A stretch of 64,000 nt of DNA, taken from positions 1 to 64,000 of the forward strand of contig CASFJU010000013.1 in the NCBI GenBank assembly GCA_949295115.1. The letters are read 5' to 3'. Positions 1-64,000 of the stretch are shown here, piece by piece; position 1 is the stretch's first letter; every line of letters starts with the position of its first letter. The notes beneath the pieces were generated by a model. That model had not been told where the DNA came from and did no database searches. It saw nothing but the letters and a program-made list of their open reading frames with translations. The DNA comes from an uncultured Phascolarctobacterium sp. Its GTDB lineage: Bacteria; Bacillota; Negativicutes; Acidaminococcales; Acidaminococcaceae. The position numbers and the translations under genes were made by a program.

Positions 1-132
1 TTCGTCCATGCCGTATTTTTGTTCTACGGACTGAAACCACACGCCGTCCATCGCCAGCCAGTTTTTGCAGTAGTTTTCTATCAGTTCAATCAGCTGTTCC
101 TTGCTGTAATCCTTTAAAGTTTCGTTAACCAT
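1..132 (-). CDS. Conserved protein, DUF6125-like (partial, N-terminus only)
   Basis: Only the first 44 codons are present, and the gene runs off the left edge. The start is an ATG preceded by a strong AAGGAGG. The peptide begins MVNETLKDYSKEQLIEL and contains NWLAMDGVWFQSVE, which resembles from memory the DUF6125 family, small cytosolic proteins of anaerobic bacteria with no established function. No signal peptide or membrane segment is visible. It lies on the same strand as the uracil permease, but the permease terminator and more than 100 bases separate them, so it is probably a separate unit downstream. The family name rests on recall of the N-terminal pattern; that this is a real gene is well supported by its ribosome-binding site and open frame. 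Confidence 0.6.
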   Translation of the reverse strand, partial: MVNETLKDYSKEQLIELIENYCKNWLAMDGVWFQSVEQKYGMDE

Positions 133-193
133 AAAACCGCCTCCTTATTATAATTATATCCGCCCAAGCGGGATAAAAACAATACGCACACAT

Positions 194-230
194 AAAAAAA
201 GCAGGCTAACCGAAAAGTTAATCTGCTTTT
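194..230 (-). terminator. Rho-independent terminator of the uracil permease gene
   Basis: Read on the minus strand, a 13-nt arm (AAAGCAGATTAAC) and its partner (GTTAGCCTGCTTT, two mismatches) enclose a six-base loop and run into a T-tract. It lies just after the permease stop codon. Confidence 0.85.
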
Positions 231-239
231 GGTATTTTT

Positions 240-1490
240 TTAGATGTGGTTCAAAAATCCGAGGCGGTCGAGGATTTTGAAGGTTACGCTGAGCACGATG
301 GCGACAAGCGTTGCCAGAACCATGCCCTGTACGCTGATGGTGCCGAAGGTAAGTTTTGCGCCGGACAGGCCGATAATCATAATAACGGCGGTCATAACAA
401 GGTTAGAGGATTTGCTGTAATCAACCTTGCTTTCAACCAGTACGCGCAGGCCGCTGGCAGCGATAACGCCGAACAGCAGTATGCACACGCCGCCCATTAC
501 CGGCACGGGGATGCTGTGGATGAGTTCGGACAGCTTGCCGATGAAGCTGAGCAGAATGGCAAGCACTGCCGCGCCGCCGATAACCCACACGCTGTAAACT
601 TTGGTGATGGCCATAACGCCGATGTTCTCACCGTAAGTGGTGTTAGGCGTTGCGCCAAAGAAGCCGGACAGAATGTTGGAGCAGCCGTCCGCAAACAGCG
701 AACGGGACAGCCCCGGGTCTTTAATCAGGTCGCGCTCGACAATGTTGCCGGTTACAACTAAGTGGCCAATGTGTTCAGCCAGTACAACCAGCGCCGCAGG
801 CGCGATGATTAAGATGGCGTCCAGATTGAATACCGGGTTGTAGAAGTGCGGAATCTGGAACCAGGGCGCGTTGATGACGGGCGTCAAATCGACAAGGCCC
901 ATAAACAGCGCCATTATATAGCCGCAGATAACGGCGAACAGCACCGGAATGATGCCGAGGAAGCCGCGGAAGGCAACCGAGCCGATAATTGCTACGGCAA
1001 GCGTAAACATGGAAACGATAATGTGGTCGGGGTTGATGTTTTCGCCCGTCAAACCGGCCATACCGGCAGCGGTCGGCGCAAGCTCAAGGCCGATAACGGC
1101 GATGATGGCGCCCATACACGCAGGCGGGAAGATAACGTCAATCCAGCCCGTGCCGGTGGCTTTGATAAGTGCGGAAAACAAAATAAAGATAATGCCGAAC
1201 ACGATAAAGCCGGACTGCGCGTCGTGGTAACTGCTGGTTGCCATAATGGCCAGCACCGGCGAGATGAACGCGAAGCTGGAACCCAGATACGACGGGATGC
1301 GCCCTTTGGTGATGAACAGATACAGCAGCGTGCCGATACCGTTCATAAACAGGCAAGTCGTCGGGCTGACGTTAAACAAAAACGGAACGAGCACCGTAGA
1401 GCCGAACATTGCAAACAGATGCTGGATACTGAGCGGAATGTTCAGCGCAAGGGGCGGGCGTTCTTCAACTTGGATGATTCTTTTTTCCAT
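240..1490 (-). CDS. uraA: Uracil/xanthine permease (NCS2 family)
   Basis: A nucleobase:cation symporter of the NCS2 family, most likely importing uracil across the inner membrane for pyrimidine salvage. The 416-residue protein is almost entirely hydrophobic, with about 12-14 membrane segments. Recognisable stretches are SIQHLFAMFGSTVLVP near the N-terminus, YLGSSFAFI, and the substrate-site region VVLAEHIGHL followed by ATPNTTYGEN, which match UraA-type carriers. Two ATGs lie six bases apart. The second is chosen because AGAGG sits about 8 bases before it but only 2 bases before the first. The gene stands alone with its own promoter and terminator. I saw no clear PyrR-binding or riboswitch structure in the short leader. 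Xanthine/uric acid relatives share the fold, so the exact base transported is inferred. Confidence 0.9.
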   Translation of the reverse strand: MEKRIIQVEERPPLALNIPLSIQHLFAMFGSTVLVPFLFNVSPTTCLFMNGIGTLLYLFITKGRIPSYLGSSFAFISPVLAIMATSSYHDAQSGFIVFGIIFILFSALIKATGTGWIDVIFPPACMGAIIAVIGLELAPTAAGMAGLTGENINPDHIIVSMFTLAVAIIGSVAFRGFLGIIPVLFAVICGYIMALFMGLVDLTPVINAPWFQIPHFYNPVFNLDAILIIAPAALVVLAEHIGHLVVTGNIVERDLIKDPGLSRSLFADGCSNILSGFFGATPNTTYGENIGVMAITKVYSVWVIGGAAVLAILLSFIGKLSELIHSIPVPVMGGVCILLFGVIAASGLRVLVESKVDYSKSSNLVMTAVIMIIGLSGAKLTFGTISVQGMVLATLVAIVLSVTFKILDRLGFLNHI

Positions 1491-1526
1491 GCACATAACC
1501 TCTTTTCTGTTTTTTAAACCTATAAT

Positions 1527-1555
1527 ATTTTAATGGTTTTTGCCGCAAATGGCAA
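1527..1555 (-). promoter_or_regulatory. SigmaA-type promoter for uraA
   Basis: On the minus strand TTGCCA and TAAAAT are separated by exactly 17 bases. The -10 hexamer ends about 37 bases before the uraA start codon. Confidence 0.7.
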
Positions 1556-1656
1556 GTTTGTAAAAAAGTTTTTTGCGCCTTTTGCCCTGGCAGATTTTAA
1601 CTTTGCGAAAAATTTTAAAAATATATCCCCACGGCGTGGAATATAAATGTTATGTT

Positions 1657-1665
1657 TGATATAAT
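1657..1665 (+). promoter_or_regulatory. Extended -10 promoter element for cdaA
   Basis: The sequence TGATATAAT has the TGn extension directly before a perfect TATAAT. No good -35 hexamer is visible. It lies about 28 bases upstream of the cdaA start, so the leader would be short. Confidence 0.55.
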
Positions 1666-1692
1666 AATGGTAGTATTTTTACGAAATGGGTG

Positions 1693-2535
1693 ATGTTTTT
1701 GCTGACGAATATTAACAGCCTCATCAAAACCATCGGCATCCTTGATGTGATAGATATTTTGGTGGTGGCGTATTTTCTTTTCAGAATATACTTAATGCTG
1801 AAAAACACCAGGGCCGCGGTGCTTGTTAAAGGCTTACTCACGCTTGGCGCGATTATGTTTATCAGCCGCTGGCTTAATTTGCATGTTATCAGCTGGGTGC
1901 TGGAAAAAAGCATGACGGTGCTGATAGTTGCACTGCCGATTGTGTTCCAGCCGGAGCTGCGCCGCGCGCTGGAGCAGATTGGCCGCGGGCGTTTGTTCCG
2001 CAAGCACGGCGAACTGGACGAATACGAGGTTGACGAAATGGTTAACTCCATTACTTCTGCCGCCGTGGTTATGGGGCGCCGCAAGCTGGGCGCCTTGATT
2101 GTTATCGAGCGCGAAATCGGTTTGGAGGAACGCATCGAAACGGGCGTTGCCATTGACGGTATCATCAGCGACAGCCTTTTGCTGAACATTTTTGAAAAAG
2201 ACACGCCGCTGCATGACGGCGCGGTAATAATCCGCGGCAACCGCATTGCTGCCGCAAGCTGCCTTTTGCCGCTGACGGAGATGCGTAATTTAAGCCAGGA
2301 GCTTGGCACGCGCCACCGTGCCGCGCTGGGCATTTCGGAGCAGTCTGACGCCGTTATCCTTGTTGTTAGCGAGGAAACGGGCACGATTTCCCTTGCGCGC
2401 AACGGCACTTTGCAGCGTTATTTAACGGCGGACGACGTGAAGGAGTTTTTAAAGGCTTCCATTACGCGCCCCAAGGCAGATTTTAAACAGGTTCTTCGTG
2501 AAAAAATAGACGAATTAAGAGGTGACAAAAAATGA
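1693..2535 (+). CDS. cdaA: Diadenylate cyclase CdaA
   Basis: Makes cyclic di-AMP from two ATP; this second messenger controls potassium transport and cell-wall homeostasis in Firmicutes. Three hydrophobic helices fill roughly residues 10-85 and anchor the protein in the membrane. The DAC domain follows, with the catalytic DGA motif near residue 175 (LHDGAVIIRG) and the RHR motif near 207 (GTRHRAALG). The length of 280 residues is normal for CdaA. The ATG is preferred over a GTG three bases upstream; its ribosome-binding site is weak. The stop overlaps the start of cdaR by four bases (ATGA), which implies translational coupling. cdaA-cdaR-glmM is the conserved Firmicutes order and links c-di-AMP to peptidoglycan precursor supply. 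Here one extra gene sits before glmM. Confidence 0.96.
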   Translation: MFLLTNINSLIKTIGILDVIDILVVAYFLFRIYLMLKNTRAAVLVKGLLTLGAIMFISRWLNLHVISWVLEKSMTVLIVALPIVFQPELRRALEQIGRGRLFRKHGELDEYEVDEMVNSITSAAVVMGRRKLGALIVIEREIGLEERIETGVAIDGIISDSLLLNIFEKDTPLHDGAVIIRGNRIAAASCLLPLTEMRNLSQELGTRHRAALGISEQSDAVILVVSEETGTISLARNGTLQRYLTADDVKEFLKASITRPKADFKQVLREKIDELRGDKK

Positions 2536-3443
2536 AGCAGTTTTTCGAGCGTGAGAATTTAATTCCGCGTATCGTCACCTTGTTTGTTGCCTGCGGATTG
2601 TGGCTTTATGTTATGAGCGAGCAGAACCCCGTGATTGAGCGCGATTTTGTGGTTAAATTACAGCAGCGCAATGTTGCGGAGGACATGGTTGTGCTGAACG
2701 CGCCGGATAACGTAAAGGTTAAAGTTACCGGGCAGCGCAGCGTTGTTGGCGGCGTTACCGATAAAGAAGTAACGGCTTATATCGACTGCGCGGGGCTTGA
2801 AGTAGGCCAGCAGAACGTGCATGTTAATGCCGAGTTTCCGGAAGGGCAGGTTGTGGAGGTTAACCCCAACAACATTTACCTGTACCTTGATAAAATAGGC
2901 GAAAGGACGATGCCGGTAGAAACGGTTGTTATCGGCCTGCCTTCCAACGATTATGCCCTGAGCAGGCAGTCCATCGAGCCGGAAACGGTTACGGTGCGCG
3001 GTGCGGGGCACAGGCTTGACTCCATGGTTAAAGTTGTTGCGCCGGTTGACGTCAGCGAAAAGCAGCGCGATTTTGAAATGCAGAGCCATCTGGTTGCCAT
3101 TAGCGACACTGGCGCGGAAATGCACGATTTGGTAATTGAGCCGGGCGACGTAAGCATTAAGGCAAGCCTGGTGCGCCAGATGATCAGCACGGAGCTGCCG
3201 GTGGTTGTAACCATGACGGGCGAGCTTGCCGACGGCAGAAAACTGGTGAAAGCCGTGAGCGACCCTGAAAAGGTAAGCATTCTGGCAGAGCCTTCCGTGG
3301 CGCACAGCATGGTTTCCATCCATACCAAAGAAGTGGATTTGAGCAGAATGCGCTCGGACGGAACTATTGAAGTGGAACTGGATTTACCCGACAAAGTGAT
3401 GAGCGACACCAAAAGGGTAAGGGTAAGTTTTGTAACCGAGTAA
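2532..3443 (+). CDS. cdaR: CdaA regulator CdaR (YbbR-domain protein)
   Basis: A membrane-anchored protein with YbbR repeats that in other Firmicutes binds and modulates CdaA. One hydrophobic helix near residues 13-30 (IVTLFVACGLWLYVM) is followed by an extracytoplasmic part made of beta-rich YbbR repeats. The repeats can be seen in recurring patterns such as VTVRGAGHRLDSM and VKVKVTGQRSVVG. The length of 303 residues fits a protein with three or so repeats. It is coupled to cdaA through an ATGA overlap. Function is assigned from family and neighbourhood, as the repeats have no catalytic residues. Confidence 0.9.
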   Translation: MKQFFERENLIPRIVTLFVACGLWLYVMSEQNPVIERDFVVKLQQRNVAEDMVVLNAPDNVKVKVTGQRSVVGGVTDKEVTAYIDCAGLEVGQQNVHVNAEFPEGQVVEVNPNNIYLYLDKIGERTMPVETVVIGLPSNDYALSRQSIEPETVTVRGAGHRLDSMVKVVAPVDVSEKQRDFEMQSHLVAISDTGAEMHDLVIEPGDVSIKASLVRQMISTELPVVVTMTGELADGRKLVKAVSDPEKVSILAEPSVAHSMVSIHTKEVDLSRMRSDGTIEVELDLPDKVMSDTKRVRVSFVTE

Positions 3444-3454
3444 CGGAGAGATAA

Positions 3455-5053
3455 ATGCTTTTAAGGATAAACAATGTAAGGATTAGCCTGACGGGCGAGC
3501 AGACGCTGAAAGAAGCCGCTGCCCGCAAGCTGGGCGTTAAAAAGCAGGATTTGGGCAAGGTGCGCGTTTTGCGCCGCGCGGTGGATGCCAGGCGCAAGAG
3601 CAACATCGTCATCAACTACCACCTGCTGGCGGAGCTGGACGCCCCGGCACGCCTTGTAACCCGCCTGCTGCGCGATAAGGACGTTACCCGCTTTAAGGAA
3701 GAAACGGCAGCGCCGCCGCTGATGGGCGAGGAGAAGATTACCGAACGCCCGGTTGTTATAGGCGCGGGGCCTGCGGGTTTGGTTGCCGCTTTGGAGCTGG
3801 CACGTTACGGTTATAAGCCGCTTTTATTGGAACGCGGCAAAAAAATAGCCGCACGCGTTGATGACGTGCAGCGTTTTTGGCAAAAGGGCGAGTTTAACCC
3901 CGACAGCAATGTGCAGTTTGGCGAGGGCGGCGCAGGCACCTTCAGCGACGGCAAGCTGACGACGCGTGTTAATGACCCCGTGATGAACGATATTTTAAAA
4001 CTGTTTGTACAGGCCGGCGCGCCGGAGGAAATCCTGTGGGAGCAGAAGCCACACGTCGGCACGGACAAGCTGCGTGCCATGGTGGCCGGTTTAAATAAAA
4101 TGATTTGCGCTTATGGCGGCGAAATCCGTTTTGAAACGTGCGCTGCTGACTTTATTGTTGAAGATAATGCCGTTAAGGGCGTAATTACGCAGACGGGCGA
4201 AAAGATTTACGCACCGGCTGTTATTTTGGCGTGCGGGCACAGTGCGCGCGATACTTACGAAGTGCTGGCGCAGCATAAAATCGCCGTGGAAGCAAAGGCT
4301 TTTGCCATTGGCGTGCGCATTGAACACCCGCAGGAACTGATTGACCGTGCGCAGTACGGCAGTTTTGCAGGGCACGCTAAACTTGGTGCGGCGGATTATG
4401 CCGTTGTGTGGCACCGCCCGGACAGCAGCCGTACGGCGTATTCGTTTTGCATGTGCCCCGGCGGGCAGGTGGTTGGCGCTGCCAGCGAAACGGGCGGCGT
4501 GGTTGTTAACGGCATGAGTATGTACAAGCGCGACAGCGGCATTGCCAACAGCGCTTTGGTGGTTAACGTAACGCCGGACGATTTTGGGCATAACGCGCTC
4601 GACGGCGTGGAGTTTCAGCGCAAATGGGAACGTCTGGCGTTTAAAGCGGGCGGCGGTAATTATTACGCACCGGCGCAGAATTTTAAAACCTTTCTGGACG
4701 GCATAGCGCCGAGTGTGGAAAGTCTTGTGAACCCAAGCTGCCGCCCCGGCATAAAGGCCTGCGATTTAAATGCCGTGCTGCCGGAATACGTAACATCAAC
4801 CCTGCGCGGCGGCATACAGGCCTTTGGGCAGCGTTTAAGCGGTTTTGACGACGGCGGCGCACTTTTAACCGGCGTCGAAACACGCACCAGCGCGCCTCTG
4901 CGTATTATGCGCGGCGACGACAAACAGTCCGTATCACACAAGGGCCTGTACCCCTGCGGCGAAGGCGCGGGCTACGCGGGCGGCATCATGAGCGCGGCGC
5001 TGGACGGTTATCACGTGGCGCGTGCGGTTATGGCACGCTTTGCACCCTTTTGA
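3455..5053 (+). CDS. FAD-dependent dehydrogenase-like protein (COG2509 type)
   Basis: A 532-residue flavoprotein of unknown substrate. The first ~90 residues form a small N-terminal domain typical of this family (LLRINNVRISLTGEQTL). It is followed by a dinucleotide-binding motif GAGPAGLVAALELARYG and its acidic strand end LLLERG. Further family signs are QFGEGGAGTFSDGKLTTR and the C-terminal CGEGAGYAGGIMSAALDG, where FAD would be closed in. It starts 11 bases after cdaR, with a purine-rich site GGAGAG before the ATG, so it belongs to the cdaA operon. Relatives are widespread in Firmicutes and annotated only as NAD(P)/FAD-dependent oxidoreductases. A redox role in the cytoplasm is inferred. 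Confidence 0.88.
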   Translation: MLLRINNVRISLTGEQTLKEAAARKLGVKKQDLGKVRVLRRAVDARRKSNIVINYHLLAELDAPARLVTRLLRDKDVTRFKEETAAPPLMGEEKITERPVVIGAGPAGLVAALELARYGYKPLLLERGKKIAARVDDVQRFWQKGEFNPDSNVQFGEGGAGTFSDGKLTTRVNDPVMNDILKLFVQAGAPEEILWEQKPHVGTDKLRAMVAGLNKMICAYGGEIRFETCAADFIVEDNAVKGVITQTGEKIYAPAVILACGHSARDTYEVLAQHKIAVEAKAFAIGVRIEHPQELIDRAQYGSFAGHAKLGAADYAVVWHRPDSSRTAYSFCMCPGGQVVGAASETGGVVVNGMSMYKRDSGIANSALVVNVTPDDFGHNALDGVEFQRKWERLAFKAGGGNYYAPAQNFKTFLDGIAPSVESLVNPSCRPGIKACDLNAVLPEYVTSTLRGGIQAFGQRLSGFDDGGALLTGVETRTSAPLRIMRGDDKQSVSHKGLYPCGEGAGYAGGIMSAALDGYHVARAVMARFAPF

Positions 5054-5055
5054 TA

Positions 5056-5084
5056 TTGCTAAATCGGCGAAAGCCTGCTATAAT
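5056..5084 (+). promoter_or_regulatory. SigmaA-type promoter for glmM
   Basis: TTGCTA and a perfect TATAAT are separated by 17 bases in the gap after the flavoprotein gene, about 50 bases before the glmM start. It suggests glmM can be transcribed apart from cdaAR. Confidence 0.75.
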
Positions 5085-5132
5085 ACTTGCGGCAAATTGA
5101 TTTAAACTTTACATATACTGGAGGTTTTTATA

Positions 5133-6473
5133 ATGGCTCGTTTATTTGGTACTGACGGCGTCCGCGGCGTGGCTAACGTGGAGCTGACCCCGGAGCTGGC
5201 GTTTAAGCTGGGGCGCGCGGCTGCTTCCTACTTCGGCAGGGAAACGCGCAACCCTAAAATCATCATCGGGCGCGATACGCGTTTAAGCGGCACGATGCTG
5301 GAAGCTGCTTTGGCAGCTGGCATCTGCTCTGCGGGCGGCGATGCGCATCTTTTGGGCGTTATTCCGACGCCGGCTGTTTCGTACTTGACCAGCAAACTGC
5401 ACGCCAATGCGGGTGCGGTAATTTCTGCTTCGCATAACCCGTTTGAGGACAATGGCATTAAATTCTTCTCGCAGACGGGGCACAAACTGCCTGACGCCGT
5501 TGAGGACGAGATTGAAGCAATGGTTGCCGCCGAACACGACAGCAGTAAAAACCCGCGCGGTTCTTCCGTCGGACGCGTGATTAACGAAGGCGAAATGGAC
5601 AAGCTGTACATTGACCACATCATTGCCAGCGCACCGACCAAGCTGAACGGCTTAAAGGTTGTCATGGACTGCTCCAACGGTGCGAACAGCCTGATTGCAC
5701 CGGTAATTCTGCGTACTTTGGGCGCGCAGGTTATTACCATTTTTAATAACCCTAACGGGATTAACATTAACAACGGCTGCGGCAGCACGCACCTTGAAGC
5801 TTTGCAGGCCAAAGTGCTGGAAGAAGGCGCTGACGTGGGCATTGCCAACGACGGCGACGCCGACCGCTGCCTGGCGGTAGACGAAAACGGCAAAGCGCTG
5901 GACGGCGACCAGATTATGCTCATCTGCGCTTTAGAGCTGATGAAAAAGAAAGAATTGCACGACAATGTGCTGGTAACGACCGTAATGAGCAATGTGGGCC
6001 TGCATAAGGCGATGGCTGAACATGGCGGGCGCTGCGTAAAAACCAATGTCGGCGACCGTTACGTGCTGGAAGAAATGCTGCGCGGCGGTTACAGTATTGG
6101 CGGCGAGCAGAGCGGGCACATTATTTTCAGTAAATACGCCAAAACCGGCGACGGCATTTTAACGGCGGTTCAGCTTTTGGGTGCAATGGTTAAAAACAAC
6201 AAACGTCTGTCCGAGCTTGGCGCGCTGATGACCAAATTCCCGCAGATTTTACTTAACGTGCGCGTTAAGGATAAATACGGCTGGGAAGACAACGAGGCCA
6301 TTAAAGAAATTATCAAAAAATATCAGGACGAACTGGGCGACAACGGGCAAATCCTTGTGCGCGCATCCGGTACCGAGCCTTTAATCCGCATTATGGCGGA
6401 AGGCCCCGTGCAGGAGCGGCTGGAGAACATCGTCGGCGCTATTGGCGAGGTTGTTACCCGCGAGTTAGGCTGA
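5133..6473 (+). CDS. glmM: Phosphoglucosamine mutase GlmM
   Basis: Converts glucosamine-6-phosphate to glucosamine-1-phosphate, the second step towards UDP-GlcNAc for peptidoglycan and lipopolysaccharide. The 446-residue protein has the full family set: FGTDGVRG at the N-terminus, the phosphoserine loop ISASHNPFEDNGIKFF with catalytic Ser100, the metal-binding loop NDGDADRC, the sugar-binding loop GGEQSGHI, and the phosphate-binding loop RASGTEPLIRIM near the C-terminus. GGAGG precedes the ATG at good spacing. Its product pathway starts with glmS, the next gene, so two consecutive enzymes of one pathway are adjacent but separately promoted. Confidence 0.98.
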   Translation: MARLFGTDGVRGVANVELTPELAFKLGRAAASYFGRETRNPKIIIGRDTRLSGTMLEAALAAGICSAGGDAHLLGVIPTPAVSYLTSKLHANAGAVISASHNPFEDNGIKFFSQTGHKLPDAVEDEIEAMVAAEHDSSKNPRGSSVGRVINEGEMDKLYIDHIIASAPTKLNGLKVVMDCSNGANSLIAPVILRTLGAQVITIFNNPNGININNGCGSTHLEALQAKVLEEGADVGIANDGDADRCLAVDENGKALDGDQIMLICALELMKKKELHDNVLVTTVMSNVGLHKAMAEHGGRCVKTNVGDRYVLEEMLRGGYSIGGEQSGHIIFSKYAKTGDGILTAVQLLGAMVKNNKRLSELGALMTKFPQILLNVRVKDKYGWEDNEAIKEIIKKYQDELGDNGQILVRASGTEPLIRIMAEGPVQERLENIVGAIGEVVTRELG

Positions 6474-6480
6474 TTTAACA

Positions 6481-6509
6481 TTGACCGCATTCTAAAAATA
6501 TAGTAAAAT
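6481..6509 (+). promoter_or_regulatory. SigmaA-type promoter of the glmS leader
   Basis: TTGACC and TAAAAT are separated by 17 bases, only a few bases after the glmM stop. Transcription would start near 6516, upstream of a hairpin and the glmS ribozyme. Confidence 0.8.
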
Positions 6510-6523
6510 AAATTGATGCAATG

Positions 6524-6556
6524 GTGCCGCATGGGACAGCCAGGCCTGTGCGGCAC
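6524..6556 (+). promoter_or_regulatory. Leader hairpin upstream of the glmS ribozyme
   Basis: The arms GTGCCGCA and TGCGGCAC pair perfectly over 8 bases around a 17-base loop. No T-tract follows, so it is not a terminator. The right arm could instead pair with a second copy of GTGCCGC inside the ribozyme at 6579-6585 (see findings). Confidence 0.5.
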
Positions 6557-6570
6557 AAAATGTATATTTC

Positions 6571-6712
6571 AAGCGCATGTGCCGCCACAGCGGCAGACGA
6601 GGCGGAGGTTTATCGAGTAGTCAGCGGGTGCCTCCCGGCCGGCTGCAGGCCGTAAGCAGACTGACAAAGCCCCGTGGCAACATGGGGGACAAAACAGCTG
6701 CGGCAGAACTGG
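6571..6712 (+). ncRNA. glmS ribozyme (GlcN6P-activated self-cleaving riboswitch)
   Basis: A catalytic RNA in the glmS 5' leader that uses glucosamine-6-phosphate as cofactor to cut itself, after which the glmS message is degraded. This gives feedback control of amino-sugar synthesis. The cleavage site should lie between A6572 and G6573 in AAGCGC. P2 is seen as GCCGC-CACA-GCGGC at 6581-6594. The conserved core follows as GACGAGG then GGTTTATCGA, and GCGGGTGCCTCC. A further hairpin AGCCCCGTG-GCAA-CATGGGG is next, and the element ends shortly before the glmS ribosome-binding site. The order and core words match the known Thermoanaerobacter ribozyme as I remember it. The exact 3' boundary is approximate. 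Confidence 0.93.
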
Positions 6713-6738
6713 CAAATAACCTTTAGGAGGATTTATAT

Positions 6739-8568
6739 ATGTGTGGTATTGTTGGTTACGTAGGCAACGCACAGGCAGCGCCCTTTTTGCTGCACGGCAT
6801 GAGCAAGCTGGAGTACCGCGGTTATGATTCCGCCGGTATCGCCGTTTACGAAAAAGACGGCATCCGCGTGGAAAAATGCGTTGGACGCCTTGACGCGCTG
6901 CGCCAGAAGCTGGAAGGCAGAATGCCGGAAGGCTGCATGGGCATCGGCCATACGCGCTGGGCTACGCACGGCCGCCCGAGCGACCGCAACTCGCATCCGC
7001 ATACGGACGAAAGCGGCGATTTTGTTGTTGTGCATAACGGCATTATCGAAAACTATCTGATGCTGAAGGAGCAGCTTATCGCCAAAGGGCAGAAGTTTGC
7101 TTCCGACACCGATACGGAAATTGTGGCTCACCTGTTTGCCGATTTTTACGATGGCGACATGGAAGAAGCCGTTAAAAAAGTTTTGAGGGTTATCGAAGGC
7201 TCTTACAGCCTGGTATTTATGTGCAAGGCCGAGCCTGATAAACTCATCTGCACCAAAAAGGACAACCCGCTCATCATCGGGCTGGGCGAGGGCGAAAACT
7301 TTATCGCGTCCGATATTCCGGCTATTATTGCCAAAACGCGCCGCACCTACATTATGAGCGACGGCGAAATTGCCACCGTTACCAAGGAAGGCGTTTGGGT
7401 GCAGGACATTAACGGCACGCCGATTACCAAAAAAGTATTTGAAGTTAACTGGAATGCCGAAGCTGCCGAAAAAGGCGGGTTTGAGCATTTTATGCTGAAA
7501 GAGATTTACGAACAGCCGAAAGCCATTAAAGACACCATGCGCGGCCGCCTCGCCGAAAACGGCACTGAAATCAACTTTGCCGAACTGGGCTGGACTGCCG
7601 AGGACTTTACCGGCATCAGCAAAATCTTTATTGTAGCCTGCGGCACGGCTTACCACGCCGGTATCGTCGGCAAATATTATCTGGAAAATCTGGCGCGCAT
7701 CCCTGTTGAAGTGGACATTGCCAGCGAATTCCGTTACCGCAACCCGATTGTTGACGCTAACTGCCTGACCATCGTTATCAGCCAGAGCGGCGAAACCATT
7801 GATACTTTGGCTGCTTTGAAAGAAGCAAAACGCCTTGGCAGCCGCACTTTGGCAGTTACCAATGTTGTTGGTTCTTCCATCGCGCGCGAGGCGGACCAGG
7901 TTGTTTACACCTACGCCGGCCCTGAAATTGCAGTAGCTTCAACCAAAGCTTACACCACGCAGCTTTTGGTAATGCTTATGCTTGCCGTTTATGTTGGCCG
8001 CTTACGCGGGACGCTTAGCGATGCGAAAGCTGCTGAACTTGCGGAAGGGTTGCACAAAGTGCCGGAACACCTGCACGACATGCTGGAAAACGTTGACCAG
8101 ATTAAAGTGTTTGCCCGCAACTACGGCAGCTGCCTTGATGCGTTCTTCCTCGGTCGCAGCCTTGACTACGCCGTTGCGCTGGAAGGTGCGCTGAAGCTGA
8201 AGGAAATCAGCTATATCCACGCCGAAGCTTATGCAGCAGGCGAGCTGAAACACGGCACGCTGGCACTGATTGTTGAAGGCGTACCCGTAATTGTGCTGGC
8301 AACGCAGGAAGATGTTTACGACAAAACCGTAAGCAATTTGCAGGAAGTAAAAGCGCGTGAAGCGATGGTTATTGCCATTGCGCTGGAAGGCGACGACAGC
8401 ATTGCCAAATACGCCGACCATGTTATTTACATTCCGCGTGCGGGCAAGGAACTGGCACCGCTGCTGGCAGTACTGCCTTTGCAGCTCTTAGCTTACTACG
8501 CAGCGCTTACCCGCGGCTGCGACGTGGACAAACCGCGTAACCTTGCGAAATCCGTAACAGTTGAATAA
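6739..8568 (+). CDS. glmS: Glutamine-fructose-6-phosphate aminotransferase GlmS
   Basis: Makes glucosamine-6-phosphate from fructose-6-phosphate and glutamine, the committed step of UDP-GlcNAc synthesis. Met1 is followed by the catalytic nucleophile Cys2 (MCGIVGYVG), which fixes the start, and AGGAGG precedes it. The glutaminase domain carries YRGYDSAG, GHTRWATHG and HNGIIENY. The isomerase half has two SIS domains, with ACGTAYHAG, SQSGETIDTL and, near the C-terminus, GELKHGTLAL and KSVTVE. The length of 609 residues is standard. It is controlled by the ribozyme in its leader and ends at a strong terminator, so it is monocistronic. Confidence 0.98.
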   Translation: MCGIVGYVGNAQAAPFLLHGMSKLEYRGYDSAGIAVYEKDGIRVEKCVGRLDALRQKLEGRMPEGCMGIGHTRWATHGRPSDRNSHPHTDESGDFVVVHNGIIENYLMLKEQLIAKGQKFASDTDTEIVAHLFADFYDGDMEEAVKKVLRVIEGSYSLVFMCKAEPDKLICTKKDNPLIIGLGEGENFIASDIPAIIAKTRRTYIMSDGEIATVTKEGVWVQDINGTPITKKVFEVNWNAEAAEKGGFEHFMLKEIYEQPKAIKDTMRGRLAENGTEINFAELGWTAEDFTGISKIFIVACGTAYHAGIVGKYYLENLARIPVEVDIASEFRYRNPIVDANCLTIVISQSGETIDTLAALKEAKRLGSRTLAVTNVVGSSIAREADQVVYTYAGPEIAVASTKAYTTQLLVMLMLAVYVGRLRGTLSDAKAAELAEGLHKVPEHLHDMLENVDQIKVFARNYGSCLDAFFLGRSLDYAVALEGALKLKEISYIHAEAYAAGELKHGTLALIVEGVPVIVLATQEDVYDKTVSNLQEVKAREAMVIAIALEGDDSIAKYADHVIYIPRAGKELAPLLAVLPLQLLAYYAALTRGCDVDKPRNLAKSVTVE

Positions 8569-8584
8569 TAAAGTCAAATAACAA

Positions 8585-8618
8585 AAAACACCATCATTTT
8601 AAGTGATGGTGTTTTTTT
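8585..8618 (+). terminator. Rho-independent terminator of glmS
   Basis: Perfect arms AACACCATCA and TGATGGTGTT enclose a short loop and are followed by seven T residues. Confidence 0.9.
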
Positions 8619-8643
8619 ATGCCGCTATTATTAAAAAAAGTGC

Positions 8644-8676
8644 TTGCCAAAATACAAAAGTTAGCGTATACTAACT
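8644..8676 (+). promoter_or_regulatory. Porin promoter with an overlapping inverted repeat
   Basis: TTGCCA and TATACT are separated by 17 bases. A 6-bp inverted repeat, AGTTAG at 8659-8664 and CTAACT at 8671-8676, flanks and overlaps the -10 element, so it may be an operator. Transcription would leave a leader of about 95 bases before the porin start. Confidence 0.65.
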
Positions 8677-8776
8677 AATGTATTAAATAAGCTGCAACTA
8701 CCAAACGGATAACGGAGGAAACAAGGCAACTCGCGTTGGAGGTTTGGCAGGCAGCGAAAGTTTAGGAGGTATCATG

Positions 8777-9997
8777 ATGAAAAAATCTTTAGTTTTGGCT
8801 ATGGCTATGGCGCTGGGCGTAACTGCCAGCGCTTATGCCGCAAACCCGTTTAGCGATGTGCCGGCAGGGCACTGGGCTTATGACGCTGTTAACAAATTAG
8901 CGGCGGAAGGCGTGGTTGACGGTTACCCCGACGGCACTTACGGCGGCGATAAACTGATGACCCGCTACGAAATGGCACAAATTGTTGCCAAAGCAATGGC
9001 GAAAGGCGCTAATGTTGATAAACTGGCTGCTGAATTTGCAGACGAACTGGACAGCCTTGGTGTGCGTATAGCCAACCTTGAAAAGAAAGCAGACAACGTA
9101 AAAATTACCGGCGAAGTACGCGCATCCTACCGTGATGTTGACGGCGACGTTGATGGCGACAGCGGCGTTCTGCGTTCCCGCTTGTGGGTAAACGGCCAGA
9201 TTAACGAGGACTGGACTTACACCGGCATGCTTGAAAACGAACAGACCTTCCATGGTACTGATGATGAGGGCAATGACCTTGGCGCTTCCGGCGACGATGA
9301 TTTAAGCCTTGCCCGCGCTTATGTAGAAGGCCGTGTAGGCGGTCTGGACGTTGTGGCAGGCCGTTACAACGAAGTCCCGTTCAGCGGCAATATCCTTGAT
9401 GCTAACCTTGATATGGCAAAAGTTTCCTACGGCGATAAAGTAAAAGTATCTGCCCTTGCAGGTAAAGCTTATGATTATGCCGATGGAGTATTTAATTCTA
9501 ACGGCGATGAATATTTATTAAAAGATGGCGATAGAATCTACATCGGCACTTTGGAAGCTGCTTTGGGCGACGTTGACGCTTATGTTGCTTACTACAAAAC
9601 CGATTCTGATTTGGAAAAAGACATCTGGAACGTCGGCGCAAGCTATGGCTTTGGTGATTTTACCCTGAGCGCTGAATATATGCGCGGCGATGAAGAATAT
9701 TATGACGGCGCAGGCAAAGACGGCTGGTGGGCCGATCTGGCATGGAAGGGCGCTGAAGCTGACCAGCCGGGCAGCTACGGCATCCACGCCGGTTACTATG
9801 ACCAGAGCGTAAACGCTTACATTATGCCTACCACCGATGCCGAGTACTTTGCTGACGGCTACAAAGGCTGGAACGTGGGCGTAAGCTACACCTTTGCCAA
9901 GAACATCGTCGGCATGGTTAACTACTGGGATATGGAAGCACAGACTACTAACGAAGACGCACAGACCATCTTCTCCGAACTGTACTTCATGTTATGA
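8777..9997 (+). CDS. SLH-domain outer-membrane porin (OmpM-like)
   Basis: An outer-membrane channel that also ties the outer membrane to the cell wall, a hallmark of Negativicutes. The 406-residue precursor has a clear signal peptide (MKKSLVLAMAMALGVTASAYA) cleaved before ANPFSDV. One SLH domain spans about residues 22-75 (HWAYDAVNKLAAEGVVDGYP, then TRYEMAQIVAKAMAK). A short helical linker follows (ELDSLGVRIANLEKKAD). The rest alternates polar and hydrophobic residues with many D, G and Y, as in a beta barrel, and ends FSELYFML. An ATG three bases upstream is also possible, but AGGAGG is best spaced for the second. A further in-frame upstream start would bury the signal peptide. It is monocistronic, between a promoter and a terminator. 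Confidence 0.92.
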   Translation: MKKSLVLAMAMALGVTASAYAANPFSDVPAGHWAYDAVNKLAAEGVVDGYPDGTYGGDKLMTRYEMAQIVAKAMAKGANVDKLAAEFADELDSLGVRIANLEKKADNVKITGEVRASYRDVDGDVDGDSGVLRSRLWVNGQINEDWTYTGMLENEQTFHGTDDEGNDLGASGDDDLSLARAYVEGRVGGLDVVAGRYNEVPFSGNILDANLDMAKVSYGDKVKVSALAGKAYDYADGVFNSNGDEYLLKDGDRIYIGTLEAALGDVDAYVAYYKTDSDLEKDIWNVGASYGFGDFTLSAEYMRGDEEYYDGAGKDGWWADLAWKGAEADQPGSYGIHAGYYDQSVNAYIMPTTDAEYFADGYKGWNVGVSYTFAKNIVGMVNYWDMEAQTTNEDAQTIFSELYFML

Positions 9998-10016
9998 TAA
10001 CAAAACAGTTTTTCAA

Positions 10017-10053
10017 AAAGAGAGCGGCTTTCGGGCTGCTCTCTTTGTTTTTT
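10017..10053 (+). terminator. Rho-independent terminator of the porin gene
   Basis: Arms AAAGAGAGC and GCTCTCTTT with further pairing inside are followed by a T-rich tract, starting about 20 bases after the porin stop. Confidence 0.85.
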
Positions 10054-10060
10054 GCGCATA

Positions 10061-10092
10061 AAAAAACTCCCGCCTTTAAAAGACGGGAGTTT
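10061..10092 (-). terminator. Rho-independent terminator of the alpha/beta hydrolase gene
   Basis: On the minus strand AAACTCCCG and CGGGAGTTT pair and run into a tract of T. It faces the porin terminator, so the two converging genes each have their own. Confidence 0.85.
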
Positions 10093-10097
10093 AATTT

Positions 10098-11263
10098 TTA
10101 CTGTGCTATTGGAATGGTGAATTCCGTTAAGCCTTTGGGCTGCGGGCCGCGGTGCGGATTGGTTTTGCCGTCCAGTCCTTTTTTGTGCAGCCAGTCTTCC
10201 ATCAGGTTGGCAATTTCGATATTGTTTTTATCGGCAAAGGGCACGTGTGTGTTGCCTTCAATGCCGATGGAAGGCAGGTCAAGCAGGGTGGCATCGCCGC
10301 CGCGCGCGTTGATTTCCTTAACAAAGGTTTCGGCATAAGCTTTGGATAAACGCCATACGTCGACGTTAAAGATTTCGTTGGGTTCGGTGGCAATGTTGTC
10401 GCCGTAGATGATTAAAATGGGTATTTTGGTGAGTTTGTTAAATTCAGCCTCCGGCACGGTGATGGGCTGGAGCATTTCATAAGCCAGCGCGTTTTTATAA
10501 GGCAGCTGCGGGATTTCGGCGTTTTCCGGAAGCACAACCTGACCCGGTTCGTAGGCAACAACGGCTTTGATTTTGTCCGTTGCCATGGCGCTGAACCAGC
10601 CGTATTTGCCGCTCATGGAGTGGGTTACCAAACTGCCGGGCCTGTTTCTTCAACCAGCGCCGACATGGTTTTGCCCAAAAATTTATAGTGTTCGGTTGTG
10701 GCAGGTTCCACGCCGGTGTTAAAGGTTTGCTGGCGGAAGAACTGGTCAACAGCGTCCGGTGTCAGCGGAAACTGCGAATTTTCATAAACGGTTGCTTTTT
10801 CGCCGGGCTGCCAAATGCCGTTGCGGAAGGCTTCCCAAACGCCGCCTTCACTGGCGGAGGTGGGGTGTTTGCCGGGGTCAGCATGTTCGGCATGGGTGTA
10901 ACCGGCCCTGCCGCGCCGTGGCTGGTCAACAATGTATACAGCCCAGTCATCGCGCGTTAAAAGCGCCTGATAGCCTTCGCGTCCGTCTGGTGTGCTCTCC
11001 CAGCTTCTGCCGGATTGTCCCATACCGTGCCACATAATTAAGGGATAGGTGCGTGCATCTTCCGGCACATAATACTGCGCGTAGCCGTGGTCGCCGTGGA
11101 AGGTGCCGCAGCCGGGGAGCTGCGTAACCGTGCCGCCGAACAATAAGCTGCCCACGGTTTTCAGTTCAATGGTGCCTTCGCTTTGTGCCGCATAGGCGGA
11201 TATTGGCATAACGGCAAGTGCTGCTGCGATGGTTAAGGCTTGTAATTTTTTGGTGAATTTCAT
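10098..11263 (-). pseudogene. Exported alpha/beta hydrolase, split by a one-base frameshift
   Basis: Two consecutive frames make one protein of about 388 residues. The first (10625-11263) begins with a signal peptide (MKFTKKLQALTIAAALAVM, cleaved after ISAYA), so the enzyme would be exported. It carries PLIMWHGMGQSGRSWE, the oxyanion region of alpha/beta hydrolases, and stops after GPAVW. The second (10098-10631) continues with VTHSMSGKYGW, whose first Ser is the likely nucleophile, then LIIYGDNI with a candidate acid and EGNTHVPF with the catalytic His. Adding one base to the AAA run at 10630-10632 would restore GPAVLVTHSMSG. All catalytic parts survive and both halves look undecayed, so the break is recent, phase-variable or a sequencing error. 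AGGAGG precedes the start. The substrate is unknown. Confidence 0.85.
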
Positions 11264-11309
11264 TGTGCATCCTCCTTTTAATACGCTTGTGGTTTTTAAA
11301 ACTCTCGTG

Positions 11310-11359
11310 TTGCTTAACTTTGTTATCTGTATTATAATTTAAGCAAAACACAGGGGCAA
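11310..11359. promoter_or_regulatory. Overlapping divergent promoters and operator candidate of hydrolase/tetR
   Basis: On the plus strand TTGCTT (11310-11315) and TATAAT (11333-11338) are 17 bases apart and point to the regulator. On the minus strand TTGCCC (11354-11359) and TATAAT (11331-11336) are 17 bases apart and point to the hydrolase. The two -10 elements overlap. An 8-bp inverted repeat, TTGCTTAA at 11310-11317 and TTAAGCAA at 11339-11346, brackets the plus promoter and is a natural operator for the regulator. Confidence 0.65.
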
Positions 11360-11416
11360 TGGCCGCTTTCGGAAATTTGCGGTTTATGCCACATTTTTAA
11401 AAAAGTGGGGTTTAAC

Positions 11417-12004
11417 ATGACGGATAAAACCGATTTACGCATAACAAAAACCTTAAAAGCCATCCGCGCGGCGTTTAAAGAAATGGTGCTGACAATGCAG
11501 CCTGCGGAAATTACCGTTAAAGAGCTGACGGAGCGCGCTTTGGTAAACCGAAAAACCTTTTATTTGCATTACGACAGCATTGAAGCATTGTACGAAGAAT
11601 TTATCCGCAGCATTGCCGGCGGTTTTAGCCGTGAGCTTGCTAAAACCGCCGTACAGTTTGGCAAAGACGCTTTTAATATGCCAAATATCAACAGCGTGTT
11701 TTTTACATATTATTCCGGCGATGCTTTAGCCGAAAGGCTTATTTGCAACCCGCATTACCGCAGCTACTTTAACAGGGTTGCTGCACTCACCTTGCAGCGT
11801 ACGCTGGATGAATTTAACCCTTACAGGCATTTGCCGCAGGCAGAGCAGAATATAATTTTTGCGTTTTTGTGCGAGGCTTCTGTGGATATGTTTTGCAAAT
11901 GGGTGGAGGACGGCAAACAAATTCCGCTGGAGCGTGTGATTGAGATGACTTCGCAGCTTTTAATGCACGGGCAGATGGGCTTTGTTAAAGCGCACGGCAG
12001 ATAG
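11417..12004 (+). CDS. TetR/AcrR-family transcriptional regulator
   Basis: A 195-residue DNA-binding regulator. The N-terminal helix-turn-helix is clear: RITKTLKAIRAAFKEMVL, then ITVKELTERALVNRKTFYLH, where the second part holds the recognition helix with the family's TFYxHY pattern. The remaining ~140 residues are a helical ligand-binding/dimer domain with no further recognisable motif. The ATG (MTDKTDLR) is taken rather than an in-frame GTG four codons upstream; neither has a strong ribosome-binding site. It is divergent from the broken exported hydrolase, shares its promoter region, and probably represses both. The ligand is unknown. Confidence 0.88.
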   Translation: MTDKTDLRITKTLKAIRAAFKEMVLTMQPAEITVKELTERALVNRKTFYLHYDSIEALYEEFIRSIAGGFSRELAKTAVQFGKDAFNMPNINSVFFTYYSGDALAERLICNPHYRSYFNRVAALTLQRTLDEFNPYRHLPQAEQNIIFAFLCEASVDMFCKWVEDGKQIPLERVIEMTSQLLMHGQMGFVKAHGR

Positions 12005-12298
12005 TTTTTGCGGGGCAGCTTTGGTACTACTGCTACTGTACGGTAGCAGTTTAGGGAACAAGGTAGATTATATATATAATCTTTTAACTTATGCTGAACA
12101 AGGTTTGAACGTAAGGCGGCAAAGAAAAGATAAAGAGAAAAACAGGCAAAAAAGAGAAAAGAAAAGAAACTCTCACCTACATAAACGGTTAATCGCAAAT
12201 AAAATTAACCCGGCTTAAAAAATTATGCGCAAAAAATTTCGGCGGCGGTTAATTTTTTTATCACGGCGGCGTTTATATGGCTGAGAGGAGTTGTTAAA
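12005..12298. other. Intergenic region with palindromes and a direct repeat, no gene
   Basis: No convincing coding sequence. A hairpin ACTGCTAC/GTAGCAGT (12029-12050) may end tetR transcription, but only a weak T-run follows. A perfect 18-bp palindrome AGATTATATATATAATCT is at 12065-12082. GAACAAGGT occurs twice, at 12056-12064 and 12096-12104, flanking the palindrome. A purine-rich AAAGAAAAG stretch (12120-12170) follows. The last part carries GAGAGGAG, the ribosome-binding site of the amidase. Confidence 0.6.
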
Positions 12299-12889
12299 GT
12301 GATTGTTGTAAACCCGATTGAAATTGACTACAAGCGCCTGGCGGAGGTGGCGGCGCGCAGCCGCGGCAAAATAAACCGCATCTACCTGCACTGGACGGCG
12401 GGGCATTACGCTGATGTGTACGACGACTACCACATCAACATCGGCCGTGACGGCGAGCTGTACATTACCTGCGAGGATTTTACGGAGCAGAAGGCGCACA
12501 CCTGGCGGCGCAACACCGGCAGCATCGGCATCGCCATGTGCTGCGCTTACGGCGCCAGCGCCATCCGCGGAAGCGACACGGATTTTGGCAAGGAACCGCC
12601 GACACAGCTGCAAATTGAGGCGATGGCTAAAACCGTTGCGGTACTGACCCATGTGCTGGGGCTTGAAATTAAGCTTTTGACCGTTACGACGCATTGCGAG
12701 GCGGCGCTGTTTGACGGTTACGGCCCGCACAGCGGCGACCCGGACACGCGCTGGGATTTGTGGTTTTTGCCGGACAGGCCGCTTTTTGGCGGGCTTATGC
12801 CGGGCGGAAATGTTATCCGCGGGAAGGCGCTGTGGTACAGGCAGTTTATCGGCCGGCGCGATTATGACTTAACCAAAGCGGCAAAATAG
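12299..12889 (+). CDS. PGRP-type N-acetylmuramoyl-L-alanine amidase
   Basis: Predicted to cut the bond between N-acetylmuramic acid and the stem peptide of peptidoglycan. The 196-residue protein has the amidase_2/PGRP fold signs: IYLHWTAGHY near residue 30 with the first zinc-binding His, YHINIGRDGELYIT, an internal NTGSIGIAMCCAYG strand, and TVTTHCEAALFDGYGP with the second His. An Asp of the SGDPDTRWD segment is the third ligand. The start is a GTG preceded by GAGAGGAG. There is no signal peptide, so it either acts in the cytoplasm on recycled muropeptides, is released by phage-like lysis, or is exported another way. It lies alone, with a small unknown gene downstream. Confidence 0.8.
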   Translation: MIVVNPIEIDYKRLAEVAARSRGKINRIYLHWTAGHYADVYDDYHINIGRDGELYITCEDFTEQKAHTWRRNTGSIGIAMCCAYGASAIRGSDTDFGKEPPTQLQIEAMAKTVAVLTHVLGLEIKLLTVTTHCEAALFDGYGPHSGDPDTRWDLWFLPDRPLFGGLMPGGNVIRGKALWYRQFIGRRDYDLTKAAK

Positions 12890-12926
12890 TGTATAATAAG
12901 GGCAGACTATTTTTACGGAGGGTTTT

Positions 12927-13592
12927 ATGAGCGAACCGAGTATAGAAGAAATCCGCGAGGCGCTGGACGGCTGGGACTTTTTGAAGGAGCTGCCGCCGGA
13001 GATTAACGGCTTTACGCTGCATCAGGACAGGGACATCGACGGGCTGGTGCTGAACATAGCGTCCTACCGCAACGACGCTATCCGCTGCCGCCTTGACATA
13101 ACATACACGTCCGAAACTTTTGACTATGTGCCGGTGAAGGTGGCGGGACTGCACCAGTACCGCGACATCAGGTATTTCTTCCGCAGCCGCGACCGTTTTG
13201 CCGAGCATGTTAAGGATAAGCTGCCCGCGCTGGTGCACGATATCGACATCCGCACAAGCCATAATCTGGGCGTGATTATCGAAGAAACGGGGCTTCCCGA
13301 ATGGCGTTACGGCGAGAAGCTGCCTGAGAAGATTGGGCGCTTTGAGCTTTTTATCCGCCCGGAGCAGGCGATAGAATACATTAACGGCAGCGTGATTTTT
13401 TTGGATTACACGGATTTTGCCACGGGCGACCAGCTGGTGTTTTTGTATAACCGCTTCCGCGATGAATTTTTTGCCGAAACCAAGCACGCCCTGAAGCCTG
13501 ACAACATTACGGATTTTGACGCCAAAAGCCTGCCGCAGCTGGAGGCTTTGCTTGATGAGAAGCTGGAAAGCTTTTTACTTAATTTTAAATAA
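12927..13592 (+). CDS. Protein of unknown function, 221 residues
   Basis: I do not recognise this protein. It is soluble, acidic and without signal peptide or membrane segments. It has an alternating strand/helix pattern with many charged residues (IREALDGWDFLKELPPEING at the start, HDIDIRTSHNLGVIIEE in the middle). No cysteine pairs or nucleotide-binding loops are visible. The start is well supported by GGAGGG eight or so bases before the ATG. It follows the amidase by 37 bases, so they could be co-transcribed, although TATAAT just upstream could be a separate -10 element. Codon use matches the core genome. Confidence 0.75.
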   Translation: MSEPSIEEIREALDGWDFLKELPPEINGFTLHQDRDIDGLVLNIASYRNDAIRCRLDITYTSETFDYVPVKVAGLHQYRDIRYFFRSRDRFAEHVKDKLPALVHDIDIRTSHNLGVIIEETGLPEWRYGEKLPEKIGRFELFIRPEQAIEYINGSVIFLDYTDFATGDQLVFLYNRFRDEFFAETKHALKPDNITDFDAKSLPQLEALLDEKLESFLLNFK

Positions 13593-13617
13593 ACTGTAAT
13601 AAATTTAACTTTTAGGC

Positions 13618-13646
13618 TTGACAGAAAGACGCAAATAACCTATAAT
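13618..13646 (+). promoter_or_regulatory. Perfect consensus promoter of the tRNA cluster
   Basis: TTGACA, 17 bases, TATAAT: an exact sigmaA consensus, about 19 bases before the first tRNA. It fits the strong constitutive expression expected of stable RNA. Confidence 0.92.
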
Positions 13647-13664
13647 TGCATATGTAGCTTTTAT

Positions 13665-13741
13665 GGCCCGGTGGTTCAGTTGGTTAGAATGCCGCCCTGT
13701 CACGGCGGAGGTCGTGGGTTCGAGTCCCATCCGGGTCGCCA
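13665..13741 (+). tRNA. tRNA-Asp (GTC)
   Basis: A 77-nt cloverleaf with acceptor arms GGCCCGG and CCGGGTC, anticodon loop CTGTCAC holding GTC at 13699-13701, T-loop TTCGAGT and an encoded CCA end. Confidence 0.95.
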
Positions 13742-13745
13742 TTAT

Positions 13746-13806
13746 GCCTCGGTAGCTCAGTTGGAAAATCCTTGTGTCCACAGTTCGATTCTGTGCTGAG
13801 GCACCA
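13746..13806 (+). pseudogene. tRNA-Phe remnant with a 15-nt internal deletion
   Basis: Acceptor arms GCCTCGG and CTGAGGC, T-arm CACAG-TTCGATT-CTGTG and the CCA end are intact, but the gene is only 61 nt long. The D-loop start AGCTCAGTTGG joins directly to AAAATCCTTGTGTC. Compared with the usual bacterial tRNA-Phe, this removes the 3' half of the D-stem, the 5' half of the anticodon stem and the start of the anticodon loop. The rest (AAAATCC, GTGTC) identifies it as tRNA-Phe (GAA). It cannot fold as a normal cloverleaf. It keeps its place between Asp and Gly in the transcribed cluster. Confidence 0.85.
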
Positions 13807-13811
13807 TTTTT

Positions 13812-13886
<75 letters not shown>

Positions 13887-13892
13887 TATTAC

Positions 13893-13966
13893 GGCGACAT
13901 AGCCAAGCGGTAAGGCAGAGGTCTGCAAAACCTTTATCCCCGGTTCGATTCCGGGTGTCGCCTCCA
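13893..13966 (+). tRNA. tRNA-Cys (GCA)
   Basis: A 74-nt cloverleaf with acceptor arms GGCGACA and TGTCGCC, anticodon GCA at 13925-13927, T-arm CCCGG-TTCGATT-CCGGG and encoded CCA. Confidence 0.95.
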
Positions 13967-13973
13967 TAATTTT

Positions 13974-14062
13974 GCCGGAGTGGCGGAATTGGCAGACGCA
14001 AGGGACTTAAAATCCCTCGGGGAGTGATCCCCGTACCGGTTCAAGTCCGGTCTTCGGCACCA
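13974..14062 (+). tRNA. tRNA-Leu (TAA)
   Basis: An 89-nt class II tRNA with acceptor arms GCCGGAG and CTTCGGC, anticodon stem GGGA/TCCC around the TAA anticodon, a long variable arm CGGGGAGTGATCCCCG, and CCA. Confidence 0.95.
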
Positions 14063-14073
14063 ACGGTAAATAC

Positions 14074-14106
14074 AAGCAGTGTTACAACGGTAGCACTGCT
14101 TTTTTG
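14074..14106 (+). terminator. Rho-independent terminator of the tRNA cluster
   Basis: Arms AAGCAGTG and CACTGCTT pair perfectly and are followed by a T-tract, 11 bases after the last tRNA. Confidence 0.88.
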
Positions 14107-14148
14107 ATTGTGTTTACAACCTTTTTACTGCTTATTTACGGCGTTTTG

Positions 14149-14177
14149 TTGACATTGCTTTTTAAAAATAATATAAT
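14149..14177 (+). promoter_or_regulatory. Perfect consensus promoter of typA
   Basis: TTGACA, 17 bases, TATAAT. The leader of about 85 bases after it can form two small hairpins, CGCAT/ATGCG and GCTGC/GCAGC, of unknown role. Confidence 0.9.
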
Positions 14178-14268
14178 AGATTAGTCGCATAAGAAGATGC
14201 GGCGTTTTGATTTTTTAAGATTTACCCCGCTGCCGTGAGCAGCCAGCAAGAGAGGAAGAAAGACTTTT

Positions 14269-16086
14269 ATGATAAGAAATGATTTGCGCAACATTGCAAT
14301 TATTGCCCACGTTGACCACGGCAAAACTACCCTTGTGGACGCTATGCTGAAGCAGAGCGGCGTTTTCAGGGCTAACGAGCGCGTTGAGGAGCGCGTTATG
14401 GACTCCAACGCTCTGGAACGTGAACGCGGCATTACGATTTTGGCCAAGAACACGGCTGTAATGCACAACGGCACTAAAATCAATATTCTGGATACCCCGG
14501 GCCATGCCGATTTCGGCGGTGAGGTTGAGCGCGTGCTGACGATGGTTGACGGCGTTTTGCTGCTTGTCGATGCTTACGAAGGCCCGATGCCGCAGACCAA
14601 ATATGTTTTGCGCAAAGCATTGGAACGCAACCTGAAACCGATTGTTGTTATCAATAAAATTGACCGTCCGGACCAGCGCGTTGAGGAGGTTATCGATGAG
14701 GTTCTGGATTTGTTTATCGAGCTTGACGCGAACGATGAGCAGCTGGAGTTCCCGGTTGTGCTGACTTCCGCGCGCAACGGCATTGCCAAGCTTTCCATGG
14801 ATGAGGAGAGCGATAACCTTGAGCCGCTGTTCCGCGTAATTTTGGAGAACATTCCGGCGCCGGACGTTGAAGTTGACGCTCCGCTGCAAATGCTTGTCAA
14901 CACTCTTGACTATGACGATTATGTTGGCCGTATCGTGGTTGGCCGTGTGGTTCGCGGCACTATCCACAACGGTGAAAATGTTACTTTGATGGATAAAGAA
15001 GGCCAGCGCAAGGCTAAAATCGGCCGCCTGTACACTTATCAGGGGCTGAAACGCGTTGAGGTGGACGAAGTTGCCGCAGGCGATATCGTTGCACTGATGG
15101 GCCTGACTGATGCGAATATCGGCGATACCATTGCCGATGCGGAAAATCCGGAACAGCTGGAAGGCATCAGCATCGACGAGCCGACGCTGTCCATGACTTT
15201 TTCCGTTAACACCAGCCCGTTTGCAGGCCGCGAGGGCGAGTTTGTAACCAGCCGCCATCTGCGTGAGCGCCTGTTTAAAGAAGTAAAAACCAATGTGGCC
15301 ATGCGCCTTGAAGAAACCGAAAGCCCGGATTCCTATATTGTTAAGGGCCGCGGTGAGCTGCATATTTCTATTTTGATTGAAACGATGCGCCGCGAGGGTT
15401 ATGAACTTCAGGTTGGCAAGCCGAAGGTTATTATGCACCGCGACGAGAACGGCCAGCTGCTTGAGCCTATGGAAGCGCTGACGATTGACGTGCCGCAGGA
15501 CTTTATGGGCGCTGTAATGGAAGGTTTGGGCTTGCGTAAGGCAGAACTTCAGAACATGACCGAGATGGCAGGTTACCTGCGTATGGAATTTTTGATTCCG
15601 GCGCGCGGCCTTATCGGTTTCCGCAACCAGTTCCTTACCGATACTAAGGGCAACGGCGTTATGAACCACGTTTTTGCAGGCTATGCGCCTTATAAAGGCG
15701 ATATCCCGGGACGTACCCGCGGCAGCCTTGTTGCGTTTGAAGCGGGCGAAACCACTTCTTACGGCATCAGCAACGCGCAGGAACGCGGCACTATGTTCAT
15801 CGTGCCGGGCGAACAGGTTTACGAAGGTCAGATTATTGGAGAAAACAGCCGCGAGGACGATATGGACGTTAACCCGTGCAAGAAGAAACATGTCAGCAAC
15901 ATGCGCGCTTCCGGCAGCGACGAGGCTATCCGCCTGATTCCGCCCAAGACCTTCTCTTTGGAGCAGGCTTTGGAGCACATCAACGAGGACGAGCTGGTTG
16001 AAGTTACGCCGAAAAGCATCCGCATGCGCAAGAAGATTTTGGACCGTGTTGAACGCGGCAGAATGCGCGCACGCAATAAACAATAA
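14269..16086 (+). CDS. typA: Ribosome-associated GTPase TypA/BipA
   Basis: A translation-factor-like GTPase that helps assemble the 50S subunit and supports growth under cold and other stress. The 605-residue protein has the canonical G-domain: P-loop [15 protein letters not shown] near residue 14, ERGITI switch [13 protein letters not shown], and [13 protein letters not shown] for guanine. A beta-barrel domain II and an EF-G-like domain follow, then the TypA-specific C-terminal region with [18 protein letters not shown] and the basic tail. The length is normal. It is transcribed from its own consensus promoter and followed by sepF after a 91-base gap. A 622-residue open frame on the opposite strand is a shadow. 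Confidence 0.98.
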
Positions 16087-16177
16087 AATTTTTTCAGCAC
16101 AAGCAGGATTTTAAAAACTTTTGTAGAAGTCTGCTTATTACATTAACCGATTTTGATTTGGGATGGAGGCACAGGAG

Positions 16178-16537
16178 ATGGATTTGAAAAACACTGCTTT
16201 GAAGTTTTGGCATACTGAGGAGGAAGAATCCGGTTACGGCGGACCCTGCCTTGTAAAATCAGAGCATATGGATATTTTGGTGCGTACCCCGCGCCAGTTC
16301 AGTGACGTGCGCGAATACGCCGACGCTTTGATGAGCGGCTGCACGCTGATGGTTTCGTTTGAGGCTGTGGACTGCGTTATGCGCAACCGCATTTTTGATT
16401 ACCTCAACGGCGTAAGCTATATTATCGGTGCGCGCGTATCCAAAGTGCAAGACGATATGCTTTTGTATGCTCCTTCTTCCGTGGAAGTTGACAAAGAAGC
16501 AGGCAAAAAATCCTCCCGTTCCTGGCTTGGCAGATAA
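16178..16537 (+). CDS. sepF: Cell division protein SepF
   Basis: SepF crosslinks and bundles FtsZ filaments at the division site in Firmicutes and other bacteria. The protein is short (119 residues). The conserved domain occupies about residues 33-108 (DILVRTPRQFSDVREYADAL, then VMRNRIFDYLNGVSYIIG and LLYAPSSVEV), matching the SepF/DUF552 fold. The second ATG is used because GGAGG lies eight bases before it. The first ATG lies inside the ribosome-binding site region. The N-terminal ~20 residues (MDLKNTALKFWHTEEEESG) are shorter than in Bacillus SepF but may still form the membrane-binding helix. No ylm-cluster neighbours are present here, so the gene is isolated. Confidence 0.83.
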   Translation: MDLKNTALKFWHTEEEESGYGGPCLVKSEHMDILVRTPRQFSDVREYADALMSGCTLMVSFEAVDCVMRNRIFDYLNGVSYIIGARVSKVQDDMLLYAPSSVEVDKEAGKKSSRSWLGR

Positions 16538-16560
16538 ATTTTGATAAAACTTAAAATTAA

Positions 16561-16592
16561 ATGCCTGACGGCTTATGCTGTCAGGCATTTTT
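16561..16592 (+). terminator. Rho-independent terminator of sepF
   Basis: ATGCCTGACGGC and GCTGTCAGGCAT enclose TTAT and run into five T residues. Confidence 0.9.
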
Positions 16593-16619
16593 GTGTGTTT
16601 GGGCATTAAGTTTATCTTA

Positions 16620-17834
16620 TCATTCCAGCTCGTTTAAAATATCAGGGAAGGGGCCGAGGGTGCGGCGGAGGATGCCGTTGATGTAGGCGATGGTGATGCC
16701 GTAGTTGGTAATGGGCACGCTCTGCTGCTGTGCGCAGCGGATGCGGTGCTGCATTTCTTTTTCGTTCAGCATGCACGCGCCGCAGTGGATAATCAGCTTA
16801 TACTTGCTCAAATCTTCGGCAAAGCCTGTGCCGCTGGTCCATTCAAACTGCGGCTCTGCGCCGGTAAATTTTTTAATCCAGGCGGGCAGCTTGACTGTGC
16901 CGATGTCGCCGCACTGGCGGTGGTGGGTACAGCCTTCGCTGATTAAAATTTTGTCGCCGTCCTTGATGTGGCGCAGCATGTTAACGCTGCGTACTGCTTC
17001 TTTTAAATCGCCTTTGTAGCGGGCAAACAAAATGGAAAACGAGGTCAGCAAAATATCATGCGGCACGGTTTTGGCAACAAAGCCGAAAACCTGGCTGTCG
17101 GTGATGATGATTTTTGGTTTTGCTTTAAGCACAGCAAGGCACTGTGTAAGTTCGCTGTCGCGAGTTACAATGGGCATGGCGCCTGCGTCCAGCAGCCCGC
17201 GGATTACCTGCTGCTGCGGCAGTATCAGCCTGCCTTTGGGGGCGGCGCTGTCTACCGGCACAACCAGAACGGCAACGTCGCCGGGCTCTACCAAATCGCC
17301 GACAAGCTGCTGCGGGTCTTTTTTATCCGGCATAAGGCCGGCAAGGGTAAGGCGCAGTGCGGCGATGTTTGTGCCTGCGGCAGAATCGACCGCCATGCAT
17401 TTTACGCCGAGGATTTTTTCAAATTCAGTTAAATCTGTACCGGCTTCTGCTTTGGTAAAGACGGCGATAACGGGCAGCTTTTTTTCTTTAACGCGCTCTA
17501 AAAGCTCCGTATCTTCTTTATTAGGGCCGAGCGTGCTGTCGATAACGAGCACGGCGATATCAGTTTTATTCAGCACCTGCACGGCTTTCTGCACGCGCTG
17601 CGCGCCCAGTTCGCCAACGTCGTCGATACCCGGGGTGTCGATAAGCATTACGGGACCGAGCGGCAAAATTTCCATCGCCTTGTATACGGGGTCGGTCGTC
17701 GTGCCTTTGGTGTCCGAAACAATCGCCAGGTTCTGCCCGGTAATGGCGTTAATCAGGCTGGATTTGCCGGCGTTGCGCTTACCGAAGATGCCGATATGAG
17801 TGCGTTCTGACGCCGGTGTGGCGTTTAAATCCAT
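16620..17834 (-). CDS. hydF: [FeFe]-hydrogenase H-cluster maturation GTPase HydF
   Basis: HydF is the scaffold on which HydE and HydG build the di-iron subcluster before it is passed to the [FeFe]-hydrogenase. The 404-residue protein has an N-terminal Era/TrmE-like GTPase domain with P-loop GKRNAGKSSLINA near residue 18, DTKGTTTDPV (switch I), DTPGIDD and the FTKAEA segment. A dimerisation domain follows. The C-terminal iron-sulfur domain shows CTHHRQCGDIG and HCGACM, whose Cys residues bind the [4Fe-4S] cluster. HydE, HydG and the hydrogenase are not in the window. The presence of HydF implies hydrogen metabolism and an anaerobic host. It lies directly downstream of pncB, past a terminator, and no strong separate promoter was identified. 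Confidence 0.95.
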   Translation of the reverse strand: MDLNATPASERTHIGIFGKRNAGKSSLINAITGQNLAIVSDTKGTTTDPVYKAMEILPLGPVMLIDTPGIDDVGELGAQRVQKAVQVLNKTDIAVLVIDSTLGPNKEDTELLERVKEKKLPVIAVFTKAEAGTDLTEFEKILGVKCMAVDSAAGTNIAALRLTLAGLMPDKKDPQQLVGDLVEPGDVAVLVVPVDSAAPKGRLILPQQQVIRGLLDAGAMPIVTRDSELTQCLAVLKAKPKIIITDSQVFGFVAKTVPHDILLTSFSILFARYKGDLKEAVRSVNMLRHIKDGDKILISEGCTHHRQCGDIGTVKLPAWIKKFTGAEPQFEWTSGTGFAEDLSKYKLIIHCGACMLNEKEMQHRIRCAQQQSVPITNYGITIAYINGILRRTLGPFPDILNELE

Positions 17835-17852
17835 AGTAAATCCTTCTTTCTA

Positions 17853-17882
17853 AAAAATAAGCACTGCATTACGCAGTGCTTT
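17853..17882 (-). terminator. Rho-independent terminator of pncB
   Basis: On the minus strand AGCACTGC and GCAGTGCT pair around a five-base loop and run into a T-rich tract. It sits between pncB and hydF, so hydF may depend on read-through or a weak promoter. Confidence 0.8.
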
Positions 17883-17885
17883 TGT

Positions 17886-18938
17886 TTATTTTACAAGTTC
17901 CAGACGCGGGTTGGGCAGATGTTTGCGCCCCGCCTTGTGGCATTCTTTGCCGTCAACCATAACGATATCGGCGGTAAAGTTAATGTTGCCGTCAAACAGG
18001 CTGCTGCCAACGGCGTAGGTGTCAACCGGCACGCCCAGCGCTTCAAATTCTTTAATGCGCTGCGGGTTAAAGCCGCCGGATACGATAATTTTTACATAGT
18101 CAAAGCCTTCGGCGTCCAGTGTGCGGCGTACATTCCATACAAGCTCCTTGCAAACGCCGGTGGGGTTAAACATGCCAAGCTGCCCCAGCAGGCTTTTATC
18201 AACCATCGTGCCGCTGGTATCAAGGCGCACGCCGGCAAGGTTTTTGCCAAGTTTGCGCGCAACTGCCAAAGCGGTGTTCACGCAGTCGTTGTCAAAATCA
18301 ACCAGCGCAATACGCGCGATGTTTTTATCGCAGTGCTTATCAAAAGCGGCGGTTGCAGCAACTGTATCGCCGTTGTAGGACGCGATTAAAGCGTGGGGGA
18401 TAGTGCCAAGGCCTTTGCCGCCGCTGGCCAGTGCGTTGGCGTCGGTGGAAAAGCCCTTGATGCCGCCGATTTTGGCAGCGTAGCCGTCGCCTTCCTGCGT
18501 CTGCCAGGTATCATAGCGCGCGGGGAAGAACAGCACCGGTTTGCCGTTAGCTGCTTCCACGGTGCGGCGCACATTGGTGGCAATGCGGCTCTGGCGGGCA
18601 AGAATGCCGAGGTAAATGGTTTCCAGATGGGCAAAGTCAGCCAGGTCGCCTTCAATCGTCATTAAGGTTTCCCACGGCTCAACTTCGTCGCCGTCATGCA
18701 GGGCATGGATGGTGATGTTTTCGGGGTTGTGCGCGCAGGTTTTAATCAGTGCAATGCATTCGTCGATGCCGCAAACCACAACCGGCTCGCGGGTAAACAC
18801 CTGCATCAGCACGCGCGGGTGATGGTTGTCGCCGTTTAAAATTTCTTCGGTGCGCAGAAAATACGCGTCTGAATAATAACCCGCCTTAATTTTTTCGACG
18901 GGGAAATGGAAATGTTCAACAGGTAATCTTTCTTGCAT
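17886..18938 (-). CDS. pncB: Nicotinate phosphoribosyltransferase
   Basis: Joins nicotinic acid to PRPP to form nicotinate mononucleotide, the salvage entry into NAD synthesis. The 350-residue protein shows KAGYYSDAYFLRTEE at the N-terminus, HDGDEVEPWE, LARQSRIATNVRR in the middle, and the phosphate-binding C-terminal part with VRLDTSGTM and VSGGFNPQRI, then DTYAVGSSLF. The start is the ATG of MQERLPVEH with GGAGG at good spacing. The GTG four codons upstream is part of that ribosome-binding site. It resembles the shorter clostridial type of the enzyme. It is transcribed alone or with hydF. Confidence 0.9.
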   Translation of the reverse strand: MQERLPVEHFHFPVEKIKAGYYSDAYFLRTEEILNGDNHHPRVLMQVFTREPVVVCGIDECIALIKTCAHNPENITIHALHDGDEVEPWETLMTIEGDLADFAHLETIYLGILARQSRIATNVRRTVEAANGKPVLFFPARYDTWQTQEGDGYAAKIGGIKGFSTDANALASGGKGLGTIPHALIASYNGDTVAATAAFDKHCDKNIARIALVDFDNDCVNTALAVARKLGKNLAGVRLDTSGTMVDKSLLGQLGMFNPTGVCKELVWNVRRTLDAEGFDYVKIIVSGGFNPQRIKEFEALGVPVDTYAVGSSLFDGNINFTADIVMVDGKECHKAGRKHLPNPRLELVK

Positions 18939-19066
18939 AATTGCCTCCACAAAAATTTACAAACATAAAATTATGCTTAATTTCTTTACTAATTGTTATT
19001 TATGATATATTATTTTGATAACAGGTTCAAGTTTTTTTGCAAAAAATTTTCTATGAGGTTTGTTAA

Positions 19067-20203
19067 ATGTCTTTAACGGCTCAAAAATATACCGTGCTTC
19101 TTCTTTCCGCACCGCTCGGCAGCGGGCATAAAATGGCGGCCGAGGCGCTGGAGGAAGCTTTTAAAAAACATGATAACGTAAAAGTCGTCAACGGCAGCGC
19201 CTTTGACTTTTTCCCTAAATGGCTGGGCAATATCATCCTTGGCGGCTACATCGGCATTTTAAAGCATGTGCCAAAGCTGTACGATATTGCGTACCGCTGG
19301 AGCAACACCGGCAACGACAGCTTATGGCTGCGCGACTTTTTAAATTTGCTGCTGTCGTATCTGGCGCAGGGCTTTATCAAAAAAACAGCGCCGGACGCCG
19401 TAATTGTTACGCACCCAACGCCTGCGGGAGTAATGACGCAGTACAAACGACGCTGCGCGCCCAATTTGTGGGTCGGCGCGGTTATTACCGATTTTAATTT
19501 TCACCATTGGTGGATTTATAAAGGGCTGGACGCTTATTTTACGGCTGACGCCGATATTGATGTGCCGCCGGAGCTTGGCATACCTGCCGTTGCGACGGGC
19601 ATACCCATCCGCGCGGCGTTTACTGCGCCTTTTGAGCGCGATAAGTGGCGCGAGCGTCTGGGTTACGGCAAAAACGACACGCTGTGCCTTGTAATGGGCG
19701 GCGGCGACGGTTTGCTGCCGATGCCGGAGCTTTTGCGCGCACTGACCAGCCACTGCGATGTGGAGGGCTTAAAAATTGCCGCCGTAACCGGTCACAACAC
19801 GGAACTGGCGGAGAAGCTGAAAAAAATGGCGCTGCCCAACGTCATGGTGCTTGATTTTATCGCGGAGCTGCCGCAGCTTTTGCGCAGTGCGGATATCGTC
19901 ATCAGCAAGGCGGGCGGGCTGACGTCGGCGGAAACGCTGGCCATCGGCACGGAATTTATTTTGTACGACCCGCTGCCGGGGCAGGAGGTGCGCAACGCCG
20001 AATACCTGTGCCGCAAATGCGAGGCGAACATTGCCGCAACGCCGGAAGAAGTGTGCGGCTTTGTAAAAAAATATGCCGGGCTTGACACGGAAGCGAAAAA
20101 CGAGCTGCGTCACCGCAGGCGCGAGGTTTACGGCAAGCCTTTTGCCGCCGCCGCCGTGGCAGATTTTGTATTAAAAACTTTGGACGGGCTTGACAGCAAG
20201 TGA
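19067..20203 (+). CDS. GT28-family lipid glycosyltransferase (UgtP/MGDG-synthase-like)
   Basis: A 378-residue GT-B enzyme that most likely transfers a hexose to diacylglycerol or a related lipid at the cytoplasmic face of the membrane. The N-terminal half has SAPLGSGHKMAAEALEEAF, typical of MGDG synthase and UgtP, and VITDFNFHHWW. The C-terminal half has VMGGGDGL and the donor-binding SKAGGLTSAETLAIG followed by PLPGQEVRNAEYL. These fit UDP-sugar-using GT28 proteins better than MurG, which is also related. GAGG lies about 10 bases before the ATG. It is followed after 56 bases by dprA. The sugar and lipid are not determined by the sequence. Confidence 0.83.
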   Translation: MSLTAQKYTVLLLSAPLGSGHKMAAEALEEAFKKHDNVKVVNGSAFDFFPKWLGNIILGGYIGILKHVPKLYDIAYRWSNTGNDSLWLRDFLNLLLSYLAQGFIKKTAPDAVIVTHPTPAGVMTQYKRRCAPNLWVGAVITDFNFHHWWIYKGLDAYFTADADIDVPPELGIPAVATGIPIRAAFTAPFERDKWRERLGYGKNDTLCLVMGGGDGLLPMPELLRALTSHCDVEGLKIAAVTGHNTELAEKLKKMALPNVMVLDFIAELPQLLRSADIVISKAGGLTSAETLAIGTEFILYDPLPGQEVRNAEYLCRKCEANIAATPEEVCGFVKKYAGLDTEAKNELRHRRREVYGKPFAAAAVADFVLKTLDGLDSK

Positions 20204-20259
20204 TTTACCCATTATAATGAAGCGAATTTGCGGATACAATGTAATGTGGAGTGTGTTAC

Positions 20260-21336
20260 TTGGAAAACTACTATCTGGCAGCGCTGTTTACCGCCTTCGG
20301 GTCGCGCAGCGCCGCACTTTTAGCGGCTTTGGCAAAGTTTGACAGCCCCGCCGGGGCATATATGGCCGCGCCGGAATTATGGCGCGAAACAGGCCTTGAT
20401 GAGAAAGAAATTAAGAAATTTATTGCCAAAAGGGATTTTGATTACCCGAACTGGCTGAAAAATTTTTGTGAAACTAACGGCGTACAGATTTTAACGCCAA
20501 AAGACGAGGCTTACCCCCACAGCCTCAGACAGATTAACGACCCGCCGCAGGTGCTGTACGTTAAGGGCTGCCTGCCCGATTTACGCGGCAGCATCGGCAT
20601 CGTCGGTTCGCGCGAAGCGTCCGGCTACGGGTTAAAGGCGGCAGACGCTTTTGCCGCCGATTTGGCAGCTGCCGGTGTGGTAATAGTCAGCGGCGGCGCC
20701 AAAGGCATAGATACAGCCGCACACCGCGGCGCACTGGAAGCGGGCGGCACGACGGTAGCCGTATTTGGCTGCGGCATCGACGTTTGTTACCCCGCCAACA
20801 ACAAAGAACTGTTTAAAGAAGTTGCCCGAAAAGGCGCGCTGGTTACGGAGTTCCCTCCGGGCACGCCGCCGATGGGGCATAACTTCCCGTCGCGCAACCG
20901 CATTATTAACGGCATGACGCACGGCATACTGGTGGTGGAAGCCGCCAAAAAAAGCGGAGCGATGATTACCGCCGAATACGCAATGGATGAAGGGCACGAG
21001 GTTTACTGCGTGCCGGGCAGCATCTTCCTTTCAACAAGCATCGGCTGCCACAGCCTGATAAAAAGCGGAGCGCAGCTGGTGGACTGCCCTGAAGATATTT
21101 TAGAGAGCCTGAAACTGGCAAGGCTGCCGCGCCAGCCGCAGCTGTTTAACGACGACAGCGGGCTTGATGCTAACGCTAAAGCGCTTTTAAAAGTTTTAAG
21201 CTTTGAGCCGCTTTCGCTGGAAGAAATACTGGAAAAGAGCGGGCTTGACCTGGCCAGTGCCGGGATGGGCCTTTTGGATTTGGAAATAAGCGGACGCGTG
21301 GCGCAAACCGCCGCCCGCAGTTATTACCTGCTTTAG
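20260..21336 (+). CDS. dprA: DNA-processing protein DprA (Smf)
   Basis: Protects incoming single-stranded DNA and loads RecA during natural transformation. The Rossmann-like core is clear: VGSREASGYGLKAA, VIVSGGAKGIDTAAHRGAL, TVAVFGCGIDVCYPANN, then FPPGTPPMGHNFPSRNRII and VVEAAKKSGAMITA. The C-terminal ~60 residues form the winged-helix DML1-like domain. I choose the TTG start (LENYYLAAL) with GGAG about nine bases upstream. A GTG three codons earlier is the alternative. It sits just before topA, the usual Firmicutes order. No other competence genes are in the window. Confidence 0.93.
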   Translation: MENYYLAALFTAFGSRSAALLAALAKFDSPAGAYMAAPELWRETGLDEKEIKKFIAKRDFDYPNWLKNFCETNGVQILTPKDEAYPHSLRQINDPPQVLYVKGCLPDLRGSIGIVGSREASGYGLKAADAFAADLAAAGVVIVSGGAKGIDTAAHRGALEAGGTTVAVFGCGIDVCYPANNKELFKEVARKGALVTEFPPGTPPMGHNFPSRNRIINGMTHGILVVEAAKKSGAMITAEYAMDEGHEVYCVPGSIFLSTSIGCHSLIKSGAQLVDCPEDILESLKLARLPRQPQLFNDDSGLDANAKALLKVLSFEPLSLEEILEKSGLDLASAGMGLLDLEISGRVAQTAARSYYLL

Positions 21337-21347
21337 GAGGACGTTTA

Positions 21348-23462
21348 ATGACAAAAAACTTAGTGATTGTGGAATCACCCGCCAAGTCGAAGACGATAGA
21401 AAAGTTTTTGGGACGCAGCTACACGGTGCGCGCTTCCATGGGGCACCTGCGCGATTTGCCCAAGAGCATTTTCGGCGTGGATATCGAAAACGGTTTTGAG
21501 CCTAAATACATCAATATCCGCGGCAAGGGCGAACTGATTAAGGAATTGAAAGCAGCGGCCAAAAAGGCCGATAAAGTCTATATCGCAACTGACCCGGACC
21601 GTGAGGGCGAGGCAATCGGCTGGCATCTGGCCTATATTTTGGGGCTGGACCCGGAAAGCGACTGCCGCATTGAGTTCCACGAAATTACGCCGGGCGCGGT
21701 AAAGGAAGCGTTGAAGCATCCGCGCAAGATTGATTTGGATATGGTTGACGCGCAGCAGACGCGCCGCATTATCGACCGCATTGTGGGCTATCAGCTCAGC
21801 CCGCTTTTGTGGCGTAAAATCCGCAAGGGCTTAAGTGCGGGCCGTGTGCAGACTGTTGCCGTAAAAATCATCTGCGACCGCGAAAAGGAAATTAACGACT
21901 TTGTACCGCAGGAATACTGGACGGTTACCGCCCGCCTGCGCGAGAAGGATAAAGCGCCGCTGTTTGACGCGGACGTAATTAAATACAAAGGCAAAAAGCT
22001 GGAGATACACAACGCCGAAGAAGCGGCGAAGGTAGAGGCCGATTTGAAAGGCGCTGCCTATGTTGTGGAAGAAGCAACCAAAAAAGAGCGCAAACGCAAC
22101 CCGCTGCCGCCGTACACTACCAGCAGTTTGCAGCAGGACGCTGTACGCAAGCTGAACTTTTCTACCAAAAAGACGATGATGCTGGCACAGCAGCTTTATG
22201 AAGGCGTTAACGTCGGCAAGGGCGGCGCTGTGGGCTTAATTACTTACATGCGTACCGACTCCGTGCGTTTATCCGACGTGGCGACGGCAGAACTGCGCAG
22301 CTACATCGGCGAAACCTACGGCAAGGAATACGTACCGGCGCACGTTAATGTTTACAGCAGCAAAAAGAACGCGCAGGACGCGCACGAGGCTATCCGCCCG
22401 ACTTCCGTGGCGCGCACGCCGGAGGAAGTTGCGCCGTATTTGAGCAAAGACCAGCTGAAATTATACACGCTTATTTGGAACCGCACCGTAGCCTGTCAGA
22501 TGAAGGCTGCGCTGTACGACGTAACGACTTTGCTTATCGGCGCGGCTGGCTACCAGCTGCGTGCAGGCGGCGCTGTACTGAAATTTGACGGCTTTTTGAA
22601 GCTGAGCGATAAAAAAGAACTGGCAAGCGAAAAAGAGAAGGAAGTTCCGTATCTGCCCGCGCAGACGGCGCTTAAACTTTACAAGCTGCTGCCTGCGGAA
22701 CAGCATTTTACCGAGCCGCCCCCGCATTTTACGGAAGCGACGCTGGTTAAAGAGCTGGAAGAAAAGGGCATCGGCCGCCCGAGTACATATTCGCCGACCA
22801 TCCAGACCATTCTGGACCGCGGCTACATCGTCAAGGACGGCAAAAAGCTGGTATCCACCGAGCTGGGCGAGCTGATTGTCAACATGCTGACGACGTATTT
22901 TAAAGACATCATCAACATTCCGTTTACGGCAAATTTGGAAACCGAACTGGACGAAATTGCCGAACACGAAGCCAATAAAAACCAGGTGCTGGAAAGCTTC
23001 TACGAGCCTTTCTCGCATCTGCTGGAAAAGGCCGACAAGGAAATTGAAACCGTGGAAGCGCCGGTGGAAGTAAGCGACGTTAAATGCGAAAAATGCGGGC
23101 GCATGATGGTTTACAAACAGGGGCGCTACGGCAAGTTCTTGGCGTGCCCGGGCTTCCCGGAATGCCGCAACACCAAGCCGATACTGAAAAAAATCGGCGT
23201 TAAATGCCCGGACTGCGGCGGCGAGATTATTGAGCGCAAAACCAAAACGCGCAAAATTTTCTACGGCTGCTCCAACTATCCGGACTGCAAATTTACCTCG
23301 TGGGACAGGCCGACCGAACAGCGCTGCCCCAAATGCGGGCACGTTCTGTTTGAACGCACCGACAGAAACGGCGACAAAAAGCTGTTCTGCACCAACGAAG
23401 CCTGCGAGGATGCCGTAAAAACGTATAAAGGAAGGGCTGCTAAACGTGCAAAGAGTAAATGA
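21348..23462 (+). CDS. topA: DNA topoisomerase I
   Basis: A type IA topoisomerase that relaxes negative supercoils. The 704-residue protein starts with the TOPRIM domain ([34 protein letters not shown]). The catalytic Tyr lies in [14 protein letters not shown]. Motifs HEAIRPTSV and [12 protein letters not shown] follow. The C-terminal tail holds three four-cysteine zinc ribbons, CEKCGR...CPGFPEC, CPDCGG...CSNYPDC and CPKCGH...CTNEAC, the last being less regular. AGGAGG precedes the ATG. The end overlaps trmFO by 17 bases. Confidence 0.97.
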
Positions 23463-24780
23463 GCCGGTACACGTTATCGGCGCAGGGCTGGCGGGCTGTG
23501 AAGCGGCGTGGCAGCTTGCGCAGCGCGGCGTGCCCGTGGTGCTGTACGAAAAACGCCCGCTGAAAAGCGACGCTGCCCATAAAACCGATAAATTTGCGGA
23601 GCTTGTTTGCAGCAATTCGCTGCGCGCAGGCAACATCGAAAACGCCGTCGGCCTGTTGAAAGAAGAAATGCGCCGTCTCGGCAGCGTTATCATGGCCTGT
23701 GCCGATGAACACAAAGTTCCGGCAGGCGGTGCGCTGGCGGTGGACCGCGAAGGCTTTGCGGACGCCGTAACGGCAAAAATAAAAAGCCATCCGCTGATTA
23801 CCGTTAAAAACGAAGAAGTGAAGGATTTACAAAGCCTGCCCGGCGTGGTTATCTGCGCAAGCGGGCCGTTGACGGACGGCGAACTGGCAGAAAGCATAGC
23901 ACAGCTCGCGGGTGAAGATTATTTTCACTTTTTTGACGCGGCGGCGCCGATTGTAACGGCGGATTCGCTGGATTACAGTAAGGTTTACAAGGCGAGCCGC
24001 TACGATAAGGGCGACGCGGATTACCTGAACTGCCCGTTTGAAACCAAAGAAGAATATGTAGCCTTCTGGGAGGCTTTGCGTACGGCGGAGCTGGCACCCG
24101 TGAAGGATTTTGAAAAAGAAGTGTTTTTTGAAGCGTGCATGCCGATTGAAGAAATGGCACGGCGCGGCGAGGACACAATGCGTTTCGGACCGCTGAAACC
24201 GGTGGGGCTGGTGGATAAGCGCACAGGCAAGGAGGCTTACGCCGTGGTGCAGCTGCGGCAGGACGACGCTGCGGCATCGCTGTACAACATCGTCGGCTTC
24301 CAGACGCATTTAAAATGGGGCGAGCAAAAGCGTGTGTTCGGCATGATACCGGGCTTGGAAAAAGCAGAGTTCGTCCGCTATGGCGTGATGCATAAAAATA
24401 CATACATCAATTCGCCGAAGCTGTTGAACAGCGACTTCAGCCTGCGCACTAACCCGCGCCTGTTTTTTGCAGGTCAGTTTACCGGCGTGGAAGGCTATGT
24501 GGAATCGGCGGCGTCCGGTTTAATGGCAGGCATCCACGCGGCGCGCAAAGTGCTGGGGCAGCCTGCGGTTGATTTTCCGGCGGAAACGGCTCATGGGGCG
24601 CTGGCGCATTACATCAGCAGCCCGGAGATTAAAAACTTCCAGCCGATGAACGTCAACTTCGGTCTTATTCCGCCGCTGGGCAAGCGTGTGCGCGGCAAAA
24701 AATTCAAAAACGCCATGCTGGCAGAGCGTGCCTTGGAGGCGCTTGCCAAAGTACAGGAACAATTAAATACGGAAGCATAA
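23446..24780 (+). CDS. trmFO: Methylenetetrahydrofolate-tRNA-(uracil-5-)-methyltransferase TrmFO
   Basis: Forms ribothymidine at position 54 of tRNAs using methylenetetrahydrofolate and FAD. The 444-residue flavoprotein opens with [19 protein letters not shown] and YEKRP, then [11 protein letters not shown] and [12 protein letters not shown], all diagnostic for the GidA/TrmFO family. The ending LAGIHAARK-type region appears as [14 protein letters not shown]. The start is a GTG inside the topA reading frame, with GGAAGG nearby, so translation is coupled to topA. The topA-trmFO-xerC-codY order is that of Bacillus, except that hslVU is absent. Confidence 0.96.
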
Positions 24781-24788
24781 ACATTACG

Positions 24789-24815
24789 GCAGCGGCTTAA
24801 AAACCGCTGCTTTTT
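24789..24815 (+). terminator. Rho-independent terminator of trmFO
   Basis: Arms GCAGCGG and CCGCTGC with an eight-base loop and a five-T tail lie just after the stop codon. Confidence 0.88.
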
Positions 24816-24878
24816 GTATTTTATGCGATAAAAATAAACAAAATTGCAAGAAAATTTTAAAAATAGATATTGTGCTTA

Positions 24879-24907
24879 TTGAAATTATTTTCTCTTTATG
24901 ATACGAT
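24879..24907 (+). promoter_or_regulatory. SigmaA-type promoter for xerC-codY
   Basis: TTGAAA and TACGAT are separated by 17 bases, about 27 bases before the xerC start codon. Confidence 0.65.
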
Positions 24908-24933
24908 AATTTTACTTTAAAAGAGGGATATTT

Positions 24934-25854
24934 ATGAAAGAGGATTTTAGCGCTTACCCCGACGTGCGGAAATTTTTGCAATACCTTGCAGTAGAAAAAA
25001 ATACTTCGGCACTGACGGTTAAAAATTATGGAGCCGATATCGCCGTGTTTATCGAGTTTTTAAAGACCCGTTATAGCGGCGGCTTTAACTGGAATGACAT
25101 CAGCGTGCCCGATATCCGTTCGTACCTTGCGGAGATGAACGGCAAAAAGTACGCGCGCACAACCATTGCCAGACGCATATCGGCGCTGCGCTCTTTTTAT
25201 AAATATTTACAGCGGGAGAGCAGGGTTAAGCAAAACCCGTTTGTTAAAGTGCGGACGCCGAAGCTGGAAAAGCACCTGCCCGTATTTTTAGAGGAGCTTG
25301 AAATTAACGAGCTGTTGGAGCTGCCGGATAAAACGGACGAGCTTGGTATGCGCGACCAGGCTTTGTTGGAGCTTTTATACGCAACGGGCTGCCGCGTTTC
25401 GGAGCTTGTGGGGCTGACGCTTGAAACCATCGACCTTGGCAATATGTTTGTGCTGCTGCACGGCAAAGGCAACAAGGACAGGCTGGTGCCCATCGGGCAT
25501 ACCTGCCGCGAGGCGGTGGAGCGTTACCTTAACGATGCGCGCGGCCAGCTGATGGCAAAATATCACGCCAAAGCGCATGAGCAGCTTTTGGTTAACCGGC
25601 TGGGCGGGCCGCTGACGGACCGCAGCGTGCGCCGCATACTTGATAAATATATTAAACAACTGGCCCTGCGCAAAAACGTATCGCCGCATACCATACGGCA
25701 CACCTTCGCCACCCATTTGCTGAACCACGGTGCGGATTTGAGGGCGGTGCAGGAGCTTTTGGGCCACGCTAATTTATCTACTACTCAGATTTATACGCAT
25801 GTTACAACGGAGCGCATTACCTCCGTTTACGAAAAGAATTTTCCGCGTGCGTGA
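24934..25854 (+). CDS. xerC: Tyrosine recombinase XerC
   Basis: Resolves chromosome dimers at dif together with a XerD partner. The 306-residue protein has the N-terminal SAM-like core-binding domain (FLQYLAVEKNTSALTVKNY) and the catalytic domain with Arg in TGCRVSELVGL, Lys in GKGNKDRLVPI, HTIRHTFATHLL, LGHANLSTTQIYTHV carrying the nucleophilic Tyr. All six catalytic positions are present. The placement between trmFO and codY matches codV/xerC of Bacillus, which supports the XerC call over XerD or a mobile integrase. GAGGG precedes the ATG. Confidence 0.92.
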   Translation: MKEDFSAYPDVRKFLQYLAVEKNTSALTVKNYGADIAVFIEFLKTRYSGGFNWNDISVPDIRSYLAEMNGKKYARTTIARRISALRSFYKYLQRESRVKQNPFVKVRTPKLEKHLPVFLEELEINELLELPDKTDELGMRDQALLELLYATGCRVSELVGLTLETIDLGNMFVLLHGKGNKDRLVPIGHTCREAVERYLNDARGQLMAKYHAKAHEQLLVNRLGGPLTDRSVRRILDKYIKQLALRKNVSPHTIRHTFATHLLNHGADLRAVQELLGHANLSTTQIYTHVTTERITSVYEKNFPRA

Positions 25855-25868
25855 TGGGAGGGGCTACT

Positions 25869-26639
25869 GTGGAACTTTTAGAAAAAACAAGAAAAATCAA
25901 CAAACTGCTGCAGCGCGGCGAAAAGGTGGAGTTTAACGCTATCGCGCGCCTGCTGAAGGAAGTTATCGTCAGCAATGTTTACATAGTGGGGCGCAAGGGC
26001 GGAATTAAGGGCTTTGCGCTGCTGGACGATTTTGAATGTGACATCATGCGCGAGCAGGTGCTGGATTTAAAACGCTTCCCGCCTGCGTACCTTAACTTTA
26101 TTATGGAGTGCCGCGAAACCGTTTCCAACATCGGGCACGTTAACGAAGAATGTTCGTTTTTGAAGGGCACCAAGTGCTATTTTGGGGATAAACGCACTAC
26201 GATTGTGCCTATTTACGGCAACGGCGAACGTATCGGCACGCTGATTGTTGCCAAGTATGACCGCGAATTTAACGACGAGGATTTGCTGCTGGCAGAATAC
26301 GCGGCGGCGGTTATCGGCGTTGAGATTTTGCACGAGCGTGCTGCCCGCGTGGAGGAAGAAGCACGTAAAAAAGCCATGGTGCAGATTGCATTTTCGACGC
26401 TGTCGTTTTCCGAGCTGGAGGCCATTACCAGCATTATGGACGCGCTGCACGGAACGGAAGGGCTGCTTGTTGCTTCCAAAATTGCCGACAGCGTTGGCAT
26501 TACGCGCTCCGTTATCGTTAACGCGCTGCGTAAATTTGAAAGCGCCGGCCTGATTGAAACCAAATCCCTCGGCATGAAGGGTACTTATATCCGTATTAAA
26601 AACGAGTTTTTGTTTGACGAATTAAACAAGCACAGATAA
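25869..26639 (+). CDS. codY: Global nutritional regulator CodY
   Basis: A repressor that senses branched-chain amino acids and GTP and controls amino-acid uptake, biosynthesis and virulence genes in Firmicutes. The 256-residue protein has the N-terminal GAF domain (LLEKTRKINKLLQ, then RFPPAYLNFIMECRETVSNI) and a C-terminal winged helix (ASKIADSVGITRSVIVNALR, LIETKSLGMKGTYIRI), where the strongly conserved recognition helix lies. The GTG start is preferred because GGGAGGGG lies just upstream. The earlier ATG overlaps the xerC stop. It is probably co-transcribed with xerC. Confidence 0.97.
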   Translation: MELLEKTRKINKLLQRGEKVEFNAIARLLKEVIVSNVYIVGRKGGIKGFALLDDFECDIMREQVLDLKRFPPAYLNFIMECRETVSNIGHVNEECSFLKGTKCYFGDKRTTIVPIYGNGERIGTLIVAKYDREFNDEDLLLAEYAAAVIGVEILHERAARVEEEARKKAMVQIAFSTLSFSELEAITSIMDALHGTEGLLVASKIADSVGITRSVIVNALRKFESAGLIETKSLGMKGTYIRIKNEFLFDELNKHR

Positions 26640-26667
26640 GGTAGTATGCCTAAGGAGGCTGAAAATT

Positions 26668-27444
26668 ATGGAAGATGCTGTTTTATTTGCTGTGAAAGAC
26701 CATGTGGCAACCATTACGCTGAACCGCCCGCAGAGTTTGAACTCGATGAACGACGCGCTGATTGACGGTTTGCATGCCGCGCTTGACAAGGTTGAGCAGG
26801 ATGCTGATATCCGCTGCGCCGTACTTACGGGCAACGGCAAAGCGTTCTGTGCCGGCGGCGACCTGCCGTTTTTAGAGGCGCTGCCCGATGCTGCCAGCCG
26901 CCGAGCTTTCATCATTAAAGTCGGCGCTGTAGCCAAACGCATTACCGCCATGGATAAACCGTTTATCGCCATGGTTAACGGCGTTGCGGCAGGCGCAGGC
27001 GTTAATTTAATGCTGGCGTGCGATTTGGTTTACGCCGTAAGCACCGCGCGTTTTGCGCAAAGCTTTGCCAAAGTCGGTTTAATACCGGATTGCGGCGGCC
27101 TGTACTTTTTGCCGAAGGCAGTGGGCCTGCACCGCGCCAAAGAATTAATGTTTACCGCCGATTTGATTGACGCTGCCACGGCAGAACGCTTCGGCATGCT
27201 GAACCATGTCTGCGAAGACGACGCCCTTGCAGGCGAAGTTGAAAAAATGGCGGCACGCCTTGCCGCGTCAAGCCCGCTTTCGCTGGCGCTGATTAAAAAA
27301 TACATCAACAACACGGCGATGAGCCTTGACGATGTGCTTGACACCGAAGCCGTTGCGCAGACGCTGTGCATGGCTACGGAGGACTGCAAGGAAGGCATTG
27401 CGGCGTTTAAGGAAAAACGCGCGCCCAAATTCACCGGTAAATAA
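26668..27444 (+). CDS. Enoyl-CoA hydratase/isomerase family protein
   Basis: A 258-residue crotonase-fold protein. The oxyanion hole segments are GKAFCAGGDLPFLEAL near residue 56 and NGVAAGAGVNLMLACDLVYA near residue 105. The active-site region SFAKVGLIPDCGGLYFLP follows. One or both catalytic acids of true hydratases are not obvious, so it may be an isomerase or another crotonase activity. AAGGAGG sits before the ATG. It follows codY by 28 bases and ends at a terminator, so it may share the xerC-codY transcript. The acyl-CoA substrate is unknown. Confidence 0.88.
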   Translation: MEDAVLFAVKDHVATITLNRPQSLNSMNDALIDGLHAALDKVEQDADIRCAVLTGNGKAFCAGGDLPFLEALPDAASRRAFIIKVGAVAKRITAMDKPFIAMVNGVAAGAGVNLMLACDLVYAVSTARFAQSFAKVGLIPDCGGLYFLPKAVGLHRAKELMFTADLIDAATAERFGMLNHVCEDDALAGEVEKMAARLAASSPLSLALIKKYINNTAMSLDDVLDTEAVAQTLCMATEDCKEGIAAFKEKRAPKFTGK

Positions 27445-27457
27445 ATATTGTTAAAAT

Positions 27458-27490
27458 CGGGGCTGGTTTTTACAGTCCCGTTTCTTTTTT
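27458..27490 (+). terminator. Rho-independent terminator after the enoyl-CoA hydratase gene
   Basis: CGGGGCTG and CAGTCCCG pair with one G-T around a seven-base loop, and a T-rich tail follows. Confidence 0.85.
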
Positions 27491-27543
27491 TATAAAAATA
27501 TTGTATAATTATATTATTGCTTAATTGTTTTGTGGAGGGACCA

Positions 27544-28164
27544 ATGTTTGATTTTGGCTCAATGATTTATACGGTACCGGCACTTTTAATTGCCATTACC
27601 ATACATGAATATGCCCACGCCGTTACGGCGGACGCCATGGGCGACCCGACGCCGCGTTATCTGGGACGCTTAACCTTTAACCCGCTGGCGCATCTGGATA
27701 TTTTAGGCGCTGTTATGCTGGCGCTGTTCCACTTCGGCTGGGCCAAGCCCGTTGCCATTAACCCCAATAACTTCCGCAACAGGCGCGAAGGCATGATAAA
27801 GGTATCGCTGGCAGGGCCTGCGGCCAATTTGTTTTTGTGCTTTTTAGCGGCGCTGATTATGGTTGTGATGGGCAAGTTTAAGGTTTTAACGCCGGGCGTA
27901 AGCGCGTTTTTGCTGTGGACCATGCAGTACAACGTATGGTTTGCCTTTTTTAACCTGCTGCCGATACCGCCGCTGGACGGTTCGCGCCTGCTGGATGAAT
28001 TTTTGCCGCCTGCTACGGCGTATAAGTATAACTCCTTCGTCGGCGCGTATGGCTTGTACATTTTAATTGCGCTGGTTGCCAGCGGCCTTATTAGTTACAT
28101 CATCACCCCGTTTGCCATGGCGTACCTTGATTTGGTAAACCTTGTGCTGGGCATCTTTTTTTAA
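27544..28164 (+). CDS. Site-2 protease family protein (M50, rhomboid-like membrane protease)
   Basis: An intramembrane zinc metalloprotease of 206 residues. The zinc-binding motif HEYAH (ITIHEYAHAVTADAMGD) lies in the first membrane segment near residue 20. The second conserved part FNLLPIPPLDGSRLL holds the third ligand Asp. About five hydrophobic helices are seen. GGAGG precedes the ATG. It is the short type without a PDZ domain, common in Firmicutes, often near scpA as here. The substrate is unknown. Confidence 0.92.
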   Translation: MFDFGSMIYTVPALLIAITIHEYAHAVTADAMGDPTPRYLGRLTFNPLAHLDILGAVMLALFHFGWAKPVAINPNNFRNRREGMIKVSLAGPAANLFLCFLAALIMVVMGKFKVLTPGVSAFLLWTMQYNVWFAFFNLLPIPPLDGSRLLDEFLPPATAYKYNSFVGAYGLYILIALVASGLISYIITPFAMAYLDLVNLVLGIFF

Positions 28165-28210
28165 AAAACTATAAAGGATTTTGGCGCAGCAACGCGCCGA
28201 AGCGTAATTT

Positions 28211-28936
28211 ATGGCAGAACTTTCCTTAAAAGTAAGTGATTTTGAAGGCCCGCTGGACCTTTTAATACATTTAATCGAAAAAGACAAAATAGATATTTAC
28301 GATATCCCAATCGCGGAGATTACCGAGCAGTACATTGCGTATTTATCCGCCATGGCGGAGTTTGACATGGAGATTGCCAGCGAGTTTCTGGTAATGGCGG
28401 CGACGCTGCTGCAGATAAAATCGCGCATGCTGCTGCCGAAGCCAGCGCCCGAAACGGACGAGGACGAAGCAGACCCGCGCACCATGCTGGTTGAGATGCT
28501 GATTGAATACCGCCGGATTAAAGCCTGTGCCGCACAGCTTTTGGAGATGAAGGAACAGGCAGCGCGCTACGTTTGCCGCAGGCCGCTTGCCGAAGGCAAA
28601 ATTACACGCCACATTGCCCAGTACAGCGCGGGCGACCTTGTTAAAACCATGCTGGCGCTGATGGCTGCAAGCAGCGAAGTTACCGCTTATATTGAGCGGC
28701 AGGAGTTCAGCGTGCAGGAGAAAATGGCGGAGATTGTAAGCCTTTTGAAGCACCGCCTGAACGGCGTGGAGTTTAAAGAAGTGTTCAGCCGCACGGGCAG
28801 CCGCAGCGAAAAAATTGCCGGATTCCTGGCACTGCTGGAGCTGTTAAAGCTGAACGTAATAAGCATTACGCAGACGGAACCGTTTGCGCCGATTTATATT
28901 TTCCTGCACCGGGAGGACGAAAACCATGTTTCATGA
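28211..28936 (+). CDS. scpA: Segregation and condensation protein A
   Basis: The kleisin subunit that bridges the SMC dimer in bacterial condensin. The 241-residue protein shows SLKVSDFEGPLDLLIHLIEK and DIYDIPIAEITEQYIAYL at the N-terminus, the diagnostic ScpA region. AATLLQIKSRMLLP follows, and a C-terminal winged helix (KIAGFLALLELLKLNVI) closes the protein. It overlaps scpB by 11 bases, so the two condensin subunits are coupled. smc itself is not in the window. Confidence 0.96.
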   Translation: MAELSLKVSDFEGPLDLLIHLIEKDKIDIYDIPIAEITEQYIAYLSAMAEFDMEIASEFLVMAATLLQIKSRMLLPKPAPETDEDEADPRTMLVEMLIEYRRIKACAAQLLEMKEQAARYVCRRPLAEGKITRHIAQYSAGDLVKTMLALMAASSEVTAYIERQEFSVQEKMAEIVSLLKHRLNGVEFKEVFSRTGSRSEKIAGFLALLELLKLNVISITQTEPFAPIYIFLHREDENHVS

Positions 28937-29513
28937 TTATTTACAAGGCTCGCTGGAGGCGCTGCTTTTTGCCGCGGGCGAACCACTGACGGTAGCGCAG
29001 ATTGCCGAAATCATGCAGCTTGATAAACCGCAGGTGTGGGAGCTGCTGACGCTTTTAGAAGAAAGCTATAACGAAGAAAGCCGCGGGCTGTGCCTGCGCA
29101 AGGTTGCGGGCGGCTATCAGCTGTGCGCTAAACCCCAGCATTACGAGCTTTTAAAGCAGCTTGAAAAAGTGCAGGAGGTTAAGCTTTCCGCAGCGGCGAT
29201 GGAAACGCTGGCGATTGTGGCCTTTAAGCAGCCGGTAACGCGTAGCGAGATGGAAGCAATCCGCGGCGTTAAGGTAGACGGCGTTGTCAACACGCTTTTA
29301 GATTACGGCCTGATATGCGAAGCAGGGCGCAAGGATGCGCTGGGCCACCCGATTTTATACGCAACAACCGATAAATTTTTACTGACCTTCGGGCTGAGCT
29401 CGCTGAAGGATTTGCCCGCCATGCCGGACGAGGAAAACAGCGGCGAGCCGGAGCAGATATCGCTTTTGGACAGCCTGAAGGACGAAATTATAAACGATAA
29501 CGGAGCAGTTTAA
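28926..29513 (+). CDS. scpB: Segregation and condensation protein B
   Basis: The partner of ScpA in the SMC condensin, made of two winged-helix domains. The 195-residue protein has LEALLFAAGEPLTVAQIAEI and ETLAIVAFKQPVTRSEMEAI, then YGLICEAGRKDALGHPILYAT, which are characteristic. The internal ATG giving MFHDYLQGSLEAL is used. A longer upstream open frame lies within scpA and has no ribosome-binding site. The stop overlaps the next start in TAATG. Confidence 0.96.
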   Translation: MFHDYLQGSLEALLFAAGEPLTVAQIAEIMQLDKPQVWELLTLLEESYNEESRGLCLRKVAGGYQLCAKPQHYELLKQLEKVQEVKLSAAAMETLAIVAFKQPVTRSEMEAIRGVKVDGVVNTLLDYGLICEAGRKDALGHPILYATTDKFLLTFGLSSLKDLPAMPDEENSGEPEQISLLDSLKDEIINDNGAV

Positions 29514-30241
29514 TGGAAGAACGCTTACAGAAAGTGCTGGCGGCTGCGGGCGTGGCCTCGCGGCGCGAAGCAGAAAAATACATACTGGACGGCAGGGTGA
29601 AGGTCAACGGTAAAACCGTAAAGGAGCTTGGCACCAAGGTTGGCGAAAAATGCTTTATCACCGTGGACGGCAAGCCCATTAAGCGTGAGCGCAAGGCTTA
29701 CTACCTGTTTTACAAGCCGCGCGGCGTGGTTACCACGATGAGCGACCCGCAGGGCAGGCGCACCATTGCCGATTACGTTAAGGATTTGCCGCAGCGCGTG
29801 TTTCCGGTCGGCAGGCTGGATTACAACACCGAAGGGCTGCTGCTTTTAACCAACGACGGCGCACTGGCGCAGGGCTTGATGCACCCCAGCCACGAGGTAA
29901 ACAAAACCTACCGCGTGGGTGTGCCGGGCATTGTGCCGCAGGAAAAACTGGACATGCTGCGCATCGGCGTAAAGCTGGACGACGGCATGACGGCACCGGC
30001 GGTGGTAACGCTTTTGGAATACGACCATGCGCGCAACATGACGCTGTTTGATATAACAATCCACGAAGGGCGCAACAGGCAAATCCGCCGCATGTGCGAT
30101 TATATCGGTTTCCCCGTGCGCAACCTTAAACGCATCAAGTTCGGCACGTTAAGCCTTAAAGGCTTGAGCAAGGGCAAAATGCGCGAGCTGGATGACGCTG
30201 AAGTGGAAAATTTAAAAAAGGCGGCGCTGATAAATGGCTAA
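29513..30241 (+). CDS. rluB: Ribosomal large-subunit pseudouridine synthase RluB-type
   Basis: Converts a specific uridine of 23S rRNA to pseudouridine. The 242-residue protein has an N-terminal S4 RNA-binding domain (ERLQKVLAAAGVASRREAEK) and the RsuA/RluB catalytic domain with GRLDYNTEGLLLLTNDG, whose Asp is the catalytic residue, and HEGRNRQIRRMCDYIG. Overlapping starts and stops tie it to scpB upstream and the flavoprotein downstream. The scpA-scpB-rluB order is common in Firmicutes. Confidence 0.95.
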   Translation: MEERLQKVLAAAGVASRREAEKYILDGRVKVNGKTVKELGTKVGEKCFITVDGKPIKRERKAYYLFYKPRGVVTTMSDPQGRRTIADYVKDLPQRVFPVGRLDYNTEGLLLLTNDGALAQGLMHPSHEVNKTYRVGVPGIVPQEKLDMLRIGVKLDDGMTAPAVVTLLEYDHARNMTLFDITIHEGRNRQIRRMCDYIGFPVRNLKRIKFGTLSLKGLSKGKMRELDDAEVENLKKAALING

Positions 30242-31475
30242 GGTAATTGTCATCGGCGGCGGGGCGGCAGGCTTACTGGCAGGCATTGCCGCTGCACAGA
30301 ACGGCGCGCAGACAACGATAATTGAAAAAATGCGCCGTCCCGGCAAAAAAATGCTGATTACCGGCAAGGGGCGCTGCAATATTACCAATAACTGCGATTT
30401 GCAGGAGATTATCAAAAACATCCCCGGCAACGGGCGCTTTTTAAACAGCGCGCTGCGCCGCTTTACCAATCAGGATATTGTGCAGCTGTTGGAGGACAAC
30501 GGGCTGCCGACGAAGGTTGAACGCGGCGGCAGGGTATTCCCTGTCAGCGATAAGGCTGTGGACGTGGTTGACACGCTGGTTAAAATTTTTAAGGATTACG
30601 GCGGCAGGCTGCTTTTGGATACCAAAGTAAAAAGCATTGCGGCGGAGTTCGGTAAAATTAAAGGCGTGGTGACGGAGGACGGTCAGCGCTTTGAAGCGGA
30701 CGCCGTAATACTGGCGGCGGGCGGCTCGTCCTATCCCGGTACGGGCAGCGACGGCAGCGGCGTTAAGCTTGCCAAAGCCGTGGGGCACAGCATTGTGCCG
30801 TTAAAACCGTGCCTGGTGCCGCTGGAAAGCGATTCGCCCTATATACCAGATTTGCAGGGCTTAAGCCTGCGCAATATCGAAGGCACTGTATACGCCGAGG
30901 GCAAAAAAATCGGCGCGGAATTTGGCGAGATGCTGTTTACGCATTTCGGCGTTTCCGGACCGATAATCCTTTCGCTGAGCAAATGCGTGGCAGAAGCCAT
31001 CGCCGCGGGCGCGCAGGATATTGAACTGCACATTGATTTAAAGCCCGCGCTTGATAAAGACAAGCTGGACGCGCGTTTGCAGCGCGATTTTGTGCAGTAC
31101 AGCCGCAAGCAGATGGCTAACGGCATGAAGGATTTGCTGCCGCAGCGTTTAATTGCGCCGGTGCTGGACGAAGCCTTTATTGATGAGGAAAAATTCGTCA
31201 ACCAGCTTTCGCGCGCTGAACGCCAGCGCATAGTTGATGTGCTAAAGGCGTTTGTGGTGCCCATTACCGGCACGCGCCCTTTGGCAGAGGCGATTGTTAC
31301 GGCGGGCGGCGTAAGTTTGAAAGAGATTGACCCGAAAACGATGGAATCCAAACTGGTAAAAGGCCTGTTTATTGCGGGCGAGGTTATGGACATCGACGGT
31401 TATACAGGCGGCTACAATTTGCAGGCGGCGTTTTCAACAGGCTATGCCGCGGGCACGTTTGCCGCACAAATATAA
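30234..31475 (+). CDS. HI0933/YhiN-family FAD-dependent oxidoreductase
   Basis: A 413-residue flavoprotein of unknown substrate. It opens with VIVIGGGAAGLLAGIAAAQNGA and KMLITGKGRCNITNNC, the signature of the family, and ends with IAGEVMDIDGYTGGYNLQAAF and GYAAGTFAA. The start overlaps rluB by 8 bases. A role in cell-wall or tRNA metabolism has been suggested for relatives but is not shown. It lies in the scpA-to-fni operon. Confidence 0.9.
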   Translation: MAKVIVIGGGAAGLLAGIAAAQNGAQTTIIEKMRRPGKKMLITGKGRCNITNNCDLQEIIKNIPGNGRFLNSALRRFTNQDIVQLLEDNGLPTKVERGGRVFPVSDKAVDVVDTLVKIFKDYGGRLLLDTKVKSIAAEFGKIKGVVTEDGQRFEADAVILAAGGSSYPGTGSDGSGVKLAKAVGHSIVPLKPCLVPLESDSPYIPDLQGLSLRNIEGTVYAEGKKIGAEFGEMLFTHFGVSGPIILSLSKCVAEAIAAGAQDIELHIDLKPALDKDKLDARLQRDFVQYSRKQMANGMKDLLPQRLIAPVLDEAFIDEEKFVNQLSRAERQRIVDVLKAFVVPITGTRPLAEAIVTAGGVSLKEIDPKTMESKLVKGLFIAGEVMDIDGYTGGYNLQAAFSTGYAAGTFAAQI

Positions 31476-31492
31476 AAACAGGTGGGGATAAA

Positions 31493-32161
31493 ATGAATGC
31501 ACAAAAACCGGTAATTGCCATCGACGGGCCGGCGGGCGCTGGCAAAAGCACCATCGCCAAGCTGGTGGCAGGCAAACTTGGTTATATTTATATCGATACG
31601 GGCGCAATGTACCGCTCCGTGGCATGGAGGTTTCTGCAAAGCGGCGAAGCATTCAGCCCGGAGCTGGCGGAAAAACTGGCGCGCAGTATGGTTATCACCT
31701 TTAAGCCGGAAGCAAGCGTGAACCGCGTGTTTGTGGACGGCACGGAGGTAACGGACGCTATCCGCTCGCCGGAGGTTACGGCTATTGTTTCCAAAGTATC
31801 CGCCGTGGGCGGCGTGCGCGAGGAAATGGTGAACCAGCAGCGCCGTATGGGTGAAGCGGGCGGCGTGGTAATGGACGGGCGCGATATCGGTACGGTGGTG
31901 TTCCCCCATGCGCAGGTTAAGATTTTTTTGACGGCCAGCGTAAAAGAGCGTGCTATGCGCCGCTATAAGGAAATGCTTGCCAAGGGCGAGCAGGTTGATT
32001 TGGCGGAGCTGGAACAGCAGATTGCCGAGCGTGACCGCCAGGACAGCGAACGCGAAATTTCCCCGCTGAAAAAGGCGGACGACGCTGAATTTTTAGATAC
32101 CTCTGACATGACTATTGACGAAGTGGCAGAGCATATTTTGCAAAAAGTACAGGAGAAATAA
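31493..32161 (+). CDS. cmk: Cytidylate kinase
   Basis: Phosphorylates CMP and dCMP with ATP. The 222-residue protein has P-loop IDGPAGAGKSTIAKLVA near residue 10, YIDTGAMYRSVAWRF, and MDGRDIGTVVFPHA with KIFLTASVKERAMRRY. The substrate insert DRQDSEREISPLKKADDA is typical. GGTGGGG precedes the ATG. It is followed directly by plsC, as in many Firmicutes. Confidence 0.97.
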   Translation: MNAQKPVIAIDGPAGAGKSTIAKLVAGKLGYIYIDTGAMYRSVAWRFLQSGEAFSPELAEKLARSMVITFKPEASVNRVFVDGTEVTDAIRSPEVTAIVSKVSAVGGVREEMVNQQRRMGEAGGVVMDGRDIGTVVFPHAQVKIFLTASVKERAMRRYKEMLAKGEQVDLAELEQQIAERDRQDSEREISPLKKADDAEFLDTSDMTIDEVAEHILQKVQEK

Positions 32162-32162
32162 G

Positions 32163-32750
32163 ATGCTGTATTCTTTTTTAGATGTGGTGCTGGGTATTTT
32201 GTTCCGCATTTTTCTGCGGCTTGAAGTACACGGCGCGGAAAATATCCCCAAAACAGGGCCGCTGGTTATTGCCAGCAACCATTTAAGCCTGCTGGACCCG
32301 CCTGTTATCGGCGTGGCGGCGCCCCGCAAGGTGCATTTTATGGCCAAGCAGGAACTGTTTGTGCCGGTGTTGGGGTATATTTACAAAACTCTGGGCGCGT
32401 TCCCTGTTAAGCGCGGCGGCGCGGACAGGGCAGCCATTAAACACGGAATCGAGATTCTGCAAAGCGGCGAGGTGCTGGCGATATTCCCGGAAGGGACGCG
32501 CAGCAAAACAGGGCAGCTTGGCAAGCTTGAACCGGGCGCTTTGATGATGGCGGGCAAAAGCAATGCCGTTATTGTGCCGACCGCGGTAAGCGGCACGGAT
32601 ATTAAACGCTGCGGCAGGCTGTGGCCCAAGGTTACGGTGCGTTTTGGCACGCCGGTGCCGTTCCCGCCGGTCGGTTTAAGCAAAGAGGTTTTGCAGGATT
32701 TGACAGATAAATTGACAGCAGACATTAAAGCTCTGCAGGGAGTGAAGTAA
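32163..32750 (+). CDS. plsC: 1-acyl-sn-glycerol-3-phosphate acyltransferase
   Basis: Adds the second acyl chain to make phosphatidic acid in membrane lipid synthesis. The 195-residue protein has the HX4D motif in SNHLSLLDPPVIG, then AKQELFVPVLG, and FPEGTRSKTG. A hydrophobic N-terminal stretch (MLYSFLDVVLGILFRIF) anchors it. The ATG lies one base after the cmk stop. The next gene starts immediately after its own stop codon. Confidence 0.94.
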   Translation: MLYSFLDVVLGILFRIFLRLEVHGAENIPKTGPLVIASNHLSLLDPPVIGVAAPRKVHFMAKQELFVPVLGYIYKTLGAFPVKRGGADRAAIKHGIEILQSGEVLAIFPEGTRSKTGQLGKLEPGALMMAGKSNAVIVPTAVSGTDIKRCGRLWPKVTVRFGTPVPFPPVGLSKEVLQDLTDKLTADIKALQGVK

Positions 32751-34820
32751 ATGCAGGTGTTTATAGCCGAACCGTGCGGTTTTTGCTACGGCGTCAAGCG
32801 TGCGGTGGAAATGGCGCGCGGCGAGTGCGGCAAGGAAGGCAACCCGGCGACGCTGGGGCCTTTAATCCATAACCCGCAGCTGATTGACGAGCTTGCGCAG
32901 AAGGGCGTGGGCTGCAAGGACAGCCTTGATGATTTTGCAAATGGCGATACGGTTATTTTCCGTTCGCACGGTGTCGGGCCCGAAATTTATGAAAAAGCGG
33001 AAGCAAAGGACCTGAAAATTTGCGACGCGACCTGCCCGCATGTGCGCGCGGCGCAGTTAAAAGCCAAAAAATTAGCCGATGAAGGGTACTTTGTGATAAT
33101 TATCGGAGAAAAAAATCATCCTGAAGTAAAAAGTATCTCGGCATGGGCAGGAAAACATGCTATAATAGTAGAATATAATAAAGATATTGCCGGTATACCC
33201 GTTGCAGATAAATATGGCGTAATCATCCAGACGACTTTCGAGCTGGCCAGATTTGAAGAACTGCTGGCCGCAATTAAGGAAGCGCGCCCCGGAGAGTACA
33301 AAGTAGAAAAAACTATCTGCAATGCGACCAGCGAACGCCAGAACGCGGCGGCTGAGCTTGCCGCTAAGGTTGACGCTTTTATCGTTATCGGCGGTAAAAA
33401 CAGCGCTAATACAAGGCACTTATATGATATTGTTGCCCGGCGCTGTAAAATCGCATACCACATCGAAACAGCTGCGGAATTAAAACCGGAAATGTTCAGT
33501 GGTTGCACCAAAATCGGAATTACGGCCGGTGCTTCGACGCCGGACCGATTAATCAAGGAGGCTTTATTTGTAATGGAAAACATGGAAAACATGGACTTTG
33601 GAAGCATGCTGGAGGAGAGCTGGGAAAACAATGACATTTACCCCGGCAAAATCGTGAAGGCAACTGTAATTCAAAAGGACAAGGATGAAGTTTATGTAGA
33701 CTTTGGCTATATGAAAGAGGGCGCAATCGCTTACAGCGAATGGGCTGCAGGCGACCCCGAAGAAGTTGCAAAAACCATCAATGTTGGCGACGAAGTGGAA
33801 GCTAAGGTTATTCCTGGCACTTCCAAAGATGATTTCGTTCGTCTGTCCAAAATCCGCGCTGAGCAGGATGCTGCGTGGAAAAACGTTCCCGAACTGGCTG
33901 AAGGCGAAAAACGCCCGGCTACCGTTAAAGTTCTGCGCGTAATCAAAAACCGCCAGAAAAACATCGTCGGCCTTGCCGTTGCCGTTGAAGGCGTTGAAGG
34001 CTTTATGCCGGCATCCCACGTTGAACTGCGCCGCGTAGAGGACTTCACCCCGTACATCGGCCAGGAGCTGGAAGCTGAAATTATTGAAGTTGACACCGCT
34101 AAAAAACGCCTTGTAGTAAGCCGCCGCGATTTGCTGCGCGCTGAACGCGAAGCTAAAGCACAGGCATGGCGCGAAGCTAAGGCTGCACGCATTGCCGCTG
34201 CCAAAGAAGCACGCGAAGCTGCCGAAGAAGAAGCATACAACAGCGTTGAAGAAGGCCAGGTTGTACCGGGCAAAGTTCTGCGCATTGCTGATTTCGGCCT
34301 GTTTGTAGAAGTAGGCAAAGGCCTTGTAGGCCTTGTTCACAACACCGAACTTTCCTGGGACCGCAGCGTTAAAGCGAAAGATTTTGAACCCGAAACCGAA
34401 GTTACCGTTCTGGTTAAAAAGATTGACCGCGAAGCAAAACGCGTTGCACTCAGCATTAAAGCAACTCAGGAAGATCCGTGGGTAACCGAAGCCAACGCTC
34501 TGCCGGAAGGCGCTATCGTTAAAGGCATCGTAACCCGCTTCCTGCCCTTCGGCGCTATCGTTAAAGTAACCGACAGGGTAGAAGGCCTTGTACATGTTTC
34601 CGAAATTGCCGACACCCGCGTTGAAAAACCGGAAGACGTTTTGGAAGCAGGCCAGGAAGTTGTTGTTAAAGTTATCAAAAAAGACATGGAACACAAAAAA
34701 ATCGGCCTGAGCATTGCCAAAGCTGCCAAAGAAAAAGAAAAAGCCGAATACAGCGCTTATCTTAACAGCAATCCGGAACTGACTCAGGACCTTTCCGAAC
34801 AGCTTGACACTTTGAAATAA
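32751..34820 (+). CDS. ispH: Fused IspH (HMBPP reductase) and ribosomal protein S1
   Basis: The first ~280 residues are IspH, the iron-sulfur enzyme of the last MEP-pathway step, with Cys in EPCGFCYGVKRAVEMA, ICDATCPHV and TICNATSERQ, and SANTRHLYDIV. The rest (about 300-689) is ribosomal protein S1 with four S1 repeats: GKIVKATVIQKDKDEVYVDF, ATVKVLRVIKNRQKNIVG, VPGKVLRIADFGLFVEVGKG and VKGIVTRFLPFGAIVKVTD. The middle has an Ala/Glu/Arg-rich helical linker. The single open frame without stops shows a true fusion, which is known in Negativicutes and some Clostridia. It starts right after the plsC stop. Fni, the isomerase for the product, is next. Confidence 0.95.
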   Translation: MQVFIAEPCGFCYGVKRAVEMARGECGKEGNPATLGPLIHNPQLIDELAQKGVGCKDSLDDFANGDTVIFRSHGVGPEIYEKAEAKDLKICDATCPHVRAAQLKAKKLADEGYFVIIIGEKNHPEVKSISAWAGKHAIIVEYNKDIAGIPVADKYGVIIQTTFELARFEELLAAIKEARPGEYKVEKTICNATSERQNAAAELAAKVDAFIVIGGKNSANTRHLYDIVARRCKIAYHIETAAELKPEMFSGCTKIGITAGASTPDRLIKEALFVMENMENMDFGSMLEESWENNDIYPGKIVKATVIQKDKDEVYVDFGYMKEGAIAYSEWAAGDPEEVAKTINVGDEVEAKVIPGTSKDDFVRLSKIRAEQDAAWKNVPELAEGEKRPATVKVLRVIKNRQKNIVGLAVAVEGVEGFMPASHVELRRVEDFTPYIGQELEAEIIEVDTAKKRLVVSRRDLLRAEREAKAQAWREAKAARIAAAKEAREAAEEEAYNSVEEGQVVPGKVLRIADFGLFVEVGKGLVGLVHNTELSWDRSVKAKDFEPETEVTVLVKKIDREAKRVALSIKATQEDPWVTEANALPEGAIVKGIVTRFLPFGAIVKVTDRVEGLVHVSEIADTRVEKPEDVLEAGQEVVVKVIKKDMEHKKIGLSIAKAAKEKEKAEYSAYLNSNPELTQDLSEQLDTLK

Positions 34821-34837
34821 TTTTACGGTGGTATTGA

Positions 34838-35875
34838 ATGTCGCGCGAACAGAGGAAACTTGACCATATCAAATACGCGTTAAAGCTTGGCGACGGTCCG
34901 CAGACAAGCGGCCTTGAGCATGTGCATTTTGTGCATAACTGCCTGCCCGAGCTTAACCCGCAGGATATCAGCCTTTCCTCACGGTTCGGCGGCATTCTGC
35001 TTTTATCGCCCTTTTTAATCAACGCCGTTACCGGTGGGGCAGAGGCCGTTACCGAAATCAACCGCCGTCTGGCGCAGGCCGCAAAAAAAGCAGGCGCGGT
35101 GCTGGCAGTAGGTTCGCAGTACGGTGCGGTTAAGCGCAAAACCAATTATTACAGCTATGAGGTTGTGCGCGAGGAATACCCTGACGGCGTAATTTTTGCC
35201 AACACCAGCGCGCTGGCGACGCCGGAGGAAGCGCTGGAAGCCGTAAAGATGATTGACGCCGACGCACTGCAAATCCATTTGAACCCGGCACAGGAGCTTA
35301 TTATGCCAGAAGGCGACCGCGAGTTTAAAGGTTTGTTTGCCAATATGCAGCGCATTTTAGATAAATGCTGCGTGCCCGTTATTGTTAAGGAAACGGGCTG
35401 CGGCATAGCGGCGCGGCAGGTTAAGCAGCTTTTAAAGGCAGGCTTTACTTGTTTTGACGTTGGAGGCGCGGGCGGCACAAACTTTCCGGCTATTGAAGCG
35501 GCACGCTACGGCGGTACCACGCTTTTAAACAGCTGGGGGCTTAACACGGCGCAGACTTTGCTGGAAACCGGCAGCGTATGCGGCAGCGAAGGCTATATAG
35601 CAGCAACCGGCGGCGTGCGCACGGGGCTTGACGCAGCAAAATGCCTGGCGCTTGGCGCCGATGTCATCGGCATGGCGGGCAATGTGCTGGCAGCAGCCGT
35701 TAATGACGGCGCAGACGCGGCGGCAGAGCTGATAACGCAGGCAGAGGACGAGCTGCGGCTGTTAATGCTTTTAACGGGCGCGCCCGATATCCGCAGTATG
35801 CGGACTAAGCCTTTGTATTTTACAGGCCAGCTGCTTGATTTTATGCAGTGCAAAAATAAACGGTATAACACTTAG
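34838..35875 (+). CDS. fni: Type 2 isopentenyl-diphosphate delta-isomerase
   Basis: An FMN- and NADPH-dependent enzyme that interconverts IPP and DMAPP. The 345-residue protein has RKLDHIKYALKLGDGP at the N-terminus, then PFLINAVTGGAEAVTEINR, LQIHLNPAQE and VIVKETGCGI. GGAGGTNFPAIEAARYG and TGGVRTGLDAAKCLALGAD bind FMN and phosphate. It is the last gene of the operon, directly after ispH, so the two enzymes that set the IPP/DMAPP balance are coupled. Its stop codon lies within the terminator stem. Confidence 0.96.
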   Translation: MSREQRKLDHIKYALKLGDGPQTSGLEHVHFVHNCLPELNPQDISLSSRFGGILLLSPFLINAVTGGAEAVTEINRRLAQAAKKAGAVLAVGSQYGAVKRKTNYYSYEVVREEYPDGVIFANTSALATPEEALEAVKMIDADALQIHLNPAQELIMPEGDREFKGLFANMQRILDKCCVPVIVKETGCGIAARQVKQLLKAGFTCFDVGGAGGTNFPAIEAARYGGTTLLNSWGLNTAQTLLETGSVCGSEGYIAATGGVRTGLDAAKCLALGADVIGMAGNVLAAAVNDGADAAAELITQAEDELRLLMLLTGAPDIRSMRTKPLYFTGQLLDFMQCKNKRYNT

Positions 35876-35887
35876 TTATACCGTTTT
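35859..35887 (+). terminator. Rho-independent terminator at the fni end
   Basis: Perfect 11-base arms AACGGTATAAC and GTTATACCGTT enclose five bases and are followed by TTAAT. The stem begins inside the last codons of fni. Confidence 0.8.
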
Positions 35888-36047
35888 AATATATTTGATT
35901 ATACTTTTGTTAAATTTTTAATTGGCGCAAGATAAATAATGCGGTTCGTAAATTTTGCTCCTTGTTCAGTCGCAAAATTTGCGTGGCTTCACTGGCACAA
36001 TTATAAACATCGCCTTTGGCTCGTTTCTAATTGGCGATTCAGCCAAA

Positions 36048-36085
36048 AAAATAAGCCCAATACCAAAAGGTATCAGGCTTATTTT
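36048..36085 (-). terminator. Rho-independent terminator of rpmB
   Basis: On the minus strand AAAATAAGCC, with an inner ATACC/GGTAT stem, pairs with GGCTTATTTT and runs into T residues, just after the rpmB stop. Confidence 0.88.
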
Positions 36086-36099
36086 AAAATCCGTCAGAA

Positions 36100-36291
36100 T
36101 CAGATAGCGCGGTTAACTTTACCGGAACGCAAGCAACGGGTGCAAACGTTGATACGTTTTACAGAACCATTAACAACTGCTCTTACCTGCTGAATGTTCG
36201 GTTTCCAAGCGCGTTTAGAATGTCTATTGGAATGGCTGACGTTACAACCAGCTTGAATACCTTTGCCGCAAACTTCGCAAATGGATGCCAT
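36100..36291 (-). CDS. rpmB: 50S ribosomal protein L28
   Basis: A small basic protein of the large ribosomal subunit. The 63-residue chain is complete: MASICEVCGKGIQAGCNVSH at the N-terminus, then RAWKPNIQQVRA and INVCTRCLRSGKV. Two Cys pairs (CEVC, CTRC) make it the zinc-binding type. The ATG is preceded by AAGGAGG. The gene stands alone on the minus strand, with its own promoter and terminator, between fni and recG. Confidence 0.97.
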   Translation of the reverse strand: MASICEVCGKGIQAGCNVSHSNRHSKRAWKPNIQQVRAVVNGSVKRINVCTRCLRSGKVNRAI

Positions 36292-36344
36292 GAGTCCCAC
36301 CTCCTTAACGTAATTCGAGCATCAGTTACAAATTTAACAGAAGT

Positions 36345-36373
36345 ATCATACCATAGAATGAACTTAAAAGCAA
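36345..36373 (-). promoter_or_regulatory. SigmaA-type promoter of rpmB
   Basis: TTGCTT and TATGAT on the minus strand are separated by 17 bases, about 54 bases upstream of the rpmB start. Confidence 0.75.
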
Positions 36374-36401
36374 GAGATTTTTAGATTGGCAGCGTGATTT
36401 T

Positions 36402-38465
36402 ATGTGGTGGCAGGAGCCGGTAACAAAATTAAAAGGGATTGGCCCTAAAAAAGCGGCGGATTTTGCAAACTTAAACGTCTTTACCATTGGCGATTTGCTG
36501 AACCGTTATCCGCGCACTTACGTGGACCAGAGCAAGGTGAAAACCATCGGCGAGCTGCGCACGGACGGCGAAAAGCAGCTGTTCCGCGCGGAGGTATACC
36601 GCGTGGCGGACAGGATATCGGCGCGGCGCATGCGTTATACTTTGGTAACGGTTACGGATGGCAGCGGCAGATTTGCCGAAATTTATATGTTTGCGCATCA
36701 GCGCTTCCAGACACGCAATTACAAACCGGGCGTGCAGCTTTTAATTGACGGCAAGGTGCAGCCGGGGCGCGGCGGGGCAAAAATTGTTACCGACGCTTAT
36801 GTGCAGATTTTAAAGGACAACGAGGAAGCAGCGGCGCCCGGAATACTGCCGGTATATGCGTTAAGCGGCGCGCTGACGCAGCAGAATTTGCGTACAGCTG
36901 TTAAGGCGGCGCTGGCCATGGCAGAAGACTACCTGCCGGAATCGCTGCCGCAGGACGTAATTGCGGCGAAGAAACTGCCGCCGCGTCTGGAAGCGTTGAA
37001 AAACATTCACTTCCCCGAAAGTTTTGCGGCGCTGGCCAAAGCACGCAGCCGTTTTGTATTTGAAGAACTGTTTTTATTGCAGTGCGGGCTTTTGTATTAC
37101 CGCAGCAAGGTTAAAAGCGGCCGCAGCGGCATTAAAATGGGCGTGGACGGCAAAATTTTAAAAAGCGTGCTGCAAAGCCTGCCGTTTAAACTGACGGAAG
37201 CGCAGCAAAAAGCGTGGCAGGATATCAGCCTTGACATGCAGGACATCAAGCCCATGCACAGGCTTTTGCAGGGCGACGTTGGCAGCGGCAAAACGGCGGT
37301 ATCTGCGCTGGCGCTGGCCAAAGCTGCGGAAAACGGCTACCAGGGCTGCATTATGGTGCCGACGGAAATTTTAGCGCAGCAGCATTACGAAACCTTGCAG
37401 CAGTTTTTGCAGCCCGCCGGTATCAGCATCGGGCTGTTAACCAGCAGCGTTAAGGGCGCGCGCAGGCGCGAACTTTTGGAACAGCTTGCCGACGGCAGCT
37501 TGCAGGTGCTTGTCGGTACGCACGCGCTGATACAGGACGACGTTGTTTTTGACAAGCTCGCCCTTGTCATTACGGACGAACAGCACCGCTTCGGCGTGGA
37601 ACAGCGAGCCAAACTTGCCAATAAATCGGCTTTTGAGCCGGATGTATTGGTTATGACGGCGACGCCAATACCGCGCACATTGGCGCTGACGGTGTATGGC
37701 GATTTGGATGTTTCCATAATGAAAGGCATGCCACCGGGGCGCAAAAGCATTAAAACGCTGTGCTACACCGGCGATAAGCGGCGCGAAGTGTATGCGGGCA
37801 TGGTGCGGCAGATTCAGGCAGGGCATCAGGCGTACGTTGTGTGCGCCGTGATAGAGCAGGGCGAAATGCCGGGTGTGCGTGCGGCAACGGACGTGTATAA
37901 CGAACTTGCCAAAACATTTTTAAAGGGCATACCCTGTGCGCTGCTGCACGGCAAAATGAAGCCTGCCGAAAAAGAAGCAATAATGGAAGAGTTTGCCGCC
38001 GGTAAAATAAAGGCGCTCATCAGCACCACGGTTATCGAAGTTGGCGTGAACGTACCCAACGCCACGCTGATGATTATCGAAAACGCCGACCGCTTCGGAC
38101 TAGCACAGCTGCACCAGCTGCGCGGGCGCGTAGGGCGCGGTGAGGCACAGTCCTTCTGCGTGCTGCTCACCGATTCGGATGCGCCGGAAACGCTGGCACG
38201 TCTGAACGTGCTGCACACATCCAACGACGGTTTTTATCTTGCAGAGCAGGATTTGAAGCTGCGCGGGGCAGGGCAGCTTTTTGGACTTCGCCAGCACGGC
38301 TTGCCTGATTTGTATATTGCTGATATACTTCAAGATACAGACGTTTTGATTGAGGCGCGCGGCCTTGCCAAACAGGCGCTGGCCGACAAAAAAATTACCG
38401 GCGAGATTGAAGAAGCCTTAAACGCGCAGTTTGACGAACGTTTTAAACGCATTTTTAACAGTTAA
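36402..38465 (+). CDS. recG: ATP-dependent DNA helicase RecG
   Basis: Remodels stalled replication forks and branched recombination intermediates. The 687-residue protein starts with the RecG wedge/OB region (VTKLKGIGPKKAADF, LLNRYPRTYVD). The helicase motifs follow: LLQGDVGSGKTAVSALAL (Walker A), ITDEQHRFGVEQR (motif II, DEQH), MTATPIPRTLALTVYGD (III), and STTVIEVGVNVPNATLMIIE with QLHQLRGRVGRG (V and VI). The length is normal. The gene faces away from rpmB and is followed by a membrane protein gene after 11 bases. Confidence 0.97.
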   Translation: MWWQEPVTKLKGIGPKKAADFANLNVFTIGDLLNRYPRTYVDQSKVKTIGELRTDGEKQLFRAEVYRVADRISARRMRYTLVTVTDGSGRFAEIYMFAHQRFQTRNYKPGVQLLIDGKVQPGRGGAKIVTDAYVQILKDNEEAAAPGILPVYALSGALTQQNLRTAVKAALAMAEDYLPESLPQDVIAAKKLPPRLEALKNIHFPESFAALAKARSRFVFEELFLLQCGLLYYRSKVKSGRSGIKMGVDGKILKSVLQSLPFKLTEAQQKAWQDISLDMQDIKPMHRLLQGDVGSGKTAVSALALAKAAENGYQGCIMVPTEILAQQHYETLQQFLQPAGISIGLLTSSVKGARRRELLEQLADGSLQVLVGTHALIQDDVVFDKLALVITDEQHRFGVEQRAKLANKSAFEPDVLVMTATPIPRTLALTVYGDLDVSIMKGMPPGRKSIKTLCYTGDKRREVYAGMVRQIQAGHQAYVVCAVIEQGEMPGVRAATDVYNELAKTFLKGIPCALLHGKMKPAEKEAIMEEFAAGKIKALISTTVIEVGVNVPNATLMIIENADRFGLAQLHQLRGRVGRGEAQSFCVLLTDSDAPETLARLNVLHTSNDGFYLAEQDLKLRGAGQLFGLRQHGLPDLYIADILQDTDVLIEARGLAKQALADKKITGEIEEALNAQFDERFKRIFNS

Positions 38466-38476
38466 CGGAGGCACAA

Positions 38477-39181
38477 ATGCCTGAAGAAAAATGGTATCAG
38501 GACCCGGAAAAAGCCACGCGGGCAGCGGTGTTTGCAATTTTGCTTGCAGGAGGCGCGCTTACATGGTGGCTGGCGGGCGACCAAGTTAATACAATGTTTG
38601 CGCTGGCCGTCAGCGGCGACGTGGACGGGCTGGCGGAATATTTCCGTTCCTTCGGCGCGTGGGCAATCGTCGTCAGCTTTGTGCTGGACGTGTTAATCAA
38701 CGCCGGCAGCGTGTTCCCTTCAATTTTTATTTCCACAGCCAACGGGCTGATTTTCGGGCTGCCGCTGGGCATTTTAATCTCGTGGCTGGCGGAAACAACG
38801 GGCGTGGTTATCAGCTTCTGGCTGATGCGTTATTTGTTCCGCAGCACGGCGGAAAAGATGATTGCCAAAAGCAGCATGCTGATGAAGATAGACGATTTGA
38901 GCGGACGCAAGGGCCTTCAGTGGATGGCGCTGGCGAGGATGCTGCCGTATTTTCCGTCCGGCATTTTAACGGCGATAGGCGCGGTAAGCAAAATATCGAC
39001 GCGCGATTACATCATTGCCAACCTCATCGGCAAATTCCCGTCCACCGCGCTGGAAGTCGTCATCGGGCACGACCTTGTTAATTTCCAGCAGCACAGCGAG
39101 CGTCTGGCGGTACTGGTAACGCTGGTAATTATAATTTTTATCGCGTATAAACGCTTTGCAGCGAAAAAGAATAAAGATTGA
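38477..39181 (+). CDS. TVP38/TMEM64 (VTT) family membrane protein
   Basis: A 234-residue integral membrane protein. The VTT domain is seen as SVFPSIFISTANGLIFGLP, then GILISWLAETTGVVISFWLMRYL and ALARMLPYFPSGILTAIGA. About five or six membrane segments are predicted, the first near residues 18-32. Relatives act as lipid scramblases or are of unknown function. GGAGG precedes the ATG, and it is coupled to recG. A terminator follows. Confidence 0.87.
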   Translation: MPEEKWYQDPEKATRAAVFAILLAGGALTWWLAGDQVNTMFALAVSGDVDGLAEYFRSFGAWAIVVSFVLDVLINAGSVFPSIFISTANGLIFGLPLGILISWLAETTGVVISFWLMRYLFRSTAEKMIAKSSMLMKIDDLSGRKGLQWMALARMLPYFPSGILTAIGAVSKISTRDYIIANLIGKFPSTALEVVIGHDLVNFQQHSERLAVLVTLVIIIFIAYKRFAAKKNKD

Positions 39182-39187
39182 TATTAC

Positions 39188-39220
39188 GCCTCTGCTTTTT
39201 ATAAGGGCAGGGGCTTTTTA
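39188..39220 (+). terminator. Rho-independent terminator after the VTT gene
   Basis: GCCTCTGC and GCAGGGGC pair over eight bases with one G-T and are followed by five T residues. Confidence 0.82.
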
Positions 39221-39339
39221 CTGCCAAAACACAAAAAATTTTAAAAAAAATTTTGTAAAAAAATAATGAATGAAAATTAAAAATGTTGTATAATATAAGG
39301 CGTATAACCAAAAAGTGATAAAATTTAGGAGGACAAAAA

Positions 39340-41427
39340 ATGCATAGTTACAGCATTGAGCTTGGCGGCAGAACGCTGACGATGGAAATCGGCAAGATTG
39401 CCAAGCAGGCCAACGGCGCAGTATTGGTGCGCTATGGCGACACTGCGGTAGTAGTAGCTGCTACCGGTACCAAAACACCGCGTGAAGGTGTAGACTTTTT
39501 TCCTTTGACTGTTGATTTTGAAGAAAAAATGTACGCTGTGGGTAAAATCCCCGGCGGCTTTATTAAACGCGAAGGACGCCCGGCTGAAACCGCTATTTTG
39601 ACCAGCCGCCTTATCGACCGTCCGATCCGCCCGATGTTCCCGGAAGGCTACCACAACGACGTGCAGATTGTTGCAACCGCCGTTTCCGTAGACCCGGACA
39701 ACGCACCGGATATGCCGGCAATGATTGGCGCTTCCTGCGCGCTTTGCATTTCTGATATTCCGTTTGAAGGCCCTATCGCCGGTGTTCGCGTAGGCATGAT
39801 TGACGGCCAGTACATCATCAACCCGACCATCGAGCAGGCTAAAGTAAGCCGCCTGAACCTTGCCGTTGCAGGCACTAAAGACGCTATCCTGATGGTTGAA
39901 GCCGGCGCTAAGGAAATCAGTGAAGACGAAATGCTGGACGCTATCTGGTTCGGCCACGAAGAAATTAAAAAGCTGGTTGAATGGCAGGAAAAAATCATGG
40001 CAGAAGTGGGCAAACCCAAAATGGAAGTGCCCGTTTACGAGCCGCCTGCTGAACTGGCAGCCGAAATTGAAGCTTACGGCGCAGAACAGCTGAAAGCAGC
40101 CCTGATGGACGCTAACAAGCTGGAACGCGAAGAAAACGTAGCCCGCATCAAAGCGGAAATCGCCGATGCGTTCATGGAAAAATATCCAGACAACGCTAAA
40201 GATGTTGCTTATATTACCCAGAAACTGGTTAAAAAGATTGTCCGCCGCACCATTTCCGTGGATAAAATCCGCCCGGACGGACGTGCGCTGGACGAAGTGC
40301 GCCCTGTAACCTGCGAAGTTGGCTTACTTGCCCGCCCGCACGGCAGCGCACTGTTTACCCGCGGCCAGACCCAGATTTTGAACGTACTGGCACTGGCACC
40401 GCTCAGCGAAGCACAGACCCTTGACGGACTGGGCGTTGAGCTGCACAAACGCTATATCCACCATTACAACTTCCCGCCGTACAGCGTTGGCGAAACCAAA
40501 CCGCTGCGCAGCCCGGGCCGCCGCGAAATCGGCCACGGCGCACTGGCAGAACGCGCACTGCTGCCGGTAATTCCTTCCGAAGAAGAATTCCCGTATGCAA
40601 TCCGCCTGGTTTCCGAAACTCTGGAATCCAATGGTTCTTCCTCCATGGGCAGCGTCTGCGCAAGTACGCTTTCCCTTATGGATGCAGGCGTACCTATTAA
40701 AGCACCGGTTGCCGGCGTAGCAATGGGCCTTGTAAAAGACGGCGATTATTTCACCATCCTGACCGATATTCAGGGCCTTGAAGATGCCCTCGGCGATATG
40801 GACTTTAAAGTTGCCGGCACCAAAAACGGCATCACCGCCATCCAGATGGATATCAAAATTGACGGCATCAATAAAGAAATCTTCCAGCAGGCGCTGGCAC
40901 AGGCTAAACGCGGCCGCGAACACATCATGGGCATCATGATGGACTGCATCTCCGAACCGCGCAAAGAGCTGTCCAAATACGCTCCGAAGATTACCACCAT
41001 CCATATCGACCCTGAAAAAATCAGCAAGGTTATCGGCCCCGGCGGCAAAACCATTAAGAAAATTGTGGAAGAAACCGGCGCTAAAATCGATATCGAAGAA
41101 GACGGCTGCATTTATATTGCCGCTGTTAACAGCGAGCAGGCTGCCAAAGCTATCGACATCATTAACGGCATTACCGCCGAAGCGGAAGTCGGCAAAGTTT
41201 ACACCGGCAAAGTTACCCGCCTGATGAACTTCGGCGCGTTTGTTGAAATCCTGCCAGGCAAAGAAGGTTTGGTTCATATCAGCCAGCTTTCCACCGAACA
41301 TGTCGGCAAGGTTGAAGACGTTGTTTCCGTCGGCGACGAAATCGTTGTTAAAGTTACGGAAATCGACCAGAAAGGCCGCATTAACCTGTCCCGCAAAGCA
41401 GTGCTTAACGGCGGTTTGAGCAAATAA
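39340..41427 (+). CDS. pnp: Polyribonucleotide nucleotidyltransferase (PNPase)
   Basis: A phosphorolytic 3'-5' exoribonuclease of the RNA degradosome. The 695-residue protein has two RNase PH domains (the first with [16 protein letters not shown], the second with [20 protein letters not shown] and [13 protein letters not shown]). The C-terminal KH domain has [20 protein letters not shown], and an S1 domain ends it ([20 protein letters not shown]). AGGAGG precedes the ATG. Upstream TATAAT near 39290 may be the -10 element, although no good -35 is visible. No rpsO gene precedes it, unlike in many bacteria. Confidence 0.98.
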
Positions 41428-41441
41428 TTTAAGCAAAAACT

Positions 41442-41476
41442 AAATCCCGCTGAATTAACTTTCGGCGGGATTTTTT
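41442..41476 (+). terminator. Rho-independent terminator of pnp
   Basis: AAATCCCGC and GCGGGATTT pair perfectly around a 14-base loop, and the T-tract continues. Confidence 0.87.
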
Positions 41477-41491
41477 ATAACGAGGTGTAAT

Positions 41492-41941
41492 ATGAGAATT
41501 CGCGGTTTTGAAAAAATTGCAGCTTACGCAGATGTTGACTTTCCGATGCCGGAACGCAAAACAAAAATGGCGGCGGGCTACGATATTTACCTGCCGGAGG
41601 ATGTAACGATTGAAGCGCACAAACTGAAAATGGTGCCGACCGGCGTAAAAGCATATATGCAGGACGACGAGTTCCTTGGCGTGCATATCCGCAGCAGCAT
41701 CGCCGTAAAAAAAGGTTTGGCGCTGGTGAATAACGTGGGCATTATCGACGCCGACTACTACAACAACGAGGACAACGAAGGGCACATCATGCTGGGGCTG
41801 TTTAACACGACGGACAGCGACGTAACCCTGCCCAAAGGCGAGCGCGTGGCACAGGGCATATTCTACAAATACCTTACCGCCGACGGCGACAACGCCGACG
41901 CAGTACGCGGCGGCGGCTTCGGCAGCACGGGGGAGAAATAA
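41492..41941 (+). CDS. dut: Deoxyuridine 5'-triphosphate nucleotidohydrolase (dUTPase)
   Basis: Cleaves dUTP to dUMP and pyrophosphate, keeping uracil out of DNA. The 149-residue protein has the five trimeric dUTPase motifs in order: MAAGYDIYLPEDV, GVHIRSSIAVKKGLALVNNV, IDADYYNNEDNEGHI, KGERVAQGIFYKY and RGGGFGSTGEK. The last forms the flexible P-loop-like tail. GAGGTG precedes the ATG. Confidence 0.93.
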   Translation: MRIRGFEKIAAYADVDFPMPERKTKMAAGYDIYLPEDVTIEAHKLKMVPTGVKAYMQDDEFLGVHIRSSIAVKKGLALVNNVGIIDADYYNNEDNEGHIMLGLFNTTDSDVTLPKGERVAQGIFYKYLTADGDNADAVRGGGFGSTGEK

Positions 41942-41945
41942 AAAT

Positions 41946-41974
41946 TTGAAATAAGTTTTAATTTGTGTTATATT
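41946..41974 (+). promoter_or_regulatory. SigmaA-type promoter of the candidate small RNA
   Basis: TTGAAA and TATATT are separated by 17 bases, directly after dut. The next gene starts 300 bases later, with a terminator in between. Confidence 0.65.
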
Positions 41975-41979
41975 ATAAA

Positions 41980-42128
41980 TACAAAGAACAACCGCCCACA
42001 AGGTGGGTTGGCCAAAGAAATAATGGATAACCACCCTTTCCTCGGTCAAAGTTGGGGGTGGTTGTCTATTTAGGGTTACTTTACAAGACTGTTGTAAACC
42101 AAAACGGTTTACAGCAGTCTTTTTTTAT
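41980..42128 (+). ncRNA. Candidate intergenic small RNA with three hairpins
   Basis: A transcript from the promoter just upstream to the terminator at 42086-42127 would be about 150 nt. Hairpin 1 is CCCAC-AAG-GTGGG, extended by CAA/TTG (about 41989-42010). Hairpin 2 is AACCACCC (42029-42036) with GGGTGGTT (42056-42063). Hairpin 3 is the terminator. The two inner hairpins share CCCAC/CCACCC cores and could pair with one another. The only small frame is ATG at 42023, 16 codons, with no clear ribosome-binding site. Similar ACCACCC/GGGTGGT structures lie near some type I toxin genes in Firmicutes, but no hydrophobic toxin frame is visible here. Function unknown. Confidence 0.45.
42086..42127 (+). 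terminator. Strong rho-independent terminator before the polysaccharide locus
   Basis: AGACTGTTGTAAACC and GGTTTACAGCAGTCT (one mismatch) enclose AAAAC and are followed by seven T residues. It insulates the polysaccharide locus from dut. Confidence 0.93.
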
Positions 42129-42181
42129 TGCGTAAAAACGGAGTTAACTAAAAGGGAAAAGTAGAAATTTTATTTTAAAAG

Positions 42182-42190
42182 TGATATAAT
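42182..42190 (+). promoter_or_regulatory. Extended -10 promoter of the polysaccharide operon
   Basis: TGATATAAT gives a TGn-extended perfect -10; no convincing -35 is seen. The leader before the first gene would be about 75 bases, AT-rich. Confidence 0.5.
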
Positions 42191-42272
42191 AACTTATAAT
42201 TAATTGCAAAATAAAGTATTAATATATCTTTCAATTAAAATAAATTCAAACAATGATTTTGAGGAATGTAAG

Positions 42273-43703
42273 TTGCCCGAAAATTTCCAAAAAATAAACA
42301 AATATACCAACCTTATCTTGCCGGTAGTCCTTGTATTTATCGACTACCTTGCTATCGTCTGCGCCGAAAGCCTTGCTTTTAACTTCCGCAACTGGTACAC
42401 AGGTAACACCAGCCTGCACATCTCATGGCTTAACTTCTGGGTAGTATTTCCGGCGCTGTACCTCATCTTTTTAAATATCGAACAGTTATATAACCGCCGT
42501 GCGCAGTTCTGGCAGATAATTCAAAAATTATTTGTAACAAGCTGCTACGCCATTACCTCAATCATCATATTGCTCTATATAGCGCGCATAGCAGGCTCAA
42601 CCTCCAGAATGTTCATTGCAGTATTCTGGATATTAAGCTTTATTTTACTTGTGGTATTCCGTTATATCGTAAAAAAGGTACTTGAAAAATACCAGCTTCT
42701 GCAAGTACCGGTACTTATTATCGGCGCAGGTAAAACAGCAGAGCTTTTAGTACAGGGTATTAAAGATGACGCCGGTATGGGTTATAAAATAATAGGCTTA
42801 CTTGAAGATAACAAAGTAGAAGACGGAGTGCTGGAAAAATATCCCGTACTCGGTAAATTCAGCGATGCTGAACAGGTAATAAGTAAATATAACATCCAGC
42901 ATGTTTTCATAGCAGCACCGGGTCTGGAACAGGGCAAACTTACCAAACTCATCTATAAAGTGCAGCCGCTTGTAAAAAGCATGGGTGTAATACCTAACCT
43001 TGTCGGTGTACCAATGGGCGGCATAGAAGCAGAAAGCCTGTTTAACGAAAAGCTTATGCTGTTAAGGTTACGCAACAATCTTGCACGCCCTGTCAACCGC
43101 TGGATAAAAACAATCTTTGACTATGTGCTTACCATAACCGGCACAATCGCTATAAGCCCGATACTTATCGTTATAGCCTTATGGATATATAAAGATTCAC
43201 CGGGGCCTGTAATCTTTAAACACAGGCGTATAGGCAAAAACGGTAAAGAATTTAACTGCTATAAATTCCGCAGCATGTGCGTAGATGCCAAAGAAAAACT
43301 GGAACAGCTTTTAGCAAACGACCCTGAAGCCAGAGCCGAATGGGAAAAAGACTTTAAGCTAAAAAACGACCCGCGCATAACAAAAAGCGGTGCGTTTTTA
43401 CGCAAGACAAGCTTAGATGAACTGCCGCAGATATTCAACGTACTGAAAGGTGAAATGAGCCTTGTAGGCCCGCGTCCGATAATCAGGGACGAAATGATAA
43501 GGTACGGAGAACACATCGACGACTACCTGATGGTAAAACCGGGCATAACCGGCATGTGGCAGGTAAGCGGCAGAAGCGATACAGGCTATAAAGAAAGAGT
43601 ACAGCTTGACAGCTGGTATGTACGCAACTGGAGTGTATGGTTAGACTTAATGCTGTTATGGAGGACTGGGAGAATAGTTGTGCAAGGTAAAGGTGCATAT
43701 TAA
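42273..43703 (+). CDS. Polyprenyl-phosphate sugar-1-phosphate transferase (initiating enzyme)
   Basis: Loads the first sugar phosphate onto undecaprenyl phosphate to start surface-polysaccharide synthesis. The 476-residue protein has about four N-terminal membrane helices, a Rossmann-like middle domain ([18 protein letters not shown]), a fifth membrane segment, and a C-terminal catalytic domain. The catalytic domain has [49 protein letters not shown] and [15 protein letters not shown]. This is the WbaP/WcaJ long form. A TTG start with GAGG upstream is chosen. An upstream in-frame TTG would add 23 residues but lacks a ribosome-binding site. Composition is closer to the core than to the next genes. 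The first sugar is not fixed by the sequence. Confidence 0.92.
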
Positions 43704-44564
43704 ATGAAATTGCCTGTCAGCATAATTGTACTAACATATAATGCAGGTACAGCGTTTAAAGCTATTTCAGAAATGATAAAAAAACAAAAGGCGAATATAG
43801 GGTATGTATTGGTGATTGATAGCAGTTCAAACGATACAACTGTTGATATTGCTAAATCTTTTGGCTTTGATGTAGAAATAATTGCTAAAAATGATTTTTG
43901 TCATGGTAAAACACGTCAATATGCATTAGAGAAAATCAATACTGAAATAGCAGTGTTTTTGACCCAAGATGCATTGTTATATGACGAATTTGCTGTAGAA
44001 AAATTGGTTAATTGTTTAACATCTGATGATAAAATTGCAGCAGCATATGGCAGGCAGATTCCTTATTCAGATACAGGGGTATTAGGCACATTTGCACGTG
44101 TATATAACTATCCTGAAATTTCTAAAATAAATACATTTGCAGATAGAAATGTTAAAGGTATAAAAACAGCATTTTTATCAGATTCTTTTGCAGCGTACAA
44201 GAAATCTTTACTTATGCAGATAGGTGGTTTTCCAAAACATGTGAACTTTGGTGAAGATACTTATGTTGCTGCAAAATTCTTAATGAATGGTTATAAAACA
44301 GCGTATTGTTCAGAAGCTAAAGTATATCATTCACATGATTATACCTTATTACAGGAATACGAGCGCAATAAAGAAATTGGCAAATTTCATAAGCAAGAAA
44401 AATGGCTTCTTAATATTTTTGGAAAAGCTGAAGGCGAAGGATTAAATTTTGTATTAAGTGAAGGCAAGTATCTTATAAAAAACAACAAATTTTATTATTT
44501 GCCAATAGCATTTATACATAATGTAGTCAAATATTTAGGATATAAAATTGGATGGTATTTTTAA
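43704..44564 (+). CDS. Glycosyltransferase family 2 (rhamnosyltransferase-like)
   Basis: A GT-A enzyme that adds one sugar to the lipid-linked chain. The 286-residue protein has SIIVLTYNAGTAFKAISE at the N-terminus, VIDSSSNDTTVDIAKS, the acceptor/donor loop KNDFCHGKTRQYALEK, and FLTQDALLYD with the QDA form of the metal motif. NFGEDTYVAAKFLMNGY is the distal ED motif. The FCHGKTRQYAL pattern resembles dTDP-rhamnose-using enzymes, which fits the RmlABCD genes downstream. It starts right after the stop of the initiating enzyme. From here the DNA becomes clearly AT-rich. Confidence 0.85.
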   Translation: MKLPVSIIVLTYNAGTAFKAISEMIKKQKANIGYVLVIDSSSNDTTVDIAKSFGFDVEIIAKNDFCHGKTRQYALEKINTEIAVFLTQDALLYDEFAVEKLVNCLTSDDKIAAAYGRQIPYSDTGVLGTFARVYNYPEISKINTFADRNVKGIKTAFLSDSFAAYKKSLLMQIGGFPKHVNFGEDTYVAAKFLMNGYKTAYCSEAKVYHSHDYTLLQEYERNKEIGKFHKQEKWLLNIFGKAEGEGLNFVLSEGKYLIKNNKFYYLPIAFIHNVVKYLGYKIGWYF

Positions 44565-44565
44565 T

Positions 44566-45522
44566 ATGGAAAATTTTCCAAAAGTTGATATTTTGATGGC
44601 TATATATAAGCCAAATTTAAAATGGCTGGAAGAACAATTAATTTCTTTAAACAATCAAACATATAAGGAATTAAATTTAATAGTATGGAACGATTGTCCT
44701 GATGATAATTTTAATTATGATGATTTTTTAAAAAAATATATAAATAAATTCAAATTCAAAATATATAAAGGAAAGAATAATTTCGGTTCTAACAAAGCTT
44801 TTGAAGAATTAACTAAATTAGCTACTGGACAATATATAGCCTATTGTGATCAGGATGATATATGGTTACCGGAAAAAATTAATGTTTTAGTAAAATATAT
44901 GATTAAATCTAAAGCTGATTTAATTTGCAGTGATATGTATGTAATAGATAAAAAAGGAAAGATAGTCGCAGATAAAATTACCAAAGTAAGACCACATCAA
45001 ATTTTTTATAAGGGAACAAATTTATTTGAGTATTTATTTTCTAAAAATTTTGTAACAGGATGTACTACATTGGTAAATGCAGAATTTGCAAAAAAAACAT
45101 TGCCGTTTCCAAAAGAGTATGTACATGACTGGTGGCTTGCTTTAAATGCTGCTGCAAATGGAAAATTAGAAATAGTTGAAGATTCATTAATAAAATATCG
45201 TATCCATGATACTAATCAAACGGGAATGCTAAATGGTGTAAATACCAAGAAAGATTATTATGATAAAAGAATTAAATTAGTAAAAAATAGAAGTGAAATT
45301 CTTATAGAAAGATTTGCTGATAATAAAACTCTAAATAAATTTGCTCAATTTGCCAAATATAGAGATTTATATTATAAGCAAAGAAATTTAAAAAATTTTT
45401 ATAATTTATTCAAATTACGTTATTTTAATAAATTGACTACATATTTTGAATTAATAATGCCTATTCTTCCTGAGTTTATATTTAAATTTATTATAAAACA
45501 AATTCGCAATGGAAACATTTAG
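44566..45522 (+). CDS. Glycosyltransferase family 2 (RgpB-like)
   Basis: A second GT-A transferase of the locus. The 318-residue protein has [19 protein letters not shown] at the start, [17 protein letters not shown], and the metal-binding [12 protein letters not shown], which is typical of rhamnosyltransferases such as Rgp[21 protein letters not shown] is the distal part, and [12 protein letters not shown] follows. The ATG lies one base after the previous stop. Codon use is AT-biased with many ATA and AAA codons. The linkage it forms is not predictable. Confidence 0.85.
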
Positions 45523-45535
45523 AGGAGGGTTAAAA

Positions 45536-46420
45536 GTGAAAGGAATAATTTTAGCAGGTGGCAGTGGTACAAGGCTCTATCCATTAACAATGGTAACAAG
45601 TAAACAATTATTACCGATTTATGATAAACCAATGATATATTATCCGTTGTCGGTATTAATGCTTGCAGGAATTCGTGAAATTTTAATAATTTCTACACCT
45701 CATGATCTGCCAAATTTTGAAAGATTATTAGGTGATGGAAGCAATTATGGCATTAAATTAAGTTATAAGGTCCAGCCTTCTCCGGATGGATTGGCACAGG
45801 CGTTTATTTTAGGAGAAGAATTTATCAATGGCGATAAATGTGCCATGATTTTAGGCGACAATATTTTTTATGGTGCAGGGCTTACCAAACATTTAAGAAA
45901 AGCTGCGCTTAATGAAAAAGGTGCTACTGTTTTTGGATATTATGTCGATGATCCGGAGCGCTTTGGAGTAGTTGAATTTGATAATACCGGTAAAGCAGTA
46001 TCCATAGAAGAAAAACCAATTAAACCAAAAAGTAATTATGCAGTAACCGGTCTGTATTTTTATGATAGTAAAGTATGTGAATACGCAAAAAGTCTTAAAC
46101 CTTCTGCACGTGGGGAACTTGAAATTACGGATTTAAATAAAATTTATTTAGAAAATAACGAACTTTCTGTTGTTACTTTAGGCCGTGGATATGCATGGCT
46201 TGATACTGGTACGGTTAATAGTTTAAATGAAGCTTCTGAATTTGTTAAAGCTGTACAAAACAGAGCTGGTATACCGGTTTCTGTTTTAGAAGAAATTGCA
46301 TTTAATAATGGCTGGATTGATAGGGAGCACTTGTTAAATAGTGCAAAACTTTATGGTAAAGCACCATATGGACAGTATTTACAAAAAGTAGCAGATGGAA
46401 AAATTATAAAAGAAAGTTAA
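45536..46420 (+). CDS. rfbA: Glucose-1-phosphate thymidylyltransferase RmlA
   Basis: Makes dTDP-glucose, the first step to dTDP-L-rhamnose. The 294-residue protein opens with [17 protein letters not shown], followed by [18 protein letters not shown] and the LGDNIFYG loop with metal-binding Asp. [20 protein letters not shown] and [11 protein letters not shown] are also typical. The start is a GTG with AGAGGAGGG upstream; an in-frame ATG nine codons earlier is not used because the ribosome-binding site lies between the two. RmlC and RmlD follow directly. Confidence 0.97.
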
Positions 46421-46432
46421 TGGTGAAATAAT

Positions 46433-46978
46433 ATGAAATTTACAAAAACAAAACTTGAAGGTGTAGTAATAATAGAACCTGATGTATTTGGAGATAATCG
46501 TGGCTTTTTTATGGAAAGCTGGAACAAAAAGAAAATGCTGGAAGCTGGTTTAGACTATGATTTTGTACAGGATAACCATTCTAAAAGCACGGTAAAAGGT
46601 ACTTTGCGAGGAATTCATTTTCAAAAAGGTGATAAAGCTCAAGCCAAACTGGTACGCTGCGTAAAAGGCTCAGTACTTGATGTTGCTGTTGATTTGCGTA
46701 GAAATAGTCCGACATTTAAACAGTGGGTTGGCGTAGAATTAAGTGAAGAAAATAAAAAACAACTTTTAATACCGCGCGGTTTTGGGCATGGATTTGTTAC
46801 TTTAACAGATGATGTTGAATTTTTATATAAAGCTGATAATTACTATGCACCTGAAGCTGATGCAGGCGTGCGTTGGAATGACCCTGAAATCGGCGTTGAA
46901 TGGGGAATAGAGAATCCCGTTTTATCAGAAAAAGATAAAAAGAATCCGTTTTTGAAAGATTGTAAAGAATTGTTTTAA
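46433..46978 (+). CDS. rfbC: dTDP-4-dehydrorhamnose 3,5-epimerase RmlC
   Basis: Epimerises C3 and C5 of dTDP-4-keto-6-deoxyglucose. The 181-residue cupin has DVFGDNRGFFMESWNKKKM, then QDNHSKSTVKGTLRGIHFQK with the catalytic His, and LIPRGFGHGFVTLTDDVEFLYK. GVRWNDPEIGVEWG near the end binds the nucleotide. Together with RmlA, RmlD and RmlB (the last at the far end of the locus) a full dTDP-rhamnose route is encoded. Confidence 0.97.
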   Translation: MKFTKTKLEGVVIIEPDVFGDNRGFFMESWNKKKMLEAGLDYDFVQDNHSKSTVKGTLRGIHFQKGDKAQAKLVRCVKGSVLDVAVDLRRNSPTFKQWVGVELSEENKKQLLIPRGFGHGFVTLTDDVEFLYKADNYYAPEADAGVRWNDPEIGVEWGIENPVLSEKDKKNPFLKDCKELF

Positions 46979-47022
46979 TTATAAAATATCTTTGCTCAAT
47001 AAAATATATTAGGTGAATTATA

Positions 47023-47892
47023 GTGAAAGTTTTAGTTACAGGCAGCAATGGGCAGCTTGGTTATGCTGTTGTAAAAGAATTGCAAAAACAAAATATTGAA
47101 CATTACGGGGCAACACGTAAAGATTTTGATTTAATTGATTTTAAAGCAACAGAAAAATTTATTGTTGATTATATGCCTGATGTTGTAATACATTGTGCTG
47201 CTTATACTGCGGTAGATAGAGCTGAAGATGAGCAGGGATTGTGTTATTTAGTTAATACATCTGCGACTGAAAACATTGCAGACATTTGTAAAAAAATAAA
47301 TGCCAAGTTATTATATGTCAGCACTGATTATGTTTTTGGTGATGGAGATAATAAACCATGGTTAGCAGATTCAAAATTATGTAATCCAGTAAACATTTAT
47401 GGTAAAACTAAACTTGAAGCTGAAAAAACGGTTGAAAATATTTTAAATAAATATTTTATTATCAGAACGTCATGGTTATTTGGGGAAAACGGCAATAATT
47501 TTGTAAATACAATGTTGAAATTAGGTAAAAATAGTAAGTGCCTGCGAATAGTCAATGATCAAATTGGAAGACCTACATATGCTTATGATTTGGCAAAATT
47601 ATTAATAGATATGATAAAAACAGAAAAATACGGCTACTATAATGCTACTAATGAAGGAAGTTATGTATCATGGTATGAGTTTGCTTGTGAAATTTTTAAA
47701 CAAGCAAATTATAATGTATATGTTATGCAAGTAACATCAGAAGAATATCGGTTAATGGCATTAAGACCACATAACAGCAAATTAGATACATCTAAATTAG
47801 AAAAAGCAGGATTTAAAAAATTGCCAGATTGGCAAGATGCTTTAAAAAGATATTTGGAGATTTATAAATGGAACAATCAAAAGGACTCATAA
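47023..47892 (+). CDS. rfbD: dTDP-4-dehydrorhamnose reductase RmlD
   Basis: Reduces the 4-keto sugar with NADPH to give dTDP-L-rhamnose. The 289-residue SDR protein has VLVTGSNGQLGYAVVKELQ, CAAYTAVDRAEDE, and STDYVFGDGDNKPW. The catalytic YGKTKLEAEK and RTSWLFGENGNNFV follow. The start is a GTG preceded by AGGTG. The end overlaps the permease gene by 25 bases. Confidence 0.95.
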   Translation: MKVLVTGSNGQLGYAVVKELQKQNIEHYGATRKDFDLIDFKATEKFIVDYMPDVVIHCAAYTAVDRAEDEQGLCYLVNTSATENIADICKKINAKLLYVSTDYVFGDGDNKPWLADSKLCNPVNIYGKTKLEAEKTVENILNKYFIIRTSWLFGENGNNFVNTMLKLGKNSKCLRIVNDQIGRPTYAYDLAKLLIDMIKTEKYGYYNATNEGSYVSWYEFACEIFKQANYNVYVMQVTSEEYRLMALRPHNSKLDTSKLEKAGFKKLPDWQDALKRYLEIYKWNNQKDS

Positions 47893-48641
47893 AATATCAA
47901 TGGTTGTTGCGTGAGCTTGTAGCAAGAGATTTAAAAATAAAATATCGCAGATCGGTATTAGGATATTTATGGAGCATATTAAATCCGCTCTTAATGATGA
48001 TTGTACTGACAGCTGTATTTTCTAATATGTTCAGATTTGACATAGAAAATTATCCTGTTTATTTGCTTTCCGGTCAAATATTGTTTACTTTTTTTGCAGA
48101 AGCGACAAATATGGCAATGAGTTCTATTTTGGCAGGTGCTTCATTGATAAAAAAGGTCTATTTACCCAAATATATATTTCCAGTTTCGAGAGTAATTTCG
48201 TCTTTTACAACAATGGTTTTTTCATTAATAGCGTTAGTAATAGTAATGTTGTTCACAAAAGCTGATTTTTATATAACTTTAATAATATTGCCATTGGCAT
48301 TATTTTATCTTTTAATTTTTTCAGTAGGAGTAAGCCTGATTTTATCAACTTTGATAGTATTTTTTAGAGATACACAATATTTGTATGGTGTGCTTTTAAC
48401 GGCATTAAATTATTTAACTCCTATTTTTTATCCAGTTTCTATTTTACCTGATTGGTTAAAAGAAGTTATGGTATTTAATCCTATGTATAATTTTATAGAA
48501 ATATTCAGAAAGATAATGATTTATGGACAATGGCCTGGTTTCATAGAACATATTATTTGTTTAGCTTTTGCTGTGGGAACTTTATTAATAGGCATATACG
48601 TTTTTAAAAAGAACCAGAATAATTTTATTTTATATATTTAG
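47868..48641 (+). CDS. Polysaccharide ABC transporter permease (Wzm/TagG type)
   Basis: The membrane half of an exporter that carries the finished lipid-linked polysaccharide across the inner membrane. The 257-residue protein has an N-terminal YQWLLRELVARDLKIKYRRS, then SVLGYLWSILNPLLMMIVL, and six hydrophobic helices. The late IFYPVSILPDWLKEVMVFNPM is typical of ABC-2 polysaccharide permeases. It overlaps rmlD and is followed by its ATPase after nine bases. ABC export means the chain is built fully in the cytoplasm, rather than by a Wzx/Wzy route. Confidence 0.92.
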   Translation: MEQSKGLIKYQWLLRELVARDLKIKYRRSVLGYLWSILNPLLMMIVLTAVFSNMFRFDIENYPVYLLSGQILFTFFAEATNMAMSSILAGASLIKKVYLPKYIFPVSRVISSFTTMVFSLIALVIVMLFTKADFYITLIILPLALFYLLIFSVGVSLILSTLIVFFRDTQYLYGVLLTALNYLTPIFYPVSILPDWLKEVMVFNPMYNFIEIFRKIMIYGQWPGFIEHIICLAFAVGTLLIGIYVFKKNQNNFILYI

Positions 48642-48650
48642 AGGTATTAA

Positions 48651-49379
48651 ATGAAAAATTCTGTTGAAGTAAACAATGTTTCAATGCGGTTTAATTTAGC
48701 CAGGGAACATGTTGATAATTTAAAAGAATGGTTTGTGCGAAAAATAAAATGTAATGATGTAAAAATTGATGAATTCTGGGCATTAAAAAATATAACTTTT
48801 AATGTGCCTAAAGGAGATTCCTTTGCAATAGTTGGTTCTAACGGCAGTGGCAAAAGCACTTTGCTGAAAATAATAAGTGGTATTTTAACGCCAACGAAAG
48901 GCAGTGTCAATATTAACGGCAGTATAGCACCCTTAATAGAGTTAGGTGCAGGTTTTGATCCAGAGCTTACAGGCAGGGAAAATGTATTTTTAAATGGTGC
49001 TGTTCTCGGGCACAGTAAAAAATTTATGCTTGAAAAATATGATGAAATTATTGATTTTAGTGAATTGAAAGAATTTGAGGATGTACCAGTAAAAAATTAT
49101 TCAAGTGGTATGCTTGCAAGGCTTGGATTTTCAATAGCGACTATAGTTAAACCTGATATTTTAATTGTAGATGAAATATTAGCTGTTGGTGATTATAAAT
49201 TTCAGGATAAATGCCATAAAAAAATGGAAACCATGATGAGTGGTGGAACCACAGTTATTTTAGTTTCACATTCAGATAATGATATAAAAAAGATTTGCAG
49301 GCATGGAGTATGGATTGATAAAGGAGTTATGCAATATATTGGCAATAGTAATGCAGTTTTGGAAATGTACCATAAATAA
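48651..49379 (+). CDS. Polysaccharide ABC transporter ATP-binding protein (Wzt/TagH type)
   Basis: Drives export together with the preceding permease. The 242-residue ATPase has Walker A VGSNGSGKSTLLKIISG, the family loop PLIELGAGFDPELTGRENVF, the signature VKNYSSGMLARLGFS, Walker B PDILIVDEILAVGD and the H-loop ILVSHSDNDI. It lacks the extra C-terminal carbohydrate-binding domain of long Wzt proteins, so export does not seem to need a modified chain end. GAGG precedes the ATG. Confidence 0.95.
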   Translation: MKNSVEVNNVSMRFNLAREHVDNLKEWFVRKIKCNDVKIDEFWALKNITFNVPKGDSFAIVGSNGSGKSTLLKIISGILTPTKGSVNINGSIAPLIELGAGFDPELTGRENVFLNGAVLGHSKKFMLEKYDEIIDFSELKEFEDVPVKNYSSGMLARLGFSIATIVKPDILIVDEILAVGDYKFQDKCHKKMETMMSGGTTVILVSHSDNDIKKICRHGVWIDKGVMQYIGNSNAVLEMYHK

Positions 49380-49399
49380 ATTTTAAGAGGTGTATTTTT

Positions 49400-50230
49400 G
49401 TGAAAAAAGTTTTAGTTACAGGTGCAAATGGTTATATTGGCGCCCATGTTGTAAAAAAATTGTGCGACAAAGGATTTTGTGTAATTGCTGCTGATTTTAA
49501 GTTTGATGCTATTGATAAAAGAGCTATAAGCTGTAAAGTACCGTTGTTTAGTGGCGATAAAGATATTTATGAGCAATTGGGAAAACCTGATATTTGCATA
49601 CATTTAGCATGGCGTGATGGCTTTGTGCATAATTCAGATAAACATATGGGTGATTTATCTGACCACATAACATTTTTGCAAAATTTGATTAATGGCGGAT
49701 TACCAATGCTTTCTGTTATGGGTACAATGCACGAAATAGGTTATTGGGAAGGAGCTGTTGATGAAAATACTCCTTGTAATCCTATGTCACAATATGGTAT
49801 TGCGAAAAATGCTTTAAGACAGAGCTTAATGTTGTTTGTAAAAGATAAAAACTGTATTCTGCATTGGTTAAGGGCTTATTACATTACCGGTGACGATTTA
49901 AAGGCCAATAATATTTTTTCAAAAATAACAAAAGCAGCAATGGAAGGGAAAAAAGAATTTCCGTTTACTACCGGTAAAAACAAATATGATTTTATTGATA
50001 TTGAAGATTTGGCAGAAATGATAGTTGCAGCAAGTGTACAGGATAAAGTTAATGGCATTATTAATGTTTGCAGCGGCCGACCTGTATCATTAGCGGATAA
50101 AGTAGAAAGTTTTATTAAACAACATGGTTATGATATAAAGCTTAATTATGGTGTTTATCCGGAACGAAGCTATGATAGTCCTGCTATTTGGGGCAATGCT
50201 GAAAAAATTAATGAAATTTTAATGAAGTAG
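49400..50230 (+). CDS. NAD-dependent epimerase/dehydratase (extended SDR)
   Basis: A 276-residue nucleotide-sugar enzyme of unknown product. It begins KVLVTGANGYIGAHVVKKL (nucleotide-binding) and has HLAWRDGFVHNS near residue 70. The active site appears as MGTMHEIGYWEG and the YGIAKNAL segment, with Tyr and Lys four apart. The C-terminus has NVCSGRPVSLADKVESFI. It could make a modified deoxysugar, for example a reduced 4-keto sugar derived from the dTDP pathway, but the substrate cannot be told. The start is GTG with AAGAGGTG upstream. Confidence 0.82.
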   Translation: MKKVLVTGANGYIGAHVVKKLCDKGFCVIAADFKFDAIDKRAISCKVPLFSGDKDIYEQLGKPDICIHLAWRDGFVHNSDKHMGDLSDHITFLQNLINGGLPMLSVMGTMHEIGYWEGAVDENTPCNPMSQYGIAKNALRQSLMLFVKDKNCILHWLRAYYITGDDLKANNIFSKITKAAMEGKKEFPFTTGKNKYDFIDIEDLAEMIVAASVQDKVNGIINVCSGRPVSLADKVESFIKQHGYDIKLNYGVYPERSYDSPAIWGNAEKINEILMK

Positions 50231-50259
50231 AATATATCAAACGAAAGGATAGAAAATAT

Positions 50260-51426
50260 ATGGAGAGAATTATTGTCGTTGGAGCAGGTTTTTCTGGAGC
50301 GGTAATTGCAAGAGCAATTGCTGAAGAACTAAATAGAGAAGTATTGGTTATAGAAAAACGGCCACATATTGGTGGTAATATGTATGATGAAACTGATGAA
50401 CATGGAATTTGCATACATAAATATGGTCCGCATGTTATTGTAACGGATAAATGGGAGATTATTAAATATTTAAGCAGATTTTCAAAAATGTATAAACATA
50501 CAGTAAAAGAATTAAGTTTTATAGATGGACAGTTTGTTAGATTGCCTTTCAATTTTGAATCGGTACAGCAATTAATTGGTTGCGAAAAAGCAGAAATTCT
50601 TATTAATAAATTGCGTAGAGAATTTAAAGGATATGACCGTGTTCCGGTGTTAAAATTAGCTAATAGTAACGACAAAGATATATCTGAATATGGTCATTTG
50701 TTATTTGAAAAAGCGTATCGTACTTATTGTGCTAAACAATGGGATGTTCCGGTAGAAACACTTGATACCACTATTATGGATAGAGTACCTATGGCAATGA
50801 GTTATGATGAAAGATATATGAATAAAGATTTTCAGTATTTGCCGGAAAATGGATATGAGAGTTTATTTAAAAACATGTTAGAACATAAAAATATTAAAGT
50901 AATTTTAAATACAGATGCTAATAAAAAATTAAAGTTAGATTATGATAATAAAAAAATTACTTTTAATGATGAAACTATTGATATTTTAGTATATACAGGA
51001 GCGGTAGATGAACTGTTTAACCTAAAATATGGGGAATTACCATATAGATCTTTAGACATAGAATATGAATGGTTTGATAAAGAGCGTATTTATCCGGAAG
51101 AAATTATTTCATTTCCTCAAGCTAAAGGATATACCCGTAAAACAGAATATAAATTTATGATGCAAGATAAAAGTAATTGCAAAGGAACTACAATAGCAAC
51201 AGAGTTTCCTAAGGCATATATAAAGGGTAAAAGTATATCACCTTTTTATCCTGTTATAACAGAAGAAACAAAACAGATACATCAAAAATATGTAGAAGAA
51301 ACAGGCTATTTTGGAAATATATTTTTAAGTGGACGTTTGGCTGATTTTAGATATTATAATATGGATGATTGTATTTTACATGCTTTTGATGTTTTTAAAG
51401 CTATAAAAAAGAAATTAGAGGAATAA
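50260..51426 (+). CDS. glf: UDP-galactopyranose mutase
   Basis: Turns UDP-galactopyranose into UDP-galactofuranose. The 388-residue flavoprotein has VVGAGFSGAVIARAIAEEL, EKRPHIGGNMYDETDEHG and YGPHVIVTDKWEIIKYLSRF. Also seen are KAYRTYCAKQWDVPVETLD, DRVPMAMSYDERYMNKDFQY and a late LSGRLADFRYYNMDD. All fit bacterial Glf. The surface polysaccharide therefore probably contains galactofuranose. It is coupled to the next gene by TAATG. Confidence 0.96.
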   Translation: MERIIVVGAGFSGAVIARAIAEELNREVLVIEKRPHIGGNMYDETDEHGICIHKYGPHVIVTDKWEIIKYLSRFSKMYKHTVKELSFIDGQFVRLPFNFESVQQLIGCEKAEILINKLRREFKGYDRVPVLKLANSNDKDISEYGHLLFEKAYRTYCAKQWDVPVETLDTTIMDRVPMAMSYDERYMNKDFQYLPENGYESLFKNMLEHKNIKVILNTDANKKLKLDYDNKKITFNDETIDILVYTGAVDELFNLKYGELPYRSLDIEYEWFDKERIYPEEIISFPQAKGYTRKTEYKFMMQDKSNCKGTTIATEFPKAYIKGKSISPFYPVITEETKQIHQKYVEETGYFGNIFLSGRLADFRYYNMDDCILHAFDVFKAIKKKLEE

Positions 51427-53333
51427 TGATGGAAGAAAAAATGATAAATGAGAATAATAAAATTAAAAGAATAGCAATGTATGTTATTTATGATCAGGAC
51501 GGAATTCTTGATGGTTATAGAAAATATTATTTGCAAGAGTTAAGAAAAGTTACAGATACAATAGTAGCTGTAGTAAGTGGTACACTTACACCTGAAAGCA
51601 GAATAGAATTAGAAGCTTTGGCTGATGATATATTGGTACGCGAGAATAAAGGTTTACTTGCAGGAAGTTGGATTGATGGAATACAACATATCGGTTGGGA
51701 TAAACTTTATCAATATGATGAATTATTAATGCTTAATGACAGCTTTTTTGGGCCATTTTATCCGTTAGATGAGATGTTTGAGGCTATGGAAAAGTCGGAT
51801 GCTGATTTTTATGGCGCATTCAAAAATTATGAGGAAAAAATTATAACACATATTAATAATCATCCGATGAAACATGGGTGGTTAAGAGGCTCAATATGCT
51901 ATTTTTATGTAATAAAGAAACATTTATTACATTCCAACGATTTTAGAAAATATTGGACACAAAAACCAATTATAAAAAATGATACGGACACTTATTTCTT
52001 TGCAGAGTTTGATTTTTATGATTACGTTATAGATCATGGATATAAAGTGGATGCTTATCAGAGTGATAAATTAAAAGGGTATATGTTTGATAATTTAACT
52101 CATAATATGCATTCTTTAGTAGAAGAAGATAAAATCCCTTTTGCTAGAATTAGACCTTTTGGTACTAACATGAAAGATCAGAGTATATTGCTAAATTATG
52201 GTAAAGATCCTAGACAAACGTTTGAATATATATCTAAATATACAAATTATGATGAAAATTTAATTTGGGATTATATTTTAAGAACTAAAAATTTGACTGA
52301 TATATATAATCAATTGCAATTGGAATATGTTATTCCAAAATTTAGTTTAGAAAAAGATTATACTTATAATAAGCCAATAGCAGTTATTTTGCACATTTAT
52401 TATGAAGATCTAGTAGAACAGATAGTTCGTTATTGTATTAACTTCCCAAATAATACATTTTTTTATATCACCACTACAAAGGAGAATGTTAAAAATAAAA
52501 TAGAGGAAGAGTTTAAGAAGTACAATTTAAAATTTCAGTGTACAGTAAGGCCAAATGTGGGAGTTGCAATTTCTACTCTTTGGATAACTTATGCTGATAT
52601 TGTTATGAGTGATAAATATGAATATATTTGTTATTTTCATGATAAGAAATCTCCTTATACTACATCTGCAATAAGTGGAGAGCAATTTGGGAAAAGATGT
52701 TATGATAATTTATTTGGTACTGAACAGATTGTAAAAAATATAATAAATTTATTTGAGGATAATAAAAGGTTAGGATTACTGGGAGCACCTGTACCTTATC
52801 ATGGAATGTATTTTGAGGTGGCTGCACATACTTGGAATATTAATTTTGAAAATACTGTTAGTTTAGCAAAAAGATTAAATTTAAAAGTTAATATAAATAA
52901 AGATATTGTTCCAGTTGCTCCTTATGGAGATATGTTTTGGTTTAGAGCTAAAGCATTAAAAAAGGCAATTGGATATAGATTCAAATATGACGATTTTAAT
53001 TTTAAATATGAGCCAGATGGTACTATTTTGCATGCAATTGAAAGGATCTATGGATTTGCAGTACAAGATTCTGGCTATTATTATGCTAATATTATTAATA
53101 GTGATGATGCGAGAAGTGATTTAATTAATTATCAATATATGATAGATACGTTGTGTAATATCTTTAATCGCAACGGGCACTTGGTGTATAATTTTGATAT
53201 TGCAAAGCAAGTAGCTGAACAATACAGAGGACAGCCACTGACATTAAAGTTATATTTGAAAACAAAGATTAAAAATAAAGTTCCAAAATCAATGTGGGAA
53301 TTTGCAAGAAAGATATATCATATTTTTAAATGA
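51426..53333 (+). CDS. RgpF-like rhamnan synthesis protein
   Basis: A 635-residue protein of the rhamnan synthesis F family, glycosyltransferases that extend rhamnose-containing chains. The N-terminal half has IAMYVIYDQDGILDGYRKYY, then LLMLNDSFFGPFYPLDEMFE and LRGSICYFYVIKKHLL. The second half (from about residue 320) is a further transferase-like unit with PIAVILHIYYEDLVEQIV, CYFHDKKSPYTTSAISGE and APYGDMFWFRAKALK. No membrane segments are evident. The start could be either of two adjacent ATGs. It overlaps glf, and the next gene begins 28 bases on. Confidence 0.85.
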   Translation: MMEEKMINENNKIKRIAMYVIYDQDGILDGYRKYYLQELRKVTDTIVAVVSGTLTPESRIELEALADDILVRENKGLLAGSWIDGIQHIGWDKLYQYDELLMLNDSFFGPFYPLDEMFEAMEKSDADFYGAFKNYEEKIITHINNHPMKHGWLRGSICYFYVIKKHLLHSNDFRKYWTQKPIIKNDTDTYFFAEFDFYDYVIDHGYKVDAYQSDKLKGYMFDNLTHNMHSLVEEDKIPFARIRPFGTNMKDQSILLNYGKDPRQTFEYISKYTNYDENLIWDYILRTKNLTDIYNQLQLEYVIPKFSLEKDYTYNKPIAVILHIYYEDLVEQIVRYCINFPNNTFFYITTTKENVKNKIEEEFKKYNLKFQCTVRPNVGVAISTLWITYADIVMSDKYEYICYFHDKKSPYTTSAISGEQFGKRCYDNLFGTEQIVKNIINLFEDNKRLGLLGAPVPYHGMYFEVAAHTWNINFENTVSLAKRLNLKVNINKDIVPVAPYGDMFWFRAKALKKAIGYRFKYDDFNFKYEPDGTILHAIERIYGFAVQDSGYYYANIINSDDARSDLINYQYMIDTLCNIFNRNGHLVYNFDIAKQVAEQYRGQPLTLKLYLKTKIKNKVPKSMWEFARKIYHIFK

Positions 53334-53361
53334 ACCCTATCAATATGGAGATTTTGCAAAA

Positions 53362-54492
53362 ATGCGAGAAGTAAATTATTCTTATATAGATACTACAAGA
53401 ATTATAGCAGCTTTTATGGTTATCCTTTCACATTATGCATGGTTTTTCAATTTTGAAAAATTAAATTTTATTTATAATGCTTTTGCTGGTAATGGATTAA
53501 GTAATTTTGTATTTATGGCAGTATCTGGATTTTTGGCTGCACATTCATTATCTAGAGATAATAATGTATTTTTGTTTTATAAAAGTAGATTGAGTAGGAT
53601 TGTTATACCATATTTTTTTACTTACATTTTATTGAGTGCCGTATTTATTTTATTGGCATGTCTAAATTCAAAATTTTTGAACCATGTTGCTTTAAGTCAT
53701 GTTATTTTTTCAGGAGGCAGTTATAAAAGTTTTATATTAGGGATGTTTCCGATTGACTTAAATTTACTTCATTGGCTTAATTTAAAACCTTATATTTTTA
53801 TAGGGGAGTGGTTTATAGGTGCATTAGTAATTTTATATTTTATATCTCCTGTACTTTATTTTTTGATAAATAAGTTAAAGTGGAAAAGTTTATTTATAAT
53901 CTTATTGCTTGCTGTAGTTCTAAACCAATATAAATTTTTTAATACATATTTATTTATGAATACAGCAGCTTTTTTTTGGGGGTATCATATATTAGATTAT
54001 TTTTTAGGTTTTCTTATATATATATATATGCCTAAAGCTAAAATTAATTCCAAAATTGTAATTGGTGCAATATTATTTGTGACTTTTTTATTTTTATTTC
54101 ATATATTCTATTATGATGAACCTACTTTTAGGGATAAAATAGGGCGTAATTATTTTCAATATATGTTTGTTGGTTGTTCCTTTACATGTATGGTGTTTTT
54201 ATTATCAAAATATTTAAATGAAAAATTCAATTTTTCTAAGTTTAATTCATTTAGTAAGTATTCTTATTGTTTTTTGCTTATGCAGCATGTAATAATATAT
54301 ACAGTTATGGATTTTTTTTCCAGTGAAAAATATTCTAAATTTGGGGCTTTATTTTTCTTTTTGTTAATAGTATTTGTAACAGGGTTTCTTGCTGTAAAAT
54401 TTACAAATTACTATAAACCTTATGAAGATAAAATTGTTGATAAGATTAAAAAGCAATATAGCAAAAATAAATTAAGAGAGGTGCAACCATGA
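53362..54492 (+). CDS. Acyltransferase 3 family membrane protein
   Basis: Likely adds acetyl groups to the polysaccharide. The 376-residue protein has about ten hydrophobic helices. It starts with YSYIDTTRIIAAFMVILSHY, where Arg and His match the acyltransferase_3 pattern, and continues with VFMAVSGFLAAHSLSRDNN and KSRLSRIVIPYFFTYILL. It is strongly AT-rich. The ATG with GGAG about 11 bases upstream is used. A longer frame reaching into rgpF has no such site. It overlaps rmlB by four bases (ATGA). Confidence 0.85.
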   Translation: MREVNYSYIDTTRIIAAFMVILSHYAWFFNFEKLNFIYNAFAGNGLSNFVFMAVSGFLAAHSLSRDNNVFLFYKSRLSRIVIPYFFTYILLSAVFILLACLNSKFLNHVALSHVIFSGGSYKSFILGMFPIDLNLLHWLNLKPYIFIGEWFIGALVILYFISPVLYFLINKLKWKSLFIILLLAVVLNQYKFFNTYLFMNTAAFFWGYHILDYFLGFLIYIYMPKAKINSKIVIGAILFVTFLFLFHIFYYDEPTFRDKIGRNYFQYMFVGCSFTCMVFLLSKYLNEKFNFSKFNSFSKYSYCFLLMQHVIIYTVMDFFSSEKYSKFGALFFFLLIVFVTGFLAVKFTNYYKPYEDKIVDKIKKQYSKNKLREVQP

Positions 54493-55508
54493 AACTCATC
54501 ATCACCGGCGGGGCCGGATTTATAGGAAGCAATTTTATATATTATGAACTTAAGCAGCATCCGGAGGATGAATTTATTTGTTTGGATAAGCTGACTTATG
54601 CGGGAAATTTAAGCAGCTTAAAGGAGGCTATGCAGCAGCCGAACTTTAAGTTTGTTAAGGGCGATATTGCTGACCGTGATTTTGTTTACAGTTTGTTTGA
54701 GACAGAAAAGCCTGACGTTGTGGTAAACTTTGCGGCGGAGAGCCATGTTGACCGCAGCATTTTAGAGCCGGAGCTGTTTTTAAAAACAAATGTTATCGGC
54801 ACTGGTGTGCTGATGGATGCCTGCCGCAAGTATGGCATAAAGCGTTATCATCAGGTAAGCACGGATGAAGTTTACGGTGATTTGCCTCTGGACAGGCCGG
54901 ATTTGTTCTTTACGGAAACAACACCGCTGCATACTTCCAGCCCATATTCTGCTTCCAAAGCCGGTGCGGATTTATTGGTTCTTGCATACCACCGTACTTA
55001 CGGTTTACCGGTAACTATTTCCCGCTGCAGCAATAACTATGGTCCGTATCACTTCCCGGAAAAGTTAATTCCGTTGATGATTATCAATGCCCTGCATGAT
55101 AAAGCGCTGCCTGTATACGGCGACGGTGCTAACGTGCGCGACTGGCTGTATGTGGAAGACCATTGCAGCGCGATTGATTTAATTATCCGCCATGGGCGCG
55201 AGGGCGAAGTTTACAACGTAGGCGGGCACAACGAGAAAAGTAATTTGGATGTTGTGAAGATTATTTTAAAAGCGCTGGGCAAGAGCGAAGATTTGATAAC
55301 CTTTGTGAAAGACCGCCCGGGGCATGACAGGCGTTATGCCATTGACCCGACGAAGATATATAGCGAGCTTGGCTGGTTGCCGCAGACGAAGTTTGAGGAT
55401 GGCATAGCCAAAACGATTGAATGGTATTTGGCTAACAAAGACTGGTGGCAGGAAATCATCAGCGGCGAATACCAGAAGTATTACGAAAAAATGTATAGCG
55501 GAAGATAA
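54489..55508 (+). CDS. rfbB: dTDP-glucose 4,6-dehydratase RmlB
   Basis: Second step of dTDP-rhamnose synthesis. The 339-residue SDR enzyme has LIITGGAGFIGSNFIYYELK, NFAAESHVDRSILEP and the HQVSTDEVYGDLPL segment with catalytic Asp/Glu. The SPYSASKAGADLLVLAYHRT motif holds Tyr and Lys, and RCSNNYGPYHFPEKLIPL follows. Although translation is coupled to the acyltransferase gene, its composition is abruptly GC-richer and matches the core genome, unlike rmlA, C and D. It is separated from them by seven genes and closes the locus. Confidence 0.97.
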   Translation: MKLIITGGAGFIGSNFIYYELKQHPEDEFICLDKLTYAGNLSSLKEAMQQPNFKFVKGDIADRDFVYSLFETEKPDVVVNFAAESHVDRSILEPELFLKTNVIGTGVLMDACRKYGIKRYHQVSTDEVYGDLPLDRPDLFFTETTPLHTSSPYSASKAGADLLVLAYHRTYGLPVTISRCSNNYGPYHFPEKLIPLMIINALHDKALPVYGDGANVRDWLYVEDHCSAIDLIIRHGREGEVYNVGGHNEKSNLDVVKIILKALGKSEDLITFVKDRPGHDRRYAIDPTKIYSELGWLPQTKFEDGIAKTIEWYLANKDWWQEIISGEYQKYYEKMYSGR

Positions 55509-55511
55509 ATA

Positions 55512-55549
55512 AACAGCCTTTTACCTACAAACGCAGGTAAAAGGCTGTT
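55512..55549. terminator. Terminator at the end of the polysaccharide locus
   Basis: Perfect 15-base arms AACAGCCTTTTACCT and AGGTAAAAGGCTGTT enclose eight bases and end with TTTTG on the plus strand. A-rich flanks on the left could let it work on the minus strand as well. Confidence 0.85.
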
Positions 55550-55569
55550 TTGCATGTTGGGGGAAGTTT

Positions 55570-55815
55570 TTAGTTTTCTTTGTTTAACATACTTTCATTA
55601 AACAAATTTGTGTTATAAATAGCCGGGGATACGCCGGCGTCGGTGAGGTGTGGGGTTAGAATCATCAGCACTTCGGTTTTGGTTTTGCTGGTGGTGCGGT
55701 TTTTAAACAGTTCGCCTAAAAGCGGGATGTTGGATAAAAACGGCACTTTTTGCAGGCGTTTTTGTTCTTCTTCGTTAATCAACCCGCCGATGACAAGGGT
55801 TTCAACAATATAATT
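55570..55815 (-). pseudogene. C-terminal fragment of a secretin (type II/IV system or pilus)
   Basis: About 80 codons without a start. The sequence ETLVIGGLINEEEQKRL, then VPFLSNIPLLGELFKNRTTS and EVLMILTPHLTD, is the characteristic C-terminal end of secretin pore proteins (GspD/PilQ family), including the VIGGL and VPFLSNIP-LGELFK words. The rest of the gene is missing. The frame breaks off at the 13-base arm of an inverted repeat at 55803-55835. No other secretion genes are near, so this is debris of a lost locus or of a recombination event. Codon use is of core type. Confidence 0.85.
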
Positions 55816-55835
55816 ATGGTAAAATTATATTGTTG
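55803..55835. repeat. Perfect 13-bp inverted repeat at a junction of gene fragments
   Basis: CAACAATATAATT and AATTATATTGTTG are exact inverse copies separated by ATGGTAA. Each arm is translated as NYIV in the opposing open frames, and each frame is a gene end without its beginning. This looks like a scar of inverted-repeat-mediated rearrangement. Confidence 0.8.
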
Positions 55836-55984
55836 CTGCACTTAAAGTTTTGCCTAAAATTGAATTAAAAGCTGAAATCATCGGCAACAGCGTTGATGGT
55901 ATCAGTAATGGTATTAATTCTCGCATTAACGCCAAAGAAAAATATATTGGCGTGTTGGCAAATTGTAACTGGAAGGATAATTAA
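55823..55984 (+). pseudogene. Unrecognised C-terminal gene fragment
   Basis: A 53-codon open frame without a start begins in the right arm of the inverted repeat. It reads ALKVLPKIELKAEIIG, then SNGINSRINAKEKYIGVLA and ends NCNWKDN. The alternating polar pattern and the aromatic residue near the end recall a beta-barrel tail, but I do not recognise the family. Codon use is core-like rather than island-like. Confidence 0.4.
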
Positions 55985-56800
55985 GTTGCAGTATGTATGA
56001 TGTATATTTATTAAATGATTGCTCTTGTTAGTTCTTGATAGTATAAATTTTTAACATTTATAGATATAGTTAAAAATTTATTAAATAATAAGTTGATATA
56101 CAAATAACTTAAATAAAGGAATAAAATAATATAAGTTAAATACTTTCAAAATCAAAGAATAAGCATAGCGGGCGCGTTGCATAGATAGTGTACGAAGTAT
56201 ACAAAAGCGGTCCTTATGGTGTAATTTATTATGATTGTAAATTTAACCGAGAAAGAATTAAAAAAATTATGAATCGAAAGCATTATTTCTTTTGAGCAAG
56301 CTTGGCTTGAAGAGCAATAATGTTAGTGTTGTAATCAGATTATATGATGTCAGAGAATTTAAGTTATCTATCGATAGAAGCTGTTGAGAAAATAGTTTTA
56401 AAATGAAAATTTGCTGAACTTTTTAGAAAAATACATCCAGTATATAACAATGATAGGTACGAAACATGTAGATGTATTGAAATTAGAGTAAAATGAGTGA
56501 TCAAGAAAAAGCCGATAAAATTTACAAGAATTGCGTTTATGATGACATTAGGCTCTGGCATAAGAATGACTTTTATAAAATTTTTAGATAATTCAGAAAT
56601 CCTCCTTTTGATTGGGAAAATCAAAGAAATTGCAGGATAAAAGGAAGTTAGGCTGGTACGAATTAGGATAGAATTAATTGTTGAACTTAAATTAAAAATT
56701 ATATATAGTTACAGTCCGATAAATAATCAGAATCACCTGCATAGCGAATTGTTAAGATTGTTTTATATTTAAATGAAAAAATTAGAAAACTTTATTTTAA
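55985..56800. other. AT-rich region with decayed coding remnants
   Basis: No intact gene over about 800 bases. Three short plus-strand pieces look like old coding sequence. One near 56185-56295 reads VYEVYKSGPYGVIYYDCK and later RERIKKIMNRKHYF. Another near 56400-56494 reads ELFRKIHPVYNNDRYETCR and stops in an ATGA overlap with a 32-codon frame from 56493 (MSDQEKADKIYKNCVYDDI). I cannot assign any to a family. The region separates the broken secretin from the methyltransferase island. Confidence 0.5.
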
Positions 56801-57385
56801 TTATGTTCCTGTGTTTAAATGCATGTAGTATTCAAAAAAATCTTTATGTGCTTTATTTAACTCTTCTTGTACTTCGTTAGAAAGACTATTATTATTTTGC
56901 AATTCTATTATTTTACAATATATTTTTTCAAGAGAATATATTATACTATGGCGCTTTAAATAAAGGTGTAATTCATCAAATATATATTTCCCAATTTCAT
57001 CATTAGCTATAATTTCATAATTGCTATTTCTTCTAAAATGCTTTTCATAATCAGTATCACATGGATGAACGAAGCCTTTATTATCAACAATGTTTTGCGT
57101 AGATGTTGAACCAAGCCATTTATTTGATTTATATTTATTACAATAAGGGCAGGAATATATTAAATTATGATAATCATTTTCTTTTTCTGGGAATAAAGAT
57201 TTTGGCGCAAAATGATCAATATGGAAATTTTGGGAACCGCCACAGAAGAAATCCCAATCATTACAATATCCGCAATGATTTCTAAAATCTTTTTCCAAAA
57301 ATTTTTTGTATTTTCTATAGTTGCTATATTTTACATTTAAAGAAGAATAATGTGGAGTAAAATCTCTAAAATTATCATTTGCCAT
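56801..57385 (-). CDS. HNH endonuclease, last gene of the methyltransferase island
   Basis: A 194-residue predicted nuclease. The zinc/catalytic core is complete: HCGYCNDWDFFCGG with Cys38 and Cys41, FHIDHFAPKS with the catalytic His near 58, HNLIYSCPYCNKYKSNKW with Cys79 and Cys82 and the HNH Asn. The HIDHF-PK and CPYCN-K words place it among HNH nucleases such as those of small defence modules (PtuB-type and TIGR02646-like; recall). The C-terminal ~70 residues are helical, with no motif. The start ATG overlaps the end of the receiver gene by 11 bases, so translation is coupled; a GTG three codons upstream is possible. It probably cuts DNA; the trigger would come from the co-encoded proteins (inference). 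Confidence 0.85.
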   Translation of the reverse strand: MANDNFRDFTPHYSSLNVKYSNYRKYKKFLEKDFRNHCGYCNDWDFFCGGSQNFHIDHFAPKSLFPEKENDYHNLIYSCPYCNKYKSNKWLGSTSTQNIVDNKGFVHPCDTDYEKHFRRNSNYEIIANDEIGKYIFDELHLYLKRHSIIYSLEKIYCKIIELQNNNSLSNEVQEELNKAHKDFFEYYMHLNTGT

Positions 57386-58103
57386 TGTTATCACACTTTT
57401 TAACTATGGATTCTAAAATATTTAGAAGTTGATCTAATTTATTAGATGATAGCTCTTTTTTTGTTTTGTATGGAATTGCTGATTTGCCACAAATTCTGCG
57501 TTCTAATTGAGAATCAAGTTCTAAAATCTTTGAATCAATTTCAGAAGTTCTTTTTTCAGGAGGAATATTTAATAAATTTTTTAAAGTATTTTCAATTTCT
57601 ATTTTATCCTTATTATACGCTTTAACAGTTTCAATTATTTTACTAATTATAATGAGAGAATAACTTTTAGATCTTAAAAAAGCAATATAGTCAATTATAT
57701 GAATAGGGGAAAAGACTTCTTTTTGATTGAGTTCTTCTTCATATGAAGTTAATATAAATAAAGGAAATTTATAAAAATTTTCTAAAATCTTTTTAGATAA
57801 AATTACACCATTAGTTAAAGGTGTTGAGGCAAAACTATTAAGTTTATAATCTATTATTAGGCAATCTATGTTATTTTGATTTATTTCAGAAATTATAGAA
57901 TTAGATGAGGTGTGTTTATTTAATTCTAATACAGTAAATTCAAATGAATATGAGTTATATTGTTCTAAAAGTTTAGAAGTAAATTCTAATTCATTATCAT
58001 GAAAATCTTCATTTGTGTAGTTGTGCATAAAGCGGCCTTTTAGGTGAGTTATTTTACTTTCGTCATCATCTAAAACACCAATATTTATAACTTTATTTTT
58101 CAT
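57375..58103 (-). CDS. Receiver-domain protein (response-regulator-like) without known output domain
   Basis: A 242-residue protein. Residues 5-150 resemble a CheY-like receiver: INIGVLDDDESKI with the acidic cluster Asp12-Asp14, NIDCLIIDYKLNS with candidate phosphoacceptor Asp85, PLFILTSYEEE with Thr119/Ser120, and a later Lys146 in FLRSKSY. An insertion lies between the first acidic pocket and the phosphoacceptor. The remaining ~90 residues are a charged, helical C-terminal part (EIENTLKNLLNIPPEKRTS) with no DNA-binding fold that I recognise. The ATG with AGGAAG eight bases upstream is used. It overlaps the kinase-like gene by 11 bases on one side and the HNH gene on the other. It is presumably the partner of the C-terminal kinase core upstream (inference). 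Confidence 0.8.
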   Translation of the reverse strand: MKNKVINIGVLDDDESKITHLKGRFMHNYTNEDFHDNELEFTSKLLEQYNSYSFEFTVLELNKHTSSNSIISEINQNNIDCLIIDYKLNSFASTPLTNGVILSKKILENFYKFPLFILTSYEEELNQKEVFSPIHIIDYIAFLRSKSYSLIIISKIIETVKAYNKDKIEIENTLKNLLNIPPEKRTSEIDSKILELDSQLERRICGKSAIPYKTKKELSSNKLDQLLNILESIVKKCDNNGK

Positions 58104-60426
58104 TATTTTCACTTCCTATTATAGGTATTATTATATCTAACTTAAAACCTTTTGATATGGTATCTTTAGGTAGTATATATTGTCCGTTATATTCTTCAAT
58201 AGTAGTAGAAACAATATGCATACCTAGACCTAAACCTATTTTGTTACCATTCATATCAACTTTAGAAGTTGTTGAGAATTTAAAAATATCATATTTATTT
58301 TCAAAAATTTCAGAAATACCATTTCCACTATCTGAATAATGAATGATATAATTATTGTTTTTGTATTCAAGATTGATAAAAATTTTTTTTAATGTAATAC
58401 CATCTCTTTCAAAAGCTTCACAAGAATTAATTATTAGATTATATAGAACAGCATCAATATCTGTTTGAAATACCTTTGATTTAAAATTTGAGTCATTTGT
58501 TGTTAATTTTAATTCAACATTTTTTTGTTTTAATATAGGGGATATGAGAGCTAGTGAATTTGATATAGCTAAATAAATATTTAATAATTTTCTAGTGCGC
58601 TTATCTTTTTTTAATTGAGCTGTAATTACTGACAACCAAGATAGCAAAAATTTATCATCATTTTTTAAAGCTTCTATAAGTTCCAAAAGGAATGCTTTAT
58701 TATCAATAAATTCTTCGAATTGTTCGGAACGAGTAGAAAGTTTTGCACTGAGGCTTCTTAAATCATGGACTATAGACGAAGTAATTAAGCCATTAGTAGA
58801 TAATGAGCGCATAAGTTTTAATTCAGAAAGTAATTCTTCTGTTTCTTGTTTTCTGGCGCTTAACGCTTTTACTAATATATTATTGTCATTTTCTAAAATA
58901 TTTTGAGTAGTATTAAATGCTTTTTCTTTTTTGGAATTTTTGTATTTTTTTATAAGTGCATCGGCATCAATTTTGGCCTTTTCATATTCATTGGTTTTGT
59001 CAAAATATTTTTTAAATTCATAACACAACTCAGCTCTATCACTTTCAAATTTGTTTATAATTGATATTAAAATATTTTTAAAAAGAGCATAATATTCATT
59101 GTCTATAATTCCTTCTCTACTGGATTTATCCGCAATTACTTTATTTTTAATTCTGGAAATATATACTATACCATTACTTTGGTTGTTTAATACTTTCCAA
59201 TTTCTTCGTTTATCACCAATACCAGTAGGATCTATGGCATTACGTGAATTTAAATTAAGCCAATCTGAAAAATCTGAATTTGGTTCACCATATGGGCGTA
59301 TTAAAAAATTATCTCTGTATAGTTTTATTCCATAGTTATTTTTGAGCCAGTTTTTTCTATAACTGCTAATATTTTTATAAAAAAATTTTTCTGAATGAGA
59401 AGCAGTTGCCGACTGTTTCATAAAATAATATTCAAATTTAAATGGTCCTATCATTTTTACTTTTTCAATAATATTTGTATTTTTTTTGTCAGTAATGTTT
59501 AAAAGTTCATTGATAGAATATATTTTTTTAAAAAATCCTTTTTCTAAATCTTGTTTACGAAAGGGAAATTTTTGAAATAATGGCTCATCAAATAATTTTG
59601 CAGGCATTCTGTTTAAATCAAATTCGTTTCTAAAAATAGTTATTTCAAAAGTTTCTCCATTAAATATTGATAAAATTTTATAATCAAAATCATCTTGTAT
59701 ATTATTTTGTACTAATATTGGTGTGGATAATGGTGAAGTTTGTAAGACAATACTATATTCGTCATTTTCTGCGATTGGTGGAATAAGATAATTTAAATTA
59801 TTTTCTAAATTATTTAATTTATTTGAATCCCATTTATCTCTTAAATTTGATATTTTAATAATAGTACCTATCGAAAAATCTACAGGAAGATGCTGCGGAA
59901 TAATTTTAGAAATTTTTTGATTAATTATTGTTAAATTTTTTTGTATACAAGATGGAAGATTTGAATAAAACGAATTATTTATGTAGTTTAAATCAGCTTC
60001 GACATCGGTTAGTAATTGATTTGTTTTTTCGAAGTCTGTCCAATTAGCTTTCCAGTACAGTACTTTGTTTATATCATTGGTTTTAGTAAATAACTCACAT
60101 ACAGAGCCTAATCTATCTAATGCAAAACGACCAATACCTTTTTCGCCTGATTTAATACGTTTTTTGTGTGATATATATTTTGTTCGTTTATTTTCGGTCC
60201 CGATAACCATCCAATAGTTTTTTATAGTATCTTCTGACATACCTGTGCCATTGTCTATGATATATAAACAGTCATTATTAGTATCGAATAAAATATAACA
60301 AAGAGAAGCATCAGCGTCATAAGTATTTTTTATTAATTCAATTATTGCACCTTCAGCTTTTGCTATATTTTCTCGTCCTAGTAATATTGTGGCACGTGAA
60401 GAAATTTGAAAGTTAATTTTAGCCAT
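58093..60426 (-). CDS. Dual-ATPase protein: MutL/MORC-like GHKL domain plus histidine-kinase core
   Basis: A 777-residue protein with two ATPase modules. The N-terminal module has the MutL/Hsp90/MORC-type GHKL motifs: EGAIIELIKNTYDADA with Glu30 and Asn34, IIDNGTGM at 57-63, and SGEKGIGRFALDRLG at 93-107. An S5-like transducer part follows (about 330-450), including NFLIRPYGEPNSDFSDWL and DKSSREGIIDNE. A coiled helical stretch (about 455-545) leads to a DHp-like segment with SIVHDLRSLSAKL, His554 being the candidate phosphorylation site. The C-terminal HATPase_c has N-box NLIINSCEAF (663-672), DSGNGIS (699-705) and GLGLGMHIV (731-739). No membrane segment is present, so it is a cytoplasmic sensor. 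AAGGTG precedes the ATG. It sits 14 bases after the methyltransferase. Confidence 0.88.
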   Translation of the reverse strand: MAKINFQISSRATILLGRENIAKAEGAIIELIKNTYDADASLCYILFDTNNDCLYIIDNGTGMSEDTIKNYWMVIGTENKRTKYISHKKRIKSGEKGIGRFALDRLGSVCELFTKTNDINKVLYWKANWTDFEKTNQLLTDVEADLNYINNSFYSNLPSCIQKNLTIINQKISKIIPQHLPVDFSIGTIIKISNLRDKWDSNKLNNLENNLNYLIPPIAENDEYSIVLQTSPLSTPILVQNNIQDDFDYKILSIFNGETFEITIFRNEFDLNRMPAKLFDEPLFQKFPFRKQDLEKGFFKKIYSINELLNITDKKNTNIIEKVKMIGPFKFEYYFMKQSATASHSEKFFYKNISSYRKNWLKNNYGIKLYRDNFLIRPYGEPNSDFSDWLNLNSRNAIDPTGIGDKRRNWKVLNNQSNGIVYISRIKNKVIADKSSREGIIDNEYYALFKNILISIINKFESDRAELCYEFKKYFDKTNEYEKAKIDADALIKKYKNSKKEKAFNTTQNILENDNNILVKALSARKQETEELLSELKLMRSLSTNGLITSSIVHDLRSLSAKLSTRSEQFEEFIDNKAFLLELIEALKNDDKFLLSWLSVITAQLKKDKRTRKLLNIYLAISNSLALISPILKQKNVELKLTTNDSNFKSKVFQTDIDAVLYNLIINSCEAFERDGITLKKIFINLEYKNNNYIIHYSDSGNGISEIFENKYDIFKFSTTSKVDMNGNKIGLGLGMHIVSTTIEEYNGQYILPKDTISKGFKLDIIIPIIGSENNEK

Positions 60427-60440
60427 GTGAAATTCACCTT

Positions 60441-61904
60441 CTATAGAATAAAATTATTTATATCTTTCACTGTTATTCTTTTAGAAAATCCATTTGCATT
60501 TATTCCTATTATTTTAATATATTCCCAAAATTTTTGAGACTCTAAAATTTTTTTTGCTAAATTTAAATCGTTATTATTTTTAGGAGTAATAAAAATACCT
60601 GAAAAAGGCACAGTTTCTGAATCGATATTATATACAAACACTTTATTTGTAATTATTGTAGATAACAATAATTTTTCTTGATTTATGTTTTGTAGAGCTT
60701 GAGAACGTCCATATTCAAACCAGTTTGCAGATTTATCGGATGCTCTCTTTAATAATTGTGTTTTATATGTTTGTAGATATTCTGCTGTACGCGGATAAGC
60801 TAGTCTAAATTCAGCTGTATTTTTAAATTTTGAATATAAATTATTTTCAAGTTTTTTATAAGGAAAAATAATAAAATAGTTTGTATTATAAGCTTTTGAT
60901 TTTGGACTAGCACAAGGGCGGATTGAAGATTTTTCAATTTTGTATATTTTATTGTTAATTTTCAATCTATAATATTGATCATTTAAGCTTATTAGATTAT
61001 TAGATTTTATTAAAAAAGCTTTATTAAAAAGAGTAGCAATACTAATAGATGCGTGGAATAAATCTCCAAATTTTAAAGAATTACTTTTTGGTCGTTTTTT
61101 TATAAATAGCCATTTCCCGGATAATTCATCTTTATCTATATGTAATGTGCTTTTATTTTTAAAATTAATGTATTCTAGTTGAGAAATGTTGTTTTTAAAA
61201 TGGCATGTAAATATAACTGATGAAGTTAATACATTATTAAAAAGAGAAAGACCTGAATAATCAATAATTAGATTAATATATGGTTTTAATATTTTGCGAA
61301 GTTCTTCAGCATAAACATTTTTGAAAATACTATTAGGAACAATAAAAGACAGTTTTGCCTCTGTGGATAAAATATTTAAACTTGCTTCTATAAATGGATA
61401 AAAATAATCAAACTTCCCTTTTTGGCAAGAAATAAAATGAGTATTTATATATTTTCTGGTTTGAATATCTAATTCAGTATAATTTATATAAGGAGGATTA
61501 GCAACAATATAATCAAATTTTATTTTTATATTTTTGTTAGTATATTCTTTTAAAAAATCTTTATTATAGATGTTCCATTTTACATTAAAAATGCCATGCT
61601 TCGTAGCGATTTCAGATAAATTTTTTTTGCATATTTGGCAACATAATGGATCTACATCGTAACCATAAATATATGTTTCTAAACCCGTTTTTATTTCTTC
61701 AACAGACCAGTTATTTTTTTGTGCATCCTTTAAATATCTTTCAACTATTAGTATTAAAATGTTACCTTGTCCGCATGAGTTTTCTAATATATATTTTTTT
61801 ATAATATTACTATTATAACCAATGCTATCTAAAAGTTTTTTAGCTATATCATTTGGAGTAAAAATTTGATGTTTTTTTAAATTATCATTATTATTGAAAT
61901 GCAT
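60441..61904 (-). CDS. N6-adenine DNA methyltransferase (gamma class, TaqI/Eco57I-like)
   Basis: Predicted to methylate adenine in a specific DNA sequence. The 487-residue protein has motif X in HQIFTPNDIAKKLLDSIG, the SAM-binding motif I in LENSCGQGNILILIVERYL, motif II in YGYDVDPLCC, and the catalytic NPPY (IVANPPYINYTELD) near residue 136. The order and the NPPY fit class gamma enzymes, such as M.TaqI and the methylase part of Eco57I. The C-terminal ~300 residues probably hold the target-recognition domain. No nuclease domain is fused. The ATG at MHFNNNDNL has AAAGGAA six bases upstream. An in-frame start 13 codons earlier has none. It is the first gene of the four-gene unit. It could act as a cognate modification enzyme that marks self DNA (inference). 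Confidence 0.88.
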   Translation of the reverse strand: MHFNNNDNLKKHQIFTPNDIAKKLLDSIGYNSNIIKKYILENSCGQGNILILIVERYLKDAQKNNWSVEEIKTGLETYIYGYDVDPLCCQICKKNLSEIATKHGIFNVKWNIYNKDFLKEYTNKNIKIKFDYIVANPPYINYTELDIQTRKYINTHFISCQKGKFDYFYPFIEASLNILSTEAKLSFIVPNSIFKNVYAEELRKILKPYINLIIDYSGLSLFNNVLTSSVIFTCHFKNNISQLEYINFKNKSTLHIDKDELSGKWLFIKKRPKSNSLKFGDLFHASISIATLFNKAFLIKSNNLISLNDQYYRLKINNKIYKIEKSSIRPCASPKSKAYNTNYFIIFPYKKLENNLYSKFKNTAEFRLAYPRTAEYLQTYKTQLLKRASDKSANWFEYGRSQALQNINQEKLLLSTIITNKVFVYNIDSETVPFSGIFITPKNNNDLNLAKKILESQKFWEYIKIIGINANGFSKRITVKDINNFIL

Positions 61905-62468
61905 ATAAAATTCCTTTGTAAACTCCAATGATTTATGTTGCAATAAGATGGAGTTGAGATGATTATTTGTTATATAAAGTGTAAATAATTCTTCAAAACT
62001 TTATGATTATATTCATTAAAAATAATAACATACAAAATTTGAAATAACAAGATATTTAATTTGTTTCAAAAAGTGTTTATTTAATAACAATTGGTATTCT
62101 TAATTTAATTTATAATGTTATTTTGAATTTACTAAGAATTGATTATTTATTATTATAAAAAAGAAATATTAAATTAGTAGTAAATAAGTATATTAAGATA
62201 TGTTAAGTAAGAATAGCATTGAATAATTCTTTTGGTTATTAATTGAATTTAAATTCATTTTTGAGATTATGTTGTGTCTATATTTTGACGCGAATAACTA
62301 TATAAAAGTGGTATTTTTACGTAGTATGTAATAATGTGTTTGTATCAGATAAAAACATACTTTGAGTTCTATGTAGTTGATGAGCTGCATCTATTGTATC
62401 AAAAATGTACTGGGAAAATTTAAATGGTAGTACGTAAAAGAGAATTACAAATACTATAGCGTATTCGT
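61905..62468. other. AT-rich region upstream of the island operon, no gene seen
   Basis: No open frame of note. The promoter of the four-gene unit should lie at its left end. On the minus strand a weak match TTGAAG-N16-TATAAC lies roughly 75-100 bases upstream of the methyltransferase start. The right part (62340-62468) has sense-like pieces with stops, probably the lost N-terminus of the transposase remnant. Confidence 0.45.
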
Positions 62469-62764
62469 GTTAAAGTATAGAAGTTAAATATTTTATTTAG
62501 GTGACACTATATCCTAACTGTTAATAGAAATACAATATAAACTAGTTGTATAAAAGAATATGGGACTACTTAAAGGTAAAAGTAGTTTAATCATATATGA
62601 AAATAGGAAATTAAAATACAAGAACAGAGAATTTTAGTGTAGAGGGTATTATGTAGGTGAAGTAGCAAAGAATAGCAGAGTATATGCAGAATTAGTTAAC
62701 AGAAAATAAGTTGAGTTAAGAATTATAGTTGGATTAGAGAGAACCGTTTACGGATGATAAGTAA
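62469..62764 (+). pseudogene. Decayed IS200/IS605-type transposase TnpA remnant
   Basis: Several plus-strand frames together read like the C-terminal two-thirds of an IS200-type Y1 transposase. VKV*KLNILFR*HYIL matches the VKIIEGNILPDHIHML-type region, including what remains of the HxH area. KNMGLLKGKSSLIIYEN and REF*CRGYYVGEVAKNS match the FMGYLKGKSSLMIFE and FWCRGYYV words. A final EPFTDDK* matches the DPFTG end. At least two frame changes and three in-frame stops separate them, so it is long dead. One stop is a single-base change from the Trp codon of FWCRGYYV. Element ends were not identified. It marks past transposition at the edge of the methyltransferase island. Confidence 0.72.
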
Positions 62765-63055
62765 ACAATAAATGCAATTAGTGGTAGTTTAGGATAATGC
62801 ACAAACGTATAAAATGTTATACAAACCTCATCGTAATGTGTAGAAGTGCAAAAATCACTATGCTACGAATATAAATGATGAATTAATAACGAATTTCAAA
62901 ATATTATATTGTATTTATTTGTTTCTTAATATAAATAAAAAAATATATAATTAATACAGAAAAGATTTGAGTGAAATTTTGAAGAAACTATGTAACTAAA
63001 AAGGTATAGAAATATAAATAGGATGATATAATATAAATTTATTGTGTGAAGATTT
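62765..63055. other. AT-rich intergenic region, nothing recognised
   Basis: Mostly A and T, with no open frame, promoter or terminator that I can support. The border to core-like composition is sharp at about 63055, where the transporter gene ends. Confidence 0.5.
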
Positions 63056-64000
63056 TTATTGCGATGTGTCGGGTTTTGCCAGAATTTTAACCGGGTTCCA
63101 GCGTTCGCTTTTGTAATACCAGTACAGGCTGGCAACGGTAAACACCCATGTAATTGGGTACACCCACGCCACTCCGTCGGGGGTGGGGTTAAAGTACATA
63201 ATCAGCTTCAGCACGCAAATGCGTATAACGCACATGTTCAGCAAAATAATAAACATCGTCGGTAAGGTGCTGCCGCTGCCGCGGATGGCGGAAGCCAGCA
63301 CTTCGAGGAAAACGTACAGAAAGTAAAACGGCATGATGACAAAGGCAATGCTGCTGCCGATGGCGATAACGTCTTTATCATTGGTAAACAGCCCGAAGGC
63401 AAAATCCGCAAGGTACAGCACTGCACAGATAGTAACGGCGGTAACGGCAAGGCCGAAGTAAATGGAAATAGTAGTGCCGCGCTTGCTGCGCATAATTTTG
63501 CCGACGCCGACGTTCTGGCTGACGAAGGTGGAACACGCCTGCCCGATAGCCATTATCGGCAGGTAAATGACGTTTTCAATCTTAAAATAAGCGGCGTAAG
63601 CGGTAATGCTGTTAACGCCGAGACCGTTGATATTGGTCTGCACAACGATGTTGGAAAGCGTAATAACCGTTGTCTGTATCGCCGCCGGTATGCCGATGCG
63701 GAAAATCTCGCGCGCCAGAGGCCAGTCGATGCAGATTTGTTTGAAGTGCAGGCGGTAACGCTCGTCCATAGTGCACAGGTGGCGGATGACAAGCCCTGCA
63801 GCCAGAGTCTGCGAAACAACAGTTGCCATGGCGGAACCGGTAATGCCGAAGTTCCAGTAATACACAAACAAAAAGTTGCCGATGACGTTGGCGATGCCGC
63901 CGATAAGTTGGTAAATCATCGGTGAAAGCGAATTGCCCAGCGCCCTTAAAATGCCGCTGCCCACGTTATAGCTGACGATGGAAAACAAGCTGAGCAGAAA
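63056..64000 (-). CDS. MATE-family efflux transporter (partial, N-terminus beyond the window)
   Basis: The C-terminal two-thirds (314 codons) of a multidrug/toxin extrusion carrier that uses an ion gradient to export cationic compounds. Repeated membrane helices are seen, with NVGSGILRALGNSLSPMIYQ near the left end of the fragment, GIPAAIQTTVITLSNIVVQT in the middle and ASAIRGSGSTLPTMFIILLN later. The paired RALGNS and AIRGSGS segments come from the two pseudo-symmetric halves of the MATE fold. The frame stays open to the window edge. Composition is core-like, unlike the AT-rich island beside it. No terminator is visible after the stop codon. Confidence 0.93.
   Translation of the reverse strand, partial: FLLSLFSIVSYNVGSGILRALGNSLSPMIYQLIGGIANVIGNFLFVYYWNFGITGSAMATVVSQTLAAGLVIRHLCTMDERYRLHFKQICIDWPLAREIFRIGIPAAIQTTVITLSNIVVQTNINGLGVNSITAYAAYFKIENVIYLPIMAIGQACSTFVSQNVGVGKIMRSKRGTTISIYFGLAVTAVTICAVLYLADFAFGLFTNDKDVIAIGSSIAFVIMPFYFLYVFLEVLASAIRGSGSTLPTMFIILLNMCVIRICVLKLIMYFNPTPDGVAWVYPITWVFTVASLYWYYKSERWNPVKILAKPDTSQ

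Follow-up and report, generated by a model that had tools for sequence, protein, structure and literature searches.

A conserved and mobile four-gene unit with a putative defence role, encoding a predicted adenine methyltransferase, a MORC-type ATPase-histidine kinase, a receiver and an HNH protein, in Phascolarctobacterium

Organization of the locus

The DNA analysed here, referred to below as the window, is a stretch of 64,000 nucleotides from an uncultured Phascolarctobacterium sp. Positions 56801-61904 contain four intact open reading frames (ORFs) on the minus strand, which, in order of transcription, are the genes for a DNA methyltransferase (MTase; 60441..61904, ATG at 61904), a 777 aa kinase (58093..60426), a 242 aa receiver protein (57375..58103) and a 194 aa HNH protein (56801..57385). 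A TTG at 61943 is a possible alternative start for the MTase and would give a longer ORF. The sequence and the ORF coordinates leave 14 bases between the MTase and kinase genes (60427..60440, minus strand) and give overlaps of 11 bases, on the same strand, between the kinase and receiver genes (58093-58103) and between the receiver and HNH genes (57375-57385), as an earlier note on this DNA had reported. No terminator was found in a sequence scan, and promoter-like sites were not in excess over shuffled sequences.

The nearest relative, L002, is also from an uncultured Phascolarctobacterium, and the amino acid identities of the four genes to it are 64, 70, 59 and 51 %. In each gene the differences are most frequent at codon position 3, followed by position 1 and then position 2, and the four ORFs are therefore selected genes rather than debris, with purifying selection acting on all of them.

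The GC content of the operon is 23-26 %, compared with about 52 % for the genome region. The operon forms the end of an AT-rich island of approximately 21 kb that also includes a polysaccharide cluster (approximately 42-55 kb), and because this region to the left is AT-rich too, the operon lies within a larger variable island. Hence, the earlier description of the genes as AT-rich and unlike their flanks is correct for the operon but not for its left flank. The similarity of the window to five congeners (L139-L143) ends sharply at approximately 63053-63076, which is the end of a MATE gene. In four of these congeners a DNA-glycosylase-like gene is adjacent to the MATE gene (in L141 it is further away), and the AT-rich island occupies this position in the window. 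The four genes had also been said to be surrounded by gene debris. This holds for 55570-55824, which is a C-terminal fragment of a secretin (PF00263, E 3.6e-19) of type II/III secretion and adjoins a dTDP-glucose dehydratase-like gene, but the remaining putative debris pieces tested around the operon did not match anything.

Predicted properties of the four proteins

The MTase matches the Pfam families Eco57I (E 1.8e-20) and N6_Mtase (1e-12) and the PADLOC model MTase_II (E 2.5e-64). It includes an NPPY motif, encoded at approximately 61488-61499 on the minus strand, and NPP is invariant in all 20 MTases aligned. It is predicted to be an Eco57I-like N6-adenine DNA methyltransferase, and belongs to the family designated M1 below. 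Its M1 orthologues, found in L002, L025, L032, L039, L057 and L131, score 286-620 bits.

The kinase matches both HATPase_c_3 (2.4e-18) and HATPase_c (3.4e-09) in Pfam, and its AlphaFold model has a pLDDT of 80.6. In the model, residues 19-468 (59023..60372, minus strand) form an ATPase plus transducer module of the MORC/MutL/Hsp90 type, which aligns with MORC3 (5ix2) with Z 18.1 over 293 aa, with Hsp90 with Z of about 17 and with MutL (1b63) with Z 16.6. The catalytic-Glu motif, ELxxNxxDAD, is retained in this ATPase, and E30 is found in 22 of 23 kinases. Residues 534-771 (58114..58827, minus strand) are modelled as a complete DHp-CA histidine kinase module, with Z 19.1 over 208 aa against the DHp-CA of HK853 (6azr). 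The DHp includes the phospho-His, H554 (58765-58767, minus strand), which is present in all 23 kinases, as are the ATP-site residues N663, N667 and G731/G733/G735; D699 is present in 21 of the 23. The modelled structure thus predicts a MORC/MutL/Hsp90-type ATPase fused ahead of a complete histidine kinase.

For the receiver protein, the Pfam match to Response_reg was under threshold (E 0.004), and Foldseek alone gave only weak matches, none with E < 0.001. However, its structure model (pLDDT 85.5) aligns with the ArcA receiver (1xhf) with Z 13.3 over 118 aa using VIA-align, and a true receiver fold is clearly predicted. The C-terminal tail is helical, and a helix-turn-helix (HTH) was not detected in the protein by Pfam or in the structure. 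The phospho-Asp is D85 (57849-57851, minus strand). Both the phospho-Asp and the Thr are found in all 22 receivers, and the first acidic residue is found in 20 of the 22. The conserved Lys of classical receivers, which helps signalling, is replaced in the subclade that includes the window (window, L002, L032 and L057), where the phospho-Asp is retained. The conserved phospho-His in a DHp and phospho-Asp in a receiver are the features expected of a two-component pair and, together with the modelled DHp-CA and receiver folds, bear out the earlier assignment of these two proteins as sensor kinase and receiver.

The HNH protein matches the Pfam HNH family (3.5e-08) and the PADLOC model PtuB (E 2e-16). 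The HNH active site and two CxxC zinc pairs are encoded at approximately 57116-57274 on the minus strand, and the catalytic His/Asn and the Cys pairs are conserved in 21-22 of 22 HNH proteins. It is a predicted endonuclease of the PtuB/TIGR02646-like fold family. No recognition domain was found in its 194 aa, a point to which we return below.

Conservation and distribution

Plasmids, genomes and viral contigs were searched with the kinase and with the HNH protein, and neighbouring genes were called using purpose-built profiles. Members of the kinase clade were defined by a profile score of ≥404 bits for intact genes, with the addition of two loci with broken kinase genes. This gave 25 non-redundant loci, the window and 24 others, from four phyla (Bacillota, Bacteroidota, Pseudomonadota and Deinococcota) as well as from plasmids and proviruses. 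Named carriers are Phascolarctobacterium, Bacteroides finegoldii, Salipiger profundus, Ensifer adhaerens, Rhizobium phaseoli, Klebsiella variicola and Deinococcus gobiensis.

In all 24 readable loci, including the window, the kinase, receiver and HNH genes follow one another in this order on one strand without a break; the contig carrying the 25th ends within the kinase gene and this locus was left out of the count. An MTase gene adjoins the trio in all 23 loci where the contig allows it to be seen, so that the linkage of a DNA MTase to a nuclease gene that is characteristic of type II restriction-modification (R-M) systems is found throughout. The MTase is upstream in 13 loci (window, L002, L013, L014, L025, L032, L039, L054, L057, L061, L062, L064 and L131) and downstream in 10 (L004-L007, L033, L035-L038 and L041, with L033 counted from an open-ended ORF). 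In the reciprocal search of the viral contigs with the HNH protein, all seven strong matches (E ≤3e-26) were loci already found via the kinase. For this search an alignment of 7 rows was workable, whereas the diversity of a 16-row alignment made it unsuitable. These results agree with the earlier view that the genes form one unit, and extend it to conserved co-occurrence.

The type is rare in the genomes sampled, with 4 carriers in 380 Negativicutes genomes (including the genome containing the window), and only that same genome among 398 Bacillota. Phage isolate genomes yielded only two distant matches, blastn at the DNA level with three different queries found no Escherichia coli carriers, and tblastn of plasmids with the receiver alone gave no matches, which is attributed to the receiver diverging too fast. 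In L007 (R. phaseoli) and L014 (K. variicola) the four genes are recognisable, and these copies look decayed because two or three ORFs take the place of an intact kinase gene.

Three annotated copies lie on plasmids, and the copies in proviruses adjoin genes for a tail protein, an endolysin or an integrase. In Ensifer (L006), the PADLOC-listed defence pair NsnA/NsnB is just upstream of the operon (L006:4422-6706). Prophages, plasmids and the neighbourhoods of defence genes are places where defence and superinfection-exclusion genes occur. Mobility of the unit is supported by the plasmid and provirus copies, and we conclude that the four-gene unit is real, conserved and mobile.

Exchange of modules

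The MTases of the loci with an HNH gene fall into four families, M1 (which includes that of the window), M2, M3 and a single one from Deinococcus, with scores of 229-743 bits within families and approximately 20-70 bits or no match between them. M2 comprises all of the intact downstream MTases, with an M.Eco57I C-terminal domain in L004, and M3 is common to HNH-type loci and to sister loci that carry a metallo-beta-lactamase (MBL)-fold protein. The MTase has thus been exchanged among four unrelated families. On the kinase tree, only a single change is needed to account for the upstream and downstream MTase positions. Kinase distances correlate more closely with those of the receiver (r 0.86) and the HNH protein (r 0.86) than with those of the MTase (0.75), all of these values being partly due to shared descent. 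Kinase, receiver and HNH protein evolve together.

In the sister loci (L008, L010, L068, L070 and L073), the order is MTase-kinase-receiver-MBL, with the MBL-fold protein in place of the HNH protein, and the C-terminal part of the receiver differs. The kinase tree separates the HNH-type, the MBL-type, a further N6-MTase type and a C5-MTase type. Each effector type thus goes with its own kinase clade, which suggests that the kinase side is coupled directly to the nuclease. A third set of relatives (L106:7658-8389, L084:6461-7210, L072:6497-7285 and L100:6299-7054) has a 244-263 aa protein with a conserved HFHHGG or HFQHGG/HFQYGG motif, together with an N6-MTase, the kinase and a receiver of 377-410 aa; the motif protein of L106, the one tested, matched no Pfam family above threshold. 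In L012:4670-9462, from a Stenotrophomonas plasmid, a C5-MTase, a kinase and a receiver are found with a 226 aa protein that contains ISHG...AISCG and looks caspase/CHAT-like by eye, although Pfam gives no support for this.

A single HNH family occurs with MTases of four unrelated families, which suggests that recognition sits outside the HNH protein itself, in the clamp, in an MTase complex or in the modification state of the DNA. This also argues against classical recognition of a cognate motif by the HNH protein.

Comparison with known systems

In agreement with the earlier note, which could not assign the genes to a named defence system, a comparison with PADLOC-DB 2.0.0 gave no match for the kinase and only noise (E 0.09) for the receiver. 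In a search of open-access journal papers, the four-gene set was not found to be described. A figure in the DefensePredictor study (PMC13092281) includes a system with HATPase and REC domains that is predicted but unvalidated, and which may or may not be the same set.

The closest published parallel is a kinase with HATPase_c_3, HEF_HK and HATPase_c domains that is encoded beside Response_reg_2 proteins in R-M neighbourhoods (Bellieny-Rabelo 2021; PMC8011034). The window likewise has a protein with HATPase_c_3, a His helix and HATPase_c beside a receiver gene. However, the partners of the HEF_HK/Response_reg_2 pair are mainly a C5-MTase and Vsr, with HNH variants occasionally nearby (PMC8011034), whereas the type described here has an N6-MTase as a constant partner, together with a single HNH subfamily. 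PF19191 (HEF_HK) did not match the window kinase at E ≤1 or any of five relatives at E ≤0.5, and PF19192 (Response_reg_2) did not match the window receiver at E ≤1 or any of four relatives at E ≤0.5. PF19191 was also not found in 61 related genomes, including that of the window, though the control genomes gave no match either. Because matches to these two families are lacking, the set is a separate branch, related to the HEF_HK/Response_reg_2 pairs, in which the gene content is fixed.

The paraMORC families are found in R-M operons, and paraMORC1 GHKL proteins are encoded near HNH genes (Iyer 2008; PMC2292703). In fold and motifs, the kinase would fit the description of paraMORC1, which is a MORC-like GHKL+S5 module with intact ATP motifs and a conserved C-terminal extension, in an R-M context. 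However, a kinase and receiver were not recognised there, and the paraMORC1 operons mostly include SFII helicases and C5-MTases, which are absent here. The linkage through a sensor kinase and a receiver had been called unusual. This is true in that the fixed set is a distinct variant, but paraMORC1 GHKL proteins near HNH genes (PMC2292703) and a pair of a HATPase_c_3 histidine kinase and a receiver near R-M genes (PMC8011034) are already known, and the general theme of a paraMORC kinase and receiver with a link to R-M dates from these papers of 2008 and 2021. VcSduA, a Shedu protein with a GHKL domain, is a precedent for a GHKL-domain protein that operates a defence nuclease, and its GHKL clamp was proposed to control the nuclease in phage defence (PMC12137116). 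However, that nuclease is a fused PD-(D/E)xK domain, and VcSduA lacks an MTase, a kinase half and a receiver.

Several catalogued systems share one component with the set. The HNH protein of Septu and retron-Ec78 (PtuAB) belongs to the same broad family (PtuB, TIGR02646), but these systems were rejected as the HNH protein of the window falls far below the PtuB (23.5 bits against a cut-off of 150) and TIGR02646 cut-offs, and neither a PtuA-type P-loop ATPase nor a reverse transcriptase is present. BREX, DISARM and MADS include an N6-MTase within a multi-gene defence operon, but the MTase similarity is weak and none of their other genes are among the four, and membership of these systems was rejected. 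Detocs defends via histidine kinase and receiver proteins, with a receiver-fused ATP-cleaving enzyme as effector and, to our knowledge, with neither a MORC-type clamp nor an MTase. The four-gene set has an HNH protein, a MORC-type clamp and an MTase instead of the ATP-cleaving receiver fusion, and does not belong to Detocs.

Possible function

A defence role for the four-gene set is likely. The fixed order, co-evolution, MTase exchange and effector replacement indicate a modular restriction or anti-phage system, and our preferred reading, to which we give a probability of about 0.58, is a mobile, modular restriction-type system, probably anti-phage or for superinfection exclusion, in which the signal from a clamp-kinase reaches the nuclease via the receiver. 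We infer the defence function, DNA sensing, phosphotransfer, control of the HNH protein by the receiver and DNA as the target. The MTase would mark self DNA at a motif differing between loci, and the 777 aa protein would act as a MORC/MutL-like clamp that is driven by ATP and meets DNA that is foreign or unmodified, or a different cue of infection. On detection, it would autophosphorylate at H554 and the phosphate would pass to D85 of the receiver, which, via its effector-specific helical tail, may free or activate the HNH nuclease to cut DNA. The scheme in the earlier note, namely self marking by the MTase, sensing by the ATPase, phosphotransfer and activation of the HNH protein, is plausible. 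A more specific version is tentative and, in our view, falls short of being probable, namely that a His-Asp phosphorelay gates the system, which would then be a new class of restriction, in which the clamp-kinase reads DNA modification status and licenses interchangeable HNH or MBL effectors via dedicated receivers, while swappable MTases set the self mark.

The chief alternative is that the proteins form a restriction complex without a phosphorelay, in which the clamp loads or activates the HNH protein directly, the receiver serves as a structural adaptor or as an inhibitor, and ATP is used by the kinase half only as a conformational switch. The loss of the receiver Lys in the window subclade favours it and counts against the preferred reading. 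MORC/paraMORC proteins that lack kinase parts are already known to function beside nucleases (PMC2292703), and VcSduA, which is of the paraMORC3 type, defends via a fused nuclease without a receiver (PMC12137116). Nevertheless, we consider it unlikely, given the retention of the phospho-His in every kinase, of the phospho-Asp and Thr in every receiver and of the full histidine kinase ATP site, and the complete DHp-CA fold in the model; the invariant phosphoacceptor residues favour real phosphotransfer. Somewhat less probable still is a suicide or addiction function, with loss of methylation or phage takeover triggering the HNH protein on host DNA, leading to abortive infection or post-segregational killing. 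This would suit the carriage on plasmids and prophages, the relationship of the HNH protein to PtuB/TIGR02646 effectors and the absence of an obvious recognition subunit. How self DNA would be spared by an HNH protein with no recognition domain found is also a point against the preferred reading. Against a suicide or addiction function, all readable loci retain the MTase, which is more typical of self-protection from a DNA cutter, though compatible with addiction.

That the kinase and receiver, which are of the two-component kind and in the same predicted operon, merely control how an MTase/HNH restriction system of the ordinary kind is expressed is very improbable, as the receiver ends in a helical tail with no HTH detected and the effector type tracks the kinase clade; an ordinary transcriptional two-component system was rejected. 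A decayed or chance cluster without joint function is extremely improbable and was also rejected. The debris in the flanks and the broken kinase genes in 2 of the 25 loci would fit, but it is contradicted by the presence of the same set in four phyla and by the purifying selection on all four genes. A further point against the preferred reading is that related kinases are paired with C5-MTases and Vsr, a setting in which the function could conceivably be repair or regulation.

If the preferred reading is true, bacteria would use two-component phosphotransfer to arm a DNA-cutting enzyme rather than to change gene expression, with a MORC/MutL-type clamp as the input, and signal transduction, mismatch-repair/MORC ATPases and restriction would become linked. 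The mechanism by which eukaryotic MORC ATPases silence DNA is debated, and these proteins would provide testable bacterial relatives. The interchangeable MTases and effectors would allow what the clamp reads to be tested directly by module swapping.
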